Of a stretch of 64,000 nucleotides of DNA, positions 1-64,000 are shown piece after piece; position 1 is the stretch's first letter; each line of letters begins with the position of its first letter. Position numbers and translations under genes: made by a program. Where the stretch lies: NCBI RefSeq assembly GCF_004348825.1, contig NZ_SMJU01000009.1, forward strand, positions 1 through 64,000, given 5' to 3'. Below the pieces are notes generated by a model that worked only from the letters and a program-made list of their open reading frames with translations, did not search any database and was not told where the DNA came from. This DNA comes from Arundinibacter roseus (lineage in GTDB: Bacteria > Bacteroidota > Bacteroidia > Cytophagales > Spirosomataceae).

Positions 1-85
1 ACAACTTAATATATCTTTCCTTATTAAGTCCGGTTGCAGAACGCCATTGACGCTCATTTTTTAGATCATTTATCGATATTTTCAT
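1..85 (-). CDS. N-terminal fragment of a transposase-like protein (cut by window edge)
   Basis: An open frame starts with ATG at 85 and runs off the window edge; 28 codons are visible. The visible residues include NERQWRSATGLNKERY. This resembles, from memory, the N-terminal helix-turn-helix of DDE transposases (HTH_Tnp_4 type) common in Cytophagales. It starts only 15 nt after the stop of the small membrane protein upstream on the same strand, so there is little room for an inverted repeat on this side. The rest of the gene lies outside the window, so whether it is intact cannot be judged. The family call rests on one short motif. Confidence 0.45.
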   Translation of the reverse strand, partial: MKISINDLKNERQWRSATGLNKERYIKL

Positions 86-100
86 GTGCCAAATTTAAGA

Positions 101-589
101 CTATTTTCCCATTGCAACAAGTCTATTAATATTTAGTTTATCAAATTTTTTATCTTCATAAAACAAATTCCATACGTCGTACTTAAAATAATCTAACTTT
201 AAAATATTTTGAAGATCTTTAATTGAATGAACGGGATCATAATTATTAGTTAAAGAAATGGTTTCTTGTTTTAAATTCACTAAATCATTTTCAAGTCTTT
301 CAAGTTGGTAGAAAAACATTTCAACAGCTTTTTCAATTTTATTTTTTTCGAATTGATACTTTCTTTTAATAGTGTCAATATTTTCTTTATAAATAGTTTC
401 TTCTTTTATTTTTTTCAGGTTTTTACTTTCAATAAACTTGACATACCAAATCATGATTAAAGCAAGAAAAGCAATGGATCCAAATAGAATTATATTTTCT
501 CCTATCACTTCAATAATTTTTGATAGCACCGCAAACACTGCTCCAATGATTACAAGTATAAAAACAGCTGAACCTTTTCCTTTTGCCAT
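101..589 (-). CDS. Small membrane protein with coiled-coil tail, function unknown
   Basis: The 162-residue product has two hydrophobic stretches, about residues 8-24 and 32-50, that look like a membrane hairpin. A charged, Lys/Glu-rich region from about 54 to 110 is probably helical or coiled-coil, and a soluble tail follows. I do not recognise the family. The gene is clearly more AT-rich than the housekeeping genes in the window, which fits recent transfer. It lies between a transposase-like start (downstream, same strand) and the first HEPN/MNT cassette, so it is best seen as accessory DNA. The start at 589 is the only good ATG. No defence or toxin motif is visible. Confidence 0.6.
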   Translation of the reverse strand: MAKGKGSAVFILVIIGAVFAVLSKIIEVIGENIILFGSIAFLALIMIWYVKFIESKNLKKIKEETIYKENIDTIKRKYQFEKNKIEKAVEMFFYQLERLENDLVNLKQETISLTNNYDPVHSIKDLQNILKLDYFKYDVWNLFYEDKKFDKLNINRLVAMGK

Positions 590-754
590 AAATAGTATCT
601 AATATAAATTGAATATTTAATCAAATTATTTGTATTTGTAAAATACCTTTTCCATAGGTTGTGTCTAAGAGCCCTGAAAACCAAAGCTACTATACACCGC
701 TACCTATTGAGACTTTTGTTTTTCAACCCAAAATCGGATGTGGTGCTTGCGAGC

Positions 755-773
755 GGGCTGTGCGACACAGCCC
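755..773. repeat. Perfect 8-bp hairpin in a gene-free stretch
   Basis: The stretch 590-823 holds no convincing gene. Its only clear structure is GGGCTGTG, loop CGA, CACAGCCC. No T-run follows on either strand, so it is not a standard terminator. It lies on the far side of the duplicated M24 tail, in what may be the original 3' flank of the M24 peptidase gene. Confidence 0.4.
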
Positions 774-823
774 ATGGAGGCTGGCTATCTATTTAAAAAT
801 AAATAATCCCACTAAAATCTCCC

Positions 824-953
824 CTCAGCGCACATACTCAATCTTTCTCGGAATCGTATATACTTCCGTTTGCCGGCCGTCGATGTAGCGGAAGCCGGTT
901 TTGTCATAGTAGCCATCTTCTTCCAGCATGATACGGATGGTTTTGTTCCATTC
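824..953 (-). pseudogene. Detached copy of the 3' end of the M24 peptidase gene
   Basis: This 130-bp segment aligns without gaps to 1741-1870, the last 42 codons plus stop of the M24 peptidase gene, at 124/130 identity. The six differences are at 828, 831, 855, 858, 861 and 881. Five are synonymous and one changes Asn to Asp; 882-953 is identical to 1799-1870. Mostly synonymous change means this copy spent time as the end of a working gene, either as this strain's original tail or as a relative's orthologous tail. It has no start and begins 2 nt after the stop of the HEPN gene. It marks the far border of the first HEPN/MNT cassette. Confidence 0.9.
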
Positions 954-955
954 GA

Positions 956-1345
956 TTATTCCAATAATTCTTCGATTCGCTTGATCAACTCATTCGCAGA
1001 TTCCAGCAAATCCAAAACATCTTCTTTTGAGTAATCCAAATAATCTTCGTAATCAGCGCTTTGTCTCATGGTGAAGATGCTGGAATAAAATCTTCCTAAC
1101 TCACTATCAATGAAGCCAGTTTTCACAAAGTGAAGACCAAACATTTGCCTCACTCCTGCGTGTGTATTCACGTTAATTTCGTGCCGTATCAGCAAAGCGA
1201 TCACAGCGTAATAGCAAGCATAATAAAGCCGATTCACAGCCGTATTCCATAAACCATTTTCCAGCAGGATAGCCACTTCGTTAAAGGTTTCTCTGGCTCG
1301 TTTGATCCTGTATATCGATAATTGAACCCGGTCTTGCTCTTTCAT
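956..1345 (-). CDS. HEPN domain protein, partner of MNT nucleotidyltransferase
   Basis: The 129-residue all-helical protein resembles the HEPN family (pfam05168 type): it has the core NRLYYACYYA near residues 39-48 and RQSADYEDY at 94-102. The canonical HEPN RNase motif R-x4-6-H is not visible, so ribonuclease activity cannot be assumed. In the family such proteins pair with minimal nucleotidyltransferases, often as toxin-antitoxin or nucleotide-transfer systems. The start overlaps the MNT stop by 4 bp (ATGA), indicating translational coupling. The stop is followed after 2 nt by the duplicated M24 tail. It could be a toxin or a substrate-binding partner of MNT; the sequence does not decide. 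Confidence 0.8.
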   Translation of the reverse strand: MKEQDRVQLSIYRIKRARETFNEVAILLENGLWNTAVNRLYYACYYAVIALLIRHEINVNTHAGVRQMFGLHFVKTGFIDSELGRFYSSIFTMRQSADYEDYLDYSKEDVLDLLESANELIKRIEELLE

Positions 1346-1659
1346 AAAACTTTCCCTTCCCGACTTACATTTTCATGAAAAGGCGTTTTTCCTTTGCGCG
1401 ATTCCCATTCTTTTTTTGAAAAAACCATGGGGCTGATTAACGTACCGGTTTCAAACTCGATATCGTATAGCGGGTAGGTAAGTCTTTTTTTATCAGCTGC
1501 ATTGATATATTCTTTATCAATCAGGATCAGCAAATCAAGATCCGAACCTTCGTTGTAGTCATCCCTGGCGTAGGAACCGAATAAGATCAGCGTAGCGGTA
1601 GGGTCTGTTGCTTTGACAGTGGCTTTCACCTGTCGGAGTAGTTCTTTTTTATCTTTCAT
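1342..1659 (-). CDS. MNT-type minimal nucleotidyltransferase
   Basis: This 105-residue protein has the nucleotidyltransferase signature GSYARDDYNEGSDLD (the GS-x10-DxD metal and nucleotide site) near residues 28-42, and a third acidic residue in LYDIEFETG. This is the minimal NTase (MNT) fold that pairs with HEPN proteins. In the characterised MntA/HepT system the NTase AMPylates its HEPN partner and neutralises it; that role here is inference. It is the first gene of a two-gene operon, overlapping the HEPN gene by 4 bp. It lies 82 nt beyond the M24 stop codon, on the same strand. Confidence 0.85.
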   Translation of the reverse strand: MKDKKELLRQVKATVKATDPTATLILFGSYARDDYNEGSDLDLLILIDKEYINAADKKRLTYPLYDIEFETGTLISPMVFSKKEWESRKGKTPFHENVSREGKVL

Positions 1660-1740
1660 CGCTCTAAGCCTGTGTTGATTAAATCTATGTTAAATTAATA
1701 AAATTTTGAAGAGATTTGACAACACTTCTGTCCCCCAACC

Positions 1741-1870
1741 CTCACCGAACATACTCAATCTTTCTCGGAATGGTGTACACTTCCGTTTGCCGGCCGTTGA
1801 TGTAGCGGAAGCCGGTTTTGTCATAGTAGCCATCTTCTTCCAGCATGATACGGATGGTTTTGTTCCATTC
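1741..1870 (-). repeat. Direct repeat: M24 3' end still attached to its gene
   Basis: This is the gene-proximal partner of the repeat at 824-953 (constant offset 917 bp, no gaps). It encodes the last 42 residues and stop of the M24 peptidase, including the EEDG segment that probably supplies the last metal-binding glutamate. Whatever moved the cassette in therefore left a complete catalytic C-terminus on the host gene. Confidence 0.9.
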
Positions 1871-3097
1871 CTCAATTTTCACCGCAGCATTCAGTTCAAT
1901 GGAATAGGCCGTATTGTCAAACAGCGGGTAGTCGCCGGGGCCTTTGATGCCTCCCTGTGCATCCCACATGCCAATGGTAGGGCCCGCAGCATGACCGTGC
2001 ACGCCAATCGGGTGCGTATAGATGGTGCCATTAATTGCTTCTTTTTGTGATTGAGCGAGCGCATCGGCCAAAATCTGATTGCCCGATTTTCCAGCTGTAA
2101 ATTGTTCCGTCAAAATCTCCTGCAAACGGTTTCCCTGCTGAAAGGCCTTTTTGAGGTAGTCTGGCACGTCGGTTTCACCGGGTTTGAGTACGTAGGCATG
2201 TTGCTGCTGATCGGTGTTGAGGCGCAGGTAGGTAATTCCAAAATCCAGGTGAAGAAGATCGCCGGGCAGAATCACCTGCTGACCGGGCCGCTTGGCGAAG
2301 GTGCGTAAGTGGTCAAAATTGGTAGCATCGGCGCGTTGAATATCGACCGTGGGATGAAACCAGGTATCAAGCCCCAAATCGGTGACGCGCTGCCGCAGAA
2401 ACCACACCACGTCGTCGGTGGTGGTGACGCCGGGCTGAATGACTTTTTCAGAAAATGCTTCCTGAATAATCTGATGCGAAATGCGGCAAATCATGGGGTA
2501 AATCGCCATTTCTTTTTCGGTGCGGGTTTCCAGCCACGCCACGGCAAGCCGGTCGGCGGATGTGACGCGGGCGTGAAAAGCTTTGGGTAATTTTTCCATA
2601 AATTCCTGCTGCTCGGTATGTGTCAGCCCGTCGGCGTGGGCATAGTTTTTAGAGAAATTGAGCGCAATTTTTTTAGGATTTTTTTGCTGAATTACCTTCA
2701 TCAGCGCGTCCCATTGATCAGGATTGGAGCTAATGTCCCACTCCCCTTTGAGCAGCGTACCGACATCGTAGCGGGCAATGGCCAATTTGTCCAACGGCTT
2801 ATTTTCTCCCGGATCATAAAATACCATGATGGTTCGGCGCCGGGCCGATAGCCACGTACTGGGCAGCATCGTTTTCATGACGGGGTCTTCGTTGTATTCC
2901 CGCGAAATAATCACCCACATATCTACGCCTTCCCGACGCATGAGTTGAGGAAGCAGATTTTCGAAGCGATCTTCCAGAATGGCGTCTACGGCTTCGGCCC
3001 GCTGACGCTCGGATAAAATGGTCGGGATGGTTTGGGCGGCTGACGAAAAGAGAATCAGTTGGCTGATGCAAAAAATAGCATAAAGTAAAAATCGCAT
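1742..3097 (-). CDS. Secreted M24-family metallopeptidase (Xaa-Pro aminopeptidase-like)
   Basis: The product (451 residues from ATG 3097) begins with a signal peptide ending near SSAAQ; an upstream ATG at 3163 would put extra residues before the signal and is less likely. An N-terminal creatinase-like half is followed by the pita-bread M24 domain. Likely metal ligands are Asp285 (HLDFG), Asp296, a His in THPIGVHGHAAGP, Glu401 (SIELN) and a Glu in LEEDG near 420. The family removes N-terminal residues next to proline; a periplasmic location suggests peptide scavenging. It is divergent from the esterase gene (89 bp apart). Its 3' end is duplicated beyond the HEPN/MNT cassette. Confidence 0.85.
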   Translation of the reverse strand: MRFLLYAIFCISQLILFSSAAQTIPTILSERQRAEAVDAILEDRFENLLPQLMRREGVDMWVIISREYNEDPVMKTMLPSTWLSARRRTIMVFYDPGENKPLDKLAIARYDVGTLLKGEWDISSNPDQWDALMKVIQQKNPKKIALNFSKNYAHADGLTHTEQQEFMEKLPKAFHARVTSADRLAVAWLETRTEKEMAIYPMICRISHQIIQEAFSEKVIQPGVTTTDDVVWFLRQRVTDLGLDTWFHPTVDIQRADATNFDHLRTFAKRPGQQVILPGDLLHLDFGITYLRLNTDQQQHAYVLKPGETDVPDYLKKAFQQGNRLQEILTEQFTAGKSGNQILADALAQSQKEAINGTIYTHPIGVHGHAAGPTIGMWDAQGGIKGPGDYPLFDNTAYSIELNAAVKIEEWNKTIRIMLEEDGYYDKTGFRYINGRQTEVYTIPRKIEYVR

Positions 3098-3186
3098 GAA
3101 ATAGTTTAGGTTATGATTTGACTCTAAAAATACGGATTCAGTTTGAATAGCAAAGTATAGCACGCGTGACAGTTTCTTTTTATCCC

Positions 3187-5130
3187 ATGAAAACTATAAA
3201 ATTAAGCACATACCTACTCTACTTTCTGCTGTCAGGAACGAGTACCGCATTTGCGCAATCCACAGAAAAAACTACGGTCTGGAAAGGTTTTGAAAAGGTT
3301 GAATTTGCCTTTGAAAACACCACTGCCTGGTACATCAAGCCTGCGCAGGCGCTACCCGGCAATCCGTGGGTGTGGCGGGCGCACTTCCCGACCTGGCATA
3401 CCGAGATGGACAGTATTTTGCTCAGCCGCGGCTTTCACATTGCTTACGTAAATACCAACGATTGGTTTGGCCACCCAAAGGCCATGCGCGTGTGGGATGC
3501 TTTTTATTCGTATCTGACGGGTAGCAAAAATTTTGCGCCCAAAGTTGCGCTCGAAGGAGTCAGCCGGGGCGGGCTGTATGTGTACGGATGGGCCAAACGA
3601 AATCCAGAGAAGGTCATCTGCATCTATGCCGAAGCGCCGGTTTGTGACCCAAAAAGCTGGCCGGGCGGACAGGGAAAAGGCACGGGCTCGCCCAAAGATT
3701 GGGAGCGTTGGCTGGAACTATACGGCCTTACCGACCAAACAGCAAAAGATTTTAAAGATATTCCGCTGCATAATCTGGAAGGAATGGCCGCCTTCAAGAT
3801 TCCGATTTTACACGTCATCAGCCTGAAAGACAAGATTGTGCCGCCCGAAGAAAACACGTTTCCACTCGTGGAAGCCTACACCCGACTGGGCGGCCCGGCG
3901 ACCATTTACTCCATGAGCCGAGGCGAACAAACGCTGGAAGGCCACCACTTCCCAATCGAGCATCCTGAGCGCTGGGCCGACTTCATTCAGCAGCATAGCG
4001 TGCCGGTACAGCAGCTGTTGCCGCATGAGCCCTACCTGGAACCTAATCGGGGCGTTGGAAATGCCTTGTCGGTTTTTGAGCGTAAAAAAGCAGGAACTGT
4101 GGCGTTTTTGGGAGGATCCATTACGCATAATCCGGGCTGGCGCAACAAAGTGGCGCAGTACCTGCAGGAACGTTTTTCGGATACGCAGTTTACCTTTATT
4201 ACGGCCGGAATTCCGTCGCTGGGAAGCACGCCGCATGCATTTCGTTTTGGAAAAGATGTGCTGGAAAAAGGAACACCCGACCTGCTGTTTGTCGAAAGTG
4301 CAGTAAATGACCGGACAAACGGTTTTAGTAAAGAAGCTCAAATTCGGGCCCTGGAAGGAATTTTGCAGCAAGCCTATGAGGCAAATCCCGCCATGAGCGT
4401 AGTACTGATGCCTTTTGCTGATCCCGACAAATTTGGCGACTACAACGCTGGTAGAGAACCGGTTGAGGTAGCGGTGCATCGGCAGGTAGCAGCACATTAC
4501 GGCGCTTCGTTTATTAATCTTTCGCAGGAAATCTATGACCGTGTACAGGCCAGGGAGTTTTCGTGGACATATGATTTTAAAGATTTACATCCGTCACCCT
4601 ACGGGCAGGAACTTTACTTTCAATCCATCAAGACTTTATTACAAAATGCGGATCTGAATTCTCAAACTGAATCTATTCAACTTCCTGCGCCGCTCGACAA
4701 ATTTTCGTATTCAAAAGCTCACTACGTAGCACTTGAAGAGGCTGAACCTACCAAAGGTTTCAAGATTGATCCCCAATGGAAACCCTACCCTCCGCTGGCT
4801 ACCCGACCGGGTTTCGTGGATGTTCCGATGCTCATCGGCGAGGTAATCGGTGATTCTTTTAAACTGAATTTTACTGGAAGAGCCATTGGAATTGCCGTAG
4901 TTTCGGGGCCTGATGCCGGGATTTTGTCCTATCGGATTGACGGTAAAAAAGCCCAAACGATTGACCTGTTTACTCAATGGAGTCAACAACTGCATCTGCC
5001 GTGGTACCTTTTGCTGGCCGATACGCTGAAACCGGGGAATCATACAGTAGATGTGACCATTTCGGACAAAACAAATCCGGCAAGCTCTGGAAACGCCTGC
5101 CGGATCGTGTATTTTCTGGTCAATGACTAA
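3187..5130 (+). CDS. Secreted two-domain esterase: alpha/beta hydrolase plus SGNH/GDSL hydrolase
   Basis: The 647-residue protein starts with a signal peptide ending TAFAQS; this decides for ATG 3187 over the in-frame GTG at 3166. The N-terminal half has an alpha/beta-hydrolase nucleophile elbow GVSRG in VALEGVSRGG and a likely His in GHHFPIEH. The second half has SGNH blocks: GGSITHN (Ser), VESAVND (Asn) and DLHPSPYG (Asp/His). A final beta-rich region of about 120 residues may bind carbohydrate. Such pairings suggest deacetylation or de-esterification of polysaccharide, which is inference. It converges with the DUF1338 gene, their stop codons directly touching at 5130/5131. Confidence 0.8.
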   Translation: MKTIKLSTYLLYFLLSGTSTAFAQSTEKTTVWKGFEKVEFAFENTTAWYIKPAQALPGNPWVWRAHFPTWHTEMDSILLSRGFHIAYVNTNDWFGHPKAMRVWDAFYSYLTGSKNFAPKVALEGVSRGGLYVYGWAKRNPEKVICIYAEAPVCDPKSWPGGQGKGTGSPKDWERWLELYGLTDQTAKDFKDIPLHNLEGMAAFKIPILHVISLKDKIVPPEENTFPLVEAYTRLGGPATIYSMSRGEQTLEGHHFPIEHPERWADFIQQHSVPVQQLLPHEPYLEPNRGVGNALSVFERKKAGTVAFLGGSITHNPGWRNKVAQYLQERFSDTQFTFITAGIPSLGSTPHAFRFGKDVLEKGTPDLLFVESAVNDRTNGFSKEAQIRALEGILQQAYEANPAMSVVLMPFADPDKFGDYNAGREPVEVAVHRQVAAHYGASFINLSQEIYDRVQAREFSWTYDFKDLHPSPYGQELYFQSIKTLLQNADLNSQTESIQLPAPLDKFSYSKAHYVALEEAEPTKGFKIDPQWKPYPPLATRPGFVDVPMLIGEVIGDSFKLNFTGRAIGIAVVSGPDAGILSYRIDGKKAQTIDLFTQWSQQLHLPWYLLLADTLKPGNHTVDVTISDKTNPASSGNACRIVYFLVND

Positions 5131-6042
5131 TCAGCGGCTGGTTTGGCTCGTGTAGGTACTTTCAAAAATTTTATCGGCATTGCCCGCTTCAAAGCCATCG
5201 CGTCGGTGCATACGCTGAATTTGGTCAGCCGGTAGATGCGAAAATTCAGGCAGAATCCGACGTTCGGCAAATTCTACATACGAGCCCGAAATCGTGTGCG
5301 TTTCACCATCGGCAAACGCTGCTTCAATCATCTGGGCTACCGTGGAGCTTTGGAGCAAACCTCCGTCCGGGCTTTTCTTGATTTTACCTCCTGAATCGTT
5401 TAGTTTGAATCCGTATTTTTCAAGAAACTCATTAAACTCAGCTACGGTGTTATAGCTTTCCGGTAAGTTATGCACACTGATTGTAAAGTGGTTGAGGTAA
5501 TATCTGTTATAAATTACCCAGGCCGCATATTCGCTTTCTTTTAGCAGTGCCAAATAGTCGCTCAGCTGCGGCGTACGCCACAGCGGCTGATGCAAAAACG
5601 CATCCACAGCGGCTCCGTCGTTCAGGTCCAGGCTATCTACCGGGTCGCTCGTAACTTCCTGCGTGTACCTATGGATAATCGCCTGCGCTTCCTCAGAAAG
5701 TTCTTTAACCCGAAGTTCAGAAACAAAAATCCGGGGATAGTGTGGCTCCGGCGGACTAAACCAGAAAGCGTCGAGTTTTTTACCTTCAAAGTTGTAGTAC
5801 TCGCGCTTTTGGTAGCCATAATGCAGGAATATTTTTTCAAAAGAGGCAATGCCCAAATGCGGCACTCCCAGCGTCCGAAAGGCAATATGGTCGTTTTCTA
5901 TTTCATTTTCATGGCCAATTATTCCTTCCTGAATCATGGCGGCAAGAATGGCTTTTACGTCAGGAACGCGTTCCTGGTATCGGCTCATGAGGCCGTTCAT
6001 CACGGTGTCGAGCGCAGCTTTTGTATGGGATGAAGTGTTCAT
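5131..6042 (-). CDS. DUF1338 family, 2-oxoadipate dioxygenase/decarboxylase-like
   Basis: The 303-residue protein matches DUF1338, whose characterised members (HglS/YdcJ) are Fe(II) enzymes turning 2-oxoadipate into 2-hydroxyglutarate in lysine breakdown. Likely metal ligands are His52 in DHIAFRT, His185 in LNHFTISVH and a Glu in YVEFAERR near 257-260. There is no signal peptide, so it is cytosolic. No other lysine-catabolic gene lies nearby, so substrate is assigned by family only. The stop codon abuts that of the convergent esterase with no spacer. The 83-bp gap to 6126 shows no clear -7 box on this strand. Confidence 0.75.
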   Translation of the reverse strand: MNTSSHTKAALDTVMNGLMSRYQERVPDVKAILAAMIQEGIIGHENEIENDHIAFRTLGVPHLGIASFEKIFLHYGYQKREYYNFEGKKLDAFWFSPPEPHYPRIFVSELRVKELSEEAQAIIHRYTQEVTSDPVDSLDLNDGAAVDAFLHQPLWRTPQLSDYLALLKESEYAAWVIYNRYYLNHFTISVHNLPESYNTVAEFNEFLEKYGFKLNDSGGKIKKSPDGGLLQSSTVAQMIEAAFADGETHTISGSYVEFAERRILPEFSHLPADQIQRMHRRDGFEAGNADKIFESTYTSQTSR

Positions 6043-6269
6043 ATTTTATGAATCAATTGTGAAGCTAAATTGCGTAATTGTTTTTGTAAAAACGAAGAAT
6101 GCAGCGCTATAATTTCAGTTAAAATATGGAAGGTGCTTCCGCTACATCGCAGGGCTTGCAGAAGAAAGTTTATCAGAACCTGATTCATCTGACACTAATT
6201 ATTTTTTTCTCAAAAAACCTTTCGAACTTTGACACTTCCATTTTTGATCATTTTTTACCCAATACGACC

Positions 6270-7607
6270 TTGAAACTCTGGCAAAAAGAAAATACCACGA
6301 CTTCCGAAAAAATCGAACGATTTACCGTAGGCCGCGATCGTGAACTGGACGTTCATCTGGCTGAATTTGACGTTTTGGGGAATCTCGCTCACGCGGCGAT
6401 GCTCGAATCTATCGGACTGTTGACCTCCACCGAACTTGCTGATTTACAGAAAGAACTCAAAGCGATTTATCAACTCATACAACAGGGCGAGTTTGTGATT
6501 GAAGAGGGTGTCGAAGACGTTCACTCTCAGGTAGAACTGCTCCTAACCCGCCGCCTGGGCGATACCGGCAAGAAAATCCATAGCGGTCGCTCACGCAACG
6601 ATCAGGTACTGGTTGATCTGAAACTCTACGTTCGTGACCGCCTGACGCAGGTGGTACAGGCTACCGAAGCCCTTTTTCAGGTGCTGAATGCCCGCGCCGA
6701 ACAACATAAAAACGATCTTTTACCCGGCTACACGCATCTGCAAATTGCGATGCCGTCGTCCTTTGGGTTATGGTTTGGGGCCTATGCCGAAGGGCTTATT
6801 GATGATGTGGTGCAGCTTAATGCCGCTTACCGTCTTGCCAATCGCAACCCGCTGGGTTCGGGAGCGGGTTATGGTTCTTCGTTTCCATTGAACCGCAAAA
6901 TGACCACCCAACTTCTTGGTTTTGAAGGGCTTCATCATAACGTTGTTTACGCCCAAATGAGTCGTGGCCGCACGGAGCAGGCCGCTCTTGCAGCGCTGGC
7001 GTCGCTTGCCGCAACGGTGTCACGGCTGGCGATGGATGTATGTTTGTATAATAGTCAGAACTTTGGATTTATTATCCTTCCCGATGACCTCACGACGGGA
7101 AGCAGCATCATGCCTCACAAAAAAAATCCGGACGTTGCTGAGCTGCTTCGTGCCAAAACCAACCGGCTCAAAGCGCTACCCATGGAAGTGACGCTTGTAC
7201 TCAGCAACTTGCCTTCGGGCTATCACCGCGACATGCAGCTACTGAAAGAAATCTTGATGCCTGCTTTCGATGAAATGCTGGATTGCCTCGACGTGGCTAC
7301 CTTTATGTTGCAACATATGCAGGTAAAACCGAATTTGCTGGACGACGCCCGCTACGATCTTCTATTTAGCGTGGAGCGTGTAAACGCACTCGTGATGCAG
7401 GGCGTGCCTTTTCGGGATGCGTACCGGCAGGTTGGAAAAGAAATCGCCGAAGAAACCTACGTAGCACCCCGCGAGCTGCAACACACACATGAAGGCAGCA
7501 TTGGCAACCTGAATCTGCCCGAAGTGACGCAACGTATGCAGGAAGAATTGTCCCGGTTTGAGTTTGATAAGGTGGCCCGCGCGCTCCAGAATCTTCTGAA
7601 CGCATGA
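6270..7607 (+). CDS. argH: Argininosuccinate lyase
   Basis: It catalyses the last step of arginine synthesis, argininosuccinate to arginine plus fumarate. From a TTG at 6270 the product is 445 residues, the usual length, and begins with the family-like KLWQKE. The open frame extends upstream to an ATG at 6126, but the extra 48 residues look unlike ArgH, and a -7-like box CATTTTTG at 6239-6246 would put transcription start after 6126. Signature GSSIMPHKKNPD is at 277-288, with SGRSRNDQ at 105-112 and a catalytic-type His in GYTHLQ. The stop overlaps the next start by 4 bp. argB is nearby on the other strand. Confidence 0.93.
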   Translation: MKLWQKENTTTSEKIERFTVGRDRELDVHLAEFDVLGNLAHAAMLESIGLLTSTELADLQKELKAIYQLIQQGEFVIEEGVEDVHSQVELLLTRRLGDTGKKIHSGRSRNDQVLVDLKLYVRDRLTQVVQATEALFQVLNARAEQHKNDLLPGYTHLQIAMPSSFGLWFGAYAEGLIDDVVQLNAAYRLANRNPLGSGAGYGSSFPLNRKMTTQLLGFEGLHHNVVYAQMSRGRTEQAALAALASLAATVSRLAMDVCLYNSQNFGFIILPDDLTTGSSIMPHKKNPDVAELLRAKTNRLKALPMEVTLVLSNLPSGYHRDMQLLKEILMPAFDEMLDCLDVATFMLQHMQVKPNLLDDARYDLLFSVERVNALVMQGVPFRDAYRQVGKEIAEETYVAPRELQHTHEGSIGNLNLPEVTQRMQEELSRFEFDKVARALQNLLNA

Positions 7608-9136
7608 GGCGATTTCGTACGATTTGGAGCAGCGCCACGCTGTTTTTGATGGGATTGCTCGTGTATTGGTCCTGTGGAGAATCCCGGAAGCCCAACGGAG
7701 AAGTACTCGCCCGGCAGCATTGCTCGGGTTGTCACGCCTTTCCTGAACCGGAATTGCTGGACAAAAAAACCTGGAAAAATGGCGTTCTTCCCTACATGGC
7801 ACCACGTTTGGGGCTTTCGGTAGCCGGATCTGATTCGTCTATTTTTCAGAATTATGAAGAGCAAAAGCGAATCATGGAATTAGGAATTTTTCCAGAATCG
7901 CCCGTGGTAAGTCAGGCAGAATGGGAAAGTATTGTTGCTTATTATTTACAAAAAGCACCCGACAGCCTGCTTCGCCCGGCGCCACAGGATACGCTGTTGC
8001 CACTCCCCAATTTTACCCCAAAACACCCCAAAGACCCCATAGCGGCTACGGTGACTTCGGTGCGCTACGATCAGTTTACTCGTCAGATTTGGGTAAGTCA
8101 GCGGCCGGGTGGAGTATTTATTATGAATAGAAATCTGCAAATCGTGGATTCGCTGTTCAATCCCGAAAGTCCGTTTTCTGATTTTCGTTCCGTGTCCGGC
8201 GAGAGTTGGGATCTGCTGAGTATGGGCATGATGGACCCAAACGATGACAGCAAAGGTGCGCTGCTTTCAATAAAAAAAGAAAATGGAAACTGGCGGGGCA
8301 AGCGGCTTATCAACAAGCTGCAACGCCCTGTACATGCAACATGGGCGGATGTTAATGAGGATGGCTACGAAGACGTGATCGTCTGTGAATATGGCAACTA
8401 CACCGGAAAACTCGCCTGGTATCAAGGGTCGGCCACTGATTCGATGCCTCAGCGTATGATTGAAAATAGTCCCGGTGCACGCATGACCTACTGGAAAGAT
8501 TATGACGGCGATGGGCGCAAAGATTTGTGGGTCCTGTGGGCGCAGGGCGACGAGCAGATTTCGGTGTATTTGAACGGTGGTAAAGGGAATTTTGCCAAGA
8601 AAGTCCTGCTGCGTTTTCCACCTACCTACGGCTCGGGTTCTTTTGAATTGCATGATTTTAATGGTGATGGGAAATTAGATATTTTATATGCCAACGGCGA
8701 CAATGGCGATAAATCGTATTTACTGAAACCCTACCACGGCATTCGGATTTTCATGAATAAAGGGAAGGACAAATTTGAGGAAACGTTCTTTTACCCGCTC
8801 GACGGCGCTACACAAGCCCTTGCCCGGGACTTTGACGGAGATGGCGATCTGGACATTGCCGCCATTGCTTTTTTTCCGGATTTCAGCCTCTCGCCCGTGC
8901 GTAGTTTTGTATATCTTGAAAACAAAGGAAACAACACCTTTCTCCCGCGTACTTTTGCCGAAACCAACCGGGGGCGATGGCTCACGATGGAAGCTGCGGA
9001 TATAGACGAAGATGGAGACCTGGATTTGTTGTTGGGCTCTTTCTACCTCGCCATCACGCCTACGGCCAAAGAAGATCTGGAACGGTGGAAAACCGGCAAT
9101 AAAGGTGTGTTGATTTTGGAAAATAAATTGCGGTAA
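7604..9136 (+). CDS. Exported FG-GAP/VCBS repeat protein with a haem-c motif
   Basis: The 510-residue product has an N-terminal membrane segment with a lipobox-like YWSC (Cys24), so it is probably a lipoprotein. A cytochrome c motif CSGCH follows at 40-44 inside a short c-type domain (about 30-125). From about residue 245 come at least five FG-GAP-type calcium-binding motifs, such as DVNEDGYED, DYDGDGRKD, DFNGDGKLD, DFDGDGDLD and DIDEDGDLD, predicting a beta-propeller. Function is unknown; an extracytoplasmic redox or sugar-binding role is possible. It is coupled to argH by a 4-bp ATGA overlap, although the two functions have no obvious link. Confidence 0.75.
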   Translation: MRRFRTIWSSATLFLMGLLVYWSCGESRKPNGEVLARQHCSGCHAFPEPELLDKKTWKNGVLPYMAPRLGLSVAGSDSSIFQNYEEQKRIMELGIFPESPVVSQAEWESIVAYYLQKAPDSLLRPAPQDTLLPLPNFTPKHPKDPIAATVTSVRYDQFTRQIWVSQRPGGVFIMNRNLQIVDSLFNPESPFSDFRSVSGESWDLLSMGMMDPNDDSKGALLSIKKENGNWRGKRLINKLQRPVHATWADVNEDGYEDVIVCEYGNYTGKLAWYQGSATDSMPQRMIENSPGARMTYWKDYDGDGRKDLWVLWAQGDEQISVYLNGGKGNFAKKVLLRFPPTYGSGSFELHDFNGDGKLDILYANGDNGDKSYLLKPYHGIRIFMNKGKDKFEETFFYPLDGATQALARDFDGDGDLDIAAIAFFPDFSLSPVRSFVYLENKGNNTFLPRTFAETNRGRWLTMEAADIDEDGDLDLLLGSFYLAITPTAKEDLERWKTGNKGVLILENKLR

Positions 9137-9187
9137 AGAAAACTCTTCCGGTACGTTTTTAGGCTTTGTGGAAAAAGAGTCCTTCTC

Positions 9188-9979
9188 TTATTTTTCAAGA
9201 CTCAAAACCGTACCGGCTTTTCCCTCCGCAGCCAAAGCTAAATCCTGGGCGTGGCAAATAATCACCCATTTCACACCTGATTCCAAAGCTTTGAAAGCAT
9301 TATCAAGTTTTGGAATCATTCCCTGATTGATCACGCCGGAGGCTTTGAACGTTGCGTACGATTCGGGCGTAAGCGATGGAATAACCGACTCGTCGTCGTC
9401 GGGATCTGACAAGACTCCTTTTTTCTCAAAGCAATAAATCAGACTTATAGGCTGCAAAGGCGCCAATGCAACCGCGGTGGCCGATGCCATGGTATCGGCG
9501 TTGGTGTTGAGCAATACACCCTCAGAAGTAAAGGTGAGCGGGGCAATGACAGGGATTAATCCGCTTTTCAAAAAGCTATTGAGTTGCCCGGAATTTACCT
9601 CTGCAATATCGCCCACAAATCCATAATCAAGTGTCTTTACAGGTCGTTTTGTGGAGCGGATAATCCCGGCATCAGCGCCCGTCAGACCAATAGCATTGCA
9701 ACTTTCTGCCTGCAACTGAGCCACAAGGTTTTTGTTGACCAACCCGCCATAAACCATCGTAACGACATCGAGCATGGCGCGGTCCGTAATACGTCGGCCA
9801 TCGACCATTTGGGTTTCGATACCTAGTTTTGCAGCAGTTTGCGTGGCTATTTTCCCTCCTCCATGAATCAGGATTTTTGGGGTAGAAATCTGCGCAAATA
9901 CCCGTAGAAAATCTGTACAGGCTGTGGGATTATCAATGATATTTCCACCAATTTTTATTACATGAACCGGAAAAGACAT
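9188..9979 (-). CDS. argB: Acetylglutamate kinase (or succinylglutamate kinase)
   Basis: The 263-residue amino-acid kinase phosphorylates N-acylglutamate in arginine synthesis. It carries KIGGN at 9-13, HGGGK at 39-43, VDGRRITD and NTNADTMAS, with a C-terminal GMIPKL. In some Bacteroidota the acyl group is succinyl rather than acetyl; the sequence alone does not tell me which. It is transcribed towards the argH/FG-GAP pair and separated from it by 51 bp that include a weak ACTCTT/AAGAGT inverted repeat. A well-formed promoter lies 38 nt upstream. Confidence 0.92.
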   Translation of the reverse strand: MSFPVHVIKIGGNIIDNPTACTDFLRVFAQISTPKILIHGGGKIATQTAAKLGIETQMVDGRRITDRAMLDVVTMVYGGLVNKNLVAQLQAESCNAIGLTGADAGIIRSTKRPVKTLDYGFVGDIAEVNSGQLNSFLKSGLIPVIAPLTFTSEGVLLNTNADTMASATAVALAPLQPISLIYCFEKKGVLSDPDDDESVIPSLTPESYATFKASGVINQGMIPKLDNAFKALESGVKWVIICHAQDLALAAEGKAGTVLSLEK

Positions 9980-10016
9980 AAGGATTCAGAAGATGTTGAA
10001 GGTCTGTTTTGGCAGA

Positions 10017-10045
10017 CAAAGGTAAAAAACCACCCATTTTTCCAA
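10017..10045 (-). promoter_or_regulatory. Predicted promoter of argB
   Basis: On the minus strand a -33 TTG (10045-10043) is followed after 18 nt by TACCTTTG (10024-10017), an exact match to the Bacteroidota -7 consensus TAnnTTTG. The inferred start site is about 30 nt upstream of the argB ATG. Confidence 0.6.
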
Positions 10046-10189
10046 TGAATAAAAAACGTTTGGGCTGATTTATATCATAGCCGGCTCACGAACGAAACCC
10101 GAACTTTGTACTGTTAGTTACACAAACTATAAACAAGCGAATGAAGTCATTTTTCTGGTTTATAGAAACATTTCAACCTGTACTTCGCT

Positions 10190-10603
10190 ATGCTCTCTGA
10201 TATACAAAATCGCACGGATGTAGAAAATCTGGTCAATACTTTTTATGAAAAAGTGCGGGCCGATGCAACCATCGGCATGATTTTCAATGAAGTTGCCCAC
10301 GTTGACTGGCCTTCGCATTTGCCCAAAATGTATGACTTTTGGGAAAGTATTCTTTTCGGTACAGGTCAATATCGGGGACGGCCCATGCCGCCGCATTTTA
10401 AATTAAATGAGCATCATCCGTTTAAACCAGAATATTTTGATGCATGGCTGGCACTTTTTTACCAAACCGTAGACGAACTTTTTGAAGGCGAAAAAGCAAC
10501 CGAAGCCAAAGTACGGGCCGTCAACATTGCCGCAGTTATGGAGCACCGCATCAATCAGATTAATGAAGGTGCCACGGCGTCGCTACTCCACCGGGATCAG
10601 TAA
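10190..10603 (+). CDS. Group III truncated haemoglobin
   Basis: The 137-residue protein matches group III 2-on-2 haemoglobins: FYEKVRADATIG in helix A/B, WPSHLPKMYDFW, then GRPMPPHFKL with the probable proximal His69, and FDAWLALF. Family members bind O2 or NO and are linked to NO or peroxide handling and microaerobic growth; the specific role here is unknown. It is cytosolic, with no signal peptide. Its last 21 bp overlap, tail to tail, the end of the FAD oxidoreductase gene. The upstream 210 bp also holds the divergent argB promoter; I see no clear promoter for this gene. Confidence 0.85.
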   Translation: MLSDIQNRTDVENLVNTFYEKVRADATIGMIFNEVAHVDWPSHLPKMYDFWESILFGTGQYRGRPMPPHFKLNEHHPFKPEYFDAWLALFYQTVDELFEGEKATEAKVRAVNIAAVMEHRINQINEGATASLLHRDQ

Positions 10604-12619
10604 AATGGCGTCTGCCACTACGATTCCATCCGCGCCCTCATTCGACAGCTCGATGTAGTTGTCTGTCCCGGCCACAAATTCAAAGGTATCTACTTTGATC
10701 CACTCGTTTACCTGAGTTTGAGTAGGGAGCGTCAGTACTTTTTGGGTTTTAAGAGCCTGAATCTCAATCTTGGTTTTACTGGATTTTCCGGTTGTTTTTC
10801 CATCATACTGCGCCGGATTTCCACCGCCACCGCCCGGATAAGGATTAAAAATATATACCGCGTAGCGGCCCTGCGCCGGAATCGACGGAATAAACCGGAC
10901 TGATTTTCTGTCGGCTCCTTTTGATTCATCCACGAGTTGCGTACGCGCATATTTTCCGCCTTCAGTACTTTTTTTCCATTCGCCCATCGCGTGTACGGCA
11001 TCTGGCGTAACATCATTGTCAAGTAATATTTCGGGGCGGCTGCCGTCTGCCAGAGGGTTAGTTACAAGGCTGCGCTGCAAGTCCTCTACCGAAATTTCCT
11101 GAACAGAACTCCCACCATTCAGCGACAGCACAGCGGCCGCAGCCGCGGCCTGCCCAAGGGCCATAAACACCGGCTCCATTCGGATAGAACCATAGGCAAT
11201 GTGGCTTGCTGAGTGGCAAACAGGAACAAGCAGATTGGTACATTCAGTGCGTTTGGGAACAAGCGAGCGGTAGCTGATTGGGTAGGGATGAAAGCCGTGC
11301 ACCTGCACATCGCCTTCGTTTTGTACCATCGCTTCGCCAGTGTCAGGATCTTTCACAATGAGCCGCTGACAATTATGTGAATCCATGGAGTAGGCAGCCA
11401 TGGCGATGCCGTCGGGCACCACTTCCCGATTTTCGCAGTTGTGCTGCGTCATGACATATTCGCCAATCATGCGCCGCGCTTCACGGATGTAAAGCTGCGG
11501 GGTAAAATGGTCATTTTCAAGATATTCATCTTTCGGATAGCCCCATTCCAGCATTTGTTCCCGCAAATGAACAGGCATCCGTGGATCGTGCCCCACGAAG
11601 TACAGAAAGCCTTTGGTGTAGTCGAGATGCTCCTGTATGATCTGTTGACGGGTTTCGTAATCAGCTTCGGGATAGGCAAAATTCATTCCGATCATGTCTG
11701 TTGATAGCCCACCTTTATTATTAATATCCGTTTTCTGATTAGGCATATCCGCAATGTGCAGCACACCCCAGTTGATGTGCGCAGGTTTTTCGATAGCGAC
11801 CTGTCTCAGAAGTAGTTCATATTTTGTAGAGTCATAGCGTGGCGGGCGTGTGATAGCAATTCGGTTTTCGGGATTATTGGTCAGGCATATTCTGAAATTG
11901 TAGGCCTGTACACTCTTGTCGCCGCTCCCGTTGGGTAGCAAAGGTGCCTCACTAATTCCCCAAAGCAACCCGCTCGTAGAATCGCCCGGAATGCGGTACG
12001 GGCTGATCCCCTTGGGAAACTGATGTTTATCCAGCATTTGTACACCGTTCCAGGTTTCGCCGTAGAGGCTGTTGGCTTCACGACCTACGGTGTAGCTCAC
12101 GCCTGCTTTGGCCATCAAATCGCCTTCGTAGGTACAATCTATAAATACCTTTGCGCGAATCGTCCGGTTGGTTTTTGATTCAGGATAAATAGCATTTTCG
12201 ACCACAATTTCCTCAATGACTCCCTTTTGCTTTTTGACCGAAAAAAGCCGATAGTCGTACCACACCTCAACCTTTGCCCTGCTGATGTACTGCTGAAAAA
12301 GATTCAGCGCTACGTGGGGTTCAAACGTCCACTGCTCAAACTTCCCGTAATGTTGCCCGATGCGGCGGTAAAAGTCGCGCGCCAGGCCCGTAACGGCATA
12401 TTTATTTCCGATGTCGGTTTGTCCCAACCCTCCCGAACTTAGTCCTCCGAGCCGCCGCGAGGGCTCAATCAGCAGCACCGACTTTCCATTCATTTTGGCG
12501 GTGTAGGCTGCTATTACACCTGCGGAAGTTCCGCCATAGATGCAGATATCGTAGGTAGTTTGGGCCATAGCGACTTTTAGAGAAAGACTAAGAAGAAGAA
12601 CTAAGGTTAACCGTTTCAT
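10583..12619 (-). CDS. Secreted FAD-dependent oxidoreductase with golvesin-like C-terminal domain
   Basis: From ATG 12619 the 678-residue product has a signal peptide (MKRLTLVLLLSLSLKVAMAQ); the frame is open to 12790 but that would bury the signal. A Rossmann FAD site GGTSAGVIAAY is followed by EPSRRLGGLSSGG, as in pfam12831 oxidoreductases often annotated as xanthan-lyase-like. The last 120 or so residues, ending DGIVVADAILLIPVE, look like the golvesin/xanthan-lyase beta-domain that binds polysaccharide. It probably acts on sugars outside the cytoplasm, but the substrate is unknown. The gene ends inside the last codons of the convergent haemoglobin gene. Confidence 0.75.
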   Translation of the reverse strand: MKRLTLVLLLSLSLKVAMAQTTYDICIYGGTSAGVIAAYTAKMNGKSVLLIEPSRRLGGLSSGGLGQTDIGNKYAVTGLARDFYRRIGQHYGKFEQWTFEPHVALNLFQQYISRAKVEVWYDYRLFSVKKQKGVIEEIVVENAIYPESKTNRTIRAKVFIDCTYEGDLMAKAGVSYTVGREANSLYGETWNGVQMLDKHQFPKGISPYRIPGDSTSGLLWGISEAPLLPNGSGDKSVQAYNFRICLTNNPENRIAITRPPRYDSTKYELLLRQVAIEKPAHINWGVLHIADMPNQKTDINNKGGLSTDMIGMNFAYPEADYETRQQIIQEHLDYTKGFLYFVGHDPRMPVHLREQMLEWGYPKDEYLENDHFTPQLYIREARRMIGEYVMTQHNCENREVVPDGIAMAAYSMDSHNCQRLIVKDPDTGEAMVQNEGDVQVHGFHPYPISYRSLVPKRTECTNLLVPVCHSASHIAYGSIRMEPVFMALGQAAAAAAVLSLNGGSSVQEISVEDLQRSLVTNPLADGSRPEILLDNDVTPDAVHAMGEWKKSTEGGKYARTQLVDESKGADRKSVRFIPSIPAQGRYAVYIFNPYPGGGGGNPAQYDGKTTGKSSKTKIEIQALKTQKVLTLPTQTQVNEWIKVDTFEFVAGTDNYIELSNEGADGIVVADAILLIPVE

Positions 12620-12802
12620 AGTTTTTATCACAGAAATTGGAATTGGTACTGAGTAAAAAGATTCTAATGCTTCCTGCGGCAGGCAAGAAAAATCGTTTTG
12701 AAAGATACTGAATATCCTGCAAATGTGAATGGGAATCCTCTTTGCGGCCTGCCACCTATAAAACCTTTTGTCAAATTGTTTTACTCTCAAAGTGCCTTAT
12801 AC

Positions 12803-12810
12803 TATTTTTG
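12803..12810 (+). promoter_or_regulatory. Predicted -7 box upstream of the J-domain gene
   Basis: TATTTTTG is an exact TAnnTTTG match in the 307-bp region between the FAD oxidoreductase start (12619) and the J-domain gene. A TTG at 12776-12778 is 24 nt upstream, longer than usual. The leader would be about 110 nt. The rest of this intergenic stretch shows nothing else clear. Confidence 0.4.
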
Positions 12811-12926
12811 CATCACCACATCTTGACAAAGGAATTGGGTAGAATGAGTTCTGACTCTTCGTAAGCTCACATATAACCAACAGCATTAGGTTTGTTACTA
12901 ACCTTTGTTCTAAACTAATTTTTGAA

Positions 12927-14006
12927 ATGTCCAAGCTCATTCAGATCACAAAAGATAAAACCGAACAGTCGAAGCCTCAGAAGGACTTTAATAAACTTGT
13001 AGCTAAAACTGAAAAACTTGAAAAGGAGGTTTTAAAATTCCGGGAAGGGTTGGTAATGCTTCAACAACAGATACAAACGGTCTTCGTCCCGAAACGTGAT
13101 GAGTACTATAAGCATAATGTAGCATTACTTCAGGTTTATGACCGTGCTCATGATTCGACGTTTTTTACCCGGACAGAAAAGAAAAAGCTGGTTTCATTAA
13201 TCAAGAAAGACATCTATGAACTGCTTGAGTCCGGCAACTTTGACGAAGTGCTCATCCCGATGTTTGATAAGTATCACGAGCATACCTATCAAGAAGAACA
13301 GGAATACATGGATTCGTTGAGCAAGGATTACATGAAAGATTTTTTTTCAATGGCTGGAATTGAGCTTGATGAAGATGCCGATCTTGACAATCCTGAAAAA
13401 TTGGCTGAGAAAATAGCCCAAAAGTTAGCTCTGGAAAGCGAAGAGTTTGAAGCAGAAAAGCAGCAGAAGGAAGAGAAAAAGGCCAAACGCCCCAAAACCA
13501 AGACCCAGGTAAAGCAGGAAATTGAAGCACGAAGTATTACCAAATCTGTACGCTCAATTTATATGGATCTCGTCAAGGCATTTCACCCGGACCGGGAGCC
13601 CGACGCGCAGGAACGTGAGCGTAAAACGCAGATCATGCAGCGTGTAACAGAAGCATACGAATCAAATAATTTATTAGGTCTCTTGCGCTTACAGCTGGAA
13701 TTTGAACGAATTGACCAAACACACATTGAGAATTTGGCCGAAGATCAACTGAAAAATTACAATAAGCTTCTAAAAGATCAGATAAAAGATCTTGAAGGTG
13801 AACTGGATTTTCTGCGTATGCAGGCTTGTAGCATCAGTCAGTATCCTTTTTATATGGTTAAATCTATCGATAAAGTATTCTCTTTATTAAATGATGACAT
13901 AGAAGAGACTATCGAACTTGCCAATGCATACAGGCTTTCAAAAGAAAGTCTAAAGAACAATTTGGCAATGAAAGATTTTTTAAAAAGCTATAAAATTCCC
14001 ATATAA
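12927..14006 (+). CDS. Coiled-coil protein with a J-domain-like segment
   Basis: The 359-residue, highly charged protein is mostly helical. A Lys/Glu-rich linker around residues 175-200 precedes a segment containing the J-domain hallmark HPD in VKAFHPDREPD near residue 220, and a following helix with TEAYESNN. The HPD loop is what stimulates DnaK ATPase in J-proteins, so this may be a DnaK co-chaperone, although the flanking J helices are divergent. The N-terminal 60 residues are predicted coiled-coil. No signal or membrane segment is seen. It is convergent with yjjG, with 8 bp between stops. Confidence 0.6.
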   Translation: MSKLIQITKDKTEQSKPQKDFNKLVAKTEKLEKEVLKFREGLVMLQQQIQTVFVPKRDEYYKHNVALLQVYDRAHDSTFFTRTEKKKLVSLIKKDIYELLESGNFDEVLIPMFDKYHEHTYQEEQEYMDSLSKDYMKDFFSMAGIELDEDADLDNPEKLAEKIAQKLALESEEFEAEKQQKEEKKAKRPKTKTQVKQEIEARSITKSVRSIYMDLVKAFHPDREPDAQERERKTQIMQRVTEAYESNNLLGLLRLQLEFERIDQTHIENLAEDQLKNYNKLLKDQIKDLEGELDFLRMQACSISQYPFYMVKSIDKVFSLLNDDIEETIELANAYRLSKESLKNNLAMKDFLKSYKIPI

Positions 14007-14014
14007 ACAGGCTC

Positions 14015-14710
14015 TTACAAAATATCTTTCAGTTCGTTGAGGTGCCGTACCTCGTAGGTAGGTGCTTCATCAAACATATGTCCGGCGGGATTATAGAAAA
14101 CGGTGTCCATCCCAAATCGTTTGGCCCCCAGAATATCTGCCACCCAATTATCACCAATCATGAGGCACTCAGCGCACTGCGCTCCTGCGCAGGTAATGGC
14201 ATAATCAAAAATCCGGCGGTCGGGTTTGCGCGCCTGCGCATTTTCATTGGTAATGAGGTGAGTGAAATACTGCACGATTCCTGAACTCCGAAGTTTTTTA
14301 TCCTGAATAAAATCAAATCCATTGGTAATGATATGGAGATCGTAGCCTCGTTCGCGCGCATAGTCCAGCACATCCAGCGCTCCGTCGAGCAGGTACGACT
14401 TGGTTGGCAGCAGCTCAATGTAGGCATCTTCCATCGTTCGGAAATTTGGCGGGGAAGGAACACCAAGTTCAGAAAGAACCAGCTTGAATCTATTTTCCCG
14501 AATATCGCTATGCGCAATCAGCCCCTGATCGAGTTGTGCCCAAAGCTGATAGTTAATCTTTAAGTAGGTAGTAATAAACTGTTCGTGTGAAGGTATGCCC
14601 AATTCCTGCATCTTAAACAGGTGATACACCTCCGTCAGAGATTCCGTTGAGTTCCGCTCAAAGTCCCATAGCGTGTGGTCGAGATCGAAAAAAAGATGCT
14701 TATATTTCAA
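14015..14710 (-). CDS. YjjG-type noncanonical pyrimidine nucleotidase (HAD family)
   Basis: The 231-residue protein opens with the HAD motif FDLDHTLWDFERN (nucleophile Asp in DxDxT), has ITNGFDF (motif II), a Lys in ARKPDRRIF (motif III) and MIGDNWVADILGAK (motif IV). This fits the YjjG family of house-cleaning 5'-nucleotidases that hydrolyse noncanonical pyrimidine nucleotides. It follows the ferredoxin gene on the same strand after 74 bp that contain an inverted repeat. Confidence 0.85.
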   Translation of the reverse strand: MKYKHLFFDLDHTLWDFERNSTESLTEVYHLFKMQELGIPSHEQFITTYLKINYQLWAQLDQGLIAHSDIRENRFKLVLSELGVPSPPNFRTMEDAYIELLPTKSYLLDGALDVLDYARERGYDLHIITNGFDFIQDKKLRSSGIVQYFTHLITNENAQARKPDRRIFDYAITCAGAQCAECLMIGDNWVADILGAKRFGMDTVFYNPAGHMFDEAPTYEVRHLNELKDIL

Positions 14711-14727
14711 GTAATAATCAGGTTAGC

Positions 14728-14768
14728 GGCATCCTGAACCAGACCGTATAAATCAGGGCCAGGATGCC
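14728..14768. repeat. 9-bp inverted repeat between ferredoxin and yjjG genes
   Basis: GGCATCCTG at 14728-14736 pairs with CAGGATGCC at 14760-14768 (loop 23 nt). A T-run on the plus strand starts 7 nt further. For the minus-strand genes there is no T-run after the stem, so termination between them is doubtful. Confidence 0.35.
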
Positions 14769-14784
14769 TCAGTGGTCTTTTTTG

Positions 14785-15090
14785 TTAAAAATCCAACTTC
14801 AATCGTTCTACGGGCTGATTGTTAATTAGGTGACTTTCTACAATTTCGTCTACATCCGAAAGTTGCACATTTCCGTATATAATACCTTCGGGATATACGA
14901 CAAGTGCCGGACCTTTGGGGCACACATCCAGGCAGCCTGAACGCTGTGCACGGATTTCCGGTCCGATATTCCGATCCTTTAATGCCTGCTTAAAAGCATC
15001 AACCAGGGCCATTCCGTGAGCTTCTCCGCAGCATTTTTTTGGTGCATCTTTCTGATTTGTACAGATAAAAACGTGTTTCTGATATTTCAT
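14785..15090 (-). CDS. Thioredoxin-like [2Fe-2S] ferredoxin
   Basis: The 101-residue protein resembles the thioredoxin-fold 2Fe-2S ferredoxins. Candidate cluster cysteines are Cys10 (FICTN), Cys20 or Cys21 (KKCCGEAHG), Cys53 and Cys57 (SGCLDVCPKGP). Such proteins act as small cytosolic electron carriers or as subunits related to NuoE; no redox partner gene is nearby. It is transcribed away from the sigma-factor gene across a 384-bp intergenic region. Confidence 0.85.
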   Translation of the reverse strand: MKYQKHVFICTNQKDAPKKCCGEAHGMALVDAFKQALKDRNIGPEIRAQRSGCLDVCPKGPALVVYPEGIIYGNVQLSDVDEIVESHLINNQPVERLKLDF

Positions 15091-15277
15091 AAAAAATAAA
15101 TGTTTGAACGATGAGGGTAAAACTAAGGGATTGAAATGAATCTGATCACTTACTAATGAACTTTTTTAAATAAACCAAAGTTTAAATAATCGAGTTATAG
15201 TCATATAGTTCTATTTTTTCATAGAATTAACCTAGTTAACCAAAGCAACTATTTTTCAGGCTTGTATGAAAATTCAG

Positions 15278-15296
15278 GGTGTTAACAGGTGTTAAC
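15278..15296. promoter_or_regulatory. Tandem GGTGTTAAC repeats upstream of the sigma-factor gene
   Basis: GGTGTTAAC occurs at 15278-15286 and again at 15288-15296, a 10-bp period that would place both on the same face of the helix. A third GTTAAC is at 15235-15240. They lie in the 384-bp gap (15091-15474) between the divergent ferredoxin and sigma genes, which otherwise shows only AT-rich DNA. This may be an operator; the binding protein is unknown. Confidence 0.35.
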
Positions 15297-15474
15297 GATA
15301 GAAAAATCAAAAAAAAAGCGTGATAAATGCTTGCAAAATATCAATCAAACAATTTTCTTTGATACAATTATTCAAAAAGTGACCTACAAAAAAGGCTTCT
15401 ATACATTCACCAAAAACAAAAGGAGGTACAATATCGATACAAGACTCTACGTTAACTAAATCGAATACAGAAAA

Positions 15475-16074
15475 ATGGAGAAAATCCAAGTTAGCGACAG
15501 TGAGTTGGTATCGCTGTACATCCGTGGAGAGGAAAAGGCATTCGAAAAGCTTGTTCAACGCCACAAATCACGAATATATACTACCATTTATCTGATTGTA
15601 AAAGACCAATATGTTGCCGAAGACTTGATGCAGGATACATTCATCAAGGCGGTGGATACAATCAAATCTGGTAGATATAACGAGGAGGGTAAATTTTTGC
15701 CATGGATTATCCGAATCGCTCACAACCTCGCTATTGATTATTTTAGACGCGATAAACGCTACCCCAATGTAGTGTTTGAGGATGGAAGTAATGTGTTTAA
15801 TACACTTGACTTCTCGGAAGATTCGGTTGAATCAATCCAAATCCGACAGGAGACCCACGAGCAGCTGCGGGAGATGATTCAGCGGTTGCCAGAGGTACAG
15901 CGGCAGGTTCTGATCATGCGCCATTATGAGGACATGAGTTTTCAGGAGATTGCCGATGCCACGGGAGTGAGTATCAATACAGCCTTGGGGAGAATGCGTT
16001 ACGCGTTGATTAATTTGCGCAAGCAATTCAGCCAACGTACTCCGCAATATGACAAAAACGTTTACTTACGATGA
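15475..16074 (+). CDS. ECF-type RNA polymerase sigma factor
   Basis: The 199-residue protein has sigma region 2 (AEDLMQDTFIKAV, then LPWIIRIAHNLAIDYFRR, about 50-95) and region 4 (LPEVQRQVLIMRHYEDMSFQEIADATG, about 140-168), with no region 1 or 3, as in ECF sigma factors. It would direct transcription of an unknown regulon. It overlaps the small downstream gene by 26 bp, which suggests co-translation of a factor and its regulator. Confidence 0.9.
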   Translation: MEKIQVSDSELVSLYIRGEEKAFEKLVQRHKSRIYTTIYLIVKDQYVAEDLMQDTFIKAVDTIKSGRYNEEGKFLPWIIRIAHNLAIDYFRRDKRYPNVVFEDGSNVFNTLDFSEDSVESIQIRQETHEQLREMIQRLPEVQRQVLIMRHYEDMSFQEIADATGVSINTALGRMRYALINLRKQFSQRTPQYDKNVYLR

Positions 16075-16297
16075 TGTAGTTAGGTATCTATATGCCGAAA
16101 CTTCCCCTCAGGAAAATGACGACATTGTAGAGGCTCTTGCCTCCGATGCCGAGATGCTCGCCTTTTACCTCGATTCGCTTGAACTGCAAGCTCAAATGGA
16201 TCGGATAGTTCGGACACCCTCAGAAAAGGTGACCGAAAAGATTTTCAGTTATTCCCGACAGTTTACTACTACACAACCGGCCGACTTTTCTATTTAG
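16049..16297 (+). CDS. Small acidic protein, possible anti-sigma factor
   Basis: The 82-residue, acidic, mostly helical product begins MTKTFTYDDVVRYLYAE, a layout seen in short anti-sigma-like proteins encoded directly after ECF sigma genes in Bacteroidota. There is no transmembrane segment and no zinc-binding His/Cys cluster, so if it is an anti-sigma factor it is a soluble one. The 26-bp overlap with the sigma gene and the strong terminator right after it define a two-gene operon. Function is inferred from position. Confidence 0.65.
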   Translation: MTKTFTYDDVVRYLYAETSPQENDDIVEALASDAEMLAFYLDSLELQAQMDRIVRTPSEKVTEKIFSYSRQFTTTQPADFSI

Positions 16298-16323
16298 ATA
16301 AGTCAGCCGGTTGGCTTATTTTT

Positions 16324-16376
16324 GGGGTACGTTCGCTTTTCTGAATGTTCAGAAAAGCGAACTACTTTTTTTGTAC
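16324..16376. terminator. Strong bidirectional terminator after the sigma operon
   Basis: A perfect 15-bp stem, 16331-16345 with 16348-16362, is closed by a 2-nt loop (TG). An outer arm GGGTAC/GTACCC encloses the stem and a T-run (16366-16372). It separates the sigma operon from nth. Confidence 0.8.
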
Positions 16377-16394
16377 CCTATTAGTACGTTTTTT

Positions 16395-17048
16395 ATGTTG
16401 AAAAAAGAGCGATTTCGGTTTCTAATCGATTATTTTACGTCCCACTTTCCTGAACCCGAAACAGAACTTAATTATCGGAACCCCTACGAACTGCTGATTG
16501 CCGTTATTTTATCTGCACAATGTACCGACAAGCGGGTTAATCAGGTTACGCCTGCGCTCTTTGAACGCTTTCCTGATCCGCAGGCATTGGCCAACTCCAA
16601 TGCGGAGGAAGTTTTTACCTACATTCGCTCGGTATCTTATCCAAATAATAAAGCCAAACACCTCGTCGGAACGGGCCGAATGCTCGTTGAGGAGTTTGAT
16701 TCCGAAATACCCGCAACCGTCGAAAACCTGCAACGGCTACCGGGCGTTGGTCGCAAAACGGCAAACGTCATTGCATCTGTAATTTTCAATCAGCCTACTA
16801 TGGCGGTTGATACGCACGTATTTAGGGTTTCGCATCGAATCGGCCTTGCCCCACTGACCGCCACAACGCCCTTGGCAGTAGAAAAACAACTGATGGCGCA
16901 TATCCCCAAAGCACTTGTTCCCAAGGCTCATCATTGGTTAATTCTGCACGGACGCTATGTATGCGTGGCGCGCAGTCCCAAATGTCAGGAGTGCGCCCTT
17001 ACGTCTATCTGTAAGTACTTCGCAAAAAATGGCATCCCGCATAAATGA
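16395..17048 (+). CDS. nth: Endonuclease III (base-excision repair)
   Basis: The 217-residue DNA glycosylase/AP lyase removes oxidised pyrimidines. It has the helix-hairpin-helix LPGVGRKTA (115-123) with catalytic Lys121, catalytic Asp139 in VDTHVFR, and the [4Fe-4S] ligands Cys190, Cys197, Cys200, Cys206 in the standard C-x6-C-x2-C-x5-C spacing. ATG 16395 gives the normal length; the frame is open back to 16311, but that would start upstream of the terminator hairpin. Confidence 0.95.
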   Translation: MLKKERFRFLIDYFTSHFPEPETELNYRNPYELLIAVILSAQCTDKRVNQVTPALFERFPDPQALANSNAEEVFTYIRSVSYPNNKAKHLVGTGRMLVEEFDSEIPATVENLQRLPGVGRKTANVIASVIFNQPTMAVDTHVFRVSHRIGLAPLTATTPLAVEKQLMAHIPKALVPKAHHWLILHGRYVCVARSPKCQECALTSICKYFAKNGIPHK

Positions 17049-17089
17049 AAATCAGGATTTTTGACCCAACAATTCCAACGTTTTAAGGC

Positions 17090-17127
17090 TGCAACTACTC
17101 TTCTTCTGAGAGAAGCTTGCGGTTGCA
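17090..17127. repeat. Imperfect hairpin in the nth-FKBP intergenic region
   Basis: TGCAAC (17090-17095) pairs with GTTGCA (17122-17127), with an inner CTTCT/AGAAG. It is not followed by a T-run. The 208-bp gap 17049-17256 shows nothing else clear; the region before 17257 is AT-rich and presumably holds the promoter. Confidence 0.3.
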
Positions 17128-17256
17128 TGAAAATTTTCCAGTCTATCCTGCGTTATTTTCAGTACACTTTGCGTAATACTCATTAGCATCCCGTGACCGA
17201 TAGGAAATCATTTTATCTCTTAATTTTTTAAAAAGTAAATAATTTAATCAATCTGT

Positions 17257-18135
17257 ATGAAGCGTATTCAAAACCGTTTTTTTCTACTTGCCCTAGTGGC
17301 TTTAAGCATGACCGCCTGCAACAACAATGATCTGGTCAGTAAAGAAGAAGACGCAATTACTGAAAATGAAGATAACATTCAAAAATACCTGACTACCAAT
17401 AATTTATCGGCCACAAGAGATTCATCCGGACTTTACTATGTCGTCAAAGAAACCAATCCGCAGGGATTAAAGCCGGGAATAGGAGATGAGGTATCGGTCT
17501 ACTATAAAATGTACACAATGGATGGGTATGTCGTTGACAGCACAGAAACATCCAAGCAAAAACCACTTGTTTTTCCATTTGGCGCCGGACTGATCCTTCC
17601 GGGCATTGAGCGTGGCCTTAGCCTCATGCGTTCGGGCGAGAGCTATACGGTTCTTATGCCGTTTTACCTTGGTTTTGGAAATGTAAATTACGAAGGTATT
17701 CCGGCTTATTCGGCCATTCGGGTAGAAATGACACTAGATAAAGTACGCACCGAAAGTAAGCAGGTTACGGACTATATTGAGTCGAAACAATATGCCGTTT
17801 CCGAAATCACGCCTAGTACGCTACACATCATTCGTCAGAATGTAGTCACCGGCGACACGCTTGGCCGAGGCAAGCAGGTAACTGTAAACTACTCAGGGAA
17901 ATTACTTAATGGAACCGAATTTGATAAAGGTTCCTATTCATTCAACACCGGGTCAGGTGCCGTAATTCCGGGCTTTGACGAAGGGATTCGTCGCATGAGA
18001 AAAGGTGAAAAAGCAATTCTCGTGTTTCAATCATCCTTGGGATATGCGCGTAGAGGTGCACAAAACCAACAGACAGGAGCGTATGTAATATTGCCTTATG
18101 CTCCGCTGGTTTTTGAGGTAGAGGTTGCACAATAA
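17257..18135 (+). CDS. Lipoprotein with two FKBP-type peptidyl-prolyl isomerase domains
   Basis: The 292-residue protein has a lipoprotein signal with lipobox SMTAC (Cys21) followed by NNND. Two FKBP domains follow, roughly residues 60-165 and 180-292. The second keeps hallmark residues such as VTVNYSGKLLNGTEFDKG and VIPGFDEGIRRMRKGEKA; the first is more divergent. It probably catalyses proline isomerisation in the periplasm and so helps fold exported proteins. GldI of gliding Bacteroidota is a related type, but I cannot claim it is the GldI orthologue. A terminator follows. Confidence 0.85.
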   Translation: MKRIQNRFFLLALVALSMTACNNNDLVSKEEDAITENEDNIQKYLTTNNLSATRDSSGLYYVVKETNPQGLKPGIGDEVSVYYKMYTMDGYVVDSTETSKQKPLVFPFGAGLILPGIERGLSLMRSGESYTVLMPFYLGFGNVNYEGIPAYSAIRVEMTLDKVRTESKQVTDYIESKQYAVSEITPSTLHIIRQNVVTGDTLGRGKQVTVNYSGKLLNGTEFDKGSYSFNTGSGAVIPGFDEGIRRMRKGEKAILVFQSSLGYARRGAQNQQTGAYVILPYAPLVFEVEVAQ

Positions 18136-18172
18136 TATTTGTAATGCATTGAAAATTAGGTATTCAGGGAGC

Positions 18173-18204
18173 GGCTGTCTGTGTTAAACGGGCAGCCATT
18201 TTTT
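18173..18204 (+). terminator. Terminator after the FKBP lipoprotein gene
   Basis: GGCTGTCTG (18173-18181) pairs with CGGGCAGCC (18189-18197) through nine pairs, including three G-U type, with a 7-nt loop and a T-run directly after. Confidence 0.65.
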
Positions 18205-18313
18205 ATTTTCGGCGATAAATAAAACGTAGATTCAGGAAATAATCTCTATTTTAATATAAATCCTGAGTGATAAGCCGAACCTAACAGACGATGGGCAAGG
18301 TTATTCATACATC

Positions 18314-19165
18314 GTGAAAATCAAGGAACACTTTCATCATGGCCCCGTGCAGGGCTTTCGTTTGGGCTACTCCCCCGTCCGATGGATCGCCCCGTTTTCG
18401 GTGTGCATGTACTACCTCGATGGATTGCTGGTCGATACCGCCCAACGACACATGCAACCTGAGGTATTGGATTTTCTCAGGCCGCTGCCCGTGCAGCAAA
18501 TCGTGCTCACGCACTATCATGAGGATCATTCGGGCAATGCCGATTTTTTACGCAAGCAGTTTCAGGTTCCGCTTTATGCCAGCCAACTTACCGCTGAGCG
18601 CGTGGCGCATTCGTTCCCGATTTTACCGTATGAGCATTTTTGGTTTGGGCAAATTGAGCCGTGTTCGGATGTATTGCCTTTACCTGCGCAGATACACACG
18701 GAGCATTATCAGTTTCAGTGTATGCACACACCCGGACATTCAGACGATCATCATATATTGTATGCACCCAAAGAGGGCTGGATTTTTTCGGGTGATTTTT
18801 ACATTGGTAAATTGAAAATTTTTCGCCGGGGCGAAAATATCCGGCAGCACATGCAGTCGGCCCGTTTGGTATTAAATTTGGATTTCGACACGCTCTTTTG
18901 TGGACATAACCCTGTTTTCAAAGGTGGGAAAAGCGCACTTCAAGCCAAGTTGACTTATCTCGAAACAATTTATGGAAAGGTAGAAGACCTGTACAGGCAA
19001 GGAAAACCGGAAGGTACCATTCAGAAAGAACTTCAAATGAAAGAGACGATACTAGTTAAATTTTTAACTTTTCAGGACGCCTCGGTTCGCAACATCATTC
19101 GGTCTGTTATTGAAAATATTCAAATAGATGAGCAAAATAAAACTTCCGTAGCGAAAGTCAATTAA
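18314..19165 (+). CDS. MBL-fold metallohydrolase
   Basis: The 283-residue protein has the metallo-beta-lactamase motif THYHEDH (His67, His69, Asp71, His72), then HTPGHSDDHH, FSGDFYIG and FCGHNPVF, giving a full two-metal site. It has no signal peptide and probably acts in the cytosol as a hydrolase; the substrate is not evident. The likely start is GTG at 18314. It ends 63 bp before dnaG, and the dnaG promoter lies in that gap. Confidence 0.7.
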   Translation: MKIKEHFHHGPVQGFRLGYSPVRWIAPFSVCMYYLDGLLVDTAQRHMQPEVLDFLRPLPVQQIVLTHYHEDHSGNADFLRKQFQVPLYASQLTAERVAHSFPILPYEHFWFGQIEPCSDVLPLPAQIHTEHYQFQCMHTPGHSDDHHILYAPKEGWIFSGDFYIGKLKIFRRGENIRQHMQSARLVLNLDFDTLFCGHNPVFKGGKSALQAKLTYLETIYGKVEDLYRQGKPEGTIQKELQMKETILVKFLTFQDASVRNIIRSVIENIQIDEQNKTSVAKVN

Positions 19166-19171
19166 CACAAA

Positions 19172-19179
19172 TACCTTTG
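19172..19179 (+). promoter_or_regulatory. Predicted -7 box of dnaG
   Basis: TACCTTTG is an exact TAnnTTTG match, placing transcription start about 45 nt before the dnaG ATG. A clear -33 TTG is not seen. Confidence 0.45.
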
Positions 19180-19228
19180 TACAGGTCTCAAAGAGGCACC
19201 AGTACTTTTATCTAAAAAACCCTGAGCC

Positions 19229-21205
19229 ATGCGCATAAATCCTGAAACAGTAGAGCGGATCAAGCATGCCGCCGACATTGTAGAAGTGGTGGGTGATTAT
19301 GTAGCACTTAAAAAGCGGGGAGCCAACTATACGGCTTGTTGTCCGTTTCATAATGAAAAAACACCCTCTTTTAATGTAAATCCGGCTCGACAAATCTACA
19401 AATGCTTTGGTTGCGGCGCTGCTGGCGATCCGGTCAAATTTGTGATGGACATCGACGGCATCGGCTACGGCGAAGCTCTGAGATATCTGGCTCAAAAATA
19501 CAGCATCGAAATTCAGGAAGAGCGCCTGACCGACGAGCAGGAACAGCGGCAAAATGAGCGCGAGAGCCTGTTTATAGTCCTGAATTTTGCTAAAAACTTT
19601 TTTGAAGATCAACTGCTTACTACCGAAGAAGGGCAGTCCATTGGCCTGAGTTATTTTCGGGAACGGGGATTTAATGATACCACCCGAAAAAAGTTTGAAC
19701 TCGGGTACAGTCCCGAAGCCTGGGACGCCCTGGCTCAGGCCGCTCTTGCCAAAGGATACAGCGCGGAAATTCTGGAAAAAGCGGGGCTTTTTATTCCGCG
19801 TGAGGGCAGCGCTACGGGTGGGTATGACCGTTTCAGAAGTCGTGTAATTTTTCCGATTCATAGCGTAGCCGGTAAAGTAATTGCTTTTGGCGCCCGGATC
19901 ATGAAAACCGATTCTGCCGCCAAAGGACACCAACCCAAGTACCTGAACTCTCCTGAAACAGCGGTTTATCATAAAAGTGAAGTTCTGTATGGGATTTTTC
20001 AGGCAAAAAATGCCATACGGCAGGCAGATGTTTGCTACCTCGTGGAAGGCTATACGGATGTAGTTTCGCTGCATCAGGCAGGCATCGAAAATGTAGTGGC
20101 TTCATCGGGGACTTCCCTAACAGTAGAACAAATCCGGCTCATTGGACGATTTACTCCAAATGTCACTATTCTATACGACGGCGATGCAGCAGGTCTTAAA
20201 GCGGCCCTGCGTGGGCTTGACCTCGTACTGGAAGAAGGCCTGAATGTCAGTATCGTCACTTTTCCGCCGGGCGAAGATCCTGATAGCTATGTACGGCTTA
20301 TTGGTACGGAAGCATTCAAAGACTATTTGCGAAAATCTGCGCGTGATTTTATCACCTTCAAAACCACTACCCTGCTTGCCGATGCGGGCGAGGATCCTTT
20401 TCGCAAAGCGGCTGTCATTGGGGAGGTTGTCGGGAGTATTGTGCGCATTCCGGATGCCATTCAGCGGCAGATTTTCTTTCATAAAATTGCTGAGATGATG
20501 CGGGTAGATGAGCAAATGCTCATTTCGGAGGGAAACAAGCTGTTGCGAAAACAGAAAGAAACCCGGCCAAACACCCAATCGGGAAAGAATGAAAAATCTG
20601 AACTAAATGGTCCCAACGATGTGGCTGTTGGGGAAGTTGAGAATCGGCAGGAACCCGTTTTGGCACCCACAGTTAAGGTATTGCAGCGCGACCCGGTTGT
20701 TCAGCACGAACAGGAGTGTATCCGGTTATTGATCAATTTCGCTTCATTTGAACTGGAACCTACCGTTTCGTTATGTCATTATATGCTCAGCGAACTGACC
20801 GGAGTCGAGTTTCGGCAGCCTTTGTACAAACACGTATTGACGGTTTTTCGGGAATCTTTCAGTCGGGGAGAAATTCCGGAAACTGATTATTTTGTCAATC
20901 ATCCTGATCCGGACATTCGCAGCGAAGCCATTGACCTCGTAACGACCCGCCACCTGCTGAGCGATCAATGGAAGGATAAATACGAAATTTTTGTACCAAC
21001 CGAACTTGATAAACTGCATGACCTGGCATTCACCAATATTTTACGTTTGAAGAAAGGGTATAATGAACTAGCCATGCAGGAGATTAGAGAGCAGCTGCAA
21101 AAAACCAAAGATGAAGCAGAAACGAATCTTTTGCTCCATCAATTTATGACACATAAAAATATTGAAAAAGAAATTGCCAACTTGCTCGGGAGTGTTATTT
21201 CCTAG
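19229..21205 (+). CDS. dnaG: DNA primase
   Basis: The 658-residue protein makes RNA primers at the replication fork. The CHC2-type zinc ribbon is near the N-terminus (Cys37/38 and His41 in ACCPFHNEKTPSF; Cys59 and Cys62 in YKCFGCG). The Toprim catalytic core has VEGYTDVVSL near 270 and LYDGDAAG near 315. The C-terminal 200 residues are the helicase-interaction region, separated by a polar linker near 440-485. Length is normal for the family. Confidence 0.96.
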   Translation: MRINPETVERIKHAADIVEVVGDYVALKKRGANYTACCPFHNEKTPSFNVNPARQIYKCFGCGAAGDPVKFVMDIDGIGYGEALRYLAQKYSIEIQEERLTDEQEQRQNERESLFIVLNFAKNFFEDQLLTTEEGQSIGLSYFRERGFNDTTRKKFELGYSPEAWDALAQAALAKGYSAEILEKAGLFIPREGSATGGYDRFRSRVIFPIHSVAGKVIAFGARIMKTDSAAKGHQPKYLNSPETAVYHKSEVLYGIFQAKNAIRQADVCYLVEGYTDVVSLHQAGIENVVASSGTSLTVEQIRLIGRFTPNVTILYDGDAAGLKAALRGLDLVLEEGLNVSIVTFPPGEDPDSYVRLIGTEAFKDYLRKSARDFITFKTTTLLADAGEDPFRKAAVIGEVVGSIVRIPDAIQRQIFFHKIAEMMRVDEQMLISEGNKLLRKQKETRPNTQSGKNEKSELNGPNDVAVGEVENRQEPVLAPTVKVLQRDPVVQHEQECIRLLINFASFELEPTVSLCHYMLSELTGVEFRQPLYKHVLTVFRESFSRGEIPETDYFVNHPDPDIRSEAIDLVTTRHLLSDQWKDKYEIFVPTELDKLHDLAFTNILRLKKGYNELAMQEIREQLQKTKDEAETNLLLHQFMTHKNIEKEIANLLGSVIS

Positions 21206-21259
21206 GCTCAAACCTTTATTAAATTTTACCTGTAAATCAAATCTATCCTGTACAAACCT

Positions 21260-22117
21260 ATGTTAAAAACAATCCTCAAACCTGCCGGACTTTTGCTGGC
21301 CGCTGGTCTTTTTACACTTTCAACACAGGCACAAATTGCCACCCCGCAAGCAAGCCCTGCGGCTACGATAAGTCAGGCCGTTGGCCTTGGAAAAGTTTCG
21401 GTAGAATACAGCCGTCCGTCATTGAAAGGCCGAAAAATGTTTGGTGCTCAGGTACCATATGGTAAAGTGTGGCGCACGGGTGCCAACAAAGTCACCAACC
21501 TGATTTTGTCAGAAGACATGCTTGTGAATGGGCAAAAAGTGGCCGCTGGCACGTACGGTCTTTTCACCATTCCTACGGCTACAACCTGGACGATTATCAT
21601 CAGCAAAGATGCCAACATTTGGGGCGCTTATGAATACAAAGCCGAAAACGACGTGATGCGGTTTGACGTAAAAGCTCAGAAACTTGCAAAAAGTCAGGAG
21701 CATTTAACCATCGAGTTTACGGAATTCACTCCTGCTGAAACCAACGTTGTAATTAGCTGGGAAAATGTTGCGGTGAAGTTTCTGATTAAAAATGATCCTG
21801 ATGCAAAAATTATGGCCGAAATAGAAAAGAAAATGGCGGAGTCCGATATTTCTGCGGCTACCTACTCAGCTGCTGCCAACTACTATTTTGACACAAACCG
21901 TGATCTGAACAAGGCGCTTACCTGGGCAACCAAGGTAGTAGAACAGGATCAGAAATACTGGACGTATTTTCTGAAAGCAAAAATTGCGGCCAAAGTTGGA
22001 CAGTGCGATGTAGCCACTGATGCCGCTACCAAAGGTCTTGCTATGGCCAAGGAAGCAGGTGATGATGCGTATATTCTGAATAATCAGAAAGTACTTACTC
22101 AGTGTAAAGGCAAGTAA
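21260..22117 (+). CDS. Exported DUF2911 protein with helical C-terminus
   Basis: The 285-residue product has a signal peptide ending STQAQ. Residues about 35-165 match DUF2911, with YSRPSLKGRKMFG, YGKVWRTGANK and YGLFTIPT. The C-terminal 90 residues are helical and TPR-like. DUF2911 proteins are common in Bacteroidota but have no known function. It follows dnaG after 54 bp and precedes the YCF48-like gene by 32 bp, so the latter two are probably co-transcribed. Confidence 0.75.
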   Translation: MLKTILKPAGLLLAAGLFTLSTQAQIATPQASPAATISQAVGLGKVSVEYSRPSLKGRKMFGAQVPYGKVWRTGANKVTNLILSEDMLVNGQKVAAGTYGLFTIPTATTWTIIISKDANIWGAYEYKAENDVMRFDVKAQKLAKSQEHLTIEFTEFTPAETNVVISWENVAVKFLIKNDPDAKIMAEIEKKMAESDISAATYSAAANYYFDTNRDLNKALTWATKVVEQDQKYWTYFLKAKIAAKVGQCDVATDAATKGLAMAKEAGDDAYILNNQKVLTQCKGK

Positions 22118-22149
22118 AAAGAAGTCCATCTCTCCAAACCGGAATTTTC

Positions 22150-23277
22150 ATGTCCTGCAAAAATTGTACAAAACTGCTCACCGTCCTGACCCTGTTTGTA
22201 GTCCTGCTGCTTCATAAAGCCAGCCCTGTATCGGCCCAATGGAAGGTCATTAACCTGGAAACCAAAGCGAATTTCAGAGCGGTTCATGCGCCAAAATCCC
22301 GCGTGTGCTGGATTGGTGGAAGCGGTGGCACCGTGCTGCGAACGCAGGATGGCGGCAATGTATGGGACATTATGAACGTTCATGGGGCCGATTCACTTGA
22401 CTTTCGGGACATTCATGCCTTTGACGAATCTACGGCCATAGCCATGAGTGCGGGTATGGCACAGGAGGGTAAAGCCAAAATCTACCGTACCGAAAATGGC
22501 GGCGATTCGTGGCAGTTGGTCTACCAAACTACGCAGGCGGGCGTGTTTCTGGACGGTCTTGATTTTTGGGATAAAACGCAGGGAATTTGTTTTGGTGATC
22601 CGGTTGACGGTCGATTTTTCGTTTTGTTAACCGATGATGGCGGCCGCAGTTGGCAGGAACTACCGATGGCTCAGCGCCCCGCTGCCCTGGATCAGGAAGC
22701 AGCCTTTGCGGCAAGCGGAACGTCGTTGATTGCCGTTGGGAAGAGTCAGGCATTTATCGTTACTGGCGGCGGTCAAAAAGCCCGGGTTCTACGTTCCGAA
22801 GATCGGGGCCGTAGCTGGCAGGCATCCGAAACACCATTACCTGCCGGCCCGACGAGCGGTTTGTTCGGGGTGCGATTCTGGTCTAAAAAACGGGGAATTG
22901 CCGTTGGCGGAAACTATCAGGAAACTGCCGATGCTGCACCCAATGTATTGCTGACCAAGGACGGCGGCGTCAGTTGGAAACTGAGCGGAGCAACTTCTCC
23001 CGCCGGACTCAAAGAAGCCGTTGGATTATACCATTCAGAATTTTTCAACTACGGCGGCGATAGGCGGTCAACCGCAAACCATCGCTATGCGTTGGTTGCC
23101 GTTGGGCCTTCGGGAAGCGGATTCTCAACTGATTTTGGGAAAACATGGACGACTATTTCCAAAGAACCCTTCCATGCAGTAAGCTTTGCCGGGCCCGATG
23201 GCTTTGCGGTAGGAGGCAAGGGATTGGTAGCGACTTTTACCAAAATCCCTAAAAAGCGCAAGAAATTTACGCGTTGA
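22150..23277 (+). CDS. Exported YCF48/BNR-repeat beta-propeller protein
   Basis: The 375-residue protein has a signal peptide ending SPVSAQ. It then shows repeated sialidase-type Asp boxes: RTQDGGNVW, RTENGGDSW, LTDDGGRSW, RSEDRGRSW, LTKDGGVSW and a last STDFGKTW. This predicts a six- or seven-bladed propeller of the YCF48/photosystem-II-stability type, which in non-phototrophs has no fixed role. Catalytic sialidase residues are not evident, so sialidase activity is unlikely. It is probably in one operon with the DUF2911 gene, ending at the terminator at 23307. Confidence 0.75.
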   Translation: MSCKNCTKLLTVLTLFVVLLLHKASPVSAQWKVINLETKANFRAVHAPKSRVCWIGGSGGTVLRTQDGGNVWDIMNVHGADSLDFRDIHAFDESTAIAMSAGMAQEGKAKIYRTENGGDSWQLVYQTTQAGVFLDGLDFWDKTQGICFGDPVDGRFFVLLTDDGGRSWQELPMAQRPAALDQEAAFAASGTSLIAVGKSQAFIVTGGGQKARVLRSEDRGRSWQASETPLPAGPTSGLFGVRFWSKKRGIAVGGNYQETADAAPNVLLTKDGGVSWKLSGATSPAGLKEAVGLYHSEFFNYGGDRRSTANHRYALVAVGPSGSGFSTDFGKTWTTISKEPFHAVSFAGPDGFAVGGKGLVATFTKIPKKRKKFTR

Positions 23278-23306
23278 TTTGGTTCTCAAATAGCATAAGT
23301 ACTACA

Positions 23307-23346
23307 CAGGAGTCGTCTCAAAAACTGGGACGACTCCTGTTTTTTT
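23307..23346. terminator. Bidirectional terminator between the YCF48-like gene and ypdA
   Basis: CAGGAGTCGTC (23307-23317) pairs with GACGACTCCTG (23329-23339) over 11 bp; a T7 run follows on the plus strand. It serves the YCF48-like gene, and the stem lies just past the convergent ypdA stop. Confidence 0.85.
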
Positions 23347-24352
23347 AAATCCTTTCAATCAATTCTTTTACCTTCCGCACCGTGCGGCCGGCAAGGTGGT
23401 CGGCAATGGCGGCGGCGTGCTCGCGCCCGTTTTCAATAAATACTTTTTCGGTAAAAATTCCCGCCATCACCGTTCCGCATACGTACAATCCGGGCACATT
23501 GGTTTCAAACGTTTCGCGGTCGTAGGAAGGCACGTTACTAACCGGGTCCAGGGTTACGCCGCATCGCTGTAATAAGGTAGCATCGGGAATATAGCCGACC
23601 AGTAAAAAAACAAAATCGGCGGTGAGCGTTTCCTGCTCACCTGTTTCAAGATTTTCAATAACCACATGATCCGGCCCGATGGAACGGGCAATGCTGCTGA
23701 ATCGGGTTTTGATTTTCCCTTCCTTTACCCGATTTTTTACGTCAGGAATCAGCCAGTATTTTACTGTTTGCCGGAAGTCCGGCTCTTTATGGACGAGCGT
23801 AATATTCACATCGTGGCGATACAGTTCCAGGGCCGCCTCAACGGCCGAATTGGAGCCACCCACAATCACTACGTTAGTGTAGGAATATTTGAAAGGCTCG
23901 TCGTAGTAATGCGACACATGAGGCAATTCTTCTCCCGGAATGTTTAGCAACCTGGGCACATCAAAATAGCCCGTAGCGAGTACCACGTTTTTTGCCTGAT
24001 AAGTCTCTCCGGTAGGTGTATAGACCAAAAAAGTACCGTCTTCCTGCTTTTCAGCACGATCGACCGTTACGAAAAGTTTAAAATTCAGATGAAAATATCC
24101 GGCTACTTTGCGGTAATATTGCAGCGCTTCATCACGATTGGCCTTTACGCCCGAAATAGGAAACGGAATTCCGCCGATTTCAATGTTTTCAGCCGTAGAA
24201 AAAAAGCGCATCCGCTTTGGGTAGCGGCGAATGGATTCTGTAATGCTTCCCTTTTCAAGAATGAGATGATCCAGTCCGTTGCGGGCTGCTTCTATGGCCA
24301 TAGCAAGGCCGCAAGGGCCTCCACCGATGATTAGTACGTCGTAGCAATGCAT
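23345..24352 (-). CDS. ypdA: YpdA-type bacillithiol disulfide reductase
   Basis: The 335-residue flavoprotein has an FAD motif GGGPCGLAMA at the N-terminus and a NAD(P)H motif VGGSNSAVEAAL mid-protein, but no CxxC redox pair, as in YpdA. YpdA reduces bacillithiol disulfide with NADPH; bacillithiol is used by many Bacteroidota. ATG 24352 gives MHCYDVLIIGGGP, the expected N-terminus; the open frame to 24442 is not needed. It is divergent from pabB. Confidence 0.85.
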   Translation of the reverse strand: MHCYDVLIIGGGPCGLAMAIEAARNGLDHLILEKGSITESIRRYPKRMRFFSTAENIEIGGIPFPISGVKANRDEALQYYRKVAGYFHLNFKLFVTVDRAEKQEDGTFLVYTPTGETYQAKNVVLATGYFDVPRLLNIPGEELPHVSHYYDEPFKYSYTNVVIVGGSNSAVEAALELYRHDVNITLVHKEPDFRQTVKYWLIPDVKNRVKEGKIKTRFSSIARSIGPDHVVIENLETGEQETLTADFVFLLVGYIPDATLLQRCGVTLDPVSNVPSYDRETFETNVPGLYVCGTVMAGIFTEKVFIENGREHAAAIADHLAGRTVRKVKELIERI

Positions 24353-24450
24353 GAGTAATAGTCTAAAAATACACTTATGCAACACGCCCCCCAATCGAAT
24401 GGTTTCTGAACTTTGGCGCAAATCAAACTGTTTTACAGGCATTCTATCAA

Positions 24451-25515
24451 ATGATGGTTCAGTTGAAAGCTTCTGCGCAAGATTCCCAAAATACCTTTGT
24501 TTCGTCCCTCAATTCGTGGGGGCAACAGAAGATTCCGTTCGTTTTCATCATGGACTATCTGGGCCAAAAACCACAGGCATGGCGCCTGGATGAAGCTGAT
24601 CCGGCAGTTCTGTGTTTCAACTTTAATGGATTTAGTAATGATTCGTCAGCGGACCTGACACTTTCTTTGCCAGACTATTTTTTTGAAGCTTATCCGCTTA
24701 CGTTTGAAGAGTACAAGAAACGCTTTGACTATGTAATTGACAACATTCGGCGGGGTAATTCTTTTCTGGTCAATTTGTCGGCACCTACGCCAATTGCCAC
24801 CAATTTATCTTTACCGGATATTTATCAGTTGAGTCACGCTCCCTTTCGGTTTTGGCTGAAAGATCAGTTTGTTTGTTTTTCGCCGGAGTTGTTTATAAGA
24901 ATTGACGGAAAGAAGATTTCCTCATTTCCGATGAAGGGCACGATACAGGCAGATGTGCCCAATGCTCCCGAATTGATTTTGGCTGATGCCAAAGAAGCCG
25001 CCGAACACGCTACCATCGTGGATTTGATCCGAAACGACCTCAGCATGGTGGCCCAAAAAGTTTGGGTAGAGCGCTACCGCTATCTGGATCGGATTCAGAC
25101 CAATCAGAATGCGTTGTGGCAGGTAAGCTCAGAAGTAGCCGGACTTCTACCTGATGAGTTTGACGGTACTTTTGGGGATATTTTACTTCAATTACTGCCC
25201 GCAGGCTCTATTAGTGGCGCACCCAAGCCCTCTACCATGAAGATTATTTCCGAAGCAGAAGGCTATGAACGTGGCTATTATACCGGAATTATGGGCTATT
25301 TTGATGGTACCGTCTTTGAAAGTGCCGTCATGATTCGGTACATTGAGCAGCAGCCCGGCGGGCTGATTTTTAAAAGTGGCGGCGGCATTACGGCCCAAAG
25401 CCGCGTTGAACCCGAATATCAGGAATTATTGGATAAAGTTTACCTGCCTTTTTCTTATGCCCCATCTCCCGCTCTGCATAGAGACTATTTGTGTAAAAAA
25501 TCGCCAATGGTCTGA
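24451..25515 (+). CDS. pabB: Aminodeoxychorismate synthase component I
   Basis: The 354-residue chorismate-binding enzyme aminates chorismate on the way to p-aminobenzoate and folate. It keeps FPMKGT, ATIVDLIRNDL, GSISGAPKPSTM and GGGITAQSRVEPEYQE. The protein is shorter than E. coli PabB, mainly at the N-terminal half. The next gene encodes the lyase that completes the pathway, which supports pabB over anthranilate synthase. Two adjacent ATG codons (24451, 24454) are possible starts. Confidence 0.85.
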   Translation: MMVQLKASAQDSQNTFVSSLNSWGQQKIPFVFIMDYLGQKPQAWRLDEADPAVLCFNFNGFSNDSSADLTLSLPDYFFEAYPLTFEEYKKRFDYVIDNIRRGNSFLVNLSAPTPIATNLSLPDIYQLSHAPFRFWLKDQFVCFSPELFIRIDGKKISSFPMKGTIQADVPNAPELILADAKEAAEHATIVDLIRNDLSMVAQKVWVERYRYLDRIQTNQNALWQVSSEVAGLLPDEFDGTFGDILLQLLPAGSISGAPKPSTMKIISEAEGYERGYYTGIMGYFDGTVFESAVMIRYIEQQPGGLIFKSGGGITAQSRVEPEYQELLDKVYLPFSYAPSPALHRDYLCKKSPMV

Positions 25516-26068
25516 CTTATTACCCTGGCATCAGGCGCGTATGAACCGCACCCGGGCGGAAATTTGGGGAGAAAAGCAAGCTATTTTTTTGACTGATTTT
25601 CTCCCAATTCCTGAGGAGCTGAGTGTCGACACCCATAAGTGCCGAATTATCTATGGATCTCAGATTTTGCGGGCAGAATGGGAAAAATACGAACGACGCC
25701 CTATTAAAAGTATCCGGGTTGTGGAAGATAATTCCATTAATTATTCCTATAAATATCAGGATAGAGAATCCCTCCAAAGTTTGTTTGAAAAACGGAGCAG
25801 CTGCGATGATGTGCTGATCGTAAAAAATGGATGTATTACCGATACATCCTACGCCAACGTGGCGTTTTTCGATGGTTCCATTTGGCAAACTCCACATGTG
25901 CCACTTTTGCCCGGCACGCGGCGAGCCGATTTATTGGACAAAGGAATTATTGAGACAGCTGCTATTACGATACCTGACCTCAGTCGCTATTCGCACATCC
26001 GATTACTAAATGCCATGATGGACTGGGACGAAAGTCCACTACTGCCTATTCAGGCTTTACAGTACTAA
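25457..26068 (+). CDS. pabC: Class IV aminotransferase fold, aminodeoxychorismate lyase
   Basis: The 203-residue protein (ATG 25457) resembles PabC: IETICVKNRQW at the N-terminus, HQARMNRTR, then DTSYANVAFF and PLLPGTRRADLL, where class IV PLP enzymes bind substrate and cofactor. It would release p-aminobenzoate and pyruvate from aminodeoxychorismate. The gene overlaps the end of pabB by 59 bp in another frame. It is short for the family. A usual catalytic Lys position is not obvious to me, so activity is inferred from context. Confidence 0.75.
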   Translation: MPHLPLCIETICVKNRQWSDLLPWHQARMNRTRAEIWGEKQAIFLTDFLPIPEELSVDTHKCRIIYGSQILRAEWEKYERRPIKSIRVVEDNSINYSYKYQDRESLQSLFEKRSSCDDVLIVKNGCITDTSYANVAFFDGSIWQTPHVPLLPGTRRADLLDKGIIETAAITIPDLSRYSHIRLLNAMMDWDESPLLPIQALQY

Positions 26069-26104
26069 AAAAAGCCGATCCTGAACAAGAATCGGCTTTT
26101 TTAC
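26067..26104. terminator. Terminator after pabC
   Basis: AAAAAGCCGAT pairs with ATCGGCTTTTTT around a short loop, starting at the pabC stop. It can also serve the convergent surface-protein gene. Confidence 0.8.
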
Positions 26105-26122
26105 TTTATTATTTATAAAACT

Positions 26123-29100
26123 CTACTTCGTTCTTTTTTGAATTGAAACAGGAACACAAAGGACGTTACAGGCGCAGTCAGCAGGCTGCAAAGTAACATG
26201 CAGATCCATGAAACAATCTGAATCTGTAAACAGCCGAACGGTGTAAAGCGTTGGTTGGGCCGGACTTGTTAAACCTGCCCGAACGATGCCATTGGCCGGA
26301 ACCTCACTTGCGGTAGCATAGGTCGCAGTGCCCGTATAAGTTGCGCCCTGTACGAGGTCATAGCGCTCGTTGGAAACATCTTCAAGAACAATATATCCAT
26401 CGGCCTGAGGTACGCTTCCCAGGCAGGTCGATGGATAAGCTACCAACTTTGCCGTACTCAGGATGGCAACGAACTGAAATTGTATCGTGGCTGTATCAGG
26501 GCATCCGTTTTCATTCTGAGCAATTAATTTATAGACAGCATTCTGTGTAATTGTCTGGTTTTCTGAGGGTAGGACCTCTCCACCCAAACTATCTTTGTAC
26601 CATACTGGATTCAACAGGGTTTGATACTTTGGAATATATTCTGCCATATTTACCTGCTTTGGTGAACATAACACCACGACACTATCAGCAAGTAGCAAGG
26701 CCGGGTTTCGGGTAATCTGCATTGAATCATAACTGAAACAAATACCTTCCCGTAGTTTTACCCAATAGGTTCCGTTTACGTTCAGGCCACTTACCGTATT
26801 TGCAATGGGATCAATACTTAGGGCGGATGGATTTGAAAAACCGGTATACCATTCCTGTCCTTTGTTAATGGGAGGTGCCTGTACCGAAGAAACGGGTTCG
26901 CAAATGGAAATAAATGGGAGTGGCAACTGCGGCGGAAACAATTCTTCTATGACAATTGCTGTATCCTCTCTCGCTATACATCCCTGCGCTGACGTAACTG
27001 ACAGCACGTAGGTACCGGGCGCCGTTGCTGACGCAATAGAGTCGTTGCTGGTAAATCCGTTCGGTCCGGTCCAGGTATAGGTTGAATTAGGCAATGAAGA
27101 CTGTCCGGTAAGTTGTACAATCCTTTGGGTACAGGTCAGCGTGTCATTTACGGTCGCCACTGCTACCGGAATTGGATTTACCGTAGCACTTCCCGTATCG
27201 GTTCCGAGTAAGGTAGTATCTGCTGAGAGCAAGAGCGCACAAACCAGAAAGCGGGCAGAGTCTCCGGTGGTATTGAGGGGGAAAATAACATTGGGAAGTG
27301 AGGCCAATCCGGTTGCATCGGGCTTAACTTTACCCAATACAGTACCGCCATTTATTTTTTCATCCTGAGTCATCGGCGGCGTAGTGTACCATACAAACAT
27401 AACGCTGTCGGTAGGCTGTACGCTTCCTACCTGTGCCAGCAGAACCGTTGGCTCGCCGGAACAAACCGTAATTGAATCAGTAATCAACGTCAGATCAGAT
27501 TCAACCCCAAATCCAAAATCATAGGCGTGGTCATTCTCGCCCATATCTCCGGTAGTGAGGGATATTTTTACATAGGCTTCATCAGCCGACATAGCCGCTA
27601 ATTTTCCGTTGGGGGTAGATGGCACCGGGCTATTTAGAATAAGCTCTCCATCTGAGTCGGACATTGGATTGCCTACATTTTTCGGCCCGGGAGTCAGGCT
27701 ATTAAAAACGACTGTATCCTGAGCAAGGTTGATGCGAAGTTCGTAAGCATACTTATATTTTAATCCACCGGGAACGTTGTCTTTTGTAAAATAATATTCA
27801 CCATCTTTATCGGTGGTAGTAGATGCCAGCAGCGCACCGGAATTTACCATATCGTGTAGAGTTACTACAATTCCCGGAATCCCAGGCTCACCCGCGTCCT
27901 GTATTCCGTTCATGTTTTTATCCATCCAAACCCGATTTCCAATCTCTATCGGTGCAGCGCTACAAGCAAGAACGAGGTCGCCTAATCCGGCTGCTTTGCC
28001 AAAAGTACCAGCATACCGATAGTCGTAGACGACAAACTCCCGGGTAACCTGTCCGGCATTTTCGCCCATATTTTTATAGGCCTGCCAACCCGAAGATTCG
28101 TAAATATCATTATCAGGCGAGCTGATTGGGTCCATAACAGTTGAGATAACTTCTCCACTTCCGGGTAAATAAACCAATGCCCCCATGTTTACTTCTCCGT
28201 GAGCCACTTTTCCATAAAAAACCCAATCATCCCCACAGTAATACTCACCTCCTCCGGGTCCTTCGCCATTTCCTTCGCCACATCCAGTCAAATCGCCGGC
28301 TTTGCCATTATTTTCTATTTCATACATGCCATCTTCTTTGAGGGCAGCACGCATTAAATCTCCTCCGCTAAACCCAGTGTAGGTAGCACTTCCATCATGA
28401 TTATAATTTTCTTTTCCAGACTGATGACCAAACCGGTCCATGATACCGAGGATCATATCTCCATTAACATCAAATTCAATATCAGAAAGGATCGGTTGGG
28501 GATTGAGTGCAAAGTGAGGAGGGCTATTGCAAGGCTCAGGGTACATATCATCCCATGCGCTCCAATAATGTCTGATACATCCATCTGTAAAGTCTGGTGA
28601 TCCCCTTCTGAATGTCAGTGGGAATGACAAAACCTCAGTAAATACCGGATTGATTTCATTGGGGTTAAACTTAAAAACAGAAGCGCTTAGTGCGGAGCTA
28701 TCCCGATTTGTTTCTCCGGAGCATACCGTCCCTACATAAATATCACCCCGGTACATTTTCATTCCCCAGGGCCGGAAATCCCCCGGCTCAGCGCAGTTAT
28801 TCGGAATGGTATACGAACGTACGCTGTCCTGTGCAGGAGTTTGCAAGTCAGGGCCTACATAAATGCTATATATTTTTCGATCTTTAAGATTGGTAAAGAA
28901 AAGCCGTTCGCCATTCAGACTCATGGTTAAGGCACCCAAACTCAGTTTTCCGATTTCCCCAATTGTGGCACTATCCAGGCTAGGGTCCAGCATACTGGCA
29001 GATAAACCTGAATGCGGATCTTCGCCAGTATCAATACCAAGCGTTTTCAGATCTACGTAGGGTTGCGTAACCTTCGTCTCCATATCCGTCAGATACAGCC

Positions 29101-29788
29101 CTCCTGTACCCAAAGGTCCAAAACCTGTATGACGTTTGAGAATAGCAGCCGTGATGAACTTTTTTGCTTTTTTATGATAAATAATACCCCAAACGGAACC
29201 TACATCTTTGTTCTTCCCCATATCAACTGGCGGGAAATTAGCATCTCCCGGAATACCGGAAGCGTTGTATGGAAACATAATCAGGGCAACTCCTTCGCCT
29301 GAACTCCCTCCGCCCATAGGATCTCCATTTACGAAACAGGAAGTAATCATGTTTGGCGAGCGGGTATCGCAATATTCATCAGGATATACTATGCCAAGGT
29401 GAGCTTTTGCGGATGGAGCGGTTAAAAATTGAAGCGTGGTGTGACTTTGTGGGCCTTTTGGACCTGTAAAGTAAGCTTTCCCAAGCGAGGTGAACATAAT
29501 TTTTACCGATGTACCCGCCGGAATTTGGGCAGCGCTGAATGAGAACTGACCATCTTTATCGGTAGTAGTGATAATAGAGGTTGCACCCGGGCCTACCAGT
29601 GCCTCCACCTGAACACCGGCAACGCCGGGTTCTTCGGGATCCTGTGAGGTTTGAATACCGTTTCCGTCAAAATCCCGGTAAACTTTTCCGCTAATCTGTC
29701 CAAAGGTGGTTTGGCTCCCTATCATTAAGGCAACTCCCAAAATCCATCTTAGGCTTGTGTGTAGTGATTGTAAGTAAAATGTATTCAT
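26123..29788 (-). CDS. Large SdrD-B-like surface or secreted protein
   Basis: The 1221-residue protein has a signal peptide ending TTFGQ. An SdrD B-like domain follows (GKVYRDFDGNGIQTSQDPEE, about 33-115), then a roughly 480-residue region with many Asp/Gly/Asn-rich loops, a second SdrD B-like domain (GNRVWMDKNMNGIQDAGEPG, from about 617), and Ig/PKD-like modules in the last 450 residues. It ends CACNVLCVPVSIQKRTK, a short Cys-rich basic tail instead of a recognised type IX secretion domain. It is probably an adhesin or matrix protein at the cell surface. It is transcribed alone. Confidence 0.75.
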   Translation of the reverse strand: MNTFYLQSLHTSLRWILGVALMIGSQTTFGQISGKVYRDFDGNGIQTSQDPEEPGVAGVQVEALVGPGATSIITTTDKDGQFSFSAAQIPAGTSVKIMFTSLGKAYFTGPKGPQSHTTLQFLTAPSAKAHLGIVYPDEYCDTRSPNMITSCFVNGDPMGGGSSGEGVALIMFPYNASGIPGDANFPPVDMGKNKDVGSVWGIIYHKKAKKFITAAILKRHTGFGPLGTGGLYLTDMETKVTQPYVDLKTLGIDTGEDPHSGLSASMLDPSLDSATIGEIGKLSLGALTMSLNGERLFFTNLKDRKIYSIYVGPDLQTPAQDSVRSYTIPNNCAEPGDFRPWGMKMYRGDIYVGTVCSGETNRDSSALSASVFKFNPNEINPVFTEVLSFPLTFRRGSPDFTDGCIRHYWSAWDDMYPEPCNSPPHFALNPQPILSDIEFDVNGDMILGIMDRFGHQSGKENYNHDGSATYTGFSGGDLMRAALKEDGMYEIENNGKAGDLTGCGEGNGEGPGGGEYYCGDDWVFYGKVAHGEVNMGALVYLPGSGEVISTVMDPISSPDNDIYESSGWQAYKNMGENAGQVTREFVVYDYRYAGTFGKAAGLGDLVLACSAAPIEIGNRVWMDKNMNGIQDAGEPGIPGIVVTLHDMVNSGALLASTTTDKDGEYYFTKDNVPGGLKYKYAYELRINLAQDTVVFNSLTPGPKNVGNPMSDSDGELILNSPVPSTPNGKLAAMSADEAYVKISLTTGDMGENDHAYDFGFGVESDLTLITDSITVCSGEPTVLLAQVGSVQPTDSVMFVWYTTPPMTQDEKINGGTVLGKVKPDATGLASLPNVIFPLNTTGDSARFLVCALLLSADTTLLGTDTGSATVNPIPVAVATVNDTLTCTQRIVQLTGQSSLPNSTYTWTGPNGFTSNDSIASATAPGTYVLSVTSAQGCIAREDTAIVIEELFPPQLPLPFISICEPVSSVQAPPINKGQEWYTGFSNPSALSIDPIANTVSGLNVNGTYWVKLREGICFSYDSMQITRNPALLLADSVVVLCSPKQVNMAEYIPKYQTLLNPVWYKDSLGGEVLPSENQTITQNAVYKLIAQNENGCPDTATIQFQFVAILSTAKLVAYPSTCLGSVPQADGYIVLEDVSNERYDLVQGATYTGTATYATASEVPANGIVRAGLTSPAQPTLYTVRLFTDSDCFMDLHVTLQPADCACNVLCVPVSIQKRTK

Positions 29789-29914
29789 TTTATTAACGTA
29801 TGTGTAGCGTAGAGGGTATTATGTCCGTGATGAATTAAAAACCTTTACACTTTGATGTAGTATTTGATAAACATGTAATGCTCTTTAAATAAATCTTTTT
29901 ACCTTCCCTTCCTT

Positions 29915-30463
29915 TTATGATACTTTTCTAGTTGGTCTAGGTCTACTGTTGATTCGCTGGGCATCAGGTACAATATTGTCAAACGCCTCTCCTAAGTGAC
30001 TTTTAAAAAGAGCACTTTTCCTGTGCTTGATGGGAATGGAATTCCAAAATCTCTGCGCTCCTTCGGGGGTTAATGAATCAATGTGGTAAGAAATTACCTC
30101 GTCCGTTTTTCGCTCAATTGCCACCCATATCCATTGCCCTTCTTCTTCTCCCCGAATTACCTGTAATTCGATTTGATATGATTCATCCGGCACTTCTGTC
30201 GGTACTCTTGTATCATGTACTTCTTTTGCCAATTTCAAAACCCACGGGAGACTAACTCCAATGATTCGGCTGACTGCACGAAACGAAATTTTCTCTTCAA
30301 TCATCCTGATTGACAATTCTTTGTCGCGTGCGCTCACAAGCTTTTGCTCCGGATTTTCCACAAAATTTCGCCCACATTCTTTGCAATAAAAATTCTGTTT
30401 CTGATTATGAATGTGTCCGTTCTTTTTTATTTGTCCTGATCCACACCGGGGGCAAATTTCCAT
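29915..30463 (-). CDS. IS1-derived protein lacking visible catalytic residues
   Basis: The 182-residue product starts like IS1 transposases: a zinc ribbon CPRCGSGQIKKNGH with a second pair CKECGRNF, then a helix-turn-helix around 50-80. A segment QWIWVAIERKTDEV matches the IS1 catalytic core region, but the usual first Asp (family CDEMWSFV) is replaced (IELQVIRG), and the C-terminal segment with the last catalytic residues is short and diverged. No terminal inverted repeats were noticed. It is either a decayed IS1 or a domesticated DNA-binding protein. It is divergent from priA. Confidence 0.6.
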   Translation of the reverse strand: MEICPRCGSGQIKKNGHIHNQKQNFYCKECGRNFVENPEQKLVSARDKELSIRMIEEKISFRAVSRIIGVSLPWVLKLAKEVHDTRVPTEVPDESYQIELQVIRGEEEGQWIWVAIERKTDEVISYHIDSLTPEGAQRFWNSIPIKHRKSALFKSHLGEAFDNIVPDAQRINSRPRPTRKVS

Positions 30464-30555
30464 AAAACGCTTCTGGTTTTTACATAAGCTGAAATTCTAC
30501 TCACATTTTCAAAGAGTGATTAGTTAAAGGCAATTTCCTTGCCAATTTTTGCTTA

Positions 30556-30582
30556 TTGACTCATTCAAAAGTTCGTACCTTG
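30556..30582 (+). promoter_or_regulatory. Predicted promoter of priA
   Basis: TTG at 30556-30558 is followed after 17 nt by TACCTTG (30576-30582), close to the -7 consensus. The start site would be near 30588, which favours ATG 30606 over the in-frame ATG at 30549. Confidence 0.4.
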
Positions 30583-30605
30583 CGCAAGAATCAGAAATAG
30601 TGAAA

Positions 30606-33122
30606 ATGAATCCTACATTCATCCAAGATTCCCTACCCTTTGAGGAAGAAGCCACAGTCTTTGCAGATTTGATTCTTCCGGTACCTGTCCCCCGCCTTTT
30701 TACATATCGAATTCCGCGTGTACTTAGTGGTCTTGTCAAAATTGGTGCCAGAGTTATCGTTCAGTTTGGAAAAAACCGGGTCATTACGGCTATCATTGCC
30801 AAGCTGCATACTTCTCCGCCTTCGGGGTATCAGGCCAAATATATCATGGAGCTTTTGGATGAAGAGCCTTTGGTAATGCCTTCACAGATCGAATTATTCC
30901 GCTGGATGTCAGAATATTACCTCTGCACTATTGGAGAAGTCATGAATGTAGCACTCCCCTCAGGGCTAAAAATCACGAGTCAGTCGAAGGTTCAATACAA
31001 CCCCGATTTTGCGTACGATCAACTTCTGACCGAGCAGGAAAATATTTTGCTGGAAGAGATAAAAAAACATCAGGCGTTGTCTTACGACGAAATCGGCCGA
31101 CTCGTGGAGCAGGCCAATGTTCCGGCCCTGATCAAATCGTTGGTAGGTAAGCGGGCGGTCATTTTATTTGAACAGGTAAAGGAGCGGTATAAACCGAAAG
31201 TTGTGCGTAAAGTGCGGCTAACTGCTGCCTATGAGCACGACGAAGCTCTGCTGAATTTATTGAAAAATTTGGAGAAGCAGCCCAAACAGCAGGAGGTTGT
31301 CATGCGGTATTTGAGTTATATTCCGGTGCAGAATAACCCGGCACTGAATCAGAAAGGACTGGAAAAGTCCGTTTTTGCACAAGAAGGCGAGCGACTCGAT
31401 TCTTCGCTGAAAACGTTGATCAAAAATCAGGTTTTCGAACAATTTGAGTTTACAGTTTCGCGCTTTGCGGATCTGCCCAACAGCCCGGCTGCGGAAGTCA
31501 ACCTCAGCGTATCGCAGCAGAAAGCTTCCCGACAAATTCAGGATCATTTTCAGGATAAAGAAGTTGTGCTCCTGCACGGCATCACGGGCAGCGGCAAAAC
31601 GGAGGTTTACATTCATTTGATAAAACAAGCGCTCGAAAGTGGAACGCAGGTGCTTTTTTTACTTCCCGAAATTGCCCTCACGACCCAAATTGTGGTACGG
31701 CTTAGGAAAGTCTTTGGAGATGAGATGGGAATTTATCACTCTAAATTTTCGGACAATGAGCGTGTGGAAGTCTGGAAGGGTATCATTGAAGGCAAGTTTA
31801 GATTTGTGGTTGGCGTACGATCAGCCATATTTTTACCCTTTACTGATCTCGGGCTAATCATCGTGGACGAAGAACACGAAACCTCCTACAAACAGTACGA
31901 CCCGGCCCCCCGCTATCACGCCCGTGATGTTGCGGTGGTGATGGCTTATATGCATCATGCCAAGGTAGTTTTGGGCTCAGCAACTCCTTCACTTGAAAGT
32001 TATTTTCATGCCCAAAGTGTTCGCTACGGACTGGTTGAAATGTTTGAGCGCTACGGCGCAGCCGCACTTCCTGAGTTCATTCTGATTGATACAAAGCTGG
32101 AAAAGAAGCAGCGCAAAATGAAAAATGAATTTTCGTCCGTACTGCTTGACTACATGGAGCATAACCTCAAACACAGCGAGCAAACAATTCTTTTTCAAAA
32201 TCGCCGGGGCTATTCACCGTATATTCAATGTGACGAATGCAGCTGGATTGCTCATTGTCCAAATTGTGACGTAAGTCTGACGTATCATTTGAAGGCTGCC
32301 GAGATGCGCTGCCACTACTGCGGCCACAAAGAACCCGTGCCCCGCACCTGTCCAAACTGTGGCTCTCCGAAAGTAAAAACGATGGGATTTGGAACTGAAA
32401 AAATTGAGGACGAACTGCACCTGATTTTTCCGGAGGCCCGGGTTCAACGAATGGACATGGATACTACGCGCGCCAAAAATGCGTATCAGCAAATCATTCA
32501 GGATTTTGAAAATGAACAGATAGACATTCTGGTTGGTACCCAAATGATCAGTAAAGGCCTGGACTTTGATAAAGTGAGCGTTGTCGGTATTTTTGACGCC
32601 GACCGCATGATCCATTTTCCAGAGTTCAGAGCTTCTGAGCGGGCTTTTCAGATGATCACGCAGGTAAGCGGACGTGCCGGACGCCGCGCTGGCAAACCTG
32701 GAAAAGTACTGATTCAGACGCATAATCCACATCAGGAGCTCCTGCGGTGGGTTATAGAAAATGATTATCGACGCATGTATGACACCGAAATCGTGGAGCG
32801 TGAGCAGTATGGATACCCTCCTTTCACACGTCTGATTAAGCTGATTGTCAAGCATGCCGAGCGAGATGTATCGCAGCGGGCTGCACAGGCTCTTGCCCAA
32901 AAACTTCTGGACGAATTGGGCCAAAGCCGCATCCTTGGGCCGGAGCCGCCGCTCGTCGAACGAGTCCGAAATCAGTTTTTGTTTGAAGTTCTGATTAAAC
33001 TTGAAAGAGAAAAGATTAATTTTAAGGCCGCAAAGACGTTCATTCAGGAAAAAGTAACGGATATTTTGACCGATAAAACCCTGAAAAACGTGCAAATCGT
33101 CGTCGACGTTGATTGTATGTAA
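30606..33122 (+). CDS. priA: Primosomal protein N' (replication restart helicase)
   Basis: The 838-residue helicase reloads the replisome at stalled forks. It has an N-terminal DNA-binding region (FADLILPVPVPRLFTYR), Walker A GITGSGKTE, the DEEH box IIVDEEHETSYK, and eight zinc-binding Cys in CDECSWIAHCPNC, CHYCGHKE and CPNCGSPK, followed by motif VI-like SGRAGRRAGKPG. ATG 30606 lies downstream of the predicted promoter. Length is slightly above the E. coli enzyme. Confidence 0.95.
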   Translation: MNPTFIQDSLPFEEEATVFADLILPVPVPRLFTYRIPRVLSGLVKIGARVIVQFGKNRVITAIIAKLHTSPPSGYQAKYIMELLDEEPLVMPSQIELFRWMSEYYLCTIGEVMNVALPSGLKITSQSKVQYNPDFAYDQLLTEQENILLEEIKKHQALSYDEIGRLVEQANVPALIKSLVGKRAVILFEQVKERYKPKVVRKVRLTAAYEHDEALLNLLKNLEKQPKQQEVVMRYLSYIPVQNNPALNQKGLEKSVFAQEGERLDSSLKTLIKNQVFEQFEFTVSRFADLPNSPAAEVNLSVSQQKASRQIQDHFQDKEVVLLHGITGSGKTEVYIHLIKQALESGTQVLFLLPEIALTTQIVVRLRKVFGDEMGIYHSKFSDNERVEVWKGIIEGKFRFVVGVRSAIFLPFTDLGLIIVDEEHETSYKQYDPAPRYHARDVAVVMAYMHHAKVVLGSATPSLESYFHAQSVRYGLVEMFERYGAAALPEFILIDTKLEKKQRKMKNEFSSVLLDYMEHNLKHSEQTILFQNRRGYSPYIQCDECSWIAHCPNCDVSLTYHLKAAEMRCHYCGHKEPVPRTCPNCGSPKVKTMGFGTEKIEDELHLIFPEARVQRMDMDTTRAKNAYQQIIQDFENEQIDILVGTQMISKGLDFDKVSVVGIFDADRMIHFPEFRASERAFQMITQVSGRAGRRAGKPGKVLIQTHNPHQELLRWVIENDYRRMYDTEIVEREQYGYPPFTRLIKLIVKHAERDVSQRAAQALAQKLLDELGQSRILGPEPPLVERVRNQFLFEVLIKLEREKINFKAAKTFIQEKVTDILTDKTLKNVQIVVDVDCM

Positions 33123-33149
33123 CGAATGCTTTGCTCGCTTTTTGATAGA

Positions 33150-33181
33150 TTGAGTAATTGAATGTATGCGTATATTTTTTG
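33150..33181 (+). promoter_or_regulatory. Possible promoter of pyk
   Basis: TTG at 33150-33152 precedes, after 20 nt, TATTTTTTG (33173-33181), one T longer than consensus. It would leave a leader of about 90 nt that contains the GC-rich sequence GCCCCCGCCGGGGC. Confidence 0.35.
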
Positions 33182-33275
33182 TTCTCCATCCATCCCTTTA
33201 CTATTCTGTCGCCACCGGGACAGCCCCCGCCGGGGCAACCCTTCACTAATTCAAAACTGATTCATTATCTCATCT

Positions 33276-34712
33276 ATGTCTTCCAAAAAAACCAAAATTG
33301 TTGCAACCGTTGGGCCAACTTCTGAAAGTAAAGAACAGCTTCTTGCCCTGGCCAAAGCTGGTGTAAATGTATTTCGTCTCAACTTTTCACACGGCACCCA
33401 TGCCGACCACCTCGAGCGCCTCCTGAAAATTCGGGAAATTAATGAAGAATATGGCATGAATCTTTGCATTCTTCAGGATCTTCAGGGACCAAAAATTCGT
33501 ATTGGCAATGTGGCCGAAAAAGACGGCGTTCTTATTTCTGCCGGACAAAAACTGGTCCTGACCAATGTGGAAGTACTTGGCACTGCTGAGCGTGTCAGTA
33601 CGCCTTACGACGGAATGTATAACGATGTAAAAGTAGGCGACCGTATTTTGATGGACGACGGTAAACTTGAAGTAAAAGTGACCGGAATTGACGCAAGTGA
33701 TGTGGTGACAGAAGTAGTTTATGGCGGATTTCTAAAATCCAAAAAAGGCGTAAACCTACCAAACACGCAGGTATCGATGCCATCTGTTACTCCCAAAGAC
33801 TATGAAGATCTGGACTTTGGCCTTGAAAATGACGTGGAATGGATCGCACTTTCGTTTGTGCGCCGTGCTTCTGATATTGAAGAAGTAAAGGAATATATCA
33901 AGTCTAAGGGTAAGGACACACGGGTAATTGCTAAAATCGAAAAACCCGAAGCGATCGATAACATCGACTCAATCATTGCTGCAACCGACGGAGTGATGGT
34001 GGCTCGTGGCGACCTGGGAGTAGAGCTCCCCGCCGAAGAAGTACCGATGATTCAGAAGATGATTGTTGAGAAATGCAATAAGGCCGGAAAGCCCGTAATT
34101 GTCGCCACTCAAATGTTGGAAAGCATGATTGAAAGCCCTCGCCCTACGCGGGCTGAGGTAAACGACGTAGCCAATTCTGTACTGGATGGTGCCGATGCCG
34201 TGATGTTGAGTGCCGAAACGGCTTCCGGGAAGTACCCGATTCTGGCCGTTGAAAACATGACCAAAACCATTGAGCAGGTAGAAAAAACGGGCAACGTATA
34301 TTTTAAATATCATGCCTTTGTCAACGAAGGTCCCGGTCCTGATAAGCTGAATGATAACGTGGTTATGAGCGCTTGCCGCCTTGCCCGTGATACACAGGCC
34401 AAAGCTATCATCGGAATTACCCGTTCGGGCTATACTTCTTTCAGATTGTCGCATCACCGCCCCAAAGCAAATCTTTTGATTTTTACTTCCAATCGCAGGC
34501 TCATGAATACTTTGGGTATGTATTGGGGCACAAAGGTGTTTTACTACGAAGGTCAGGAAAATGTATCAACTGATGAACTAATTGATGATATCAAACACCT
34601 GATGATTCAAAAAGGCGAGCTTGAAAAAGGGGATGTGTTTATCAACACGTTGAGCATGCCACTCTCGCGGCACCGCAAAACTAATTCCCTGAAATTGAGC
34701 ATTGTAGAGTAA
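33276..34712 (+). CDS. pyk: Pyruvate kinase
   Basis: The 478-residue enzyme converts phosphoenolpyruvate and ADP to pyruvate and ATP. It shows TKIVATVGPTSES, FRLNFSHG, the catalytic-Lys region VIAKIEKPEAI, MVARGDLGVELP and ATQMLESMI, then MLSAETASGKYP. The C-terminal allosteric domain is present at normal length. It is monocistronic: a strong terminator follows. Confidence 0.96.
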   Translation: MSSKKTKIVATVGPTSESKEQLLALAKAGVNVFRLNFSHGTHADHLERLLKIREINEEYGMNLCILQDLQGPKIRIGNVAEKDGVLISAGQKLVLTNVEVLGTAERVSTPYDGMYNDVKVGDRILMDDGKLEVKVTGIDASDVVTEVVYGGFLKSKKGVNLPNTQVSMPSVTPKDYEDLDFGLENDVEWIALSFVRRASDIEEVKEYIKSKGKDTRVIAKIEKPEAIDNIDSIIAATDGVMVARGDLGVELPAEEVPMIQKMIVEKCNKAGKPVIVATQMLESMIESPRPTRAEVNDVANSVLDGADAVMLSAETASGKYPILAVENMTKTIEQVEKTGNVYFKYHAFVNEGPGPDKLNDNVVMSACRLARDTQAKAIIGITRSGYTSFRLSHHRPKANLLIFTSNRRLMNTLGMYWGTKVFYYEGQENVSTDELIDDIKHLMIQKGELEKGDVFINTLSMPLSRHRKTNSLKLSIVE

Positions 34713-34723
34713 ATACTCTTTAA

Positions 34724-34772
34724 AGAAAAAAGCTCCGAAACGTTAATAAATTAACATTTCGGAGCTTTTTTT
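34724..34772. terminator. Bidirectional terminator between pyk and the small secreted protein gene
   Basis: A long stem pairs AGCTCCGAAA with TTTCGGAGCT, extended by GTTAAT/ATTAAC inside, and is flanked by an A-run and a T-run. Confidence 0.85.
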
Positions 34773-34783
34773 ATACAAAAATC

Positions 34784-35293
34784 TTAGTCAATTTTTGGGG
34801 GCTGAACAGATTTTCCGCTCTTATCAAAATACATTTCTTTTCCTCCTACCTGCGTAGAATAAAAGGTTTGATTTCCTACCTTTACCTCATACGGATAGTT
34901 GGCCTCCTGACCTTTCAACGAACTTCTAACCGAAGCCGGAAGGGCATTCATCTCAATACCTCTGCGCATTTCCTGTTCCTTACCTTGCAAGTCATACCGA
35001 ATAGAAACGTCGCGTCCATCCTGCTGAAAAGAAGTGCGGTACCCAGCGTTGTTTCGTTCCCACTTTGCATCAGAAACAGAAGAATACGTTTGACCGAATG
35101 AGGTTCGCAAACCTTGCGGAACCTGATCAAATGTCGTACTTGAATAATCCCGACCCACATTCATATTCTGTGACTGTGTCTGTGTTGGACTTTGAGTCGG
35201 ATTTGTTGTCGGACTCTGCGTCGGACTTGTTGTTTGAGCACTTACGCCCAGGCCAGCAACTACAAAAGCTGCTATCAAAATTGTCTTTTTCAT
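34784..35293 (-). CDS. Small exported protein, PepSY-like
   Basis: From ATG 35293 the 169-residue product has a signal peptide ending LGVSAQ, a low-complexity Thr/Pro/Gln/Ser stretch (residues about 20-42), then a folded domain of about 110 residues with FGQTYSSVSDAKWERN and KVGNQTFYSTQVGGKEMYFD. The domain resembles PepSY-like repeats of Bacteroidota exported proteins; function is unknown. The frame is open to 35413 but the earlier start lacks a signal at its N-terminus. Confidence 0.65.
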   Translation of the reverse strand: MKKTILIAAFVVAGLGVSAQTTSPTQSPTTNPTQSPTQTQSQNMNVGRDYSSTTFDQVPQGLRTSFGQTYSSVSDAKWERNNAGYRTSFQQDGRDVSIRYDLQGKEQEMRRGIEMNALPASVRSSLKGQEANYPYEVKVGNQTFYSTQVGGKEMYFDKSGKSVQPPKID

Positions 35294-35526
35294 ACCTGAA
35301 AGAAATTTTAATTTAAAAACTAAACAGGAACGTTTACCCTCCACTACACATGCCAACTCCACTTGTTCTGAAAAGCTCTTTGAGCCTGATTCTGAACCTT
35401 CTATCCTCACCAATCTACTTCACATGAGGGAAGATGCTTTTGTTAATAGAGCCCGTTCCATACATCAGAAAAATTAAAACATCATACCAGGTATGGTTTT
35501 GGGATATTTAGACCCCAAGTGTAACC

Positions 35527-35551
35527 AAAAATTGCTTTTTTGAGAAGCAAT
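35527..35551 (-). terminator. Weak terminator-like hairpin downstream of the carboxyltransferase gene
   Basis: On the minus strand ATTGCTT, a 7-nt loop and AAGCAAT are followed by four T. It lies about 60 nt past the stop at 35610. The rest of the 316-bp gap 35294-35609 shows no gene; it must hold the promoter of the small exported protein. Confidence 0.4.
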
Positions 35552-35609
35552 CGAAGAATTTACCACAGGCAAAAAATCCCCACGTATAAAAAGTTTTGAA
35601 TAACCATCT

Positions 35610-37223
35610 TTATACCTGAATTGCTCCTACATTAAACTGTTTGGTAATTGGTGCCTGATTGGCCGCAGCTATTCCGGTAGAGATGATCCGGCGGGTTTCT
35701 CGTGGGTCAATGACACCATCGACCCACAATCGGGCCGCGGCGTAGTAGGGTGAAAGCTGTTGGTTGTAGCGGTCGGTTATTTCTTTCAATAGCTCCTGTT
35801 CTGCTTCTTCTGTAATCTGCTCACCCTTTGCTTTCAAAGAAGCGGTTTCAATTTGCACCAGTGTTTTAGCGGCAGAAGCCCCACTCATGACGGCCATTTG
35901 AGCAGTGGGCCAGGCATATATCAGCCGGGGGTCGTACGCCTTGCCACACATGGCGTAGTTGCCGGCACCGTAGGAGTTGCCTACTATAAACGTAAATTTT
36001 GGCACAACTGAGTTGGCTACCGCATTAACCATCTTGGCGCCATCTTTAATAATACCTCCCTGCTCAGCCCGGCTGCCCACCATAAAACCCGTTACATCCT
36101 GAAAAAACACCAAAGGAATTTTTTTCTGGTTGCAATTCATGATGAATCGTGCTGCTTTGTCGGCTGACTCTCCATAAATAACCCCACCCATTTGCATTTC
36201 ACCTTTGCCCGATTTGACCATTTTTCGCTGATTGGCCACAATCCCTACGGCCCAGCCATCTACCCGCGCATAGGTACACAGGAGCGTTCTTCCGTAGTCA
36301 AGTTTATATTCATCCATACTGTCAGCATCCACGATACATGCCAGCAACTGCTGCATATCGTAAGGCTTGAACCGATCCGCAGGTAAAATTTCCAGCAATT
36401 CATCTGGCTGACGTCCGGGGTCGCGGGCTTCTGCACGGTTAAATCCGGCTTTATCGGGCTCACCCAATTTATCTATTGACCGCCGAATGGCATCAAGACA
36501 ACTGCGATCGTCCGGATATTTGTTATCAGTCACCCCCGAAATTTCGCAGTGCATGCGGGCGCCGCCCAGCGTTTCGGCATCGACCTCCTCACCTACCGAC
36601 GATTTGACCAAATAAGGACCCGCCAGAAAAACAGAGCCCGTTCCCTCCACAATCAGGGCTTCGTCGGACATAATAGGCAGATATGCGCCCCCCGCCACAC
36701 AACTGCCCATGATTGCGGCAATTTGCGGAATGCCGAGAGCCGACATTTGCGCATTGTTCCGAAAAATGCGTCCAAAGTGTTCTTTATCGGCAAAAACTTC
36801 GGCCTGCAAGGGAAGATACACACCCGCAGAATCTACCAGATAAATAGTAGGCAGGCGGTTTTCTAAGGCAATTTCCTGCGCTCTCAGATTCTTTTTGGCC
36901 GTAATCGGAAACCACGCTCCGGCTTTGACGGTCGCGTCGTTGGCCACTATCATGCACAACCGCCCCGCTACACGACCAATGCCAGCGACCACGCCCCCCG
37001 ACGGGCATCCGCCCTCGGCAGCATACATTTCGTCGCCCGCAAAAGCACCGATTTCCAGAAAACCTGTGGGAGAGTCGAGCAGATAATTTATTCGCTCACG
37101 CGCGGTTAGTTTGCCTTTGCGGTGTTGACTTTCGATTTTTTTTATGCCACCGCCTAGCAGCACGGTAGCAAAACGCTGATGAAGGTCCAGCAGTAAATTT
37201 TTCAGCGATTCAGTATTTGTCAT
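35610..37223 (-). CDS. Acyl-CoA carboxylase carboxyltransferase (methylcrotonyl-CoA type)
   Basis: The 537-residue protein is a full-length biotin-dependent carboxyltransferase beta subunit: KLTARERINYLLD, GGGIKKIESQHRKGK, the N-half oxyanion region MGSCVAGGAYLP, and the C-half FQDVTGFMVG and GNSYGAGNYAMCG. The best match from memory is methylcrotonyl-CoA carboxylase beta (leucine breakdown); related propionyl- or geranyl-CoA enzymes cannot be excluded. No biotin carboxylase or biotin carrier gene lies next to it in the window. Confidence 0.85.
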   Translation of the reverse strand: MTNTESLKNLLLDLHQRFATVLLGGGIKKIESQHRKGKLTARERINYLLDSPTGFLEIGAFAGDEMYAAEGGCPSGGVVAGIGRVAGRLCMIVANDATVKAGAWFPITAKKNLRAQEIALENRLPTIYLVDSAGVYLPLQAEVFADKEHFGRIFRNNAQMSALGIPQIAAIMGSCVAGGAYLPIMSDEALIVEGTGSVFLAGPYLVKSSVGEEVDAETLGGARMHCEISGVTDNKYPDDRSCLDAIRRSIDKLGEPDKAGFNRAEARDPGRQPDELLEILPADRFKPYDMQQLLACIVDADSMDEYKLDYGRTLLCTYARVDGWAVGIVANQRKMVKSGKGEMQMGGVIYGESADKAARFIMNCNQKKIPLVFFQDVTGFMVGSRAEQGGIIKDGAKMVNAVANSVVPKFTFIVGNSYGAGNYAMCGKAYDPRLIYAWPTAQMAVMSGASAAKTLVQIETASLKAKGEQITEEAEQELLKEITDRYNQQLSPYYAAARLWVDGVIDPRETRRIISTGIAAANQAPITKQFNVGAIQV

Positions 37224-37276
37224 AAAGTAAGTAACGATGAAGTGTAGCTTGAATATAATGGCTTATACCCAAAAAT

Positions 37277-37312
37277 AAAAAGTCGTCCGCACCATGGCAA
37301 ACGACTTTTTAA
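37277..37312 (-). terminator. Terminator after mlaD-like gene
   Basis: AAAAAGTCGT (37277-37286) pairs with ACGACTTTTT (37301-37310) around a 14-nt loop. It lies past the mlaD stop on the minus strand and before the carboxyltransferase start. Confidence 0.7.
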
Positions 37313-37358
37313 CAGAAAATAATGGATTCGAGAGGAAAAGTGCTACTCCTGTGAGTAG

Positions 37359-38330
37359 CTATTTCTTAAATTCCAGCGTAGTATCAATTGGAGATTCGGC
37401 GGGGCCTTTATCTTTTTTACCAAACACCGACACATTTACGTAACGTTTGGGATGCTCCCGAAAATTCGCCAGCAATTGATTGAGGCTAATCAGCGAGTAA
37501 TTCAGATTGTTGTATAGCTGATCATCGTTGATGAGTTTCCCGGCTGTCCCCTGCCCTGTATTGACGGTTTGCAGTAACTGTTGCAGTTGCCCAACCATCT
37601 GATTGGCCCCGGCTACGGTTTCTCCCAAACGCAGCGCATTTAGTGAATCGGCGAAGGTTCCTGCTTTGGTCAGCAGCGGTTTTATTTCTTTTTCGGTTTC
37701 AACCAAAGAAGTCGAAAGCTTACTGAGATTGGCCGTCAGCGTAGCCAGACTTTTTTGATTTTGTTCGAGCGTACCCCGAAGTGCCAGACCGGTTTGGTCA
37801 TAATTGCGAAGTACCTGATTAAGAATCTCGCCCGTTTCTTTGAAACCAGTTGTTACAGCATTAAGCGACCTAACCAATGAATCAGCATGCGTAAGCACAG
37901 GCAGCGCTTTCTCTTGCAGTAGTGCCGAAATCCCTGCTTCTTTGGTTGCTACGAGTGTATCACCTTCCTCCAAAATAGCGCCGGTTGGACTTATTTCGAG
38001 GCGAATAATTTTACCTCCCAGCAAACCGCCATCGGCAAGTACTGCACTGCTTTGCTGTCGCAGGACTATGCTCTTTTGAATATCAAGTGCCACGAGCAAT
38101 TGATTATTTCTATCTTGCAAAATCCTGATAGCTTGTACTCTTCCAACGGATAAACCATTGAGCAATACGGGATTAGACGACGTAAGACCATCTACATTGT
38201 CATAAACAACGTAATAGGTATAGGTACGGGAAAAAAGGTCGGAACCTTTGAGGAAATTAAAGCCAAAGTAGAGCATGGCAATTGTAACCATGGATAATAT
38301 TCCAACTTTCAGCTCTCGGGAAATTTTCAT
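37359..38330 (-). CDS. MlaD/MCE family lipid-transport protein
   Basis: The 323-residue protein has an N-terminal signal anchor (about 8-27) and an MCE domain (about 38-115; VVYDNVDGLTSSNPVLLNG, SVGRV), followed by long helices. MlaD proteins form periplasmic rings that carry phospholipids between the membranes with an ABC transporter. The ATPase and permease genes are not in this window. It follows the amidase gene by 53 bp on the same strand, so the two are probably one envelope operon. Confidence 0.85.
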   Translation of the reverse strand: MKISRELKVGILSMVTIAMLYFGFNFLKGSDLFSRTYTYYVVYDNVDGLTSSNPVLLNGLSVGRVQAIRILQDRNNQLLVALDIQKSIVLRQQSSAVLADGGLLGGKIIRLEISPTGAILEEGDTLVATKEAGISALLQEKALPVLTHADSLVRSLNAVTTGFKETGEILNQVLRNYDQTGLALRGTLEQNQKSLATLTANLSKLSTSLVETEKEIKPLLTKAGTFADSLNALRLGETVAGANQMVGQLQQLLQTVNTGQGTAGKLINDDQLYNNLNYSLISLNQLLANFREHPKRYVNVSVFGKKDKGPAESPIDTTLEFKK

Positions 38331-38383
38331 GAAATGTAGTCCGTAGGGTAATAAAATCTATTTTCGTTACGAAAATACGGTCA

Positions 38384-39181
38384 TTATCGTTCCATCTCTC
38401 TACGGTATTGTTTAAATGCGCCAAAAACCGCCTCCGCTACTTCATCCTGTCCTTTTGTTGAATTCAGGTAGCCTTCTTCGGTAGGATTACTCAAAAAACC
38501 TGTTTCTACCAATACGCTCGGCATCGTTGTCCGCCACAGAACAATAAACCCGGCTTGTTTTACGCCCCGGCTTCTGCGTTGAGAAATTGATTTGAACTGC
38601 CGCTCCACATGATCGGCAAAACGAAGACTGCTTGATAAAAACGCACTTTGATAATTGGCCAGCATGATATGCGCAAGCGGGGAAGTAGGGTCAAATCCTT
38701 TGTATTTTTCCTGGTAATCTTTTTCTTTTAAAATAACCGAATTCTCTCTTTTAGCTACTTCCAGATTTCCCTCTGTTTTATGAAGCCCCATTACGTAGGT
38801 TTCGGTACCGAGGGCCTTGCTGGAACCTGGGCTGGAATTGCAGTGAATGGAAATGAACAAATCGGCTTTGTTGCGATTGGCAAAAGCTGAGCGCTCGTCA
38901 AGTTCTACAAATACATCGGACGTACGGGTGTAAAGTACTCGTACGTCAGGCATTTCTTCCTTAATTTTTTTACCCAACGCCAACGCTATTTTCAGCGTCG
39001 TGCGCGACTCCCGGGCTACACGGCCACGCGTACCGCTGTCGTGCCCTCCATGACCAGCGTCAATTACGACCACATCCACTTTGTTCGGGTCGTTCTCCAA
39101 CGGGGGTTCATTTCGAAAAGCAAATGCCAGACTCAGTACCAAACACCCCGCTGCACCTACGATTTTAAGAACTTTTAACAT
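38384..39181 (-). CDS. N-acetylmuramoyl-L-alanine amidase (Amidase_3)
   Basis: The 265-residue exported enzyme has an N-terminal membrane or signal segment and an Amidase_3 domain: IDAGHGGHDSGTRG with the first zinc His, RESRTT with the likely Glu ligand, SIHCNSS with a further zinc His, and VLVETGFLSNPTEE with the catalytic Glu. It cleaves the bond between muramic acid and the peptide in peptidoglycan, for cell separation or turnover. It diverges from lptD with 76 bp between starts. Confidence 0.9.
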   Translation of the reverse strand: MLKVLKIVGAAGCLVLSLAFAFRNEPPLENDPNKVDVVVIDAGHGGHDSGTRGRVARESRTTLKIALALGKKIKEEMPDVRVLYTRTSDVFVELDERSAFANRNKADLFISIHCNSSPGSSKALGTETYVMGLHKTEGNLEVAKRENSVILKEKDYQEKYKGFDPTSPLAHIMLANYQSAFLSSSLRFADHVERQFKSISQRRSRGVKQAGFIVLWRTTMPSVLVETGFLSNPTEEGYLNSTKGQDEVAEAVFGAFKQYRREMER

Positions 39182-39257
39182 TATTTTTTGGTTCGTGCGT
39201 TACTCCTTAGTGGTTTCTCCACTAATTTTGACATCCTAATTTGCAAAAATACTCTAT

Positions 39258-42110
39258 TTGTTACAACTGAAAAATATACGGTTTAGTATATGGCTGTGTT
39301 TGTGGGTTTTCCTGCTTACTGAACCTGTCTTTGCTCAGCAACAATCGGGCCGGAGCGGCAGCCTGTTTCGTAAAGATAAAAAAACGGATGCGAAAACGCC
39401 CGCCGATACGGCTGTGGTGCCGCGATTGGCTTTGCCAACAGATACTCTTCCGGCTACTGACACGACGGGCATTCGTAGAAGTGGCCTGCGCGTAACTACC
39501 GACTCCACTACGACAGATTCGCTGTCTAGTACAAGTGACCTCCAATCGACGGTAGAATACCACTCCGAAGACTCAACGATTACGGATGTAGAAAAACGGC
39601 AGGTGCATTTGTACGGCGATGCTGAGGTAAAATATGGTACTATCCAGCTTAAAGCCGCCTATATCCGAATTGACTGGACAACCAACGAGATTTTTGCCGA
39701 AGGCCGCTATGACTCCACTGCCAAAAAAACCATAGGCGAACCCATTTTTCAGGATGGCCCTGAAAGCTACAATACCCGTGAACTACGCTACAACTATAAA
39801 ACCAAGAAAGGATTCATCCGGGGGGTCGTCACGCAGCAGGGCGAGGGTAATATCCGGGGAGATAAAGTCAAGAAAGACGACGAAGGCAATCTCTACATTC
39901 GCGGTTCTATTTACACCACCTGTAATCTGACACACCCGCATTTTTTTATCAATGCGCCAAAAATCAAACTGATTGACAACAAGCAGGTAGTTTCGGGACC
40001 GTTCAATCTCGTCATTGCCGATGTGCCTTTGCCCGTAGGTTTGCCGTTTGGTTTTTTCCCTTTTCCCAAGAAAAAAGAAACGGGCACTTCGGGTATTCTG
40101 TTTCCGGCCTACGGCGAAGAACCCAACGGTCGGGGTTTCTTTTTGCGGGATGGCGGCTACTATTTTGCCGTTAGTGAATACTTCAACGCCAGCGTCACCG
40201 GGCAGATCTACTCCACCGGAAGCTGGGGTTTGGGCGTAAGCTCGGTGTATACCAAGCGCTACCGCTACAACGGAAATGTGGCCCTGCGCTTCAATAGAAA
40301 CCGTTCCGGCGACGAGCTCGACAAGCTCCTGAACCGTCCGGGCCGAAACGATTTCAGCGTGATTTGGTCGCACTCACCCGTTCCGCGGGGAAATTCCAAT
40401 TTTTCGGCCAATGTAAACGTGACGAGCAATAGCTTCAATCAGTTTAATGCACTCGACAATCAGCGCTATATTTCAAACGTCGCCAGTTCGTCGGTGCAGT
40501 ACAACCGTACCTTTGGGCAGTACGCACGGGCCGGGGCGAGTCTCCGGGTCAATCAAAACTTTGGGCAGGTCAATACAGCTAGCGGGCGGCGGGAAAATGG
40601 CAAAACGGATGTTTCGACGCAGTTTAACTTTGGTATCAATCAAATTGCGCCCTTTGCCCTTAACGGCGGCCGGGGTCGGTGGTACGAGAGTTTCCGTCTT
40701 GGTCTCGATTTTAACGGAAATTACAGCGTCAACAACTCACTCTCGGCCATTGATACGTCTTTCTCGCGCCTGGGCTTTGTGGTTGTGAACGCCATTGATA
40801 CCTCGCGCGTGGGTGGCGAAACCATTCTGCCATTTGACCTCAACAACCTCCCGGCTTTGCTGCGCGATGCGCAGTTTACGGGCCGATATTCGCTGCCGAT
40901 TTCGTTGCCAAACTTCAAACTGCTGCGCTTCGTCAATTTTACCCCAAGCCTTTCGTTGCAGGGCGAGGTTTTTACCAAACAATACAATTACCGCTATTTG
41001 GGTGATAATCGGGTGCAGATTGATACGCTGAACAAAGTAGGCTCCGAATATAGCTATTCGTTTGGTGCGGGCATGAACACCCGTTTTTACGGAACGTTTC
41101 AGATTCAGGGGAAACGACTCGAAGCCATTCGCCACACCGTAATTCCGTCTATTTCGTTTAGCTATACGCCTGATTTTTCGGGAGATAATTTTGGGTTTTA
41201 TCAGCGAATTCAAATCAATGAACTGGGCGATTCACGCTTTTTGTCGCGCTACCGAGGCATTGGCAACAGCTTTACGTCGAGCGACGGGCGCGCTTCGGGA
41301 GTTATTTCATATAGTCTAAATAACTCTTTTGAAATGAAGCTGCGGTCCAAAAGCGATACTGCCAATCAGCAATTTGAAAAAGTTTCGCTGCTGGACAACC
41401 TGAGTTTTGGCGGTAGCTACAACCTCATGGCTGACTCACTGAATCTCTCCAACATTTCGATCAACGCCAATGCGCGCGTGGGGCAAAACCTGAACATGAA
41501 CTTCAACATGACGCTCGATCCATATGCCTACATTGCCGATCCACGCAGTGCGAGCAATACGGCTGGTCTCAAAATCAATGAGTTTGCCATCAGTCGCGGG
41601 CAGGGACTGGCACGGCTGCAAAACATGAACGTTGCGCTGAGTACGAGTTTTAACCCAAAAAAGAAAAGTACTGAACAAACCACCAAGCCTGCCAACACCA
41701 CCGCCACGGAAGAACAACTCGAATTTATTGACCGCAATCCCGATCTGTATGTAGATTTTAATATTCCCTGGAATATCTCCCTCAATTACAACTTCGGACT
41801 CAGCCGATTTGGTTTACAAAAAGCCTCCCTCATCCAAACCGTTAGCGCCACCGGTGACCTGAGCCTGACGCCCAAGTGGAAAATCAGCTTGAATACCGGT
41901 TTTGACTTTGTAGCCCTGAGCCCTTCCATCACCACGGTGTCGCTCTACCGCGACCTGCACTGCTGGGACATGTCCTTCAACTGGACACCCTTTGCCGGCA
42001 GTCAGTTTCGGGCAAGCAACTACTCCTTCACGCTCAAAGCGAAATCCTCCATTTTACAGGATCTCAAACTCACCCGCCGCCGCTCTTTCTACGATCAAAG
42101 CGGGTTTTGA
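39258..42110 (+). CDS. lptD: LptD-like outer-membrane LPS assembly protein
   Basis: The 950-residue protein starts at a TTG (39258) with a signal peptide ending EPVFAQQ; no in-frame ATG lies before the signal. A low-complexity stretch (to about 85) is followed by an OstA/LptA-like domain (HLYGDAEVKYGTIQLKA, about 115-250) and a beta-barrel of about 650 residues ending DQSGF, with the terminal Phe expected of an outer-membrane beta-signal. It would insert LPS in the outer leaflet. Its last 51 bp plus 15 bp are duplicated after the MntA/HepT cassette that follows. Confidence 0.8.
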   Translation: MLQLKNIRFSIWLCLWVFLLTEPVFAQQQSGRSGSLFRKDKKTDAKTPADTAVVPRLALPTDTLPATDTTGIRRSGLRVTTDSTTTDSLSSTSDLQSTVEYHSEDSTITDVEKRQVHLYGDAEVKYGTIQLKAAYIRIDWTTNEIFAEGRYDSTAKKTIGEPIFQDGPESYNTRELRYNYKTKKGFIRGVVTQQGEGNIRGDKVKKDDEGNLYIRGSIYTTCNLTHPHFFINAPKIKLIDNKQVVSGPFNLVIADVPLPVGLPFGFFPFPKKKETGTSGILFPAYGEEPNGRGFFLRDGGYYFAVSEYFNASVTGQIYSTGSWGLGVSSVYTKRYRYNGNVALRFNRNRSGDELDKLLNRPGRNDFSVIWSHSPVPRGNSNFSANVNVTSNSFNQFNALDNQRYISNVASSSVQYNRTFGQYARAGASLRVNQNFGQVNTASGRRENGKTDVSTQFNFGINQIAPFALNGGRGRWYESFRLGLDFNGNYSVNNSLSAIDTSFSRLGFVVVNAIDTSRVGGETILPFDLNNLPALLRDAQFTGRYSLPISLPNFKLLRFVNFTPSLSLQGEVFTKQYNYRYLGDNRVQIDTLNKVGSEYSYSFGAGMNTRFYGTFQIQGKRLEAIRHTVIPSISFSYTPDFSGDNFGFYQRIQINELGDSRFLSRYRGIGNSFTSSDGRASGVISYSLNNSFEMKLRSKSDTANQQFEKVSLLDNLSFGGSYNLMADSLNLSNISINANARVGQNLNMNFNMTLDPYAYIADPRSASNTAGLKINEFAISRGQGLARLQNMNVALSTSFNPKKKSTEQTTKPANTTATEEQLEFIDRNPDLYVDFNIPWNISLNYNFGLSRFGLQKASLIQTVSATGDLSLTPKWKISLNTGFDFVALSPSITTVSLYRDLHCWDMSFNWTPFAGSQFRASNYSFTLKAKSSILQDLKLTRRRSFYDQSGF

Positions 42111-42121
42111 GGTAGGGTAAA
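42056..42121 (+). repeat. Direct repeat: lptD 3' end (copy attached to the gene)
   Basis: These 66 bp, from codon about 934 through the lptD stop and 11 nt beyond, are identical to 42797-42862 (offset 741). Identity stops abruptly at both ends. Confidence 0.95.
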
Positions 42122-42148
42122 GCAGACGAAAATAAAAAAATAATGTGC

Positions 42149-42156
42149 TATTTTTG
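42149..42156 (+). promoter_or_regulatory. Predicted -7 box of the mntA-like gene
   Basis: TATTTTTG is an exact TAnnTTTG match ending 3 nt before the ATG at 42160. If used, the transcript would be leaderless or nearly so. No clear -33 TTG is seen. Confidence 0.4.
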
Positions 42157-42159
42157 AGT

Positions 42160-42441
42160 ATGATAACATCTCAACAACAAAAGCTCATCTGCGATGTGGT
42201 AGCCAAACTAAACCCGAAAATGGTTGGGGTTTTTGGTTCGTATGCCCGAAATGAGCAAAAAGCTGGCAGTGACCTCGACTTGCTTATTGAATTTGACACA
42301 AGAGTAAATCTTTTGGATCTAATTGGCCTGGAACAGGAACTGACCGAGCTATTAAAAATTAAAGTAGACCTGATTACCCGGCGATCCGTGAGCGAACGAT
42401 TGTTGCCATACATTCAAAAAGATCTAATTCAAATTCTTTGA
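42160..42441 (+). CDS. MntA-type minimal nucleotidyltransferase (antitoxin)
   Basis: The 93-residue protein (ATG 42160; an in-frame GTG at 42145 is possible) has GSYARNEQKAGSDLD, the GS-x10-DxD motif, and a third Asp in KIKVDLIT. In the characterised MntA/HepT pair this enzyme attaches AMP units to a Tyr of the HEPN toxin and blocks it. The partner here has that Tyr, so the same role is likely. The stop TGA shares one base with the HepT ATG. The gene starts 50 nt after the lptD stop. Confidence 0.88.
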   Translation: MITSQQQKLICDVVAKLNPKMVGVFGSYARNEQKAGSDLDLLIEFDTRVNLLDLIGLEQELTELLKIKVDLITRRSVSERLLPYIQKDLIQIL

Positions 42442-42791
42442 TGGAGAAAAACCCGGTACTTTATCTTCAACATATACTTGAATGTATCACTAAAATCAAA
42501 CAATATACAGTCGGATTTGATGAACCAGGCTTTTTGGAAAATAGCCTGGTTCAGGATGCAGTAATCCGAAATTTTGAGATAATTGGTGAGGCAACCAAAC
42601 ATCTTGATTCAGATTTCAGATTGAAATATCCAAAAATCGAATGGAAAAAAATCGCTGGAATGAGAGATAAGTTAATTCACGATTATATTGGCGTTGACTT
42701 GTGGGCTGTTTGGGCAGTCATTGAGGATATCCTTCCTGAGCTGGAAAAGCAAATCAATTACATAATTGAAACTGAAAATAATAAATCCTAA
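42441..42791 (+). CDS. HepT-type HEPN toxin (DUF86)
   Basis: The 116-residue helical protein is a HepT/DUF86 HEPN RNase with the complete R-x4-H-x-Y motif RDKLIHDY: Arg75, His80 and Tyr82. Arg and His form the RNase site, and Tyr is the residue modified by MntA in the known system. GEATKHLD near 49-56 is also typical. Together with mntA it is a type VII toxin-antitoxin pair. The stop is followed after 5 nt by a copy of the lptD tail. A damaged second copy of its first codons lies at 42898-42957. Confidence 0.88.
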   Translation: MEKNPVLYLQHILECITKIKQYTVGFDEPGFLENSLVQDAVIRNFEIIGEATKHLDSDFRLKYPKIEWKKIAGMRDKLIHDYIGVDLWAVWAVIEDILPELEKQINYIIETENNKS

Positions 42792-42796
42792 TTGCA

Positions 42797-42862
42797 ACAG
42801 GATCTCAAACTCACCCGCCGCCGCTCTTTCTACGATCAAAGCGGGTTTTGAGGTAGGGTAAA
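42797..42862 (+). pseudogene. Detached copy of the lptD 3' end
   Basis: A 66-bp exact copy of 42056-42121, including the lptD stop and 11 nt beyond. It has no start and lies 5 nt after the HepT stop. It is the far border of cassette 2, as 824-953 is for cassette 1. Confidence 0.93.
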
Positions 42863-42884
42863 TCAATTAGTATAATTTATTGAT

Positions 42885-42957
42885 TTTGAATCTATTAAAT
42901 TCTTTGATGGAGAAAACCCGGTACTTTATCTTCAACATATACCGGATTTGATGAACT
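42885..42957 (+). pseudogene. Decayed remnant of a second mntA/hepT junction
   Basis: From 42898 the sequence matches the start of hepT (original near 42431-42476) except for one missing A in the run after ATGGAG, then jumps by an internal deletion to a part matching 42514-42525 (GGATTTGATGAAC). The 13 nt before it loosely resemble the end of mntA. Because it follows a lptD tail copy, it looks like what remains of a second cassette in tandem. Confidence 0.75.
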
Positions 42958-43029
42958 AAGGTTCTCCTTTCATGACGCTAATTGCTACGCTACGTCTTAA
43001 CCAGAATCTTCCGTAGGACAGAATTCTGA

Positions 43030-43245
43030 AAGTTACTCACCTCAGCTGTTTTATATGAAAAAGCAGCTTTTGAGGTAGGTAATGTAGAAGATGAAAATTG
43101 GATTTATTTTTCATGGAAAATTTACATCAACCGTGAACTGACTACCCGCATTCTGGAACTTGGCGATGATGCCGTTGTAGTGGAACCGGAATCACTGCGT
43201 AAAAGAATTTTAGAAGTTTTGAGAAATGCAATCGAACAGTATTAG
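43030..43245 (+). pseudogene. C-terminal remnant of a WYL-domain regulator
   Basis: An open frame with no start codon runs for 72 codons to the TAG at 43243-43245. Its end (NRELTTRILELGDDAVVVEP, then ESLRKRILEVLRNAIEQY) has the typical close of WYL/YafY-type transcription regulators (family pattern: LxxRILxLGxxxxVLEPxxLRxxIxxxLxxA). A stop precedes it and no upstream WYL core is seen within 170 bp, so it is a truncated relic. WYL proteins often sit with defence genes. Confidence 0.65.
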
Positions 43246-43283
43246 CGACGTTACTTCAATCAGGCTGATAGCTATCCCCTCAC

Positions 43284-43320
43284 AAAAAAAGCGCTTCCCT
43301 GTACCGAACAGGAAAGCGCC
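43284..43320 (-). terminator. Terminator after the DUF1573 gene
   Basis: On the minus strand GCGCTTTCCTGT pairs with ACAGGGAAGCGC with one mismatch, followed by a T7 run. Confidence 0.8.
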
Positions 43321-43354
43321 TTAGTATTTTTTGGTCAGTACCTTATCTGACTAC

Positions 43355-43759
43355 TTATTTCTGAGTAGAAGGCTTGGCCGCCGCTTCTTTGGTCACAACC
43401 TCCCCTTTCAAAAAGAGCGTCAGGCTTGGCGACTCGGCGTTGCTAAACACCGTGATAGATTTATTGAAAGCTCCCATAGCGGCAGCGTTGTAAGTCGCTT
43501 TGATGGTGCCGGTCTGCTTGGGCAACACGGGCGCTTTGGTATATTCGGGAGTCGTACAGCCGCAGGAAGCGCTCACGTTGGAAATCACGATTGGCTGCGT
43601 GCCGGTGTTTGTGAAGGTAAACTCCGTAGTAACAGGCTTGCCTTGTGCGATTTTACCAAAGTTGTGCGTCTCTTCTTTGAACTTCATGACGCCTTTCTGA
43701 GCAAAGCTCACAGAAGCGACTGACAACAGGATTACTAATACAGAAAAAATCTTTTTCAT
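43355..43759 (-). CDS. Exported DUF1573 protein
   Basis: The 134-residue protein has a signal peptide ending SVSFAQ and a single Ig-like DUF1573 domain (FKEETHNFGKIAQGKP, then FTNTGTQPIVISNVSASCGCT). DUF1573 proteins are abundant in Bacteroidota and resemble periplasmic immunoglobulin-fold proteins; function is unknown. A Lys/Ala/Pro tail ends the protein. It is monocistronic with its own promoter and terminator. Confidence 0.85.
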   Translation of the reverse strand: MKKIFSVLVILLSVASVSFAQKGVMKFKEETHNFGKIAQGKPVTTEFTFTNTGTQPIVISNVSASCGCTTPEYTKAPVLPKQTGTIKATYNAAAMGAFNKSITVFSNAESPSLTLFLKGEVVTKEAAAKPSTQK

Positions 43760-43819
43760 GATACTCTCGAAATTTAATTGTGAATAATTTGTTTGCTATG
43801 ACAACGTTAGGAATTAAAG

Positions 43820-43827
43820 CAAAAGTA
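43820..43827 (-). promoter_or_regulatory. Predicted -7 box of the DUF1573 gene
   Basis: The minus strand reads TACTTTTG, an exact TAnnTTTG match about 60 nt upstream of the ATG. The rest of the 223-bp gap to 43983 has three ACGT sites close together (43917-43940), of unknown meaning. Confidence 0.45.
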
Positions 43828-43982
43828 TTGCCAAACTTTGTGTATACGACGCTTCTTCAACAAAGTAACATAAGAAATCGTTTTTTTGAAAGGAGAATTT
43901 TTTTATTTTAATTTTGACGTAAAACGTTTAAAAACGTAATTTAACGCTATATTCATCGCCCTGGGGGTATTACCATAATGCT

Positions 43983-46394
43983 ATGCTTTTAAACGAGACC
44001 TTATCCGAGAATAGTGTATTTAGCACGCATCAGGTGCTTTCGGACTACCGCCTTGCCTGCGAAAGCCGGCAGGTGAGCCTGTTGGGCCGGAAGGATGTGA
44101 TGGGCGGAAGGGCTAAATTCGGTATTTTTGGAGATGGCAAGGAAGTGGTGCAGGTGGCTTTGGCCCGTAGCTTTCAGCGGGGCGATTTCCGCTCGGGCTA
44201 CTACCGCGATCAAACCATTGAAGCGGCTTTGGGCAACCTCACCTGGCAACAGTTTTTTGCCCAAATTTACGCCCACGCCGACCTCGAACACGAGCCGCAC
44301 ACGGGAGGGCGCTCCATGAACGGCCACTACGCCACCCGTTGGCTTGAAGCCGATGGCAGCTGGCGCGATCAGACAAAACTCTATAATTCGGTCTGTGATA
44401 TTTCGCCTACCGCCGGGCAGATTCCCCGCTCGGTAGGCCTTGCGTACGCTTCCAAATTATTCAGAACAAATCCTGATATTCAATACCTGACGACTTTTTC
44501 GGATAAAGGAAACGAAATTGTTTTTGCCACAATTGGCGACGCCTCTACCTCACAGGGCATGTTTTGGGAAACCATGAATGCCGCTGGCGTGCTGCAGGTA
44601 CCGCTGCTGATGTCCGTTTGGGACGACGGCTACGGTATTTCCGTTCCTATTGAATATCAGACCACCAAAAGCAGTATCTCAAAAGCAATGGCCGGGCTTC
44701 AGCGCAACGCTGATGAAGAAGGAGTGGAGATATTGACGGTCAAAGGCTGGGACTATCCGGCCCTTGTAGAAACCTACCAAAAAGCGGCTGCCATCTGCCG
44801 CAACGCGCACGTGCCTGTGCTTGTACACGTGCAGGAACTCACACAGCCGCAGGGACATTCGTCGTCGGGCTCGCATGAGCGCTACAAGGGTGCGGAGCGG
44901 CTGCAATGGGAAGCGGAGCATGACTGTAATCTGAGATTTAAAGACTGGATTCTGGAAAACGGCTACGCTACGGAAGAGGAACTGGAAGAAATCGAAACTC
45001 AGGCCAAAGAAGTTGCCCGAAACGCCCGAAACCTGGCCTGGAAAGCCTTCCGTCAACCGATTGATCAGGATGTACAGACTGCCAAAGAACTACTTCAAAA
45101 AGCTTCCGAAGAAACTACGGAGGCAGCCCAGGAAGTTAAGGCTATTCTGGCCGATTTAGAGAAAGTCTATTCGCCTATTCGGCGGGATGCTGTCGGGGCG
45201 GTTCGTAAAGTACTTCGTATACTTTCTCATGAAAATAGTCCGGTGCGGACGCAGCTTCAGGAATGGTTGCGGGAACAATTTGCCCTGAACGCAAACCGCT
45301 ACAATTCACATCTATACAGCGAATCGGAAGAATCGCCCTTGCATGTAAAACCCATCGCGCCAGCATTTGAAGAAGATAGCCCAATGATAGACGGGCGGGA
45401 GGTGATTCGGTCGTATTTTGATATTCTTTTTGACCGCGACCCTCGCGTGCTTGCGTTGGGTGAAGATGTCGGACATATTGGGGATGTGAATCAGGGAATG
45501 GCCGGGTTGCAGGAAAAATACGGCGAAATCCGGATTACGGATACCGGTATTCGTGAAACTACCATCATTGGACAGGGTATCGGTATGGCAATGCGGGGGC
45601 TGCGGCCTATTGTCGAAATTCAATATTTTGACTACGTATTTTATACCCTCGCAACCCTCACCGACGACCTTGCTACGCTGCGCTACCGCACCGCAGGCGG
45701 ACAAAAAGCGCCGCTGATTATTCGGACAAGAGGGCACCGGCTGGAGGGAATCTGGCATTCGGGCTCACCGATGGGCGCTATGCTGGGAAGTCTCCGTGGG
45801 CTGCACATTGCGGTTCCCCGCAATTTTACACAAGCCGCCGGGCTTTACAATACGTTGATGCAGGGCGACGACCCGGCACTCGTGGTGGAACCGCTGAATG
45901 CGTACCGTCTGAAAGAAAAACTACCAGCAAATCTGGGGGATTATTGTGTGCCACTCGGCCAACCTGACCTCCTGCGGGAAGGAACCGACGTGACGGTGGT
46001 TACCTACGGCTCTATGTGCCGGATTGTGATGGAAGCCGCCGCTCAGCTTTCCGACGCAGGTATCGACGTAGAGGTAATTGATATTCAAACTCTTTTACCC
46101 TTTGATCTTTCCCATCGAATTGTAGAATCAATTCAAAAAACCAATCGGGTTATTTTTGCCGACGAAGACTTTCCCGGCGGTGCGTCTGCCTTTATGATGC
46201 AGCAGGTACTTGAAGGGCAAAATGCCTATCGGTGGCTCGACTCTCCCCCGCTGACTATTGCTGCCAAAGCGCATCGGCCTGCGTATGGCTCTGACGGAGA
46301 TTATTTTTCCAAACCAAACATCGACGATGTTTACGACACCGTTTACTCGCTTATGCACGAAAGCGCTCCGCAGCGTTTTCCATCAATTATGTAG
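43983..46394 (+). CDS. Fused E1 alpha-beta 2-oxoacid dehydrogenase
   Basis: The 803-residue protein joins an E1-alpha half and an E1-beta half. The alpha part (to about 390) has the thiamine-diphosphate region GDASTSQGMFWETMNAAG and SVWDDGYGIS. The beta part (from about 465) has LALGEDVGHIGDVNQGMAG, VEIQYFDYVF and AVPRNFTQAAG, then a C-terminal transketolase-like domain (VEVIDIQTLLPFD, IFADEDFPGGASAF). It decarboxylates a 2-oxoacid, most likely a branched-chain one or pyruvate, feeding an E2/E3 complex encoded elsewhere. Substrate choice is uncertain. Confidence 0.85.
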   Translation: MLLNETLSENSVFSTHQVLSDYRLACESRQVSLLGRKDVMGGRAKFGIFGDGKEVVQVALARSFQRGDFRSGYYRDQTIEAALGNLTWQQFFAQIYAHADLEHEPHTGGRSMNGHYATRWLEADGSWRDQTKLYNSVCDISPTAGQIPRSVGLAYASKLFRTNPDIQYLTTFSDKGNEIVFATIGDASTSQGMFWETMNAAGVLQVPLLMSVWDDGYGISVPIEYQTTKSSISKAMAGLQRNADEEGVEILTVKGWDYPALVETYQKAAAICRNAHVPVLVHVQELTQPQGHSSSGSHERYKGAERLQWEAEHDCNLRFKDWILENGYATEEELEEIETQAKEVARNARNLAWKAFRQPIDQDVQTAKELLQKASEETTEAAQEVKAILADLEKVYSPIRRDAVGAVRKVLRILSHENSPVRTQLQEWLREQFALNANRYNSHLYSESEESPLHVKPIAPAFEEDSPMIDGREVIRSYFDILFDRDPRVLALGEDVGHIGDVNQGMAGLQEKYGEIRITDTGIRETTIIGQGIGMAMRGLRPIVEIQYFDYVFYTLATLTDDLATLRYRTAGGQKAPLIIRTRGHRLEGIWHSGSPMGAMLGSLRGLHIAVPRNFTQAAGLYNTLMQGDDPALVVEPLNAYRLKEKLPANLGDYCVPLGQPDLLREGTDVTVVTYGSMCRIVMEAAAQLSDAGIDVEVIDIQTLLPFDLSHRIVESIQKTNRVIFADEDFPGGASAFMMQQVLEGQNAYRWLDSPPLTIAAKAHRPAYGSDGDYFSKPNIDDVYDTVYSLMHESAPQRFPSIM

Positions 46395-46423
46395 AGGAAA
46401 AAGAAATATAGAATTAAAAACTC

Positions 46424-46456
46424 AAAAAGCGTAGGTCAGCCGACTTACGCTTTTTT
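46424..46456 (+). terminator. Terminator after the E1 gene
   Basis: AAAAAGCGTA pairs with TTACGCTTTTTT around an 11-nt loop, with a T6 run. Confidence 0.75.
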
Positions 46457-46504
46457 GGTTAGTTCCCTGGGCAATCATTTTGTCAATCAACCATTTATGT
46501 ATAG

Positions 46505-46552
46505 ATTGAGATTTGGTAGAAATATAAGTAACCGTATTTTATAAATCTCAAT
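46505..46552. promoter_or_regulatory. 10-bp inverted repeat upstream of the histidine kinase gene
   Basis: ATTGAGATTT (46505-46514) and AAATCTCAAT (46543-46552) are exact inverted copies, 28 nt apart, ending 28 nt before the ATG. It may be an operator or a leader hairpin. Confidence 0.35.
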
Positions 46553-46579
46553 TGCCTACGTCAACCCAAGGCCCGTTTT

Positions 46580-48649
46580 ATGATGCGTACTTTACCAGCC
46601 TTTATCTTCTTTTTGCTGTGCTATTCTTACCATACGTTGGGTCAGTCGTCTGATTCACTTCTTCAAATTTTGGCCGTTCAGAACGGTTCTCAAAAAGCAG
46701 CCACGCTCCTGGAACTAGGGAAAGCGTATTTTATTGAAGGCCAGGATTCTTTATCCAAATTATATGCAATTCAAAGTTACCAACTTGCTGTCAAACTAGA
46801 CCTTACCCGAATCGAAGGAGACGCGCGGCTTGCGTGGGTACGTACCGAAATGGCTTACAGTACAAGCCTGGAAGAGGCTTATGCGCAGTTGGATACGGTA
46901 GATAGACTGGCGGCTCGAACCAACGATCAGGACTTACAGGCGTGGGCATACTTTCGGCGGGCGCAGATTTATTCGGGCTCTTTAAAATATGAGAAACAAG
47001 TAGACCCGCTGATGAAAAAAGCGCTGACAATTTTTGAAAAAACAAAAAATGCGCAAGGAATTGGAAGTGTCTACGTGGATATGGGCGGCAGGGCTGCCCA
47101 AAGTGGCAATTACATCAACGGAATTGACTATTACCTGAAAGCCCAAAAGCTCCTGGAACCGCTCAATAATCCCGTTCAGCTTCGGGCGGTTTACGGCAAT
47201 CTGGCGAGTTCGTATCAGGCGATTGGTGAAGACGCGATGACGATTAACTATGGCAACAAAACGCTGAAACTTGCTGAAACCCTGCACGATCCGCGATTAA
47301 AGGCTTTTGCATTGGCCATTTTGGGGGATTTATACATGGAAAAAAAACAATACAAGCACGCACTTGCCATGTATTCGCAACAGGAAAAAGTTCTGAATGC
47401 TTTTCAGGATCAGTCGCCGGCCCGGGCAAAAGCCAAGGTAGCGCACGCGCTGGCAAAACTTGGAAAATACGATCAGGCGTTGGCGTATTGCAAAACGGCC
47501 GATTCCCTGTATTTTCATCGGTCCGGCTACGAAGAAGCCATTGATTACTTCATTGAAGGATTGTATGCGGAGATTTATCTTGCAAAAAAATTATACAAAA
47601 AGACCATTTTCCATGCAGAAAGAGGAATTAATAGCTTGCAGGAATATGGCGAGCTGGGCAATTTCCATCTGGAATTAGCGAGCTTTCATTCCTACCTGGC
47701 AGATGCCTACGAGCAGTTGCGACAGCCGGAAAAAGCGCTGATTCACTTCCGGCAATTTAAAAATCACTCGGACAGTTTGATTAATAACGATGCACTGGAA
47801 AAAATTGCCAATGCTACTATGATGAGTGAGTTTGAGAAAAAAGAAGAAAAAAACGCTTTGCGAATTGCTACCCTGGAAAATGATAAACTTCGGGAAAGGC
47901 AGGCTGCGCTGTTTTTTGTGTTGTTAGGTGGCATAGGTATTTTGGGGCTTATCGGGTGGAGTAATAAACAATTAAAGTCCAAGAACACCGAACTTTCGAG
48001 AAAAAACAAGGAAATTCAGGAAGCTTTGCATAAAGGACAATCCATTGAAAGAAAGCGAGTTGCGTCGGAATTACACGACAATCTTAACACCAAAGTAACA
48101 GCCCTGCGCTGGAATATTGAGTCGATTGATAAGCAAACCCTGACTACACAAAACACCAAAATCTTTAACCGCATTTTTGATCTGAGCGGTGATATTTACA
48201 CAGACATACGGCTCATTTCACACAGCATGCTACCCGCTGAGCTGGAAAAAAACGGGCTGGAAGCGGCTCTGTGCCGGCTAATGAATATGCTAGAAAACAA
48301 TCAGACAAACCGGACCAATTTTCACCTGATTACCCGCTTGTCGGGCTTACGATTCCCGGAATCACTTGAATACCAACTGTATATTATTGCGCTGGAACTG
48401 ATCAACAACATCATAAAACATGCACAGGCCTCGGATGCGTGGATAAGTATTTCCAAAGAAAATAACCAACTTTGGCTCATTATTAGTGATAATGGCGTTG
48501 GGTTCCATTCCGATAATCAGGAAAGCGGTATGGGATCGGTCAACCTGAAAGCCCGGGTAGAAGATTTAAATGGTACTTTATCAATCCTTTCGGAGGATGG
48601 GAAAGGTACTCAGATCCGGGTAAACGTTCCTTTTCAGGAACTGGCCTAA
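46580..48649 (+). CDS. TPR-containing sensor histidine kinase (HisKA_3 type)
   Basis: The 689-residue protein has a signal peptide (ending TLGQS), several TPR-like helical repeats to about 400, one transmembrane helix (about 440-460), a coiled-coil, then a NarL-type kinase: phospho-acceptor His499 in ASELHDNL, and an HATPase domain with LINNIIKHA, ISDNGVGF and GMGSVNLKAR. It would sense an extracytoplasmic signal through the TPRs and phosphorylate a LuxR/NarL response regulator. None is adjacent, so its partner is elsewhere. The next gene is 140 bp downstream. Confidence 0.88.
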   Translation: MMRTLPAFIFFLLCYSYHTLGQSSDSLLQILAVQNGSQKAATLLELGKAYFIEGQDSLSKLYAIQSYQLAVKLDLTRIEGDARLAWVRTEMAYSTSLEEAYAQLDTVDRLAARTNDQDLQAWAYFRRAQIYSGSLKYEKQVDPLMKKALTIFEKTKNAQGIGSVYVDMGGRAAQSGNYINGIDYYLKAQKLLEPLNNPVQLRAVYGNLASSYQAIGEDAMTINYGNKTLKLAETLHDPRLKAFALAILGDLYMEKKQYKHALAMYSQQEKVLNAFQDQSPARAKAKVAHALAKLGKYDQALAYCKTADSLYFHRSGYEEAIDYFIEGLYAEIYLAKKLYKKTIFHAERGINSLQEYGELGNFHLELASFHSYLADAYEQLRQPEKALIHFRQFKNHSDSLINNDALEKIANATMMSEFEKKEEKNALRIATLENDKLRERQAALFFVLLGGIGILGLIGWSNKQLKSKNTELSRKNKEIQEALHKGQSIERKRVASELHDNLNTKVTALRWNIESIDKQTLTTQNTKIFNRIFDLSGDIYTDIRLISHSMLPAELEKNGLEAALCRLMNMLENNQTNRTNFHLITRLSGLRFPESLEYQLYIIALELINNIIKHAQASDAWISISKENNQLWLIISDNGVGFHSDNQESGMGSVNLKARVEDLNGTLSILSEDGKGTQIRVNVPFQELA

Positions 48650-48770
48650 CGTTGACACTTTCTAGTTTTAATTGCTTGATTCTACTAAGTAGCCATTAGG
48701 AATCAGGTTATTAGCCATCAGGATCTATATCATTGCAAATCAGCACTTTATGACATTTTTAAACATAATT

Positions 48771-48778
48771 TAATTTTG
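48771..48778 (+). promoter_or_regulatory. Predicted -7 box of the sugar-transferase operon
   Basis: TAATTTTG matches TAnnTTTG exactly, 11 nt before the ATG at 48790, so the transcript would have a very short leader. Confidence 0.45.
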
Positions 48779-48789
48779 CTCAAATACTT

Positions 48790-49395
48790 ATGTACAAACG
48801 CGTGGGAAAACGCCTCATTGATTTCTTGGCGGCCTTCGTGGGATTGATTATTCTATTTCCTTTGCTGGCTGGGCTTGCTCTTTTTTTGGCTCTTTCCAAT
48901 CGGGGTACGCCCTTTTTCAGGCAGCCTCGCCCGGGAAAGCATGGAGCAATTTTTACCCTTCTAAAATTCAAAACCATGAACGACCGCCGCACATCTTCGG
49001 GGGAGCTGCTGCCCGATGCTGAACGACTCACGCCCGTAGGAAAATGGATCCGAAAAACGTCCCTCGACGAACTTCCTCAACTTTGGAATGTACTTTGGGG
49101 CGACATGAGTCTGATTGGTCCCCGACCGCTATTGGTCGAGTATTTGCCGCTTTATTCGGAGCAACAACGGCGACGGCACCTCGTAAGGCCGGGCATTACG
49201 GGTTGGGCACAAGTCAACGGACGCAATACGCTGGATTGGGATACTAAATTTCGGCTGGATGTTTGGTACGTAGAAAATCTTTCCATGGCGTTGGACGTGA
49301 AAATTGTATTTTTGACTTTCCAGAAAGTACTTCGCCGCGAAGGAATCAGTTCGGCTACGGCAGTTACGATGGAGAAATTTACGGGTTCAAATTAG
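48790..49395 (+). CDS. Initiating sugar-phosphate transferase, PglC-like
   Basis: The 201-residue monotopic transferase has one N-terminal hydrophobic hairpin (about 12-35), GKHGAIFTLLKFKTM, LDELPQLWNVLWGDMSLIGPRP and VRPGITGWAQVNGRN, all typical of polyprenyl-phosphate hexose-1-phosphate transferases. The small size matches PglC, which places a phospho-bacillosamine-type sugar on undecaprenyl phosphate. The two following genes encode PglD- and PglE-like enzymes, so the three probably build and load a diacetamido sugar for surface glycan or protein glycosylation. Confidence 0.88.
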   Translation: MYKRVGKRLIDFLAAFVGLIILFPLLAGLALFLALSNRGTPFFRQPRPGKHGAIFTLLKFKTMNDRRTSSGELLPDAERLTPVGKWIRKTSLDELPQLWNVLWGDMSLIGPRPLLVEYLPLYSEQQRRRHLVRPGITGWAQVNGRNTLDWDTKFRLDVWYVENLSMALDVKIVFLTFQKVLRREGISSATAVTMEKFTGSN

Positions 49396-49429
49396 CAGCT
49401 AATTATCTCACACTTCCCCCTGGATCAGT

Positions 49430-50041
49430 ATGCTTTTATACGGTGCGAGCGGTCATGCAAAGGTTATTTTGTCTATCCTGAAAGCTATGAATCAGGAAGT
49501 TACAGGTATTTTTGACGATGATCCTGAAAAAAAAGAAATCCATTCGATACCAGTTGTGGGTAGTTATCGGGCCGATTTTCTACCTAACGAACCCATGATC
49601 ATTGCTATTGGCAATAATACCATTCGCAGGCAGCTTTCGGGGCAGATCAGGCATTCGTTCGGAACAGCCGTTCATCCGTCGGCTCAGATTGATACCAGCG
49701 CTCAGATTAGTGAAGGAACGGTCGTTATGCACGGAGCAATTGTGCAGGCAGATGCCCGGCTGGGTCGGCACGTCATTCTCAACACCGCCGCCACCGTAGA
49801 CCATGATTGCGTGATCGGCGATTTTGTCCATCTTGCACCCGGCGTTACCTTGTGTGGGTCAGTATCGGTAGGTGCCCACACGCTGATCGGTGCGGGAAGC
49901 GTTATTGCCCCAAATCTGACCATAGGCTCACGCTGCCTGATTGCTTCCGGCAGCGTAGTGACTACCTCGATTCCCGACGGTGCTATTGTCCGTGGAAATC
50001 CGGCCCGAATCATTAACAGAAAATCTTTTCGTACTCTTTGA
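49430..50041 (+). CDS. PglD-like sugar N-acetyltransferase
   Basis: The 203-residue protein has an N-terminal Rossmann-like sugar-binding part (LLYGASGHAKVI, DDDPEKK) and a left-handed beta-helix of hexapeptide repeats from about 85 (ISEGTVVMHGAIVQADARLG, then NTAATVDHDCVIGDFVHLAP). The His in VDHDC is the expected catalytic base of PglD-type acetyltransferases. It would acetylate the 4-amino group of a UDP-amino sugar. It lies 34 bp after the transferase gene. Confidence 0.88.
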   Translation: MLLYGASGHAKVILSILKAMNQEVTGIFDDDPEKKEIHSIPVVGSYRADFLPNEPMIIAIGNNTIRRQLSGQIRHSFGTAVHPSAQIDTSAQISEGTVVMHGAIVQADARLGRHVILNTAATVDHDCVIGDFVHLAPGVTLCGSVSVGAHTLIGAGSVIAPNLTIGSRCLIASGSVVTTSIPDGAIVRGNPARIINRKSFRTL

Positions 50042-50054
50042 TTTTGATTGTATA

Positions 50055-51194
50055 GTGACCCCTAATCCCGAAAAAATCTGGCTTTCTTCTCCGCACATGA
50101 GCGGCCATGAACTTAGGTATGTGCAGGAAGCTTTTGACAGCAACTGGATTGCCCCGCTTGGCCCTCACGTAGATGCTTTTGAACAGGAGCTCGCCGCATA
50201 TACCGGCAGCTCGCACGTAGCGGCGTTGTCGTCAGGCACGGCGGCCTTGCACCTTTCGCTGATCTTGCTGGGAGTTTCGCAGGGAGATTTTGTCTTGTGC
50301 CAAACCTTCACCTTTTCGGCCTCCGCAAACCCCATAATGTATCAGGGTGCCACACCCGTTTTTATTGATAGTGAACCTGACACCTGGAATATTTGCCCCG
50401 AAGCGCTCGAAAAAGCACTGAAATTTTATACCAACCGAGGCACTAAACCCAAAGCGGTGATTGGGGTGCATCTCTATGGCATGCCTGCAAAGCTGCAAGA
50501 GACCCTGGCGCTCTGTGAAAAATACGACGTACCCTTCATTGAAGATGCCGCCGAAGCACTCGGTAGCAGCTACGACGGTCAGAAACTCGGTAGTTTCGGG
50601 ACATTCTCCATTTTGTCTTTTAATGGAAACAAGATCATTACTACCTCGGGCGGCGGAGCTCTGTTGGCAGCGCAGGAATCACCCATTGCAAAGGCACGTT
50701 TTTTGGCTACACAAGCCCGGGATGCCGCCCCTCACTACCAACATTCGCAGGTAGGCTACAACTACCGGATTAGTAATGTTTGTGCAGGAATAGGTCGCGG
50801 ACAGCTGATGGTACTTGATGAACGTGTCCGTCAAAGACGAGCCAACTTCTTGCACTATCAGCGTACGCTCGGAGATCTTCCCGGCCTGACTTTTCAGCCG
50901 GAAAGCAAAGGGAGCTTTTCCAATCGCTGGTTGAGTTGTTTTACTCTTGATTCAGATAAAGCTGACGGTATTACCCGTGAAGAAGTACGGGTAGCACTGG
51001 AAAGAGAAAATATAGAATCACGGCCCCTATGGAAACCGATGCATTTACAACCGGTTTTTGCTGCCTGCCCCTACTTTGGCGACACAGTTTCTGAGCAGCT
51101 TTTTGCCAACGGCCTGTGTCTGCCCTCGGGTTCCAACTTATCAGAAAGCGACCTGTTCAGAGTAAGTGACGCTGTAAAGGCTGTTTTTGAATAA
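50055..51194 (+). CDS. PglE-like DegT/DnrJ/EryC1 aminotransferase
   Basis: The PLP enzyme has PHMSGHELRYVQEAF at the N-terminus, SSGTAALHLSLILLG, EDAAEALGS and the cofactor Lys in SFNGNKIITTSGGG. It would place the 4-amino group on a UDP-4-keto sugar. GTG 50055, 13 nt after the pglD-like stop, gives 379 residues and the normal family N-terminus; the frame is open to 49980 inside the preceding gene. A 4,6-dehydratase (PglF-like) for the first step is not in the window. A terminator follows. Confidence 0.87.
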   Translation: MTPNPEKIWLSSPHMSGHELRYVQEAFDSNWIAPLGPHVDAFEQELAAYTGSSHVAALSSGTAALHLSLILLGVSQGDFVLCQTFTFSASANPIMYQGATPVFIDSEPDTWNICPEALEKALKFYTNRGTKPKAVIGVHLYGMPAKLQETLALCEKYDVPFIEDAAEALGSSYDGQKLGSFGTFSILSFNGNKIITTSGGGALLAAQESPIAKARFLATQARDAAPHYQHSQVGYNYRISNVCAGIGRGQLMVLDERVRQRRANFLHYQRTLGDLPGLTFQPESKGSFSNRWLSCFTLDSDKADGITREEVRVALERENIESRPLWKPMHLQPVFAACPYFGDTVSEQLFANGLCLPSGSNLSESDLFRVSDAVKAVFE

Positions 51195-51195
51195 A

Positions 51196-51232
51196 AAATG
51201 GGCTTTTGCCACTACATGACAAAAGCCCATTT
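51196..51232. terminator. Bidirectional terminator after the pgl-like genes
   Basis: AAATGGGCTTTTG (51196-51208) pairs with CAAAAGCCCATTT (51220-51232) over 13 bp with an 11-nt loop. Confidence 0.75.
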
Positions 51233-51265
51233 CGCTGAAATAAATTTATAAAAACTACCGGAAGT

Positions 51266-51724
51266 TTAAATATCTTTTACGACGCTTTTTCCAATAGAAA
51301 TAAGTGCTTCGGGAGATTGATAGCCAATAACCTTTTTCACGATTTTTCCACTTGGCTCAATAAAAAAGAGCGTTGGATACGCTTCCAATGGAAACAGACG
51401 TGCCAACTGTGGGCCTTCGCCGCGTTCCATATCTACCTTGACATTGATAAAATTCTTGTTGAACACCTCACCCACGTCCGAGCGGGTAAACACATTCTTT
51501 TGCAGCAACTTACAAGGGCCGCACCAGCTCGCATAGGCATCCAGAAAAATGATCTTATTTTCGGCTTTGGCTTTTTTTACAATAGCTGCCCAGGCAGCTT
51601 CCGTAAACTGTATACCTGTGCTTTCGTCTGCTTTGGCCTTTTTATCTTTGCCATCTGCCCAAACCGTAGCCATGGTCAAAAATAGCAATCCACTTAGTAC
51701 GGCAACTTTCTTAAACATTGTCAT
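51266..51724 (-). CDS. Exported thioredoxin-family protein
   Basis: The 152-residue protein has a signal peptide (ending VWADG) and a thioredoxin fold with active site WCGPCK (Cys68, Cys71) and the cis-Pro in AYPTLFF. It probably reduces or isomerises disulfides in the periplasm. A second ATG two codons later (51718) is an equally good start. It is monocistronic and faces the pgl-like operon across the terminator. Confidence 0.88.
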   Translation of the reverse strand: MTMFKKVAVLSGLLFLTMATVWADGKDKKAKADESTGIQFTEAAWAAIVKKAKAENKIIFLDAYASWCGPCKLLQKNVFTRSDVGEVFNKNFINVKVDMERGEGPQLARLFPLEAYPTLFFIEPSGKIVKKVIGYQSPEALISIGKSVVKDI

Positions 51725-51973
51725 TGTGTTTGATTTAGTAGTCCAACAGAAATCTATCTACATAACGCAAACCGAATCCGTTTTCGTTTCGCGTTTGATT
51801 GTTTCCTGATTTCTATCATCAAGAAACGTACCTGATTTTTTAAAGATATAAAAATTATGGAAAAAATTATTGGCTCAACGCCAACTTGAATACCTGCGTG
51901 CCAAATCCGCGCTACCAGCGGTTAGAATAAAAAGCCGTATCTTTACAGGCTAATTTTTGATGAACAAACAGCC

Positions 51974-52588
51974 ATGATAATACAGGAAGCAAAATATATA
52001 ATGAGCAATGCCGACTATCGGCAATGCCCGGCTCCGGAACTCCCCGAGTATGCGTTTATCGGGCGCTCCAACGTAGGGAAATCCTCGCTGATCAATATGC
52101 TTACCCAACGGAAGGCTTTGGCAAAAACCTCTCAACATCCGGGAAAAACGCAGTTAATCAACCATTTTTTGATCAATTCTTCCTGGTATCTAGTCGATTT
52201 GCCGGGATACGGCTACGCCAAAGTAAGCAAAAGTGAGCGGGATAAATGGGAGCGTATGATCTATGAATATCTTCGCTATCGGCCAAATCTGCAATGTATT
52301 TTTGTATTGGTAGACAGCCGCCACGACCCACAGCGGGTTGATCTCGAATTTATGGAATCGCTCGGAGAAGAAGGTATACCTTTTCATATTGTTTTTACAA
52401 AAACCGATAAAATGAAGGCTAGTGCAGTTCCTGCACAAATTGCCCGCTATCAGGAAAAACTCCTGGAAACCTGGGAAGAATTACCCGTTTCGTTTATAAC
52501 TTCTGCCGAAGAAGGTGTAGGCCGGGAAGGCCTTTTGGAAACAATACGCACCTATAACGATTCGTTTGTAAGGTCTGAACGCGTGTAA
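51974..52588 (+). CDS. engB: Ribosome biogenesis GTP-binding protein EngB/YsxC
   Basis: The 204-residue GTPase helps assemble the large ribosomal subunit. It has G1 GRSNVGKSS (about 30-38), the G2 Thr in HPGKTQ, G3 DLPGYGYA, G4 TKTD and G5 TSAEEG. Length is typical. A -7-like TATCTTTA lies about 35 nt upstream. Confidence 0.94.
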   Translation: MIIQEAKYIMSNADYRQCPAPELPEYAFIGRSNVGKSSLINMLTQRKALAKTSQHPGKTQLINHFLINSSWYLVDLPGYGYAKVSKSERDKWERMIYEYLRYRPNLQCIFVLVDSRHDPQRVDLEFMESLGEEGIPFHIVFTKTDKMKASAVPAQIARYQEKLLETWEELPVSFITSAEEGVGREGLLETIRTYNDSFVRSERV

Positions 52589-52589
52589 G

Positions 52590-52620
52590 TTGCCCGTTGC
52601 GTAAACTTTGTGTTACTTTG
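52590..52620 (+). promoter_or_regulatory. Predicted promoter of the DUF5606 gene
   Basis: TTG (52590-52592), 20 nt, then TTACTTTG (52613-52620), a 7/8 match to TAnnTTTG. The leader would be about 60 nt. Confidence 0.45.
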
Positions 52621-52687
52621 CGGCACTTTATGTACACGGGAACAAATTAGTCACTAGTAATTGCTTGTTAAAGATTAAAAATCAGGA

Positions 52688-53161
52688 ATGGAAGTTTTAA
52701 AAGAAATTGCAAACGTAGCGGGCAAAAGTGGCCTGTACCGAATATTGAAGCCTAGCCGGGCCGGGGTTATTGTAGAAAGCCTCGATGGCAAAAAAGAAAA
52801 GTCGATGATAGGGCCCACGGCTCGCGTCTCTGTTTTGAAAGATGTTTCAATTTTTACCGATGGTGCTCAGGAATCAGTTCCTTTGGCAGAAGTTTTTGTA
52901 AAAATCAGAGAAATCCATGGCGAGCAGGTTGCACTTTCGTTGAAAGAAGCTTCGGATAAAGATTTGATTGAATTTTTGGATGAAGTTCTACCCGAGTTTG
53001 ACCGGGAGCGGGTTTATGTTTCGGACATCAAAAAAATCATTACCTGGTATAATGTTATTGCGGAAAACTTTCCTGAGGCATTTGGTGCTACAACTATCGC
53101 TGTTGCAGCCGCAGAACCGGCAACAGATGAGCAGGATCAGGAAGCTACTTCTGCCGAATAG
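52688..53161 (+). CDS. DUF5606 protein
   Basis: The 157-residue protein matches DUF5606, a conserved Bacteroidota family of unknown function: LKEIANVAGKSGLYRILKP at the N-terminus, ESLDGKKEKSMIGPTARVSV, then a helical part (FLDEVLPEFDRERVYVSDIKK) and a Glu/Ala-rich tail. The N-terminal half is beta-rich and basic, so nucleic-acid binding is possible but unproven. There is no signal peptide. A terminator follows. Confidence 0.8.
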   Translation: MEVLKEIANVAGKSGLYRILKPSRAGVIVESLDGKKEKSMIGPTARVSVLKDVSIFTDGAQESVPLAEVFVKIREIHGEQVALSLKEASDKDLIEFLDEVLPEFDRERVYVSDIKKIITWYNVIAENFPEAFGATTIAVAAAEPATDEQDQEATSAE

Positions 53162-53190
53162 CTCTGTTTTCAATACGCTACGGAATTGAT

Positions 53191-53219
53191 TACCCTGCAA
53201 GTTCTTGCGGGGTATTTTT
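53191..53219 (+). terminator. Terminator between the DUF5606 gene and deoC
   Basis: TACCCTGCAAG (53191-53201) pairs with CTTGCGGGGTA (53204-53214) with one G-T pair and a 2-nt loop, followed by T5. Confidence 0.8.
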
Positions 53220-53255
53220 CTTTATTTTGTATGTAAACATTTTCTCATCATCGTT

Positions 53256-53930
53256 GTGAACACTCCAACTTTACCAGTTCTGAATTCTGTTATTGACCAT
53301 ACACTCCTGTCACCAACTGCTTCCGAAACAAATATTCGAAAGCTTTGTGAGGAAGCCTGGATTTATGCATTTAAGGCCGTTTGCGTAGCACCTTCGTACG
53401 TGCGGTATACCAAAGAAATGCTCGAATTTTGTCCTGTACCGATAGAAATTGCCACAGTTATTGGGTTTCCGCTGGGCTATTCTACCTCAGACACCAAGTA
53501 TTTTGAAGCCGAAGCCGCCCTGGGCGATGGAGCCACAGAGCTTGATGTGGTCATGAACCTCTCGCAATTTAAATCAATGGCCTACCTGAGCGTGCGGGAA
53601 GAACTCAGTCAACTCGCCCGGCTCACTCATGCAAAAGGTGCCTTACTTAAAGTTATCATTGAAACGGCTTATTTGGATACGTTTGAGCTACATACTGCCT
53701 GCGAAATTTGTGCGGAAGCGCAGGCCGACTTCGTCAAAACCTCTACGGGATTTGCCCCACAGGGAGCTGTGCCTGATACTATCCGGCTTATGCGAAGTAT
53801 TTTACCAGCTTCCATGCAAATAAAAGCCTCCGGCGGAATCCGTACCCGCGAGCTGGCACTTGCCTGTCTGGAAGCAGGCGCAAGCCGTCTGGGGACTTCC
53901 GCAGGTGTGGCGATTTGTGCTGAGCTATGA
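53256..53930 (+). CDS. deoC: Deoxyribose-phosphate aldolase
   Basis: The 224-residue aldolase splits 2-deoxyribose 5-phosphate into glyceraldehyde 3-phosphate and acetaldehyde. It has IDHTLLSP, CVAPSYV, VIGFPLGY, a catalytic-type Lys132 in LLKVIIETAYL, the Schiff-base Lys161 in VKTSTGF and IKASGGIRT. GTG 53256 gives the family N-terminus; the ATG at 53205 lies inside the terminator. The stop overlaps the glycosyltransferase start by 4 bp. Confidence 0.93.
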   Translation: MNTPTLPVLNSVIDHTLLSPTASETNIRKLCEEAWIYAFKAVCVAPSYVRYTKEMLEFCPVPIEIATVIGFPLGYSTSDTKYFEAEAALGDGATELDVVMNLSQFKSMAYLSVREELSQLARLTHAKGALLKVIIETAYLDTFELHTACEICAEAQADFVKTSTGFAPQGAVPDTIRLMRSILPASMQIKASGGIRTRELALACLEAGASRLGTSAGVAICAEL

Positions 53931-55054
53931 AGAAGCGGGTGTTGTTACTAAGTACGGTGCATCCACCAACTGACCCACGCATTGTGTACAAAACGGCTCC
54001 TTCGCTGGCACAGAAGTACGAGGTTTTTCTGGCACTTCCGAATTTATTAACAGCTCCGTCGGAGGATGCTTCGATTGCCACAATTCGTCTACCCCTTTAT
54101 CGGCATTTGCTGTTTAGATTACTCTTCTGTCATCCGATTGTTTTGTGGAAATGCCTGCGACTCAGGCCCGCTGTCCTACATATTTTTGTACCGGAGCTGA
54201 TTCCAATTGCTTTTTTATTTAGGGCGCTTGGGGCAACAGTTGTCTATGAAATTCAGGAAAATCTTTATAAGAAATTCAGTATCAAGCATTACAACAAAGC
54301 CGCTATTTTTCAGTACTTTTTTCGATTGTTTGATCATCTGGCACGGCGCTATTTTCATTGCATTTTTACAGAAGATGCCTACCAAATTGAATACAGCGCT
54401 TTAACCTTTGAACCTGCCATCATACATAATTTCCCCTCGCTTAATTTTCTGGATCGCCTGCCGCAAGCCTCCTTTGCAAATCCATCCTCCGCTCCTACTT
54501 TTTTTTACAGTGGGGTGATTTCCATCGAGCGGGCATTTGACACCTTAGTGGCTGCATTTGCACTGTTAAAGCAGAAGTATCCGGAATTTAAGGTTCTCCT
54601 TTTCGGTCCATTTCAGGTGTCGGCAGCTGCCTTACATGAAATTGCCGATTTTGAAAAAGTAAAACCTCATTTAACCTTTTATGGATATACTGATCAGCGA
54701 ATTGCCCTGAGCTATGCGGCACACTGTACTGCCGGGCTGGCACTACTCAAACCCGTGGGCGATTATCCCGATTCCTATACGACCAAACTATTTGAGTATA
54801 TGGCGCTTCAACTGCCCGTCATTACTTCCGATTTTGCTCTGTATCAGCAGGTAGTCGTCCGGCATGGGTGTGGTTTTTGTATATCTCCTTACAATGCTCA
54901 ACAGCTCGCAGACGCCATGATAGAACTTATTGAAAATCCTGTAAAAGCGAAAGAAATGGGAACAAATGGACGCAGCGCCGTCGAAAAGCACTACAACTGG
55001 AGAAACGAAGAACACCTTCTCATACGCTACTATGCGTCGCTATTTACAAAATAG
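53927..55054 (+). CDS. Glycosyltransferase, GT4-like
   Basis: The 375-residue protein has two Rossmann-like halves. The N-terminal half begins LLLSTVHPPTDPRIVYK; the C-terminal half has FFYSGVISIERAFDTLVAAF, LFGPF, and YTTKLFEYMALQLPVITSDF, the GT-B nucleotide-sugar loop with E. It would transfer a sugar to a surface polymer or lipid. The 4-bp overlap with deoC indicates coupling, but the functions seem unrelated. No signal peptide. Confidence 0.8.
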   Translation: MKKRVLLLSTVHPPTDPRIVYKTAPSLAQKYEVFLALPNLLTAPSEDASIATIRLPLYRHLLFRLLFCHPIVLWKCLRLRPAVLHIFVPELIPIAFLFRALGATVVYEIQENLYKKFSIKHYNKAAIFQYFFRLFDHLARRYFHCIFTEDAYQIEYSALTFEPAIIHNFPSLNFLDRLPQASFANPSSAPTFFYSGVISIERAFDTLVAAFALLKQKYPEFKVLLFGPFQVSAAALHEIADFEKVKPHLTFYGYTDQRIALSYAAHCTAGLALLKPVGDYPDSYTTKLFEYMALQLPVITSDFALYQQVVVRHGCGFCISPYNAQQLADAMIELIENPVKAKEMGTNGRSAVEKHYNWRNEEHLLIRYYASLFTK

Positions 55055-55212
55055 ACAGGTGGGAAATTAAATTCTTTACAAAAGTCAATAATTAGTATAA
55101 ATATTTAAATATTTTATTAAATTGTTCAAATAATCAGTACTACGCTTTCTACGAAATATTTAACTTTCGGACGAATTCGTACGAATTTTCTTGAAAAGCA
55201 TTTATTCAGCAT

Positions 55213-56157
55213 ATGTATATAAATCGAGTTAGTCATTACCTGCCAAGTGAAATAGTTGGTAATGACTATTTTACAGAACTAAACAACCTTTCCAGCGAAT
55301 GGATCGTAGAACGTACAGGCATTAGCGAGCGCCGCAAAGCACCGGCTGGTGAAAATACCAATACGATGGCAATCGAAGCAGTTAAAACACTGCTTGAAAC
55401 AATCCCGTACAGCAAAAATGAGATAGATCTGATCGTTGGCGCAACTTATACTCCCTACGACACCATCGTCTCCCTTGCTCATGCTGTACAGCACTATATC
55501 GAAATTCCGGACATTCCGGTTGTTTCTGTTTCTTCGGCCTGCTCTTCGCTTCTTAATGCTATTGAATTGGTAGAAGGTTATTTTGCCATGAAAAAAGCGT
55601 CAAAAGCTTTGGTTATTGTTGCGGACCACAACACAGCATATTACAACGAACGGGACACTATTTCGGGGCATTTATGGGGAGACGGTGCATCGGCGCTGCT
55701 TATTTCCAAAGAACGACAAACGGATTCTGATCTTTATATCCGAAAGTTAATTACGGGTGGGGCCGCCACAAGCGGCAAAGCGATTGAGGCCGTTGTGTTA
55801 CGCCCAAACGAGCGCGGCGTCATTATGCCCTACGGGCGGGATGTATTCCAAAATGCGTGTACCTATATGCCCAAAGTAAGTCAACAGGTGCTGCAGGCGT
55901 GCGGGCTGACAATTTCGGATATTGATTATCTGATTCCGCATCAGGCCAATCATCGGATTAGCCTGAACGTAATCGGGACTTTGGGGATACCGGAAGAGAA
56001 ATTACTTTCCAATATACAACGCCTGGGTAATACCGGTTGTGCAGGTTGTGCGATTGCGCTTTCCGAAAATTTTGATCGGTTTGAAAAAGGGCAACGGATT
56101 GTCGTGACTGTTTTTGGCGGTGGCTATTCGTATGGCGCCATGCTAATTGAAGCCTGA
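55213..56157 (+). CDS. 3-oxoacyl-ACP synthase III (FabH-like)
   Basis: The 314-residue condensing enzyme has the full KAS III triad: Cys110 in SSACSS, His243 in PHQANHR and Asn273 in GNTGCAGC. ERTGISER near 35-42 and FGGGYSYGAMLIEA at the end are typical. It would start fatty-acid or related chains with acyl-CoA. It stands alone, without other fab genes, so a specialised role is possible. The AT-rich 158-bp upstream region contains the palindrome ACGAATTCGT. Confidence 0.85.
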   Translation: MYINRVSHYLPSEIVGNDYFTELNNLSSEWIVERTGISERRKAPAGENTNTMAIEAVKTLLETIPYSKNEIDLIVGATYTPYDTIVSLAHAVQHYIEIPDIPVVSVSSACSSLLNAIELVEGYFAMKKASKALVIVADHNTAYYNERDTISGHLWGDGASALLISKERQTDSDLYIRKLITGGAATSGKAIEAVVLRPNERGVIMPYGRDVFQNACTYMPKVSQQVLQACGLTISDIDYLIPHQANHRISLNVIGTLGIPEEKLLSNIQRLGNTGCAGCAIALSENFDRFEKGQRIVVTVFGGGYSYGAMLIEA

Positions 56158-56168
56158 CAATCAGTATT

Positions 56169-57419
56169 TTATATAATTCTCTTCAAAATAACGCTGGTAA
56201 AAATAATCTTTCCGTTTCGATTCACGATAATGTTTATTTCCTTACCTTCTTTGCGCTGAAGTAATTTGTAAATTTCAGTCATGCTGAGGGTGTTGGCGGG
56301 TACATTATTGATAAATATAACCCGATCATCCTTTTGTAAACCTGCATAAAAGGCAGGTGAATCTTCAATGATCCGGTCAACATAGTATTCGTTAAAATTG
56401 GCACCCCTTGCTCTCAAATCCATCCCACTCATATCATGTTCAAAGGTTTCTTTTAACATCCGTTTGATGGGTTTCATGGTAATGAATTGCTCAGGATAGT
56501 TAATAGTTACTTTGAATCGACGCAAGAGTTCGCCACCGATATTGCCCTGTCGCTCTTCCTCCGAGCGTATTTTACTCCCAAATGAAGCACTATCCGGAAA
56601 GGAGGTTACTACCTGAGTCAAATTATAGCTACCAATCCGAACCTCGTCTAACCGGCCCATATAGCCGCTTATTTTACCCGAGAGACCAATTCCCAACTGA
56701 ACATCAATTAGGGTTTCAGGCAAAGGTATTTCTATCGAATTAGCGAAGGTATTCAGCATTACTGCATGTCCGGCACCAGTATCCAGCAAAAGCTTCACTT
56801 TCTGTTCTTTTTCAACTTCCCGAATATATACATCTTCGATATACGGCTTTTTGTCAACAACCTGAATCGGGATTTTATGTCCGTCTCTTTTTCGATACTT
56901 ATATTGCCCCGGCGTTCTGATGAGAAGTTCACGATTTCGGAAATCTATGGCTACCACGAAGCGCTCAAATAGCTCATAGCCAATAATTCCATGGACGGAA
57001 GTACCTACTATTTCGGAAAGTTTGAGAATATCTTCCTGTAAAACGACCATATTGTGATCGTACGTTTGGGCAAAACCGATGCGAAGTGTATTGCCGATAC
57101 TAATTTTAGCTTCAACGATACTATCCTTTCCTACACCTTCCAGTCTCACACTTCGTACGTAATCTGTATTAATAAATCTCGAAACGGAAGGATCTGTGAT
57201 AATTGTAGAACTCACTCCTGTATCCAATATAAAGCGCAGCGTATCGGAGCCATTGATTTGAGCAGGAACAATAATGAGATTGGCGTGGAGTTCAAAAGGC
57301 ACTTTTACACTCCGGCGTTTGTCGGTGAGATGAAACCCAAAAATCTTACTTTGTGCTATTGATTCCAATGCACAAACCGAGCAAAAAACAAAAAAAACAA
57401 ATAGGAAAGTCAGTTTCAT
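56169..57419 (-). CDS. Exported retropepsin-like aspartyl protease with PDZ domain
   Basis: The 416-residue protein has a signal peptide (ending SIAQS), two retropepsin-like halves each with a DTG site (Asp66 in FILDTGVSST; second in LLLDTGAGHA near 218), and a C-terminal PDZ domain (about 335-415, DSPAFYAGLQKDDRVIFINN). Family members are periplasmic or membrane-associated clan AA proteases whose targets are unknown. Its stop lies 11 bp from that of the convergent KAS III gene. Confidence 0.82.
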   Translation of the reverse strand: MKLTFLFVFFVFCSVCALESIAQSKIFGFHLTDKRRSVKVPFELHANLIIVPAQINGSDTLRFILDTGVSSTIITDPSVSRFINTDYVRSVRLEGVGKDSIVEAKISIGNTLRIGFAQTYDHNMVVLQEDILKLSEIVGTSVHGIIGYELFERFVVAIDFRNRELLIRTPGQYKYRKRDGHKIPIQVVDKKPYIEDVYIREVEKEQKVKLLLDTGAGHAVMLNTFANSIEIPLPETLIDVQLGIGLSGKISGYMGRLDEVRIGSYNLTQVVTSFPDSASFGSKIRSEEERQGNIGGELLRRFKVTINYPEQFITMKPIKRMLKETFEHDMSGMDLRARGANFNEYYVDRIIEDSPAFYAGLQKDDRVIFINNVPANTLSMTEIYKLLQRKEGKEINIIVNRNGKIIFTSVILKRII

Positions 57420-57482
57420 TTTCGGGGCGGTCTAACTGCTACAAGTTGCAAAAAGTCTTTAAAAAATACTATTTTATGTAGA

Positions 57483-57545
57483 ACAAAGATGCCGTCCTGC
57501 GTGCCCTACCAGTAGCTGATAGTACAAACAAGACGGCATCTTTGT
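57483..57545. terminator. Bidirectional 14-bp stem between M1 peptidase and aspartyl protease genes
   Basis: ACAAAGATGCCGTC (57483-57496) pairs with GACGGCATCTTTGT (57532-57545) over 14 bp with a 35-nt loop. It follows the M1 peptidase stop on the minus strand and probably terminates that transcript. Confidence 0.55.
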
Positions 57546-57568
57546 TTGCCTGAAAAGAAAATGAAAAA

Positions 57569-59563
57569 TTAATTTGCGATAGGTGCGATATAGCGGCTGG
57601 GTTTCCAGCTGTTATTGGCAGGATTAATATCCGGTAGTTGATTATCCGGATCTATCTTGACCGATCGAACCGGCTGCTGTGTTTCTGCCCGGAAAGTCCA
57701 GGTTCCGCCGCGCTGCCACACCTCCACGGGCAGTTCTACACGTGTTTTCTTGCCATTTGCTTCTTCAATTTCAATGGTAGCAGGCATTGCCCATTGATTT
57801 AGATTTTCGATTGTTATCACGGATCCTTTCTGCGGATTTTGCTCAACGTAAATAACATCTTTTACACTTTGGTCAAGCTTGAAGTTTTCAAAAAACCAGC
57901 CTTTCCAGAACCAACCCAAATCTTCGCCGGCGGCGTCTTCCATGGTTCGGAAGAAGTCATAAGGTGTAGGATGTTTAAAAGCCCATCTTTTGACATACTG
58001 TCTGAATGCAAAGTCAAATCTATCTTTTCCTAATACACGTTCACGCAGCATTTTCAGGCCAATGGCAGGTTTGTAATAAGCCTCGAAACCTAAATTACGA
58101 GCCTGAACTACATCCGGAATCGTCATGATCGGATCTGCCTTTTCTCTGAATATAGCCGGAGCCAGCCGGTGCAGGTCGTTCATCTGATTGTTCTTGTACT
58201 CGCCGTTATTGAATGCATCGGTAGAAAGGAAGTTCAGGAACGTATTAAATCCTTCGTCCATCCAGGCGTATTTACGCTCGTTATTGCCCACAATCATCGG
58301 GAACCAGTTGTGACCAAATTCGTGATCAGTAACTCCCCATAAGCTTTCTCCGCGACTATCATGCCCGCAAAAAACAATGCCGGGATATTCCATTCCGCCC
58401 ACGATACCAGCTACATTAGTAGCAACGGGGTATGTGTATTCAAAAATATAATTTGAATAAAACTCAATACATGCTTTTACATATTCTGTGGAACGTCCCC
58501 AGCCGTTGGCTCCTCCATCTTCGGCAGGATAAACTGACTGCGCAAGCGCTGTTTTTCCACTTGGTAAGTTCATGCGAGCGGCATCCCATACAAATGCTTT
58601 GGAAGTAGCCCAGGCAATATCTCTTGCTTGCAGGCACCGAAAACGCCAGGTTAATGTACCTGATTGTTTGGGGCGAGTGGCGGCATCGGTCACTTCCTCA
58701 GCCGAACGAATCATCACAGTTTGATCGCTCTTACCAGCCTGATTGAGCCGATTGATCTGTTCTTTGGTCAGCACATCATTCGGATTCAACAACTCACCGG
58801 AACCGACTACGATGTGGTCCCAGGGTACGGTAATAGCATATTCAAAATCACCGTATTCGAGGTAAAACTCTCCGGCACCAAGATAAGGCAGTACGTTCCA
58901 GCCTTCAATGTCATCAAAAACACATACGCGTGGATACCACTGCGCAAATTCATAAATCATTCCATTCTTGGTTTGAAGTGTTCCCATCCGGTCGGAGCCA
59001 TATTCGGGAATTTTGAAGGAATAGGAGATTTTTATTTTAATAATTTCGCCATTGGCTTTGAGCGGGTCCATCAGACGAACCTGCATACGGGTATCGTTGA
59101 TCACGTACATCGCTGAGGCAGCTTTGCCTTTTCCCTGTTGCACCGTGACGGCAGTAATTTCATTACCACCCATAAAGCCGATATTTCCAAATCGGCCACC
59201 CGTAATTGCCGTCGTTTTTCCGCTTCTCGACGAATCGCTGAAAGCGTTTTGGTCCAGTTGCAGCCAAATAAATTCAAGATCCTCAGGGCTGTTATTCTTG
59301 TACGTAATTTCTACGTCGCCCTGCAATTTGCCTGCGGTTTCATCCAATGAAACGTTGATTTTATAATCTGCCCTATTTTGCCAATACTTCGGCCCGGGAG
59401 CACCACTGCCGGTCCGATACTCGCTACCCGGCTGAAAGTTGAACAGGGGATGAAATAGCACGTGTGCATCGTAAGCTCCTTTTTGAGCCTCCTGAGCAAA
59501 AGAGCCAAAGCTGATAAACATACATATCGCCGTGAGTGCCTGGCGAGCAATAAATTTTTTCAT
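57569..59563 (-). CDS. Exported M1-family metallopeptidase
   Basis: The 664-residue protein has a signal peptide (ending GSFAQ), an N-terminal beta-domain, and the gluzincin site HEFGHNWF (His414, Glu415, His418) with a third ligand Glu about 19 residues later in WMDEGF. The exopeptidase motif is GGMEYPG. It lacks the long helical C-terminal domain of many aminopeptidases and ends in a beta-rich tail. Probably a periplasmic or surface aminopeptidase. Monocistronic. Confidence 0.88.
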
Positions 59564-59617
59564 TCTTATTTTGAGTTGATGATGATAGTTGAACTAACGG
59601 TCAAAGTTTAAAAATAG

Positions 59618-59947
59618 CTATGCTTCACCGCCGGGACCTCCAAAACTAATAGGAAAATTGAAGTGAGAATCGTCGTCATTGGATGGTTTGATAGGGCCGT
59701 TGATTTCCTCAAACCGTCGAATATTGTCTTTTAACGCTTCCAGTAGACGTTTGGCATGCTCAGGTGTGACGATGACACGGGCTTTTACTTTGGCTTTGGG
59801 GATACCCGGCATTAAGCGGATAAAATCCAGAATAAATTCGCTATTGGAATGGGCAATCATGGCGAGGTTTGAATAGACGCCCTCCGCCATTTCCTCTGTA
59901 AGTTCGATATTTATTTGTTGCTCTGAATCCTGATTCTTTTTTTCCAT
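59618..59947 (-). CDS. DUF3467 protein
   Basis: The 109-residue protein matches DUF3467 (INIELTEEMAEGVYSNLAMIAHSNSEFILDF, ARVIVTPEHAKRLLEALKDNI), a short conserved family usually found beside rpoC in Bacteroidota. Function is unknown. ATG 59947 is chosen because the predicted -7 box at 59966-59973 puts the start site after the alternative ATG at 59968. It is separated from rpoC by a terminator and has its own promoter. Confidence 0.85.
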   Translation of the reverse strand: MEKKNQDSEQQINIELTEEMAEGVYSNLAMIAHSNSEFILDFIRLMPGIPKAKVKARVIVTPEHAKRLLEALKDNIRRFEEINGPIKPSNDDDSHFNFPISFGGPGGEA

Positions 59948-59965
59948 AGGTTTAGTTGTTTTTAA

Positions 59966-59973
59966 CAAAGGTA
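59966..59973 (-). promoter_or_regulatory. Predicted -7 box of the DUF3467 gene
   Basis: The minus strand reads TACCTTTG, an exact TAnnTTTG match 18 nt before the chosen ATG. Confidence 0.5.
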
Positions 59974-60022
59974 AAAAAAGTCAGAAGTAAAGATAGAGGC
60001 AAAGTCGGTTAGTTTTTTTAAA

Positions 60023-60053
60023 CAAAAAGCCGGTTCCCTCAGGAACCGGCTTT
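60023..60053 (-). terminator. Terminator after rpoC
   Basis: AAAGCCGGTTCC pairs with GGAACCGGCTTT over 12 bp with a 4-nt loop; on the minus strand a T5 run follows. It lies 27 nt past the rpoC stop. Confidence 0.85.
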
Positions 60054-60079
60054 GAGCTATCTAATTCATTACTTATCTA

Positions 60080-63000
60080 CTAAGCTAACTCGCGTTTTTT
60101 GCGGGCCGCTCTCTCACGAGAATCAGCCAATGCATCGAACTCTTCCTTAGAACCCACGAGCAGGTCAACATACTTGCGCATGCCTGTACCGGCCGGAATG
60201 AGGTGACCAACGATTACGTTTTCTTTCAGGCCCTGCAATTCGTCGCGCTTGCCACGAACGGCGGCTTCGCTTAGAACTTTGGTTGTTTCCTGGAAAGAAG
60301 CCGCAGATACGAAACTTTCAGTACCTAACGATGCCTGAGTGATACCCATCAGTGTTGGCTTAGCCACAGCAGGCTGTGCATCACGGGCTTTCACCAGTTG
60401 AAGATCACGACGTTTGAGGCTAGAATTTTCGTCTCTCAACCGACGAACAGACACGATCATCCCCGGTTTCAGCGACTCAGAATCACCAGATTCTTCGATC
60501 ACTTTCATGTTCAGAATCTTGTCATTATCTTCCCGGAATACCCAACGATCTACCGGTTGCATTTCGAGGAAGTTTGTATCGCCAGCATCCAGAATTTCTA
60601 CTTTCTGCATCATTTGGCGCACGATACATTCGATGTGCTTATCGTTGATTTTTACACCCTGCAAACGGTATACTTCCTGAATTTCATTCACGAGATATTC
60701 CTGCACGGCGGTTGGTCCTTTGATCGACAGAATATCTGCGGGTGTGATTGCACCATCCGAGAGAGGATCACCAGCCTTTACAAAGTCTCCATCCTGCACC
60801 AGAATGTGCTTGGAAAGCGTAACCATGTAGCGGCGCTGCACTCCATCTTTTGATTCAATCAGGATTTCACGATTACCACGCTTTACACCTCCGTAGCTTA
60901 CAACACCGTCAATTTCACTAACAGTTGCTGGGTTAGAAGGATTACGGGCTTCAAAAAGCTCTGTAACACGGGGCAAACCTCCGGTAATGTCACGGGTTTT
61001 ACCAACTACACGAGGAATTTTGGCAAGTGGCTGACCGGCTCTGACAACAGCTCCTTTTTTCACCACAAGGCGTGCTCCAACAGGTAGGTTGTAAGACTTC
61101 TCGGTCTGATCTTTCAGAAGCTTGCTTTTACCTTTGACAACAATCGCCGGGTTTTTGGTTTTATCACGAGTTTCGATAATTACCGCTTCCTGGAAACCTG
61201 TTTGTTCGTCAAACTCTTCCCGATAAGTAATACCTTCCTCGATTGCATCAAACTCAACTCCACCATCAAATTCAGAAAGAATTACAGCGTTGTAAGGATC
61301 CCAGGTACAGAGTTCTTGTCCTTTGATCACAACATCTCCTTCTTTGATACTTAGGTGAGCACCATAAGGTACGTTATTGGCAATCAGCAATTGACGGGTT
61401 TCGGGATGTACAATACGAACTTCTCCTGAACGTCCCATTACGACTGTGATTGCGTCTCCTTCGCTATTGGTTGTTTCTACCAAACGCAAATCTTCAAATT
61501 GAATAACCCCCTCAAACTTAGCTTTGATGTTGGCATCAACGGCAATGTTAGAAGCAGTACCACCTACGTGGAACGTACGAAGCGTTAGCTGTGTACCGGG
61601 CTCTCCAATGGATTGTGAGGCAATTACACCCACAGCCTCTCCAATATCTACCATGCGGGCAGAAGCAAGGCTGCGACCGTAGCACTTGGCACAAACTCCA
61701 TTCCGAGTTTCGCAGGTGAGAACGGAGCGAATTTCTACGGTTTCAATGCTTGTTTCATCAATATATGCCGCAATTTCCTCGGTAATTTCCTGACCAGATT
61801 CCAGGATCATTTCACCTGATAGCGGATCAAAAACATCATGTACGCTCACACGACCCAAAATCCGTTCTGAAAGCGGTTCAACAATATCCTCGTTGTCTTT
61901 CAGTGCCGAAATCTGAATTCCTCGCAGGGTTTCGCAGTCATTTTCAACGACTACAACATCCTGAGCAACATCATGCAAACGACGAGTCAAATAACCGGCA
62001 TCCGCAGTTTTTAGGGCTGTATCTGCGAGACCTTTCCGGGCACCGTGGGTTGAGATAAAATATTCGAGTACGTCCAATCCTTCCTTAAAGTTTGAAAGAA
62101 TGGGGTTTTCGATAATTTCTCCGGCACCACCCGCCAGGTTTTTCTGAGGCTTAGCCATCAGACCTCTCATTCCTCCCAACTGACGAATCTGTTCCCTGGA
62201 ACCGCGGGCTCCTGAGTGCATCATCATATAGATTGAGTTAAATCCACCCTGATCCGCTTCAAGCTGCTTCATGAGGGTTTCAGTAATGCGGGAATTTACA
62301 CGAGTCCAGATATCAATTACCTGATTGTATCGCTCGTTTTCGGTAATTAATCCCATGAGGTAATTACTCCAAACACTTTCTACATCTCTTTTGGCATCTT
62401 CAATCAATTGCTCTTTTTCGGCAGGTACCATCACATCACTCAATCCGATGGAAAGACCACCCCGGAATGCCATCTGGAAACCAAGCTCTTTGATATCATC
62501 CAGGAATTGCGCTGTACGAGACACACCGGCAAGCTTAAATACCTGTCCAATGATTTGCTGCAATTTCTTTTTGGTCAGCAGTTCATTAATAAAGCCTACT
62601 TCTTTTGGAACGCTTTGGTTGAACAGAATTCTTCCTGCTACGGTTTCGATGAGTTTTTCTTCAAAAGTTCCGTCCTCGTTCCGAACTCTTGCCCGACATT
62701 TGATGTGAGCATGCTTGGAAACTCGTCCTTCATTGATGGCAATGATTACCTCATCTGCCCCGTAGAAAGTCATGCCTTCACCCATAATTGGGTATTCAGG
62801 TGAGTTATAACGACCTTTTGTTACATAGTATAATCCCAAAACCATGTCTTGTGATGGTACCGTAATCGGCGCACCGTTGGCAGGGTTAAGGATATTGTGA
62901 GAAGACAGCATGAGCATAGATGCTTCCAAAACAGCTTCCTGTCCAAGCGGTACGTGTACGGCCATTTGGTCACCGTCAAAGTCAGCGTTGAATGCAGTAC

Positions 63001-64000
63001 ACACCAAGGGGTGCAGCTGAATCGCCTTTCCTTCGATCAACTTTGGCTGGAATGCCTGAATACCCAAACGGTGCAGCGTTGGAGCACGGTTTAGAAGTAC
63101 AGGGTGTCCTTTCAGTACATTTTCCAAAATATCCCAAATCACGGGATCCTTGCGATCAACAATTTTCTTTGCTGATTTTACTGTTTTTACGATTCCACGC
63201 TCAATAAGTTTACGAATAATGAACGGTTTGAAAAGCTCGGCTGCCATATCTTTTGGCAATCCGCATTCGTGTAGTTTCAATTCCGGTCCTACTACAATTA
63301 CAGAACGACCTGAATAATCCACACGCTTTCCAAGCAGGTTTTGACGGAAACGGCCCTGCTTTCCTTTCAACATATCCGAAAGGGATTTAAGCGCACGGTT
63401 TCCTTCGGAACGGACGGCGTTTACTTTCCGGCTATTGTCAAAAAGTGAATCAACGGCTTCCTGAAGCATCCGTTTTTCGTTCCTCAAAATAACCTCAGGT
63501 GCTTTGATTTCGATCAAACGCTTCAAACGATTGTTCCGAATAATTACCCGGCGATACAGATCATTTAAATCAGAAGTTGCAAAGCGACCACCGTCCAGGG
63601 GTACAAGCGGGCGCAATTCAGGTGGAATCACAGGTACCATTTTGATAACCATCCATTCGGGGCGGTTTTCAATACGTGTATTGGCATCTCTGAAAGCTTC
63701 TACAACTTTCAGTCTTTTCAATGCTTCTGCTTTCCGCTGTTGCGAAGTATCGGTAGCAGCCTGATGACGAAGCTCGTACGATAACTCGTCGAGTTGAATC
63801 CGATTAAGCAGCATTTCGAGCGCTTCTGCACCCATTTTTGCAATAAACTTATTAGGATCCGTATCGGGCAACATTTGATTTTCGCGTGGTAGTTTATCAA
63901 CGATGTCAAGATACTCGTCTTCCGTCAGGAAATCCATGTAGCTTACACCGTCTTCAGCTTTCACACCTGCCTGAACAACCGCATACCGTTCGTAGTAAAT
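60080..64000 (-). CDS. rpoC: RNA polymerase beta' subunit (5' end outside window)
   Basis: About 1306 codons of the 3' part are present; the frame is open through 64000 and begins outside. The catalytic Asp triad is in [12 protein letters not shown]; the bridge and trigger helix regions follow ([23 protein letters not shown]); the second zinc site has four Cys in [19 protein letters not shown]. The end [10 protein letters not shown] is the normal C-terminus. The gene is not interrupted in the visible part. Confidence 0.97.

Follow-up and report, generated by a model that had tools for sequence, protein, structure and literature searches.

The window, that is, the whole stretch of 64,000 nucleotides of Arundinibacter roseus DNA that was analysed, carries behind the gene lptD an intact pair of genes resembling mntA and hepT, followed by pieces of both lptD and the same pair (Table 1). 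The order is tail 1, mntA-hepT, tail 2, hepT scrap and tail 3, the tails being the 3' end of lptD and its copies; in other words, two cassette slots lie between three lptD tails. The remnant of a WYL-type regulator gene that comes next is probably the old flank of the insertion site. The sole other match of this remnant in the same genome is 43% identical.

Table 1. Features found behind lptD in the window.
Feature	Position	Strand	Description
lptD	39258..42110	+	host gene, 3' end copied; Pfam LptD_2 PF19838, E 1e-136
tail 1	42056..42121	+	native: final 55 nt of lptD and 11 nt downstream
mntA	42160..42441	+	nucleotidyltransferase antitoxin, intact; PF01909 E 2e-14; NCBIfam MntA_antitoxin 50.3 bits, cut-off 60
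hepT	42441..42791	+	HEPN RNase toxin, intact; PF01934 E 8e-28; NCBIfam HepT_toxin 48 bits, cut-off 60
tail 2	42797..42862	+	66-nt copy, identical to tail 1
27-nt stretch between tail 2 and scrap	42863..42889		no significant match
second-cassette ruin	42890..42956	+	final mntA and first hepT nucleotides, then (34 nt deleted internally) 14 more of hepT
tail 3	42968..43083	+	decayed copy of lptD 42006-42122
WYL-type regulator remnant	43087..43245	+	C-terminal WCX domain; PF25583 E 1e-8
DUF1573 gene	43355..43759	-	ancestral neighbour of lptD; seen in 19 of the 29 lptD stretches from relatives

The catalytic motifs of this class of proteins are GS...DxD in MntA and Rx4-6H in HepT, and the translations contain GSYARNEQKAGSDLD (MntA) and RDKLIH (HepT). 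The two genes are adjacent and their products match PF01909 and PF01934 above the gathering scores. Since both proteins score below the equivalog cut-offs of NCBIfam, the pair is to be regarded as a relative of MntA-HepT and not as an equivalog. It resembles the HEPN/MNT (HepT-MntA) toxin-antitoxin system, as portrayed in PMC7641770, in the families matched, in the mntA-hepT order and in the overlapping stop and start codons, and it differs in the scores just mentioned. The label 'type VII' is found in the NCBIfam names and in the abstract of PMC11586414. No solved structure matching HepT by sequence was found.

The original prediction placed a detached copy of the lptD tail behind hepT, and this was borne out, the 66 nt at 42797-42862 being identical to the final 55 nt of lptD, stop codon included, together with the 11 nt beyond. 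When the comparison is widened to 42056-42124 and 42797-42865, a single difference appears, at 42122. Tails 1 and 2 are spaced by 741 nt, and a long direct repeat of the target flanks a module without a transposase. The heptamer AAATCCT begins 14 nt ahead of ACAG in lptD and again at the junction of hepT and tail 2, and is a possible microhomology.

Behind tail 2, positions 42890-42942 align with 42422-42477 with 53 matches, no mismatches and three 1-nt gaps. After a gap of 34 nt, 42943-42956 are identical to 42512-42525, and the 7 nt past 42956 align poorly to hepT (3 of 7 mismatched). From hepT (start at 42441) the scrap retains 50 nt, made up of the first 37 without one A and 14 from further on, and from mntA the final ~18 nt only; the catalytic motifs of both MntA and HepT are absent. 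A remnant with the hepT start, one missing base, an internal deletion and a further piece of hepT had been proposed, and the alignment agrees with it (53 nt, 34-nt gap, 14 nt). The accompanying claim of a segment from the end of mntA stood for the ~18 nt mentioned and failed for 42864-42889, whose resemblance to the cassette is not significant (score 12.4; median of shuffles 11.6, 95th percentile 14.0). The resemblance of 42864-42889 to the 3' end of hepT is likewise within chance or at its edge, scoring 12.4 in forward and 15.4 in inverted orientation when the best of 300 shuffles scored 15.8. Perhaps 42863-42889 correspond to a decayed promoter region of mntA. The distance from the scrap to tail 3 is about 10 nt.

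The scrap fits best the neighbouring hepT. In a comparison across 91 loci containing hepT relatives, one of them the window's, the intact neighbour scored 50.4 and the other 90 at most 22.8, so that the derivation from another hepT family, the refuting condition named with the original prediction, is rejected. An origin elsewhere in the genome is ruled out as well, since a search of the window's genome (labelled G000) with 42783-43260 gave three matches at E ≤0.001, all of them in this locus. One other HepT homologue was found in the same genome, 41% identical in protein. Nothing in the plasmid records matched 42800-43290 in a single distant search.

A third lptD tail, which the original prediction had overlooked, is located at 42968-43083 and is ~75% identical to lptD 42006-42122; the repeat finder alone gave a 20-nt likeness at 43060-43079. 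The part of this tail homologous to 42056-42133 reached a local score of 66, whereas the best of 2000 dinucleotide shuffles reached 36; without its clear 20 nt it still exceeded all 2000 of them (36 against 31). With transitions weighted, one shuffle in 1000 and two of the 368 other lptD positions matched the score of its left extension, whereas an earlier unweighted test was weaker (8 of 500). Identity over 42006-42133 is 91 of 122 ungapped columns, of which the last dozen on the right are not significant alone. The extension to the right, into the mntA leader, was reached by 204 of 1000 shuffles and so lacks significance, and because of this a duplication of 78 nt, considered at one stage, was abandoned. 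We also considered 43060-43079 as part of the WYL-type gene and rejected it. The best intact WYL relative is homologous from 43087 onwards and not before, and for this reason tail 3 probably does not belong to that gene, even if a relative with a weaker match, L137, permits an alignment that extends more to the left.

The lptD site is free of the cassette in the relatives examined, as no match to mntA or hepT was obtained in the lptD stretches of 29 of them; the DUF1573 gene is present in 19 of these stretches, and no intermediate stage of the site was seen in the 29. A terminator-like stretch is often found 3' of lptD in the six relatives' stretches that were read. The tail motif was matched in 63 of 222 genomes of the family and an adjacent pair of matches occurred in G000 only, so the absence of a second tail applies to the 63 matching genomes and not to all 222. 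Within this scope, relatives without the module have one lptD tail.

Loci similar to mntA-hepT were collected from the family, the GTDB species and the class, giving 180 loci, 177 of them distinct and 175 with enough flank; in one search, 89 of 108 candidate places outside the window's genome were examined. Omitted from the counts were L036 (the own-genome homologue), L039 (the same place as L054), L048, L078, L091 and L108 (too little flank). A close truncated copy of the same cassette (at least 80% identical) in the same locus was found in three of the 177: the window, L095 and L129. Locus L129 has mntA and hepT pieces that are 92% identical and have large internal deletions, together with four or five repeat pieces, and the same repeat brackets its intact cassette. 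This is the best parallel to the ruin in the window, although its repeat may be of another kind because it shows a hairpin tendency (z -2.6). At L095 (2486-2804), a 177-nt mntA piece, 96.6% identical, and 38 nt of hepT lie ~1.3 kb upstream of the intact pair, with no visible tail repeats.

Bracketing, defined as a direct repeat within 400 nt on each side with E up to 1e-3, was found in 40 of the 175 loci, a figure in which L067 and L152, apparently one CRISPR-array locus, are counted twice. Control positions within these loci gave 10 of 563 (Fisher p 3e-18). With repeats of at least 40 nt the numbers are 27 loci and 7 controls. The bracketed loci are a mixed set that includes CRISPR, attC-like and other repeats, and 13 of the 40 have more than two repeat copies within the locus (E 1e-4). 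The downstream copy begins at most 60 nt past the hepT stop in 17 of 23 selected loci. Among the 39 bracketed loci listed, 11 have an upstream ORF (100 aa or longer) whose stop lies no more than 60 nt from the upstream copy; they include L061, where copy and ORF overlap by 3 nt only, and L204, with a repeat of 19 nt. The arrangement in the window, with a copy occupying the 3' end of a long ORF upstream, recurs in L054, L130, L154, L180 and L223.

Other arrangements were observed in this set. At L067 (3560-5987, seemingly the same as L152), mntA-hepT is placed at one end of a CRISPR-like array, whose units beside the cassette have, by eye, a ~51-nt insertion in the repeat. In L151 (959-3010) a ~124-nt repeat separates mntA-hepT from a DUF433-DUF5615 pair, and more genes resembling toxin-antitoxin genes were seen by eye on either side. 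In L169 (1097-1901), each side of mntA-hepT has an attC-type hairpin repeat of 53 nt (TAAC...GTTAG), and the pair is probably an integron cassette.

Integron cassette arrays have the order repeat, cassette, repeat and contain several toxin-antitoxin cassettes in series. The locus in the window shares with them this order and, at the related sites described below, several such cassettes in a row. An insertion of integron type, with the lptD tail as an attC-like site, or a classical transposon, could be thought of, the tail-cassette-tail order being like that of ORF-attC arrays and the bracketed locus L169 having a hairpin repeat (z -5.5) which we take to be attC-like. We consider it very improbable. 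The genome has no integron integrase above the cut-off (TIGR02249: 8 matches, the best 119 bits against 265), and sub-cut-off matches occurred likewise in 14 of 14 control genomes. Moreover shuffled sequences fold as well as the lptD tail does (z -0.7), the cassette has no transposase gene, and the repeat is no hairpin but the coding 3' end of a resident gene.

Two other genes, both in other genera, have been found with copies of their tails behind them. In L180 (genome G376) the copied tail, of 59 nt, is that of asnS, for which the NCBIfam asparagine--tRNA ligase is the best model over the C-terminal 150 residues. A single asnS tail is present in five of six other genomes of the genus of G376, with about 1.5 kb behind the match examined; in four of these five the flank behind the L180 cassette follows the asnS tail, and in L241 this flank was not found. 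Altogether, five of seven asnS loci are without a tail copy.

In genome G346 (L243, reverse strand; reverse-complement coordinates 499-3377), the genes behind asnS are a HEPN-MNT pair and then a ParE-like toxin whose small partner has no Pfam match, each of the two followed by a tail copy. In the first of these displaced tails the reading MTNVRDVIPFPRTPKNAEF-stop is kept; it is identical to asnS of another species at 54 of 63 positions and to that of its own genome at 46 of 63, as if it had arrived with a cassette from elsewhere. Replacement changes are found in the second displaced tail of G346 and in the displaced tail of L180.

The gene fcl, encoding GDP-L-fucose synthase, was matched in 40 of 45 genomes of genus g50 and 30 of its loci were fetched. 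A copy of its tail within 1.5 kb is absent in 27 of these (two of them with less than 1 kb of flank) and present in three. In G398 (L263) mntA-hepT stands alone behind fcl, with a copy of the fcl tail. In G539 (L194 1609-3204) a DUF5615 cassette is interposed between fcl and mntA-hepT, and in G635 (L261) a PIN-toxin cassette between fcl and a HepT gene, in both cases with fcl tail copies between. The stacks behind asnS and fcl hold differing toxin-antitoxin pairs, unlike the repeated mntA-hepT proposed at lptD.

For the window we lean, with modest confidence, towards an old insertion followed by recent tandem copying of tail and cassette and then by collapse of the spare copy. An mntA-hepT cassette lacking a transposase would have had its insertion point at the 3' end of lptD, and this old insertion would have left a downstream copy of the lptD end, the present tail 3. 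Later, the unit of tail 1 to the hepT end, which accounts for the 741-nt spacing, would have been duplicated in tandem by unequal exchange, by re-entry of a circle of tail plus cassette or by illegitimate duplication, giving tail 1, cassette, tail 2, second cassette and tail 3. The spare cassette would then have been free to decay, and deletions may have reduced it to the scrap. From the comparison of the copies we infer this order of events, as well as the former completeness of the second cassette. Since no substitution is found over 53+14 nt of the scrap and the 66 nt of tail 2, both are young, and tail 3, at 91 of 122, is old and therefore predates them.

The ruin in L129, the insertion with a tail copy at asnS and the stacks at asnS and fcl support the tandem reading. 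Two cassettes once in tandem had already been proposed in the original prediction, and the slots are now better supported because tail 3 closes the second one and a ruined second unit exists in L129. That so little of both genes is left, about 18 nt of mntA and 50 nt of hepT, speaks against the tandem reading, as does the lack of an intermediate in the 29 lptD stretches of relatives. Three large deletions in a time without any substitution are also much to assume, and tails 2 and 3 end at the same point, an outcome not predicted by a plain tandem copy with random deletion. Moreover the tandem reading gives no explanation for 42863-42889.

It could also be that there never was a second cassette and that template switching, at a fork or during repair, copied the lptD tail (66 nt), the hepT-start patch (53 nt) and the 14-nt patch. 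This would account for a cassette present as short substitution-free patches in one cluster, with 27 nt ahead of them that match nothing. We regard it as unlikely, as the patches are collinear with the cassette and placed between two tails, like the real stacks and the L129 ruin, and the three extra 1-nt deletions favour decay after copying.

Alternatively, the scrap might be an older insertion, together with tail 3, and the intact cassette a later independent arrival beside lptD that produced tail 2. Identity of the lptD tails falls with distance from the gene (100%, about 75%), the asnS tails of G346 are 46/63 and 43/63 identical to the native one, those of L061 are 89, 86 and 85%, and differing cassettes do stand in series behind fcl (G539) and asnS (G346). 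The fcl tails of G539 (77/80 and 76/80 to the native one) are neutral, their order being uninformative. Such successive arrivals predict, however, that scrap and tail 3 are of equal age, and the scrap is free of substitutions relative to the intact hepT when tail 3 is ~25% diverged. Two separate arrivals at lptD thus seem quite unlikely to us, and tandem copying with collapse of the spare remains our preferred explanation for the window.

Insertion of restriction-modification systems with long target duplication was reportedly described by Nobusato et al. in 2000 and by Furuta et al. in 2010. Passages of PMC3874152, PMC3031569 and PMC1643837 describe such insertions with a long target duplication of variable length. 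A passage of PMC3031569 states that restriction-modification units, when placed between direct repeats, can be amplified in tandem through unequal crossing-over, and likens this form to products of long target duplication. The locus in the window agrees with these descriptions on three points: the module is selfish and has no transposase, it is flanked by a directly repeated target whose length varies and is of the order of 100 bp, and relatives carry the target once. The locus differs in that the module is a toxin-antitoxin pair and the target a gene end, in that differing pairs are stacked at one gene, and in that the reading of one displaced asnS tail is still that of a seemingly functional gene end from another lineage. 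Because the module is not a restriction-modification system, an identity for which Pfam gave no indication, the locus falls outside the group as defined. Decay of chromosomal toxin-antitoxin loci by in-place deletion is treated in a passage of PMC7167474, whose reference list includes ccdO157; what was lost in the window, unlike in that passage, is the superfluous one of two cassettes that probably stood in tandem.

Our literature searches, which covered titles, the starts of abstracts and some passages, returned no report of toxin-antitoxin stacks separated by copies of gene tails. These stacks of unrelated pairs are a more interesting result than the ruin at lptD, and suggest that such pairs accumulate at gene ends without a transposase. 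We would tentatively propose, as a possibility we hold with considerable doubt, that the 3' ends of lptD, asnS and fcl may be landing sites for transposase-free toxin-antitoxin cassettes. Each arrival would add a cassette and a copy of the tail, sometimes the tail of another species, and mixed stacks would grow and, when redundant, erode, which would amount to an integrase-free array with a gene end as its attachment site. The copies of gene tails between cassettes provide a signature of how toxin-antitoxin pairs of the chromosome might move when no mobile element carries them, with a count against controls, and since natural intermediates exist (empty, single, stacked and ruined sites), insertion, stacking and decay become directly testable.
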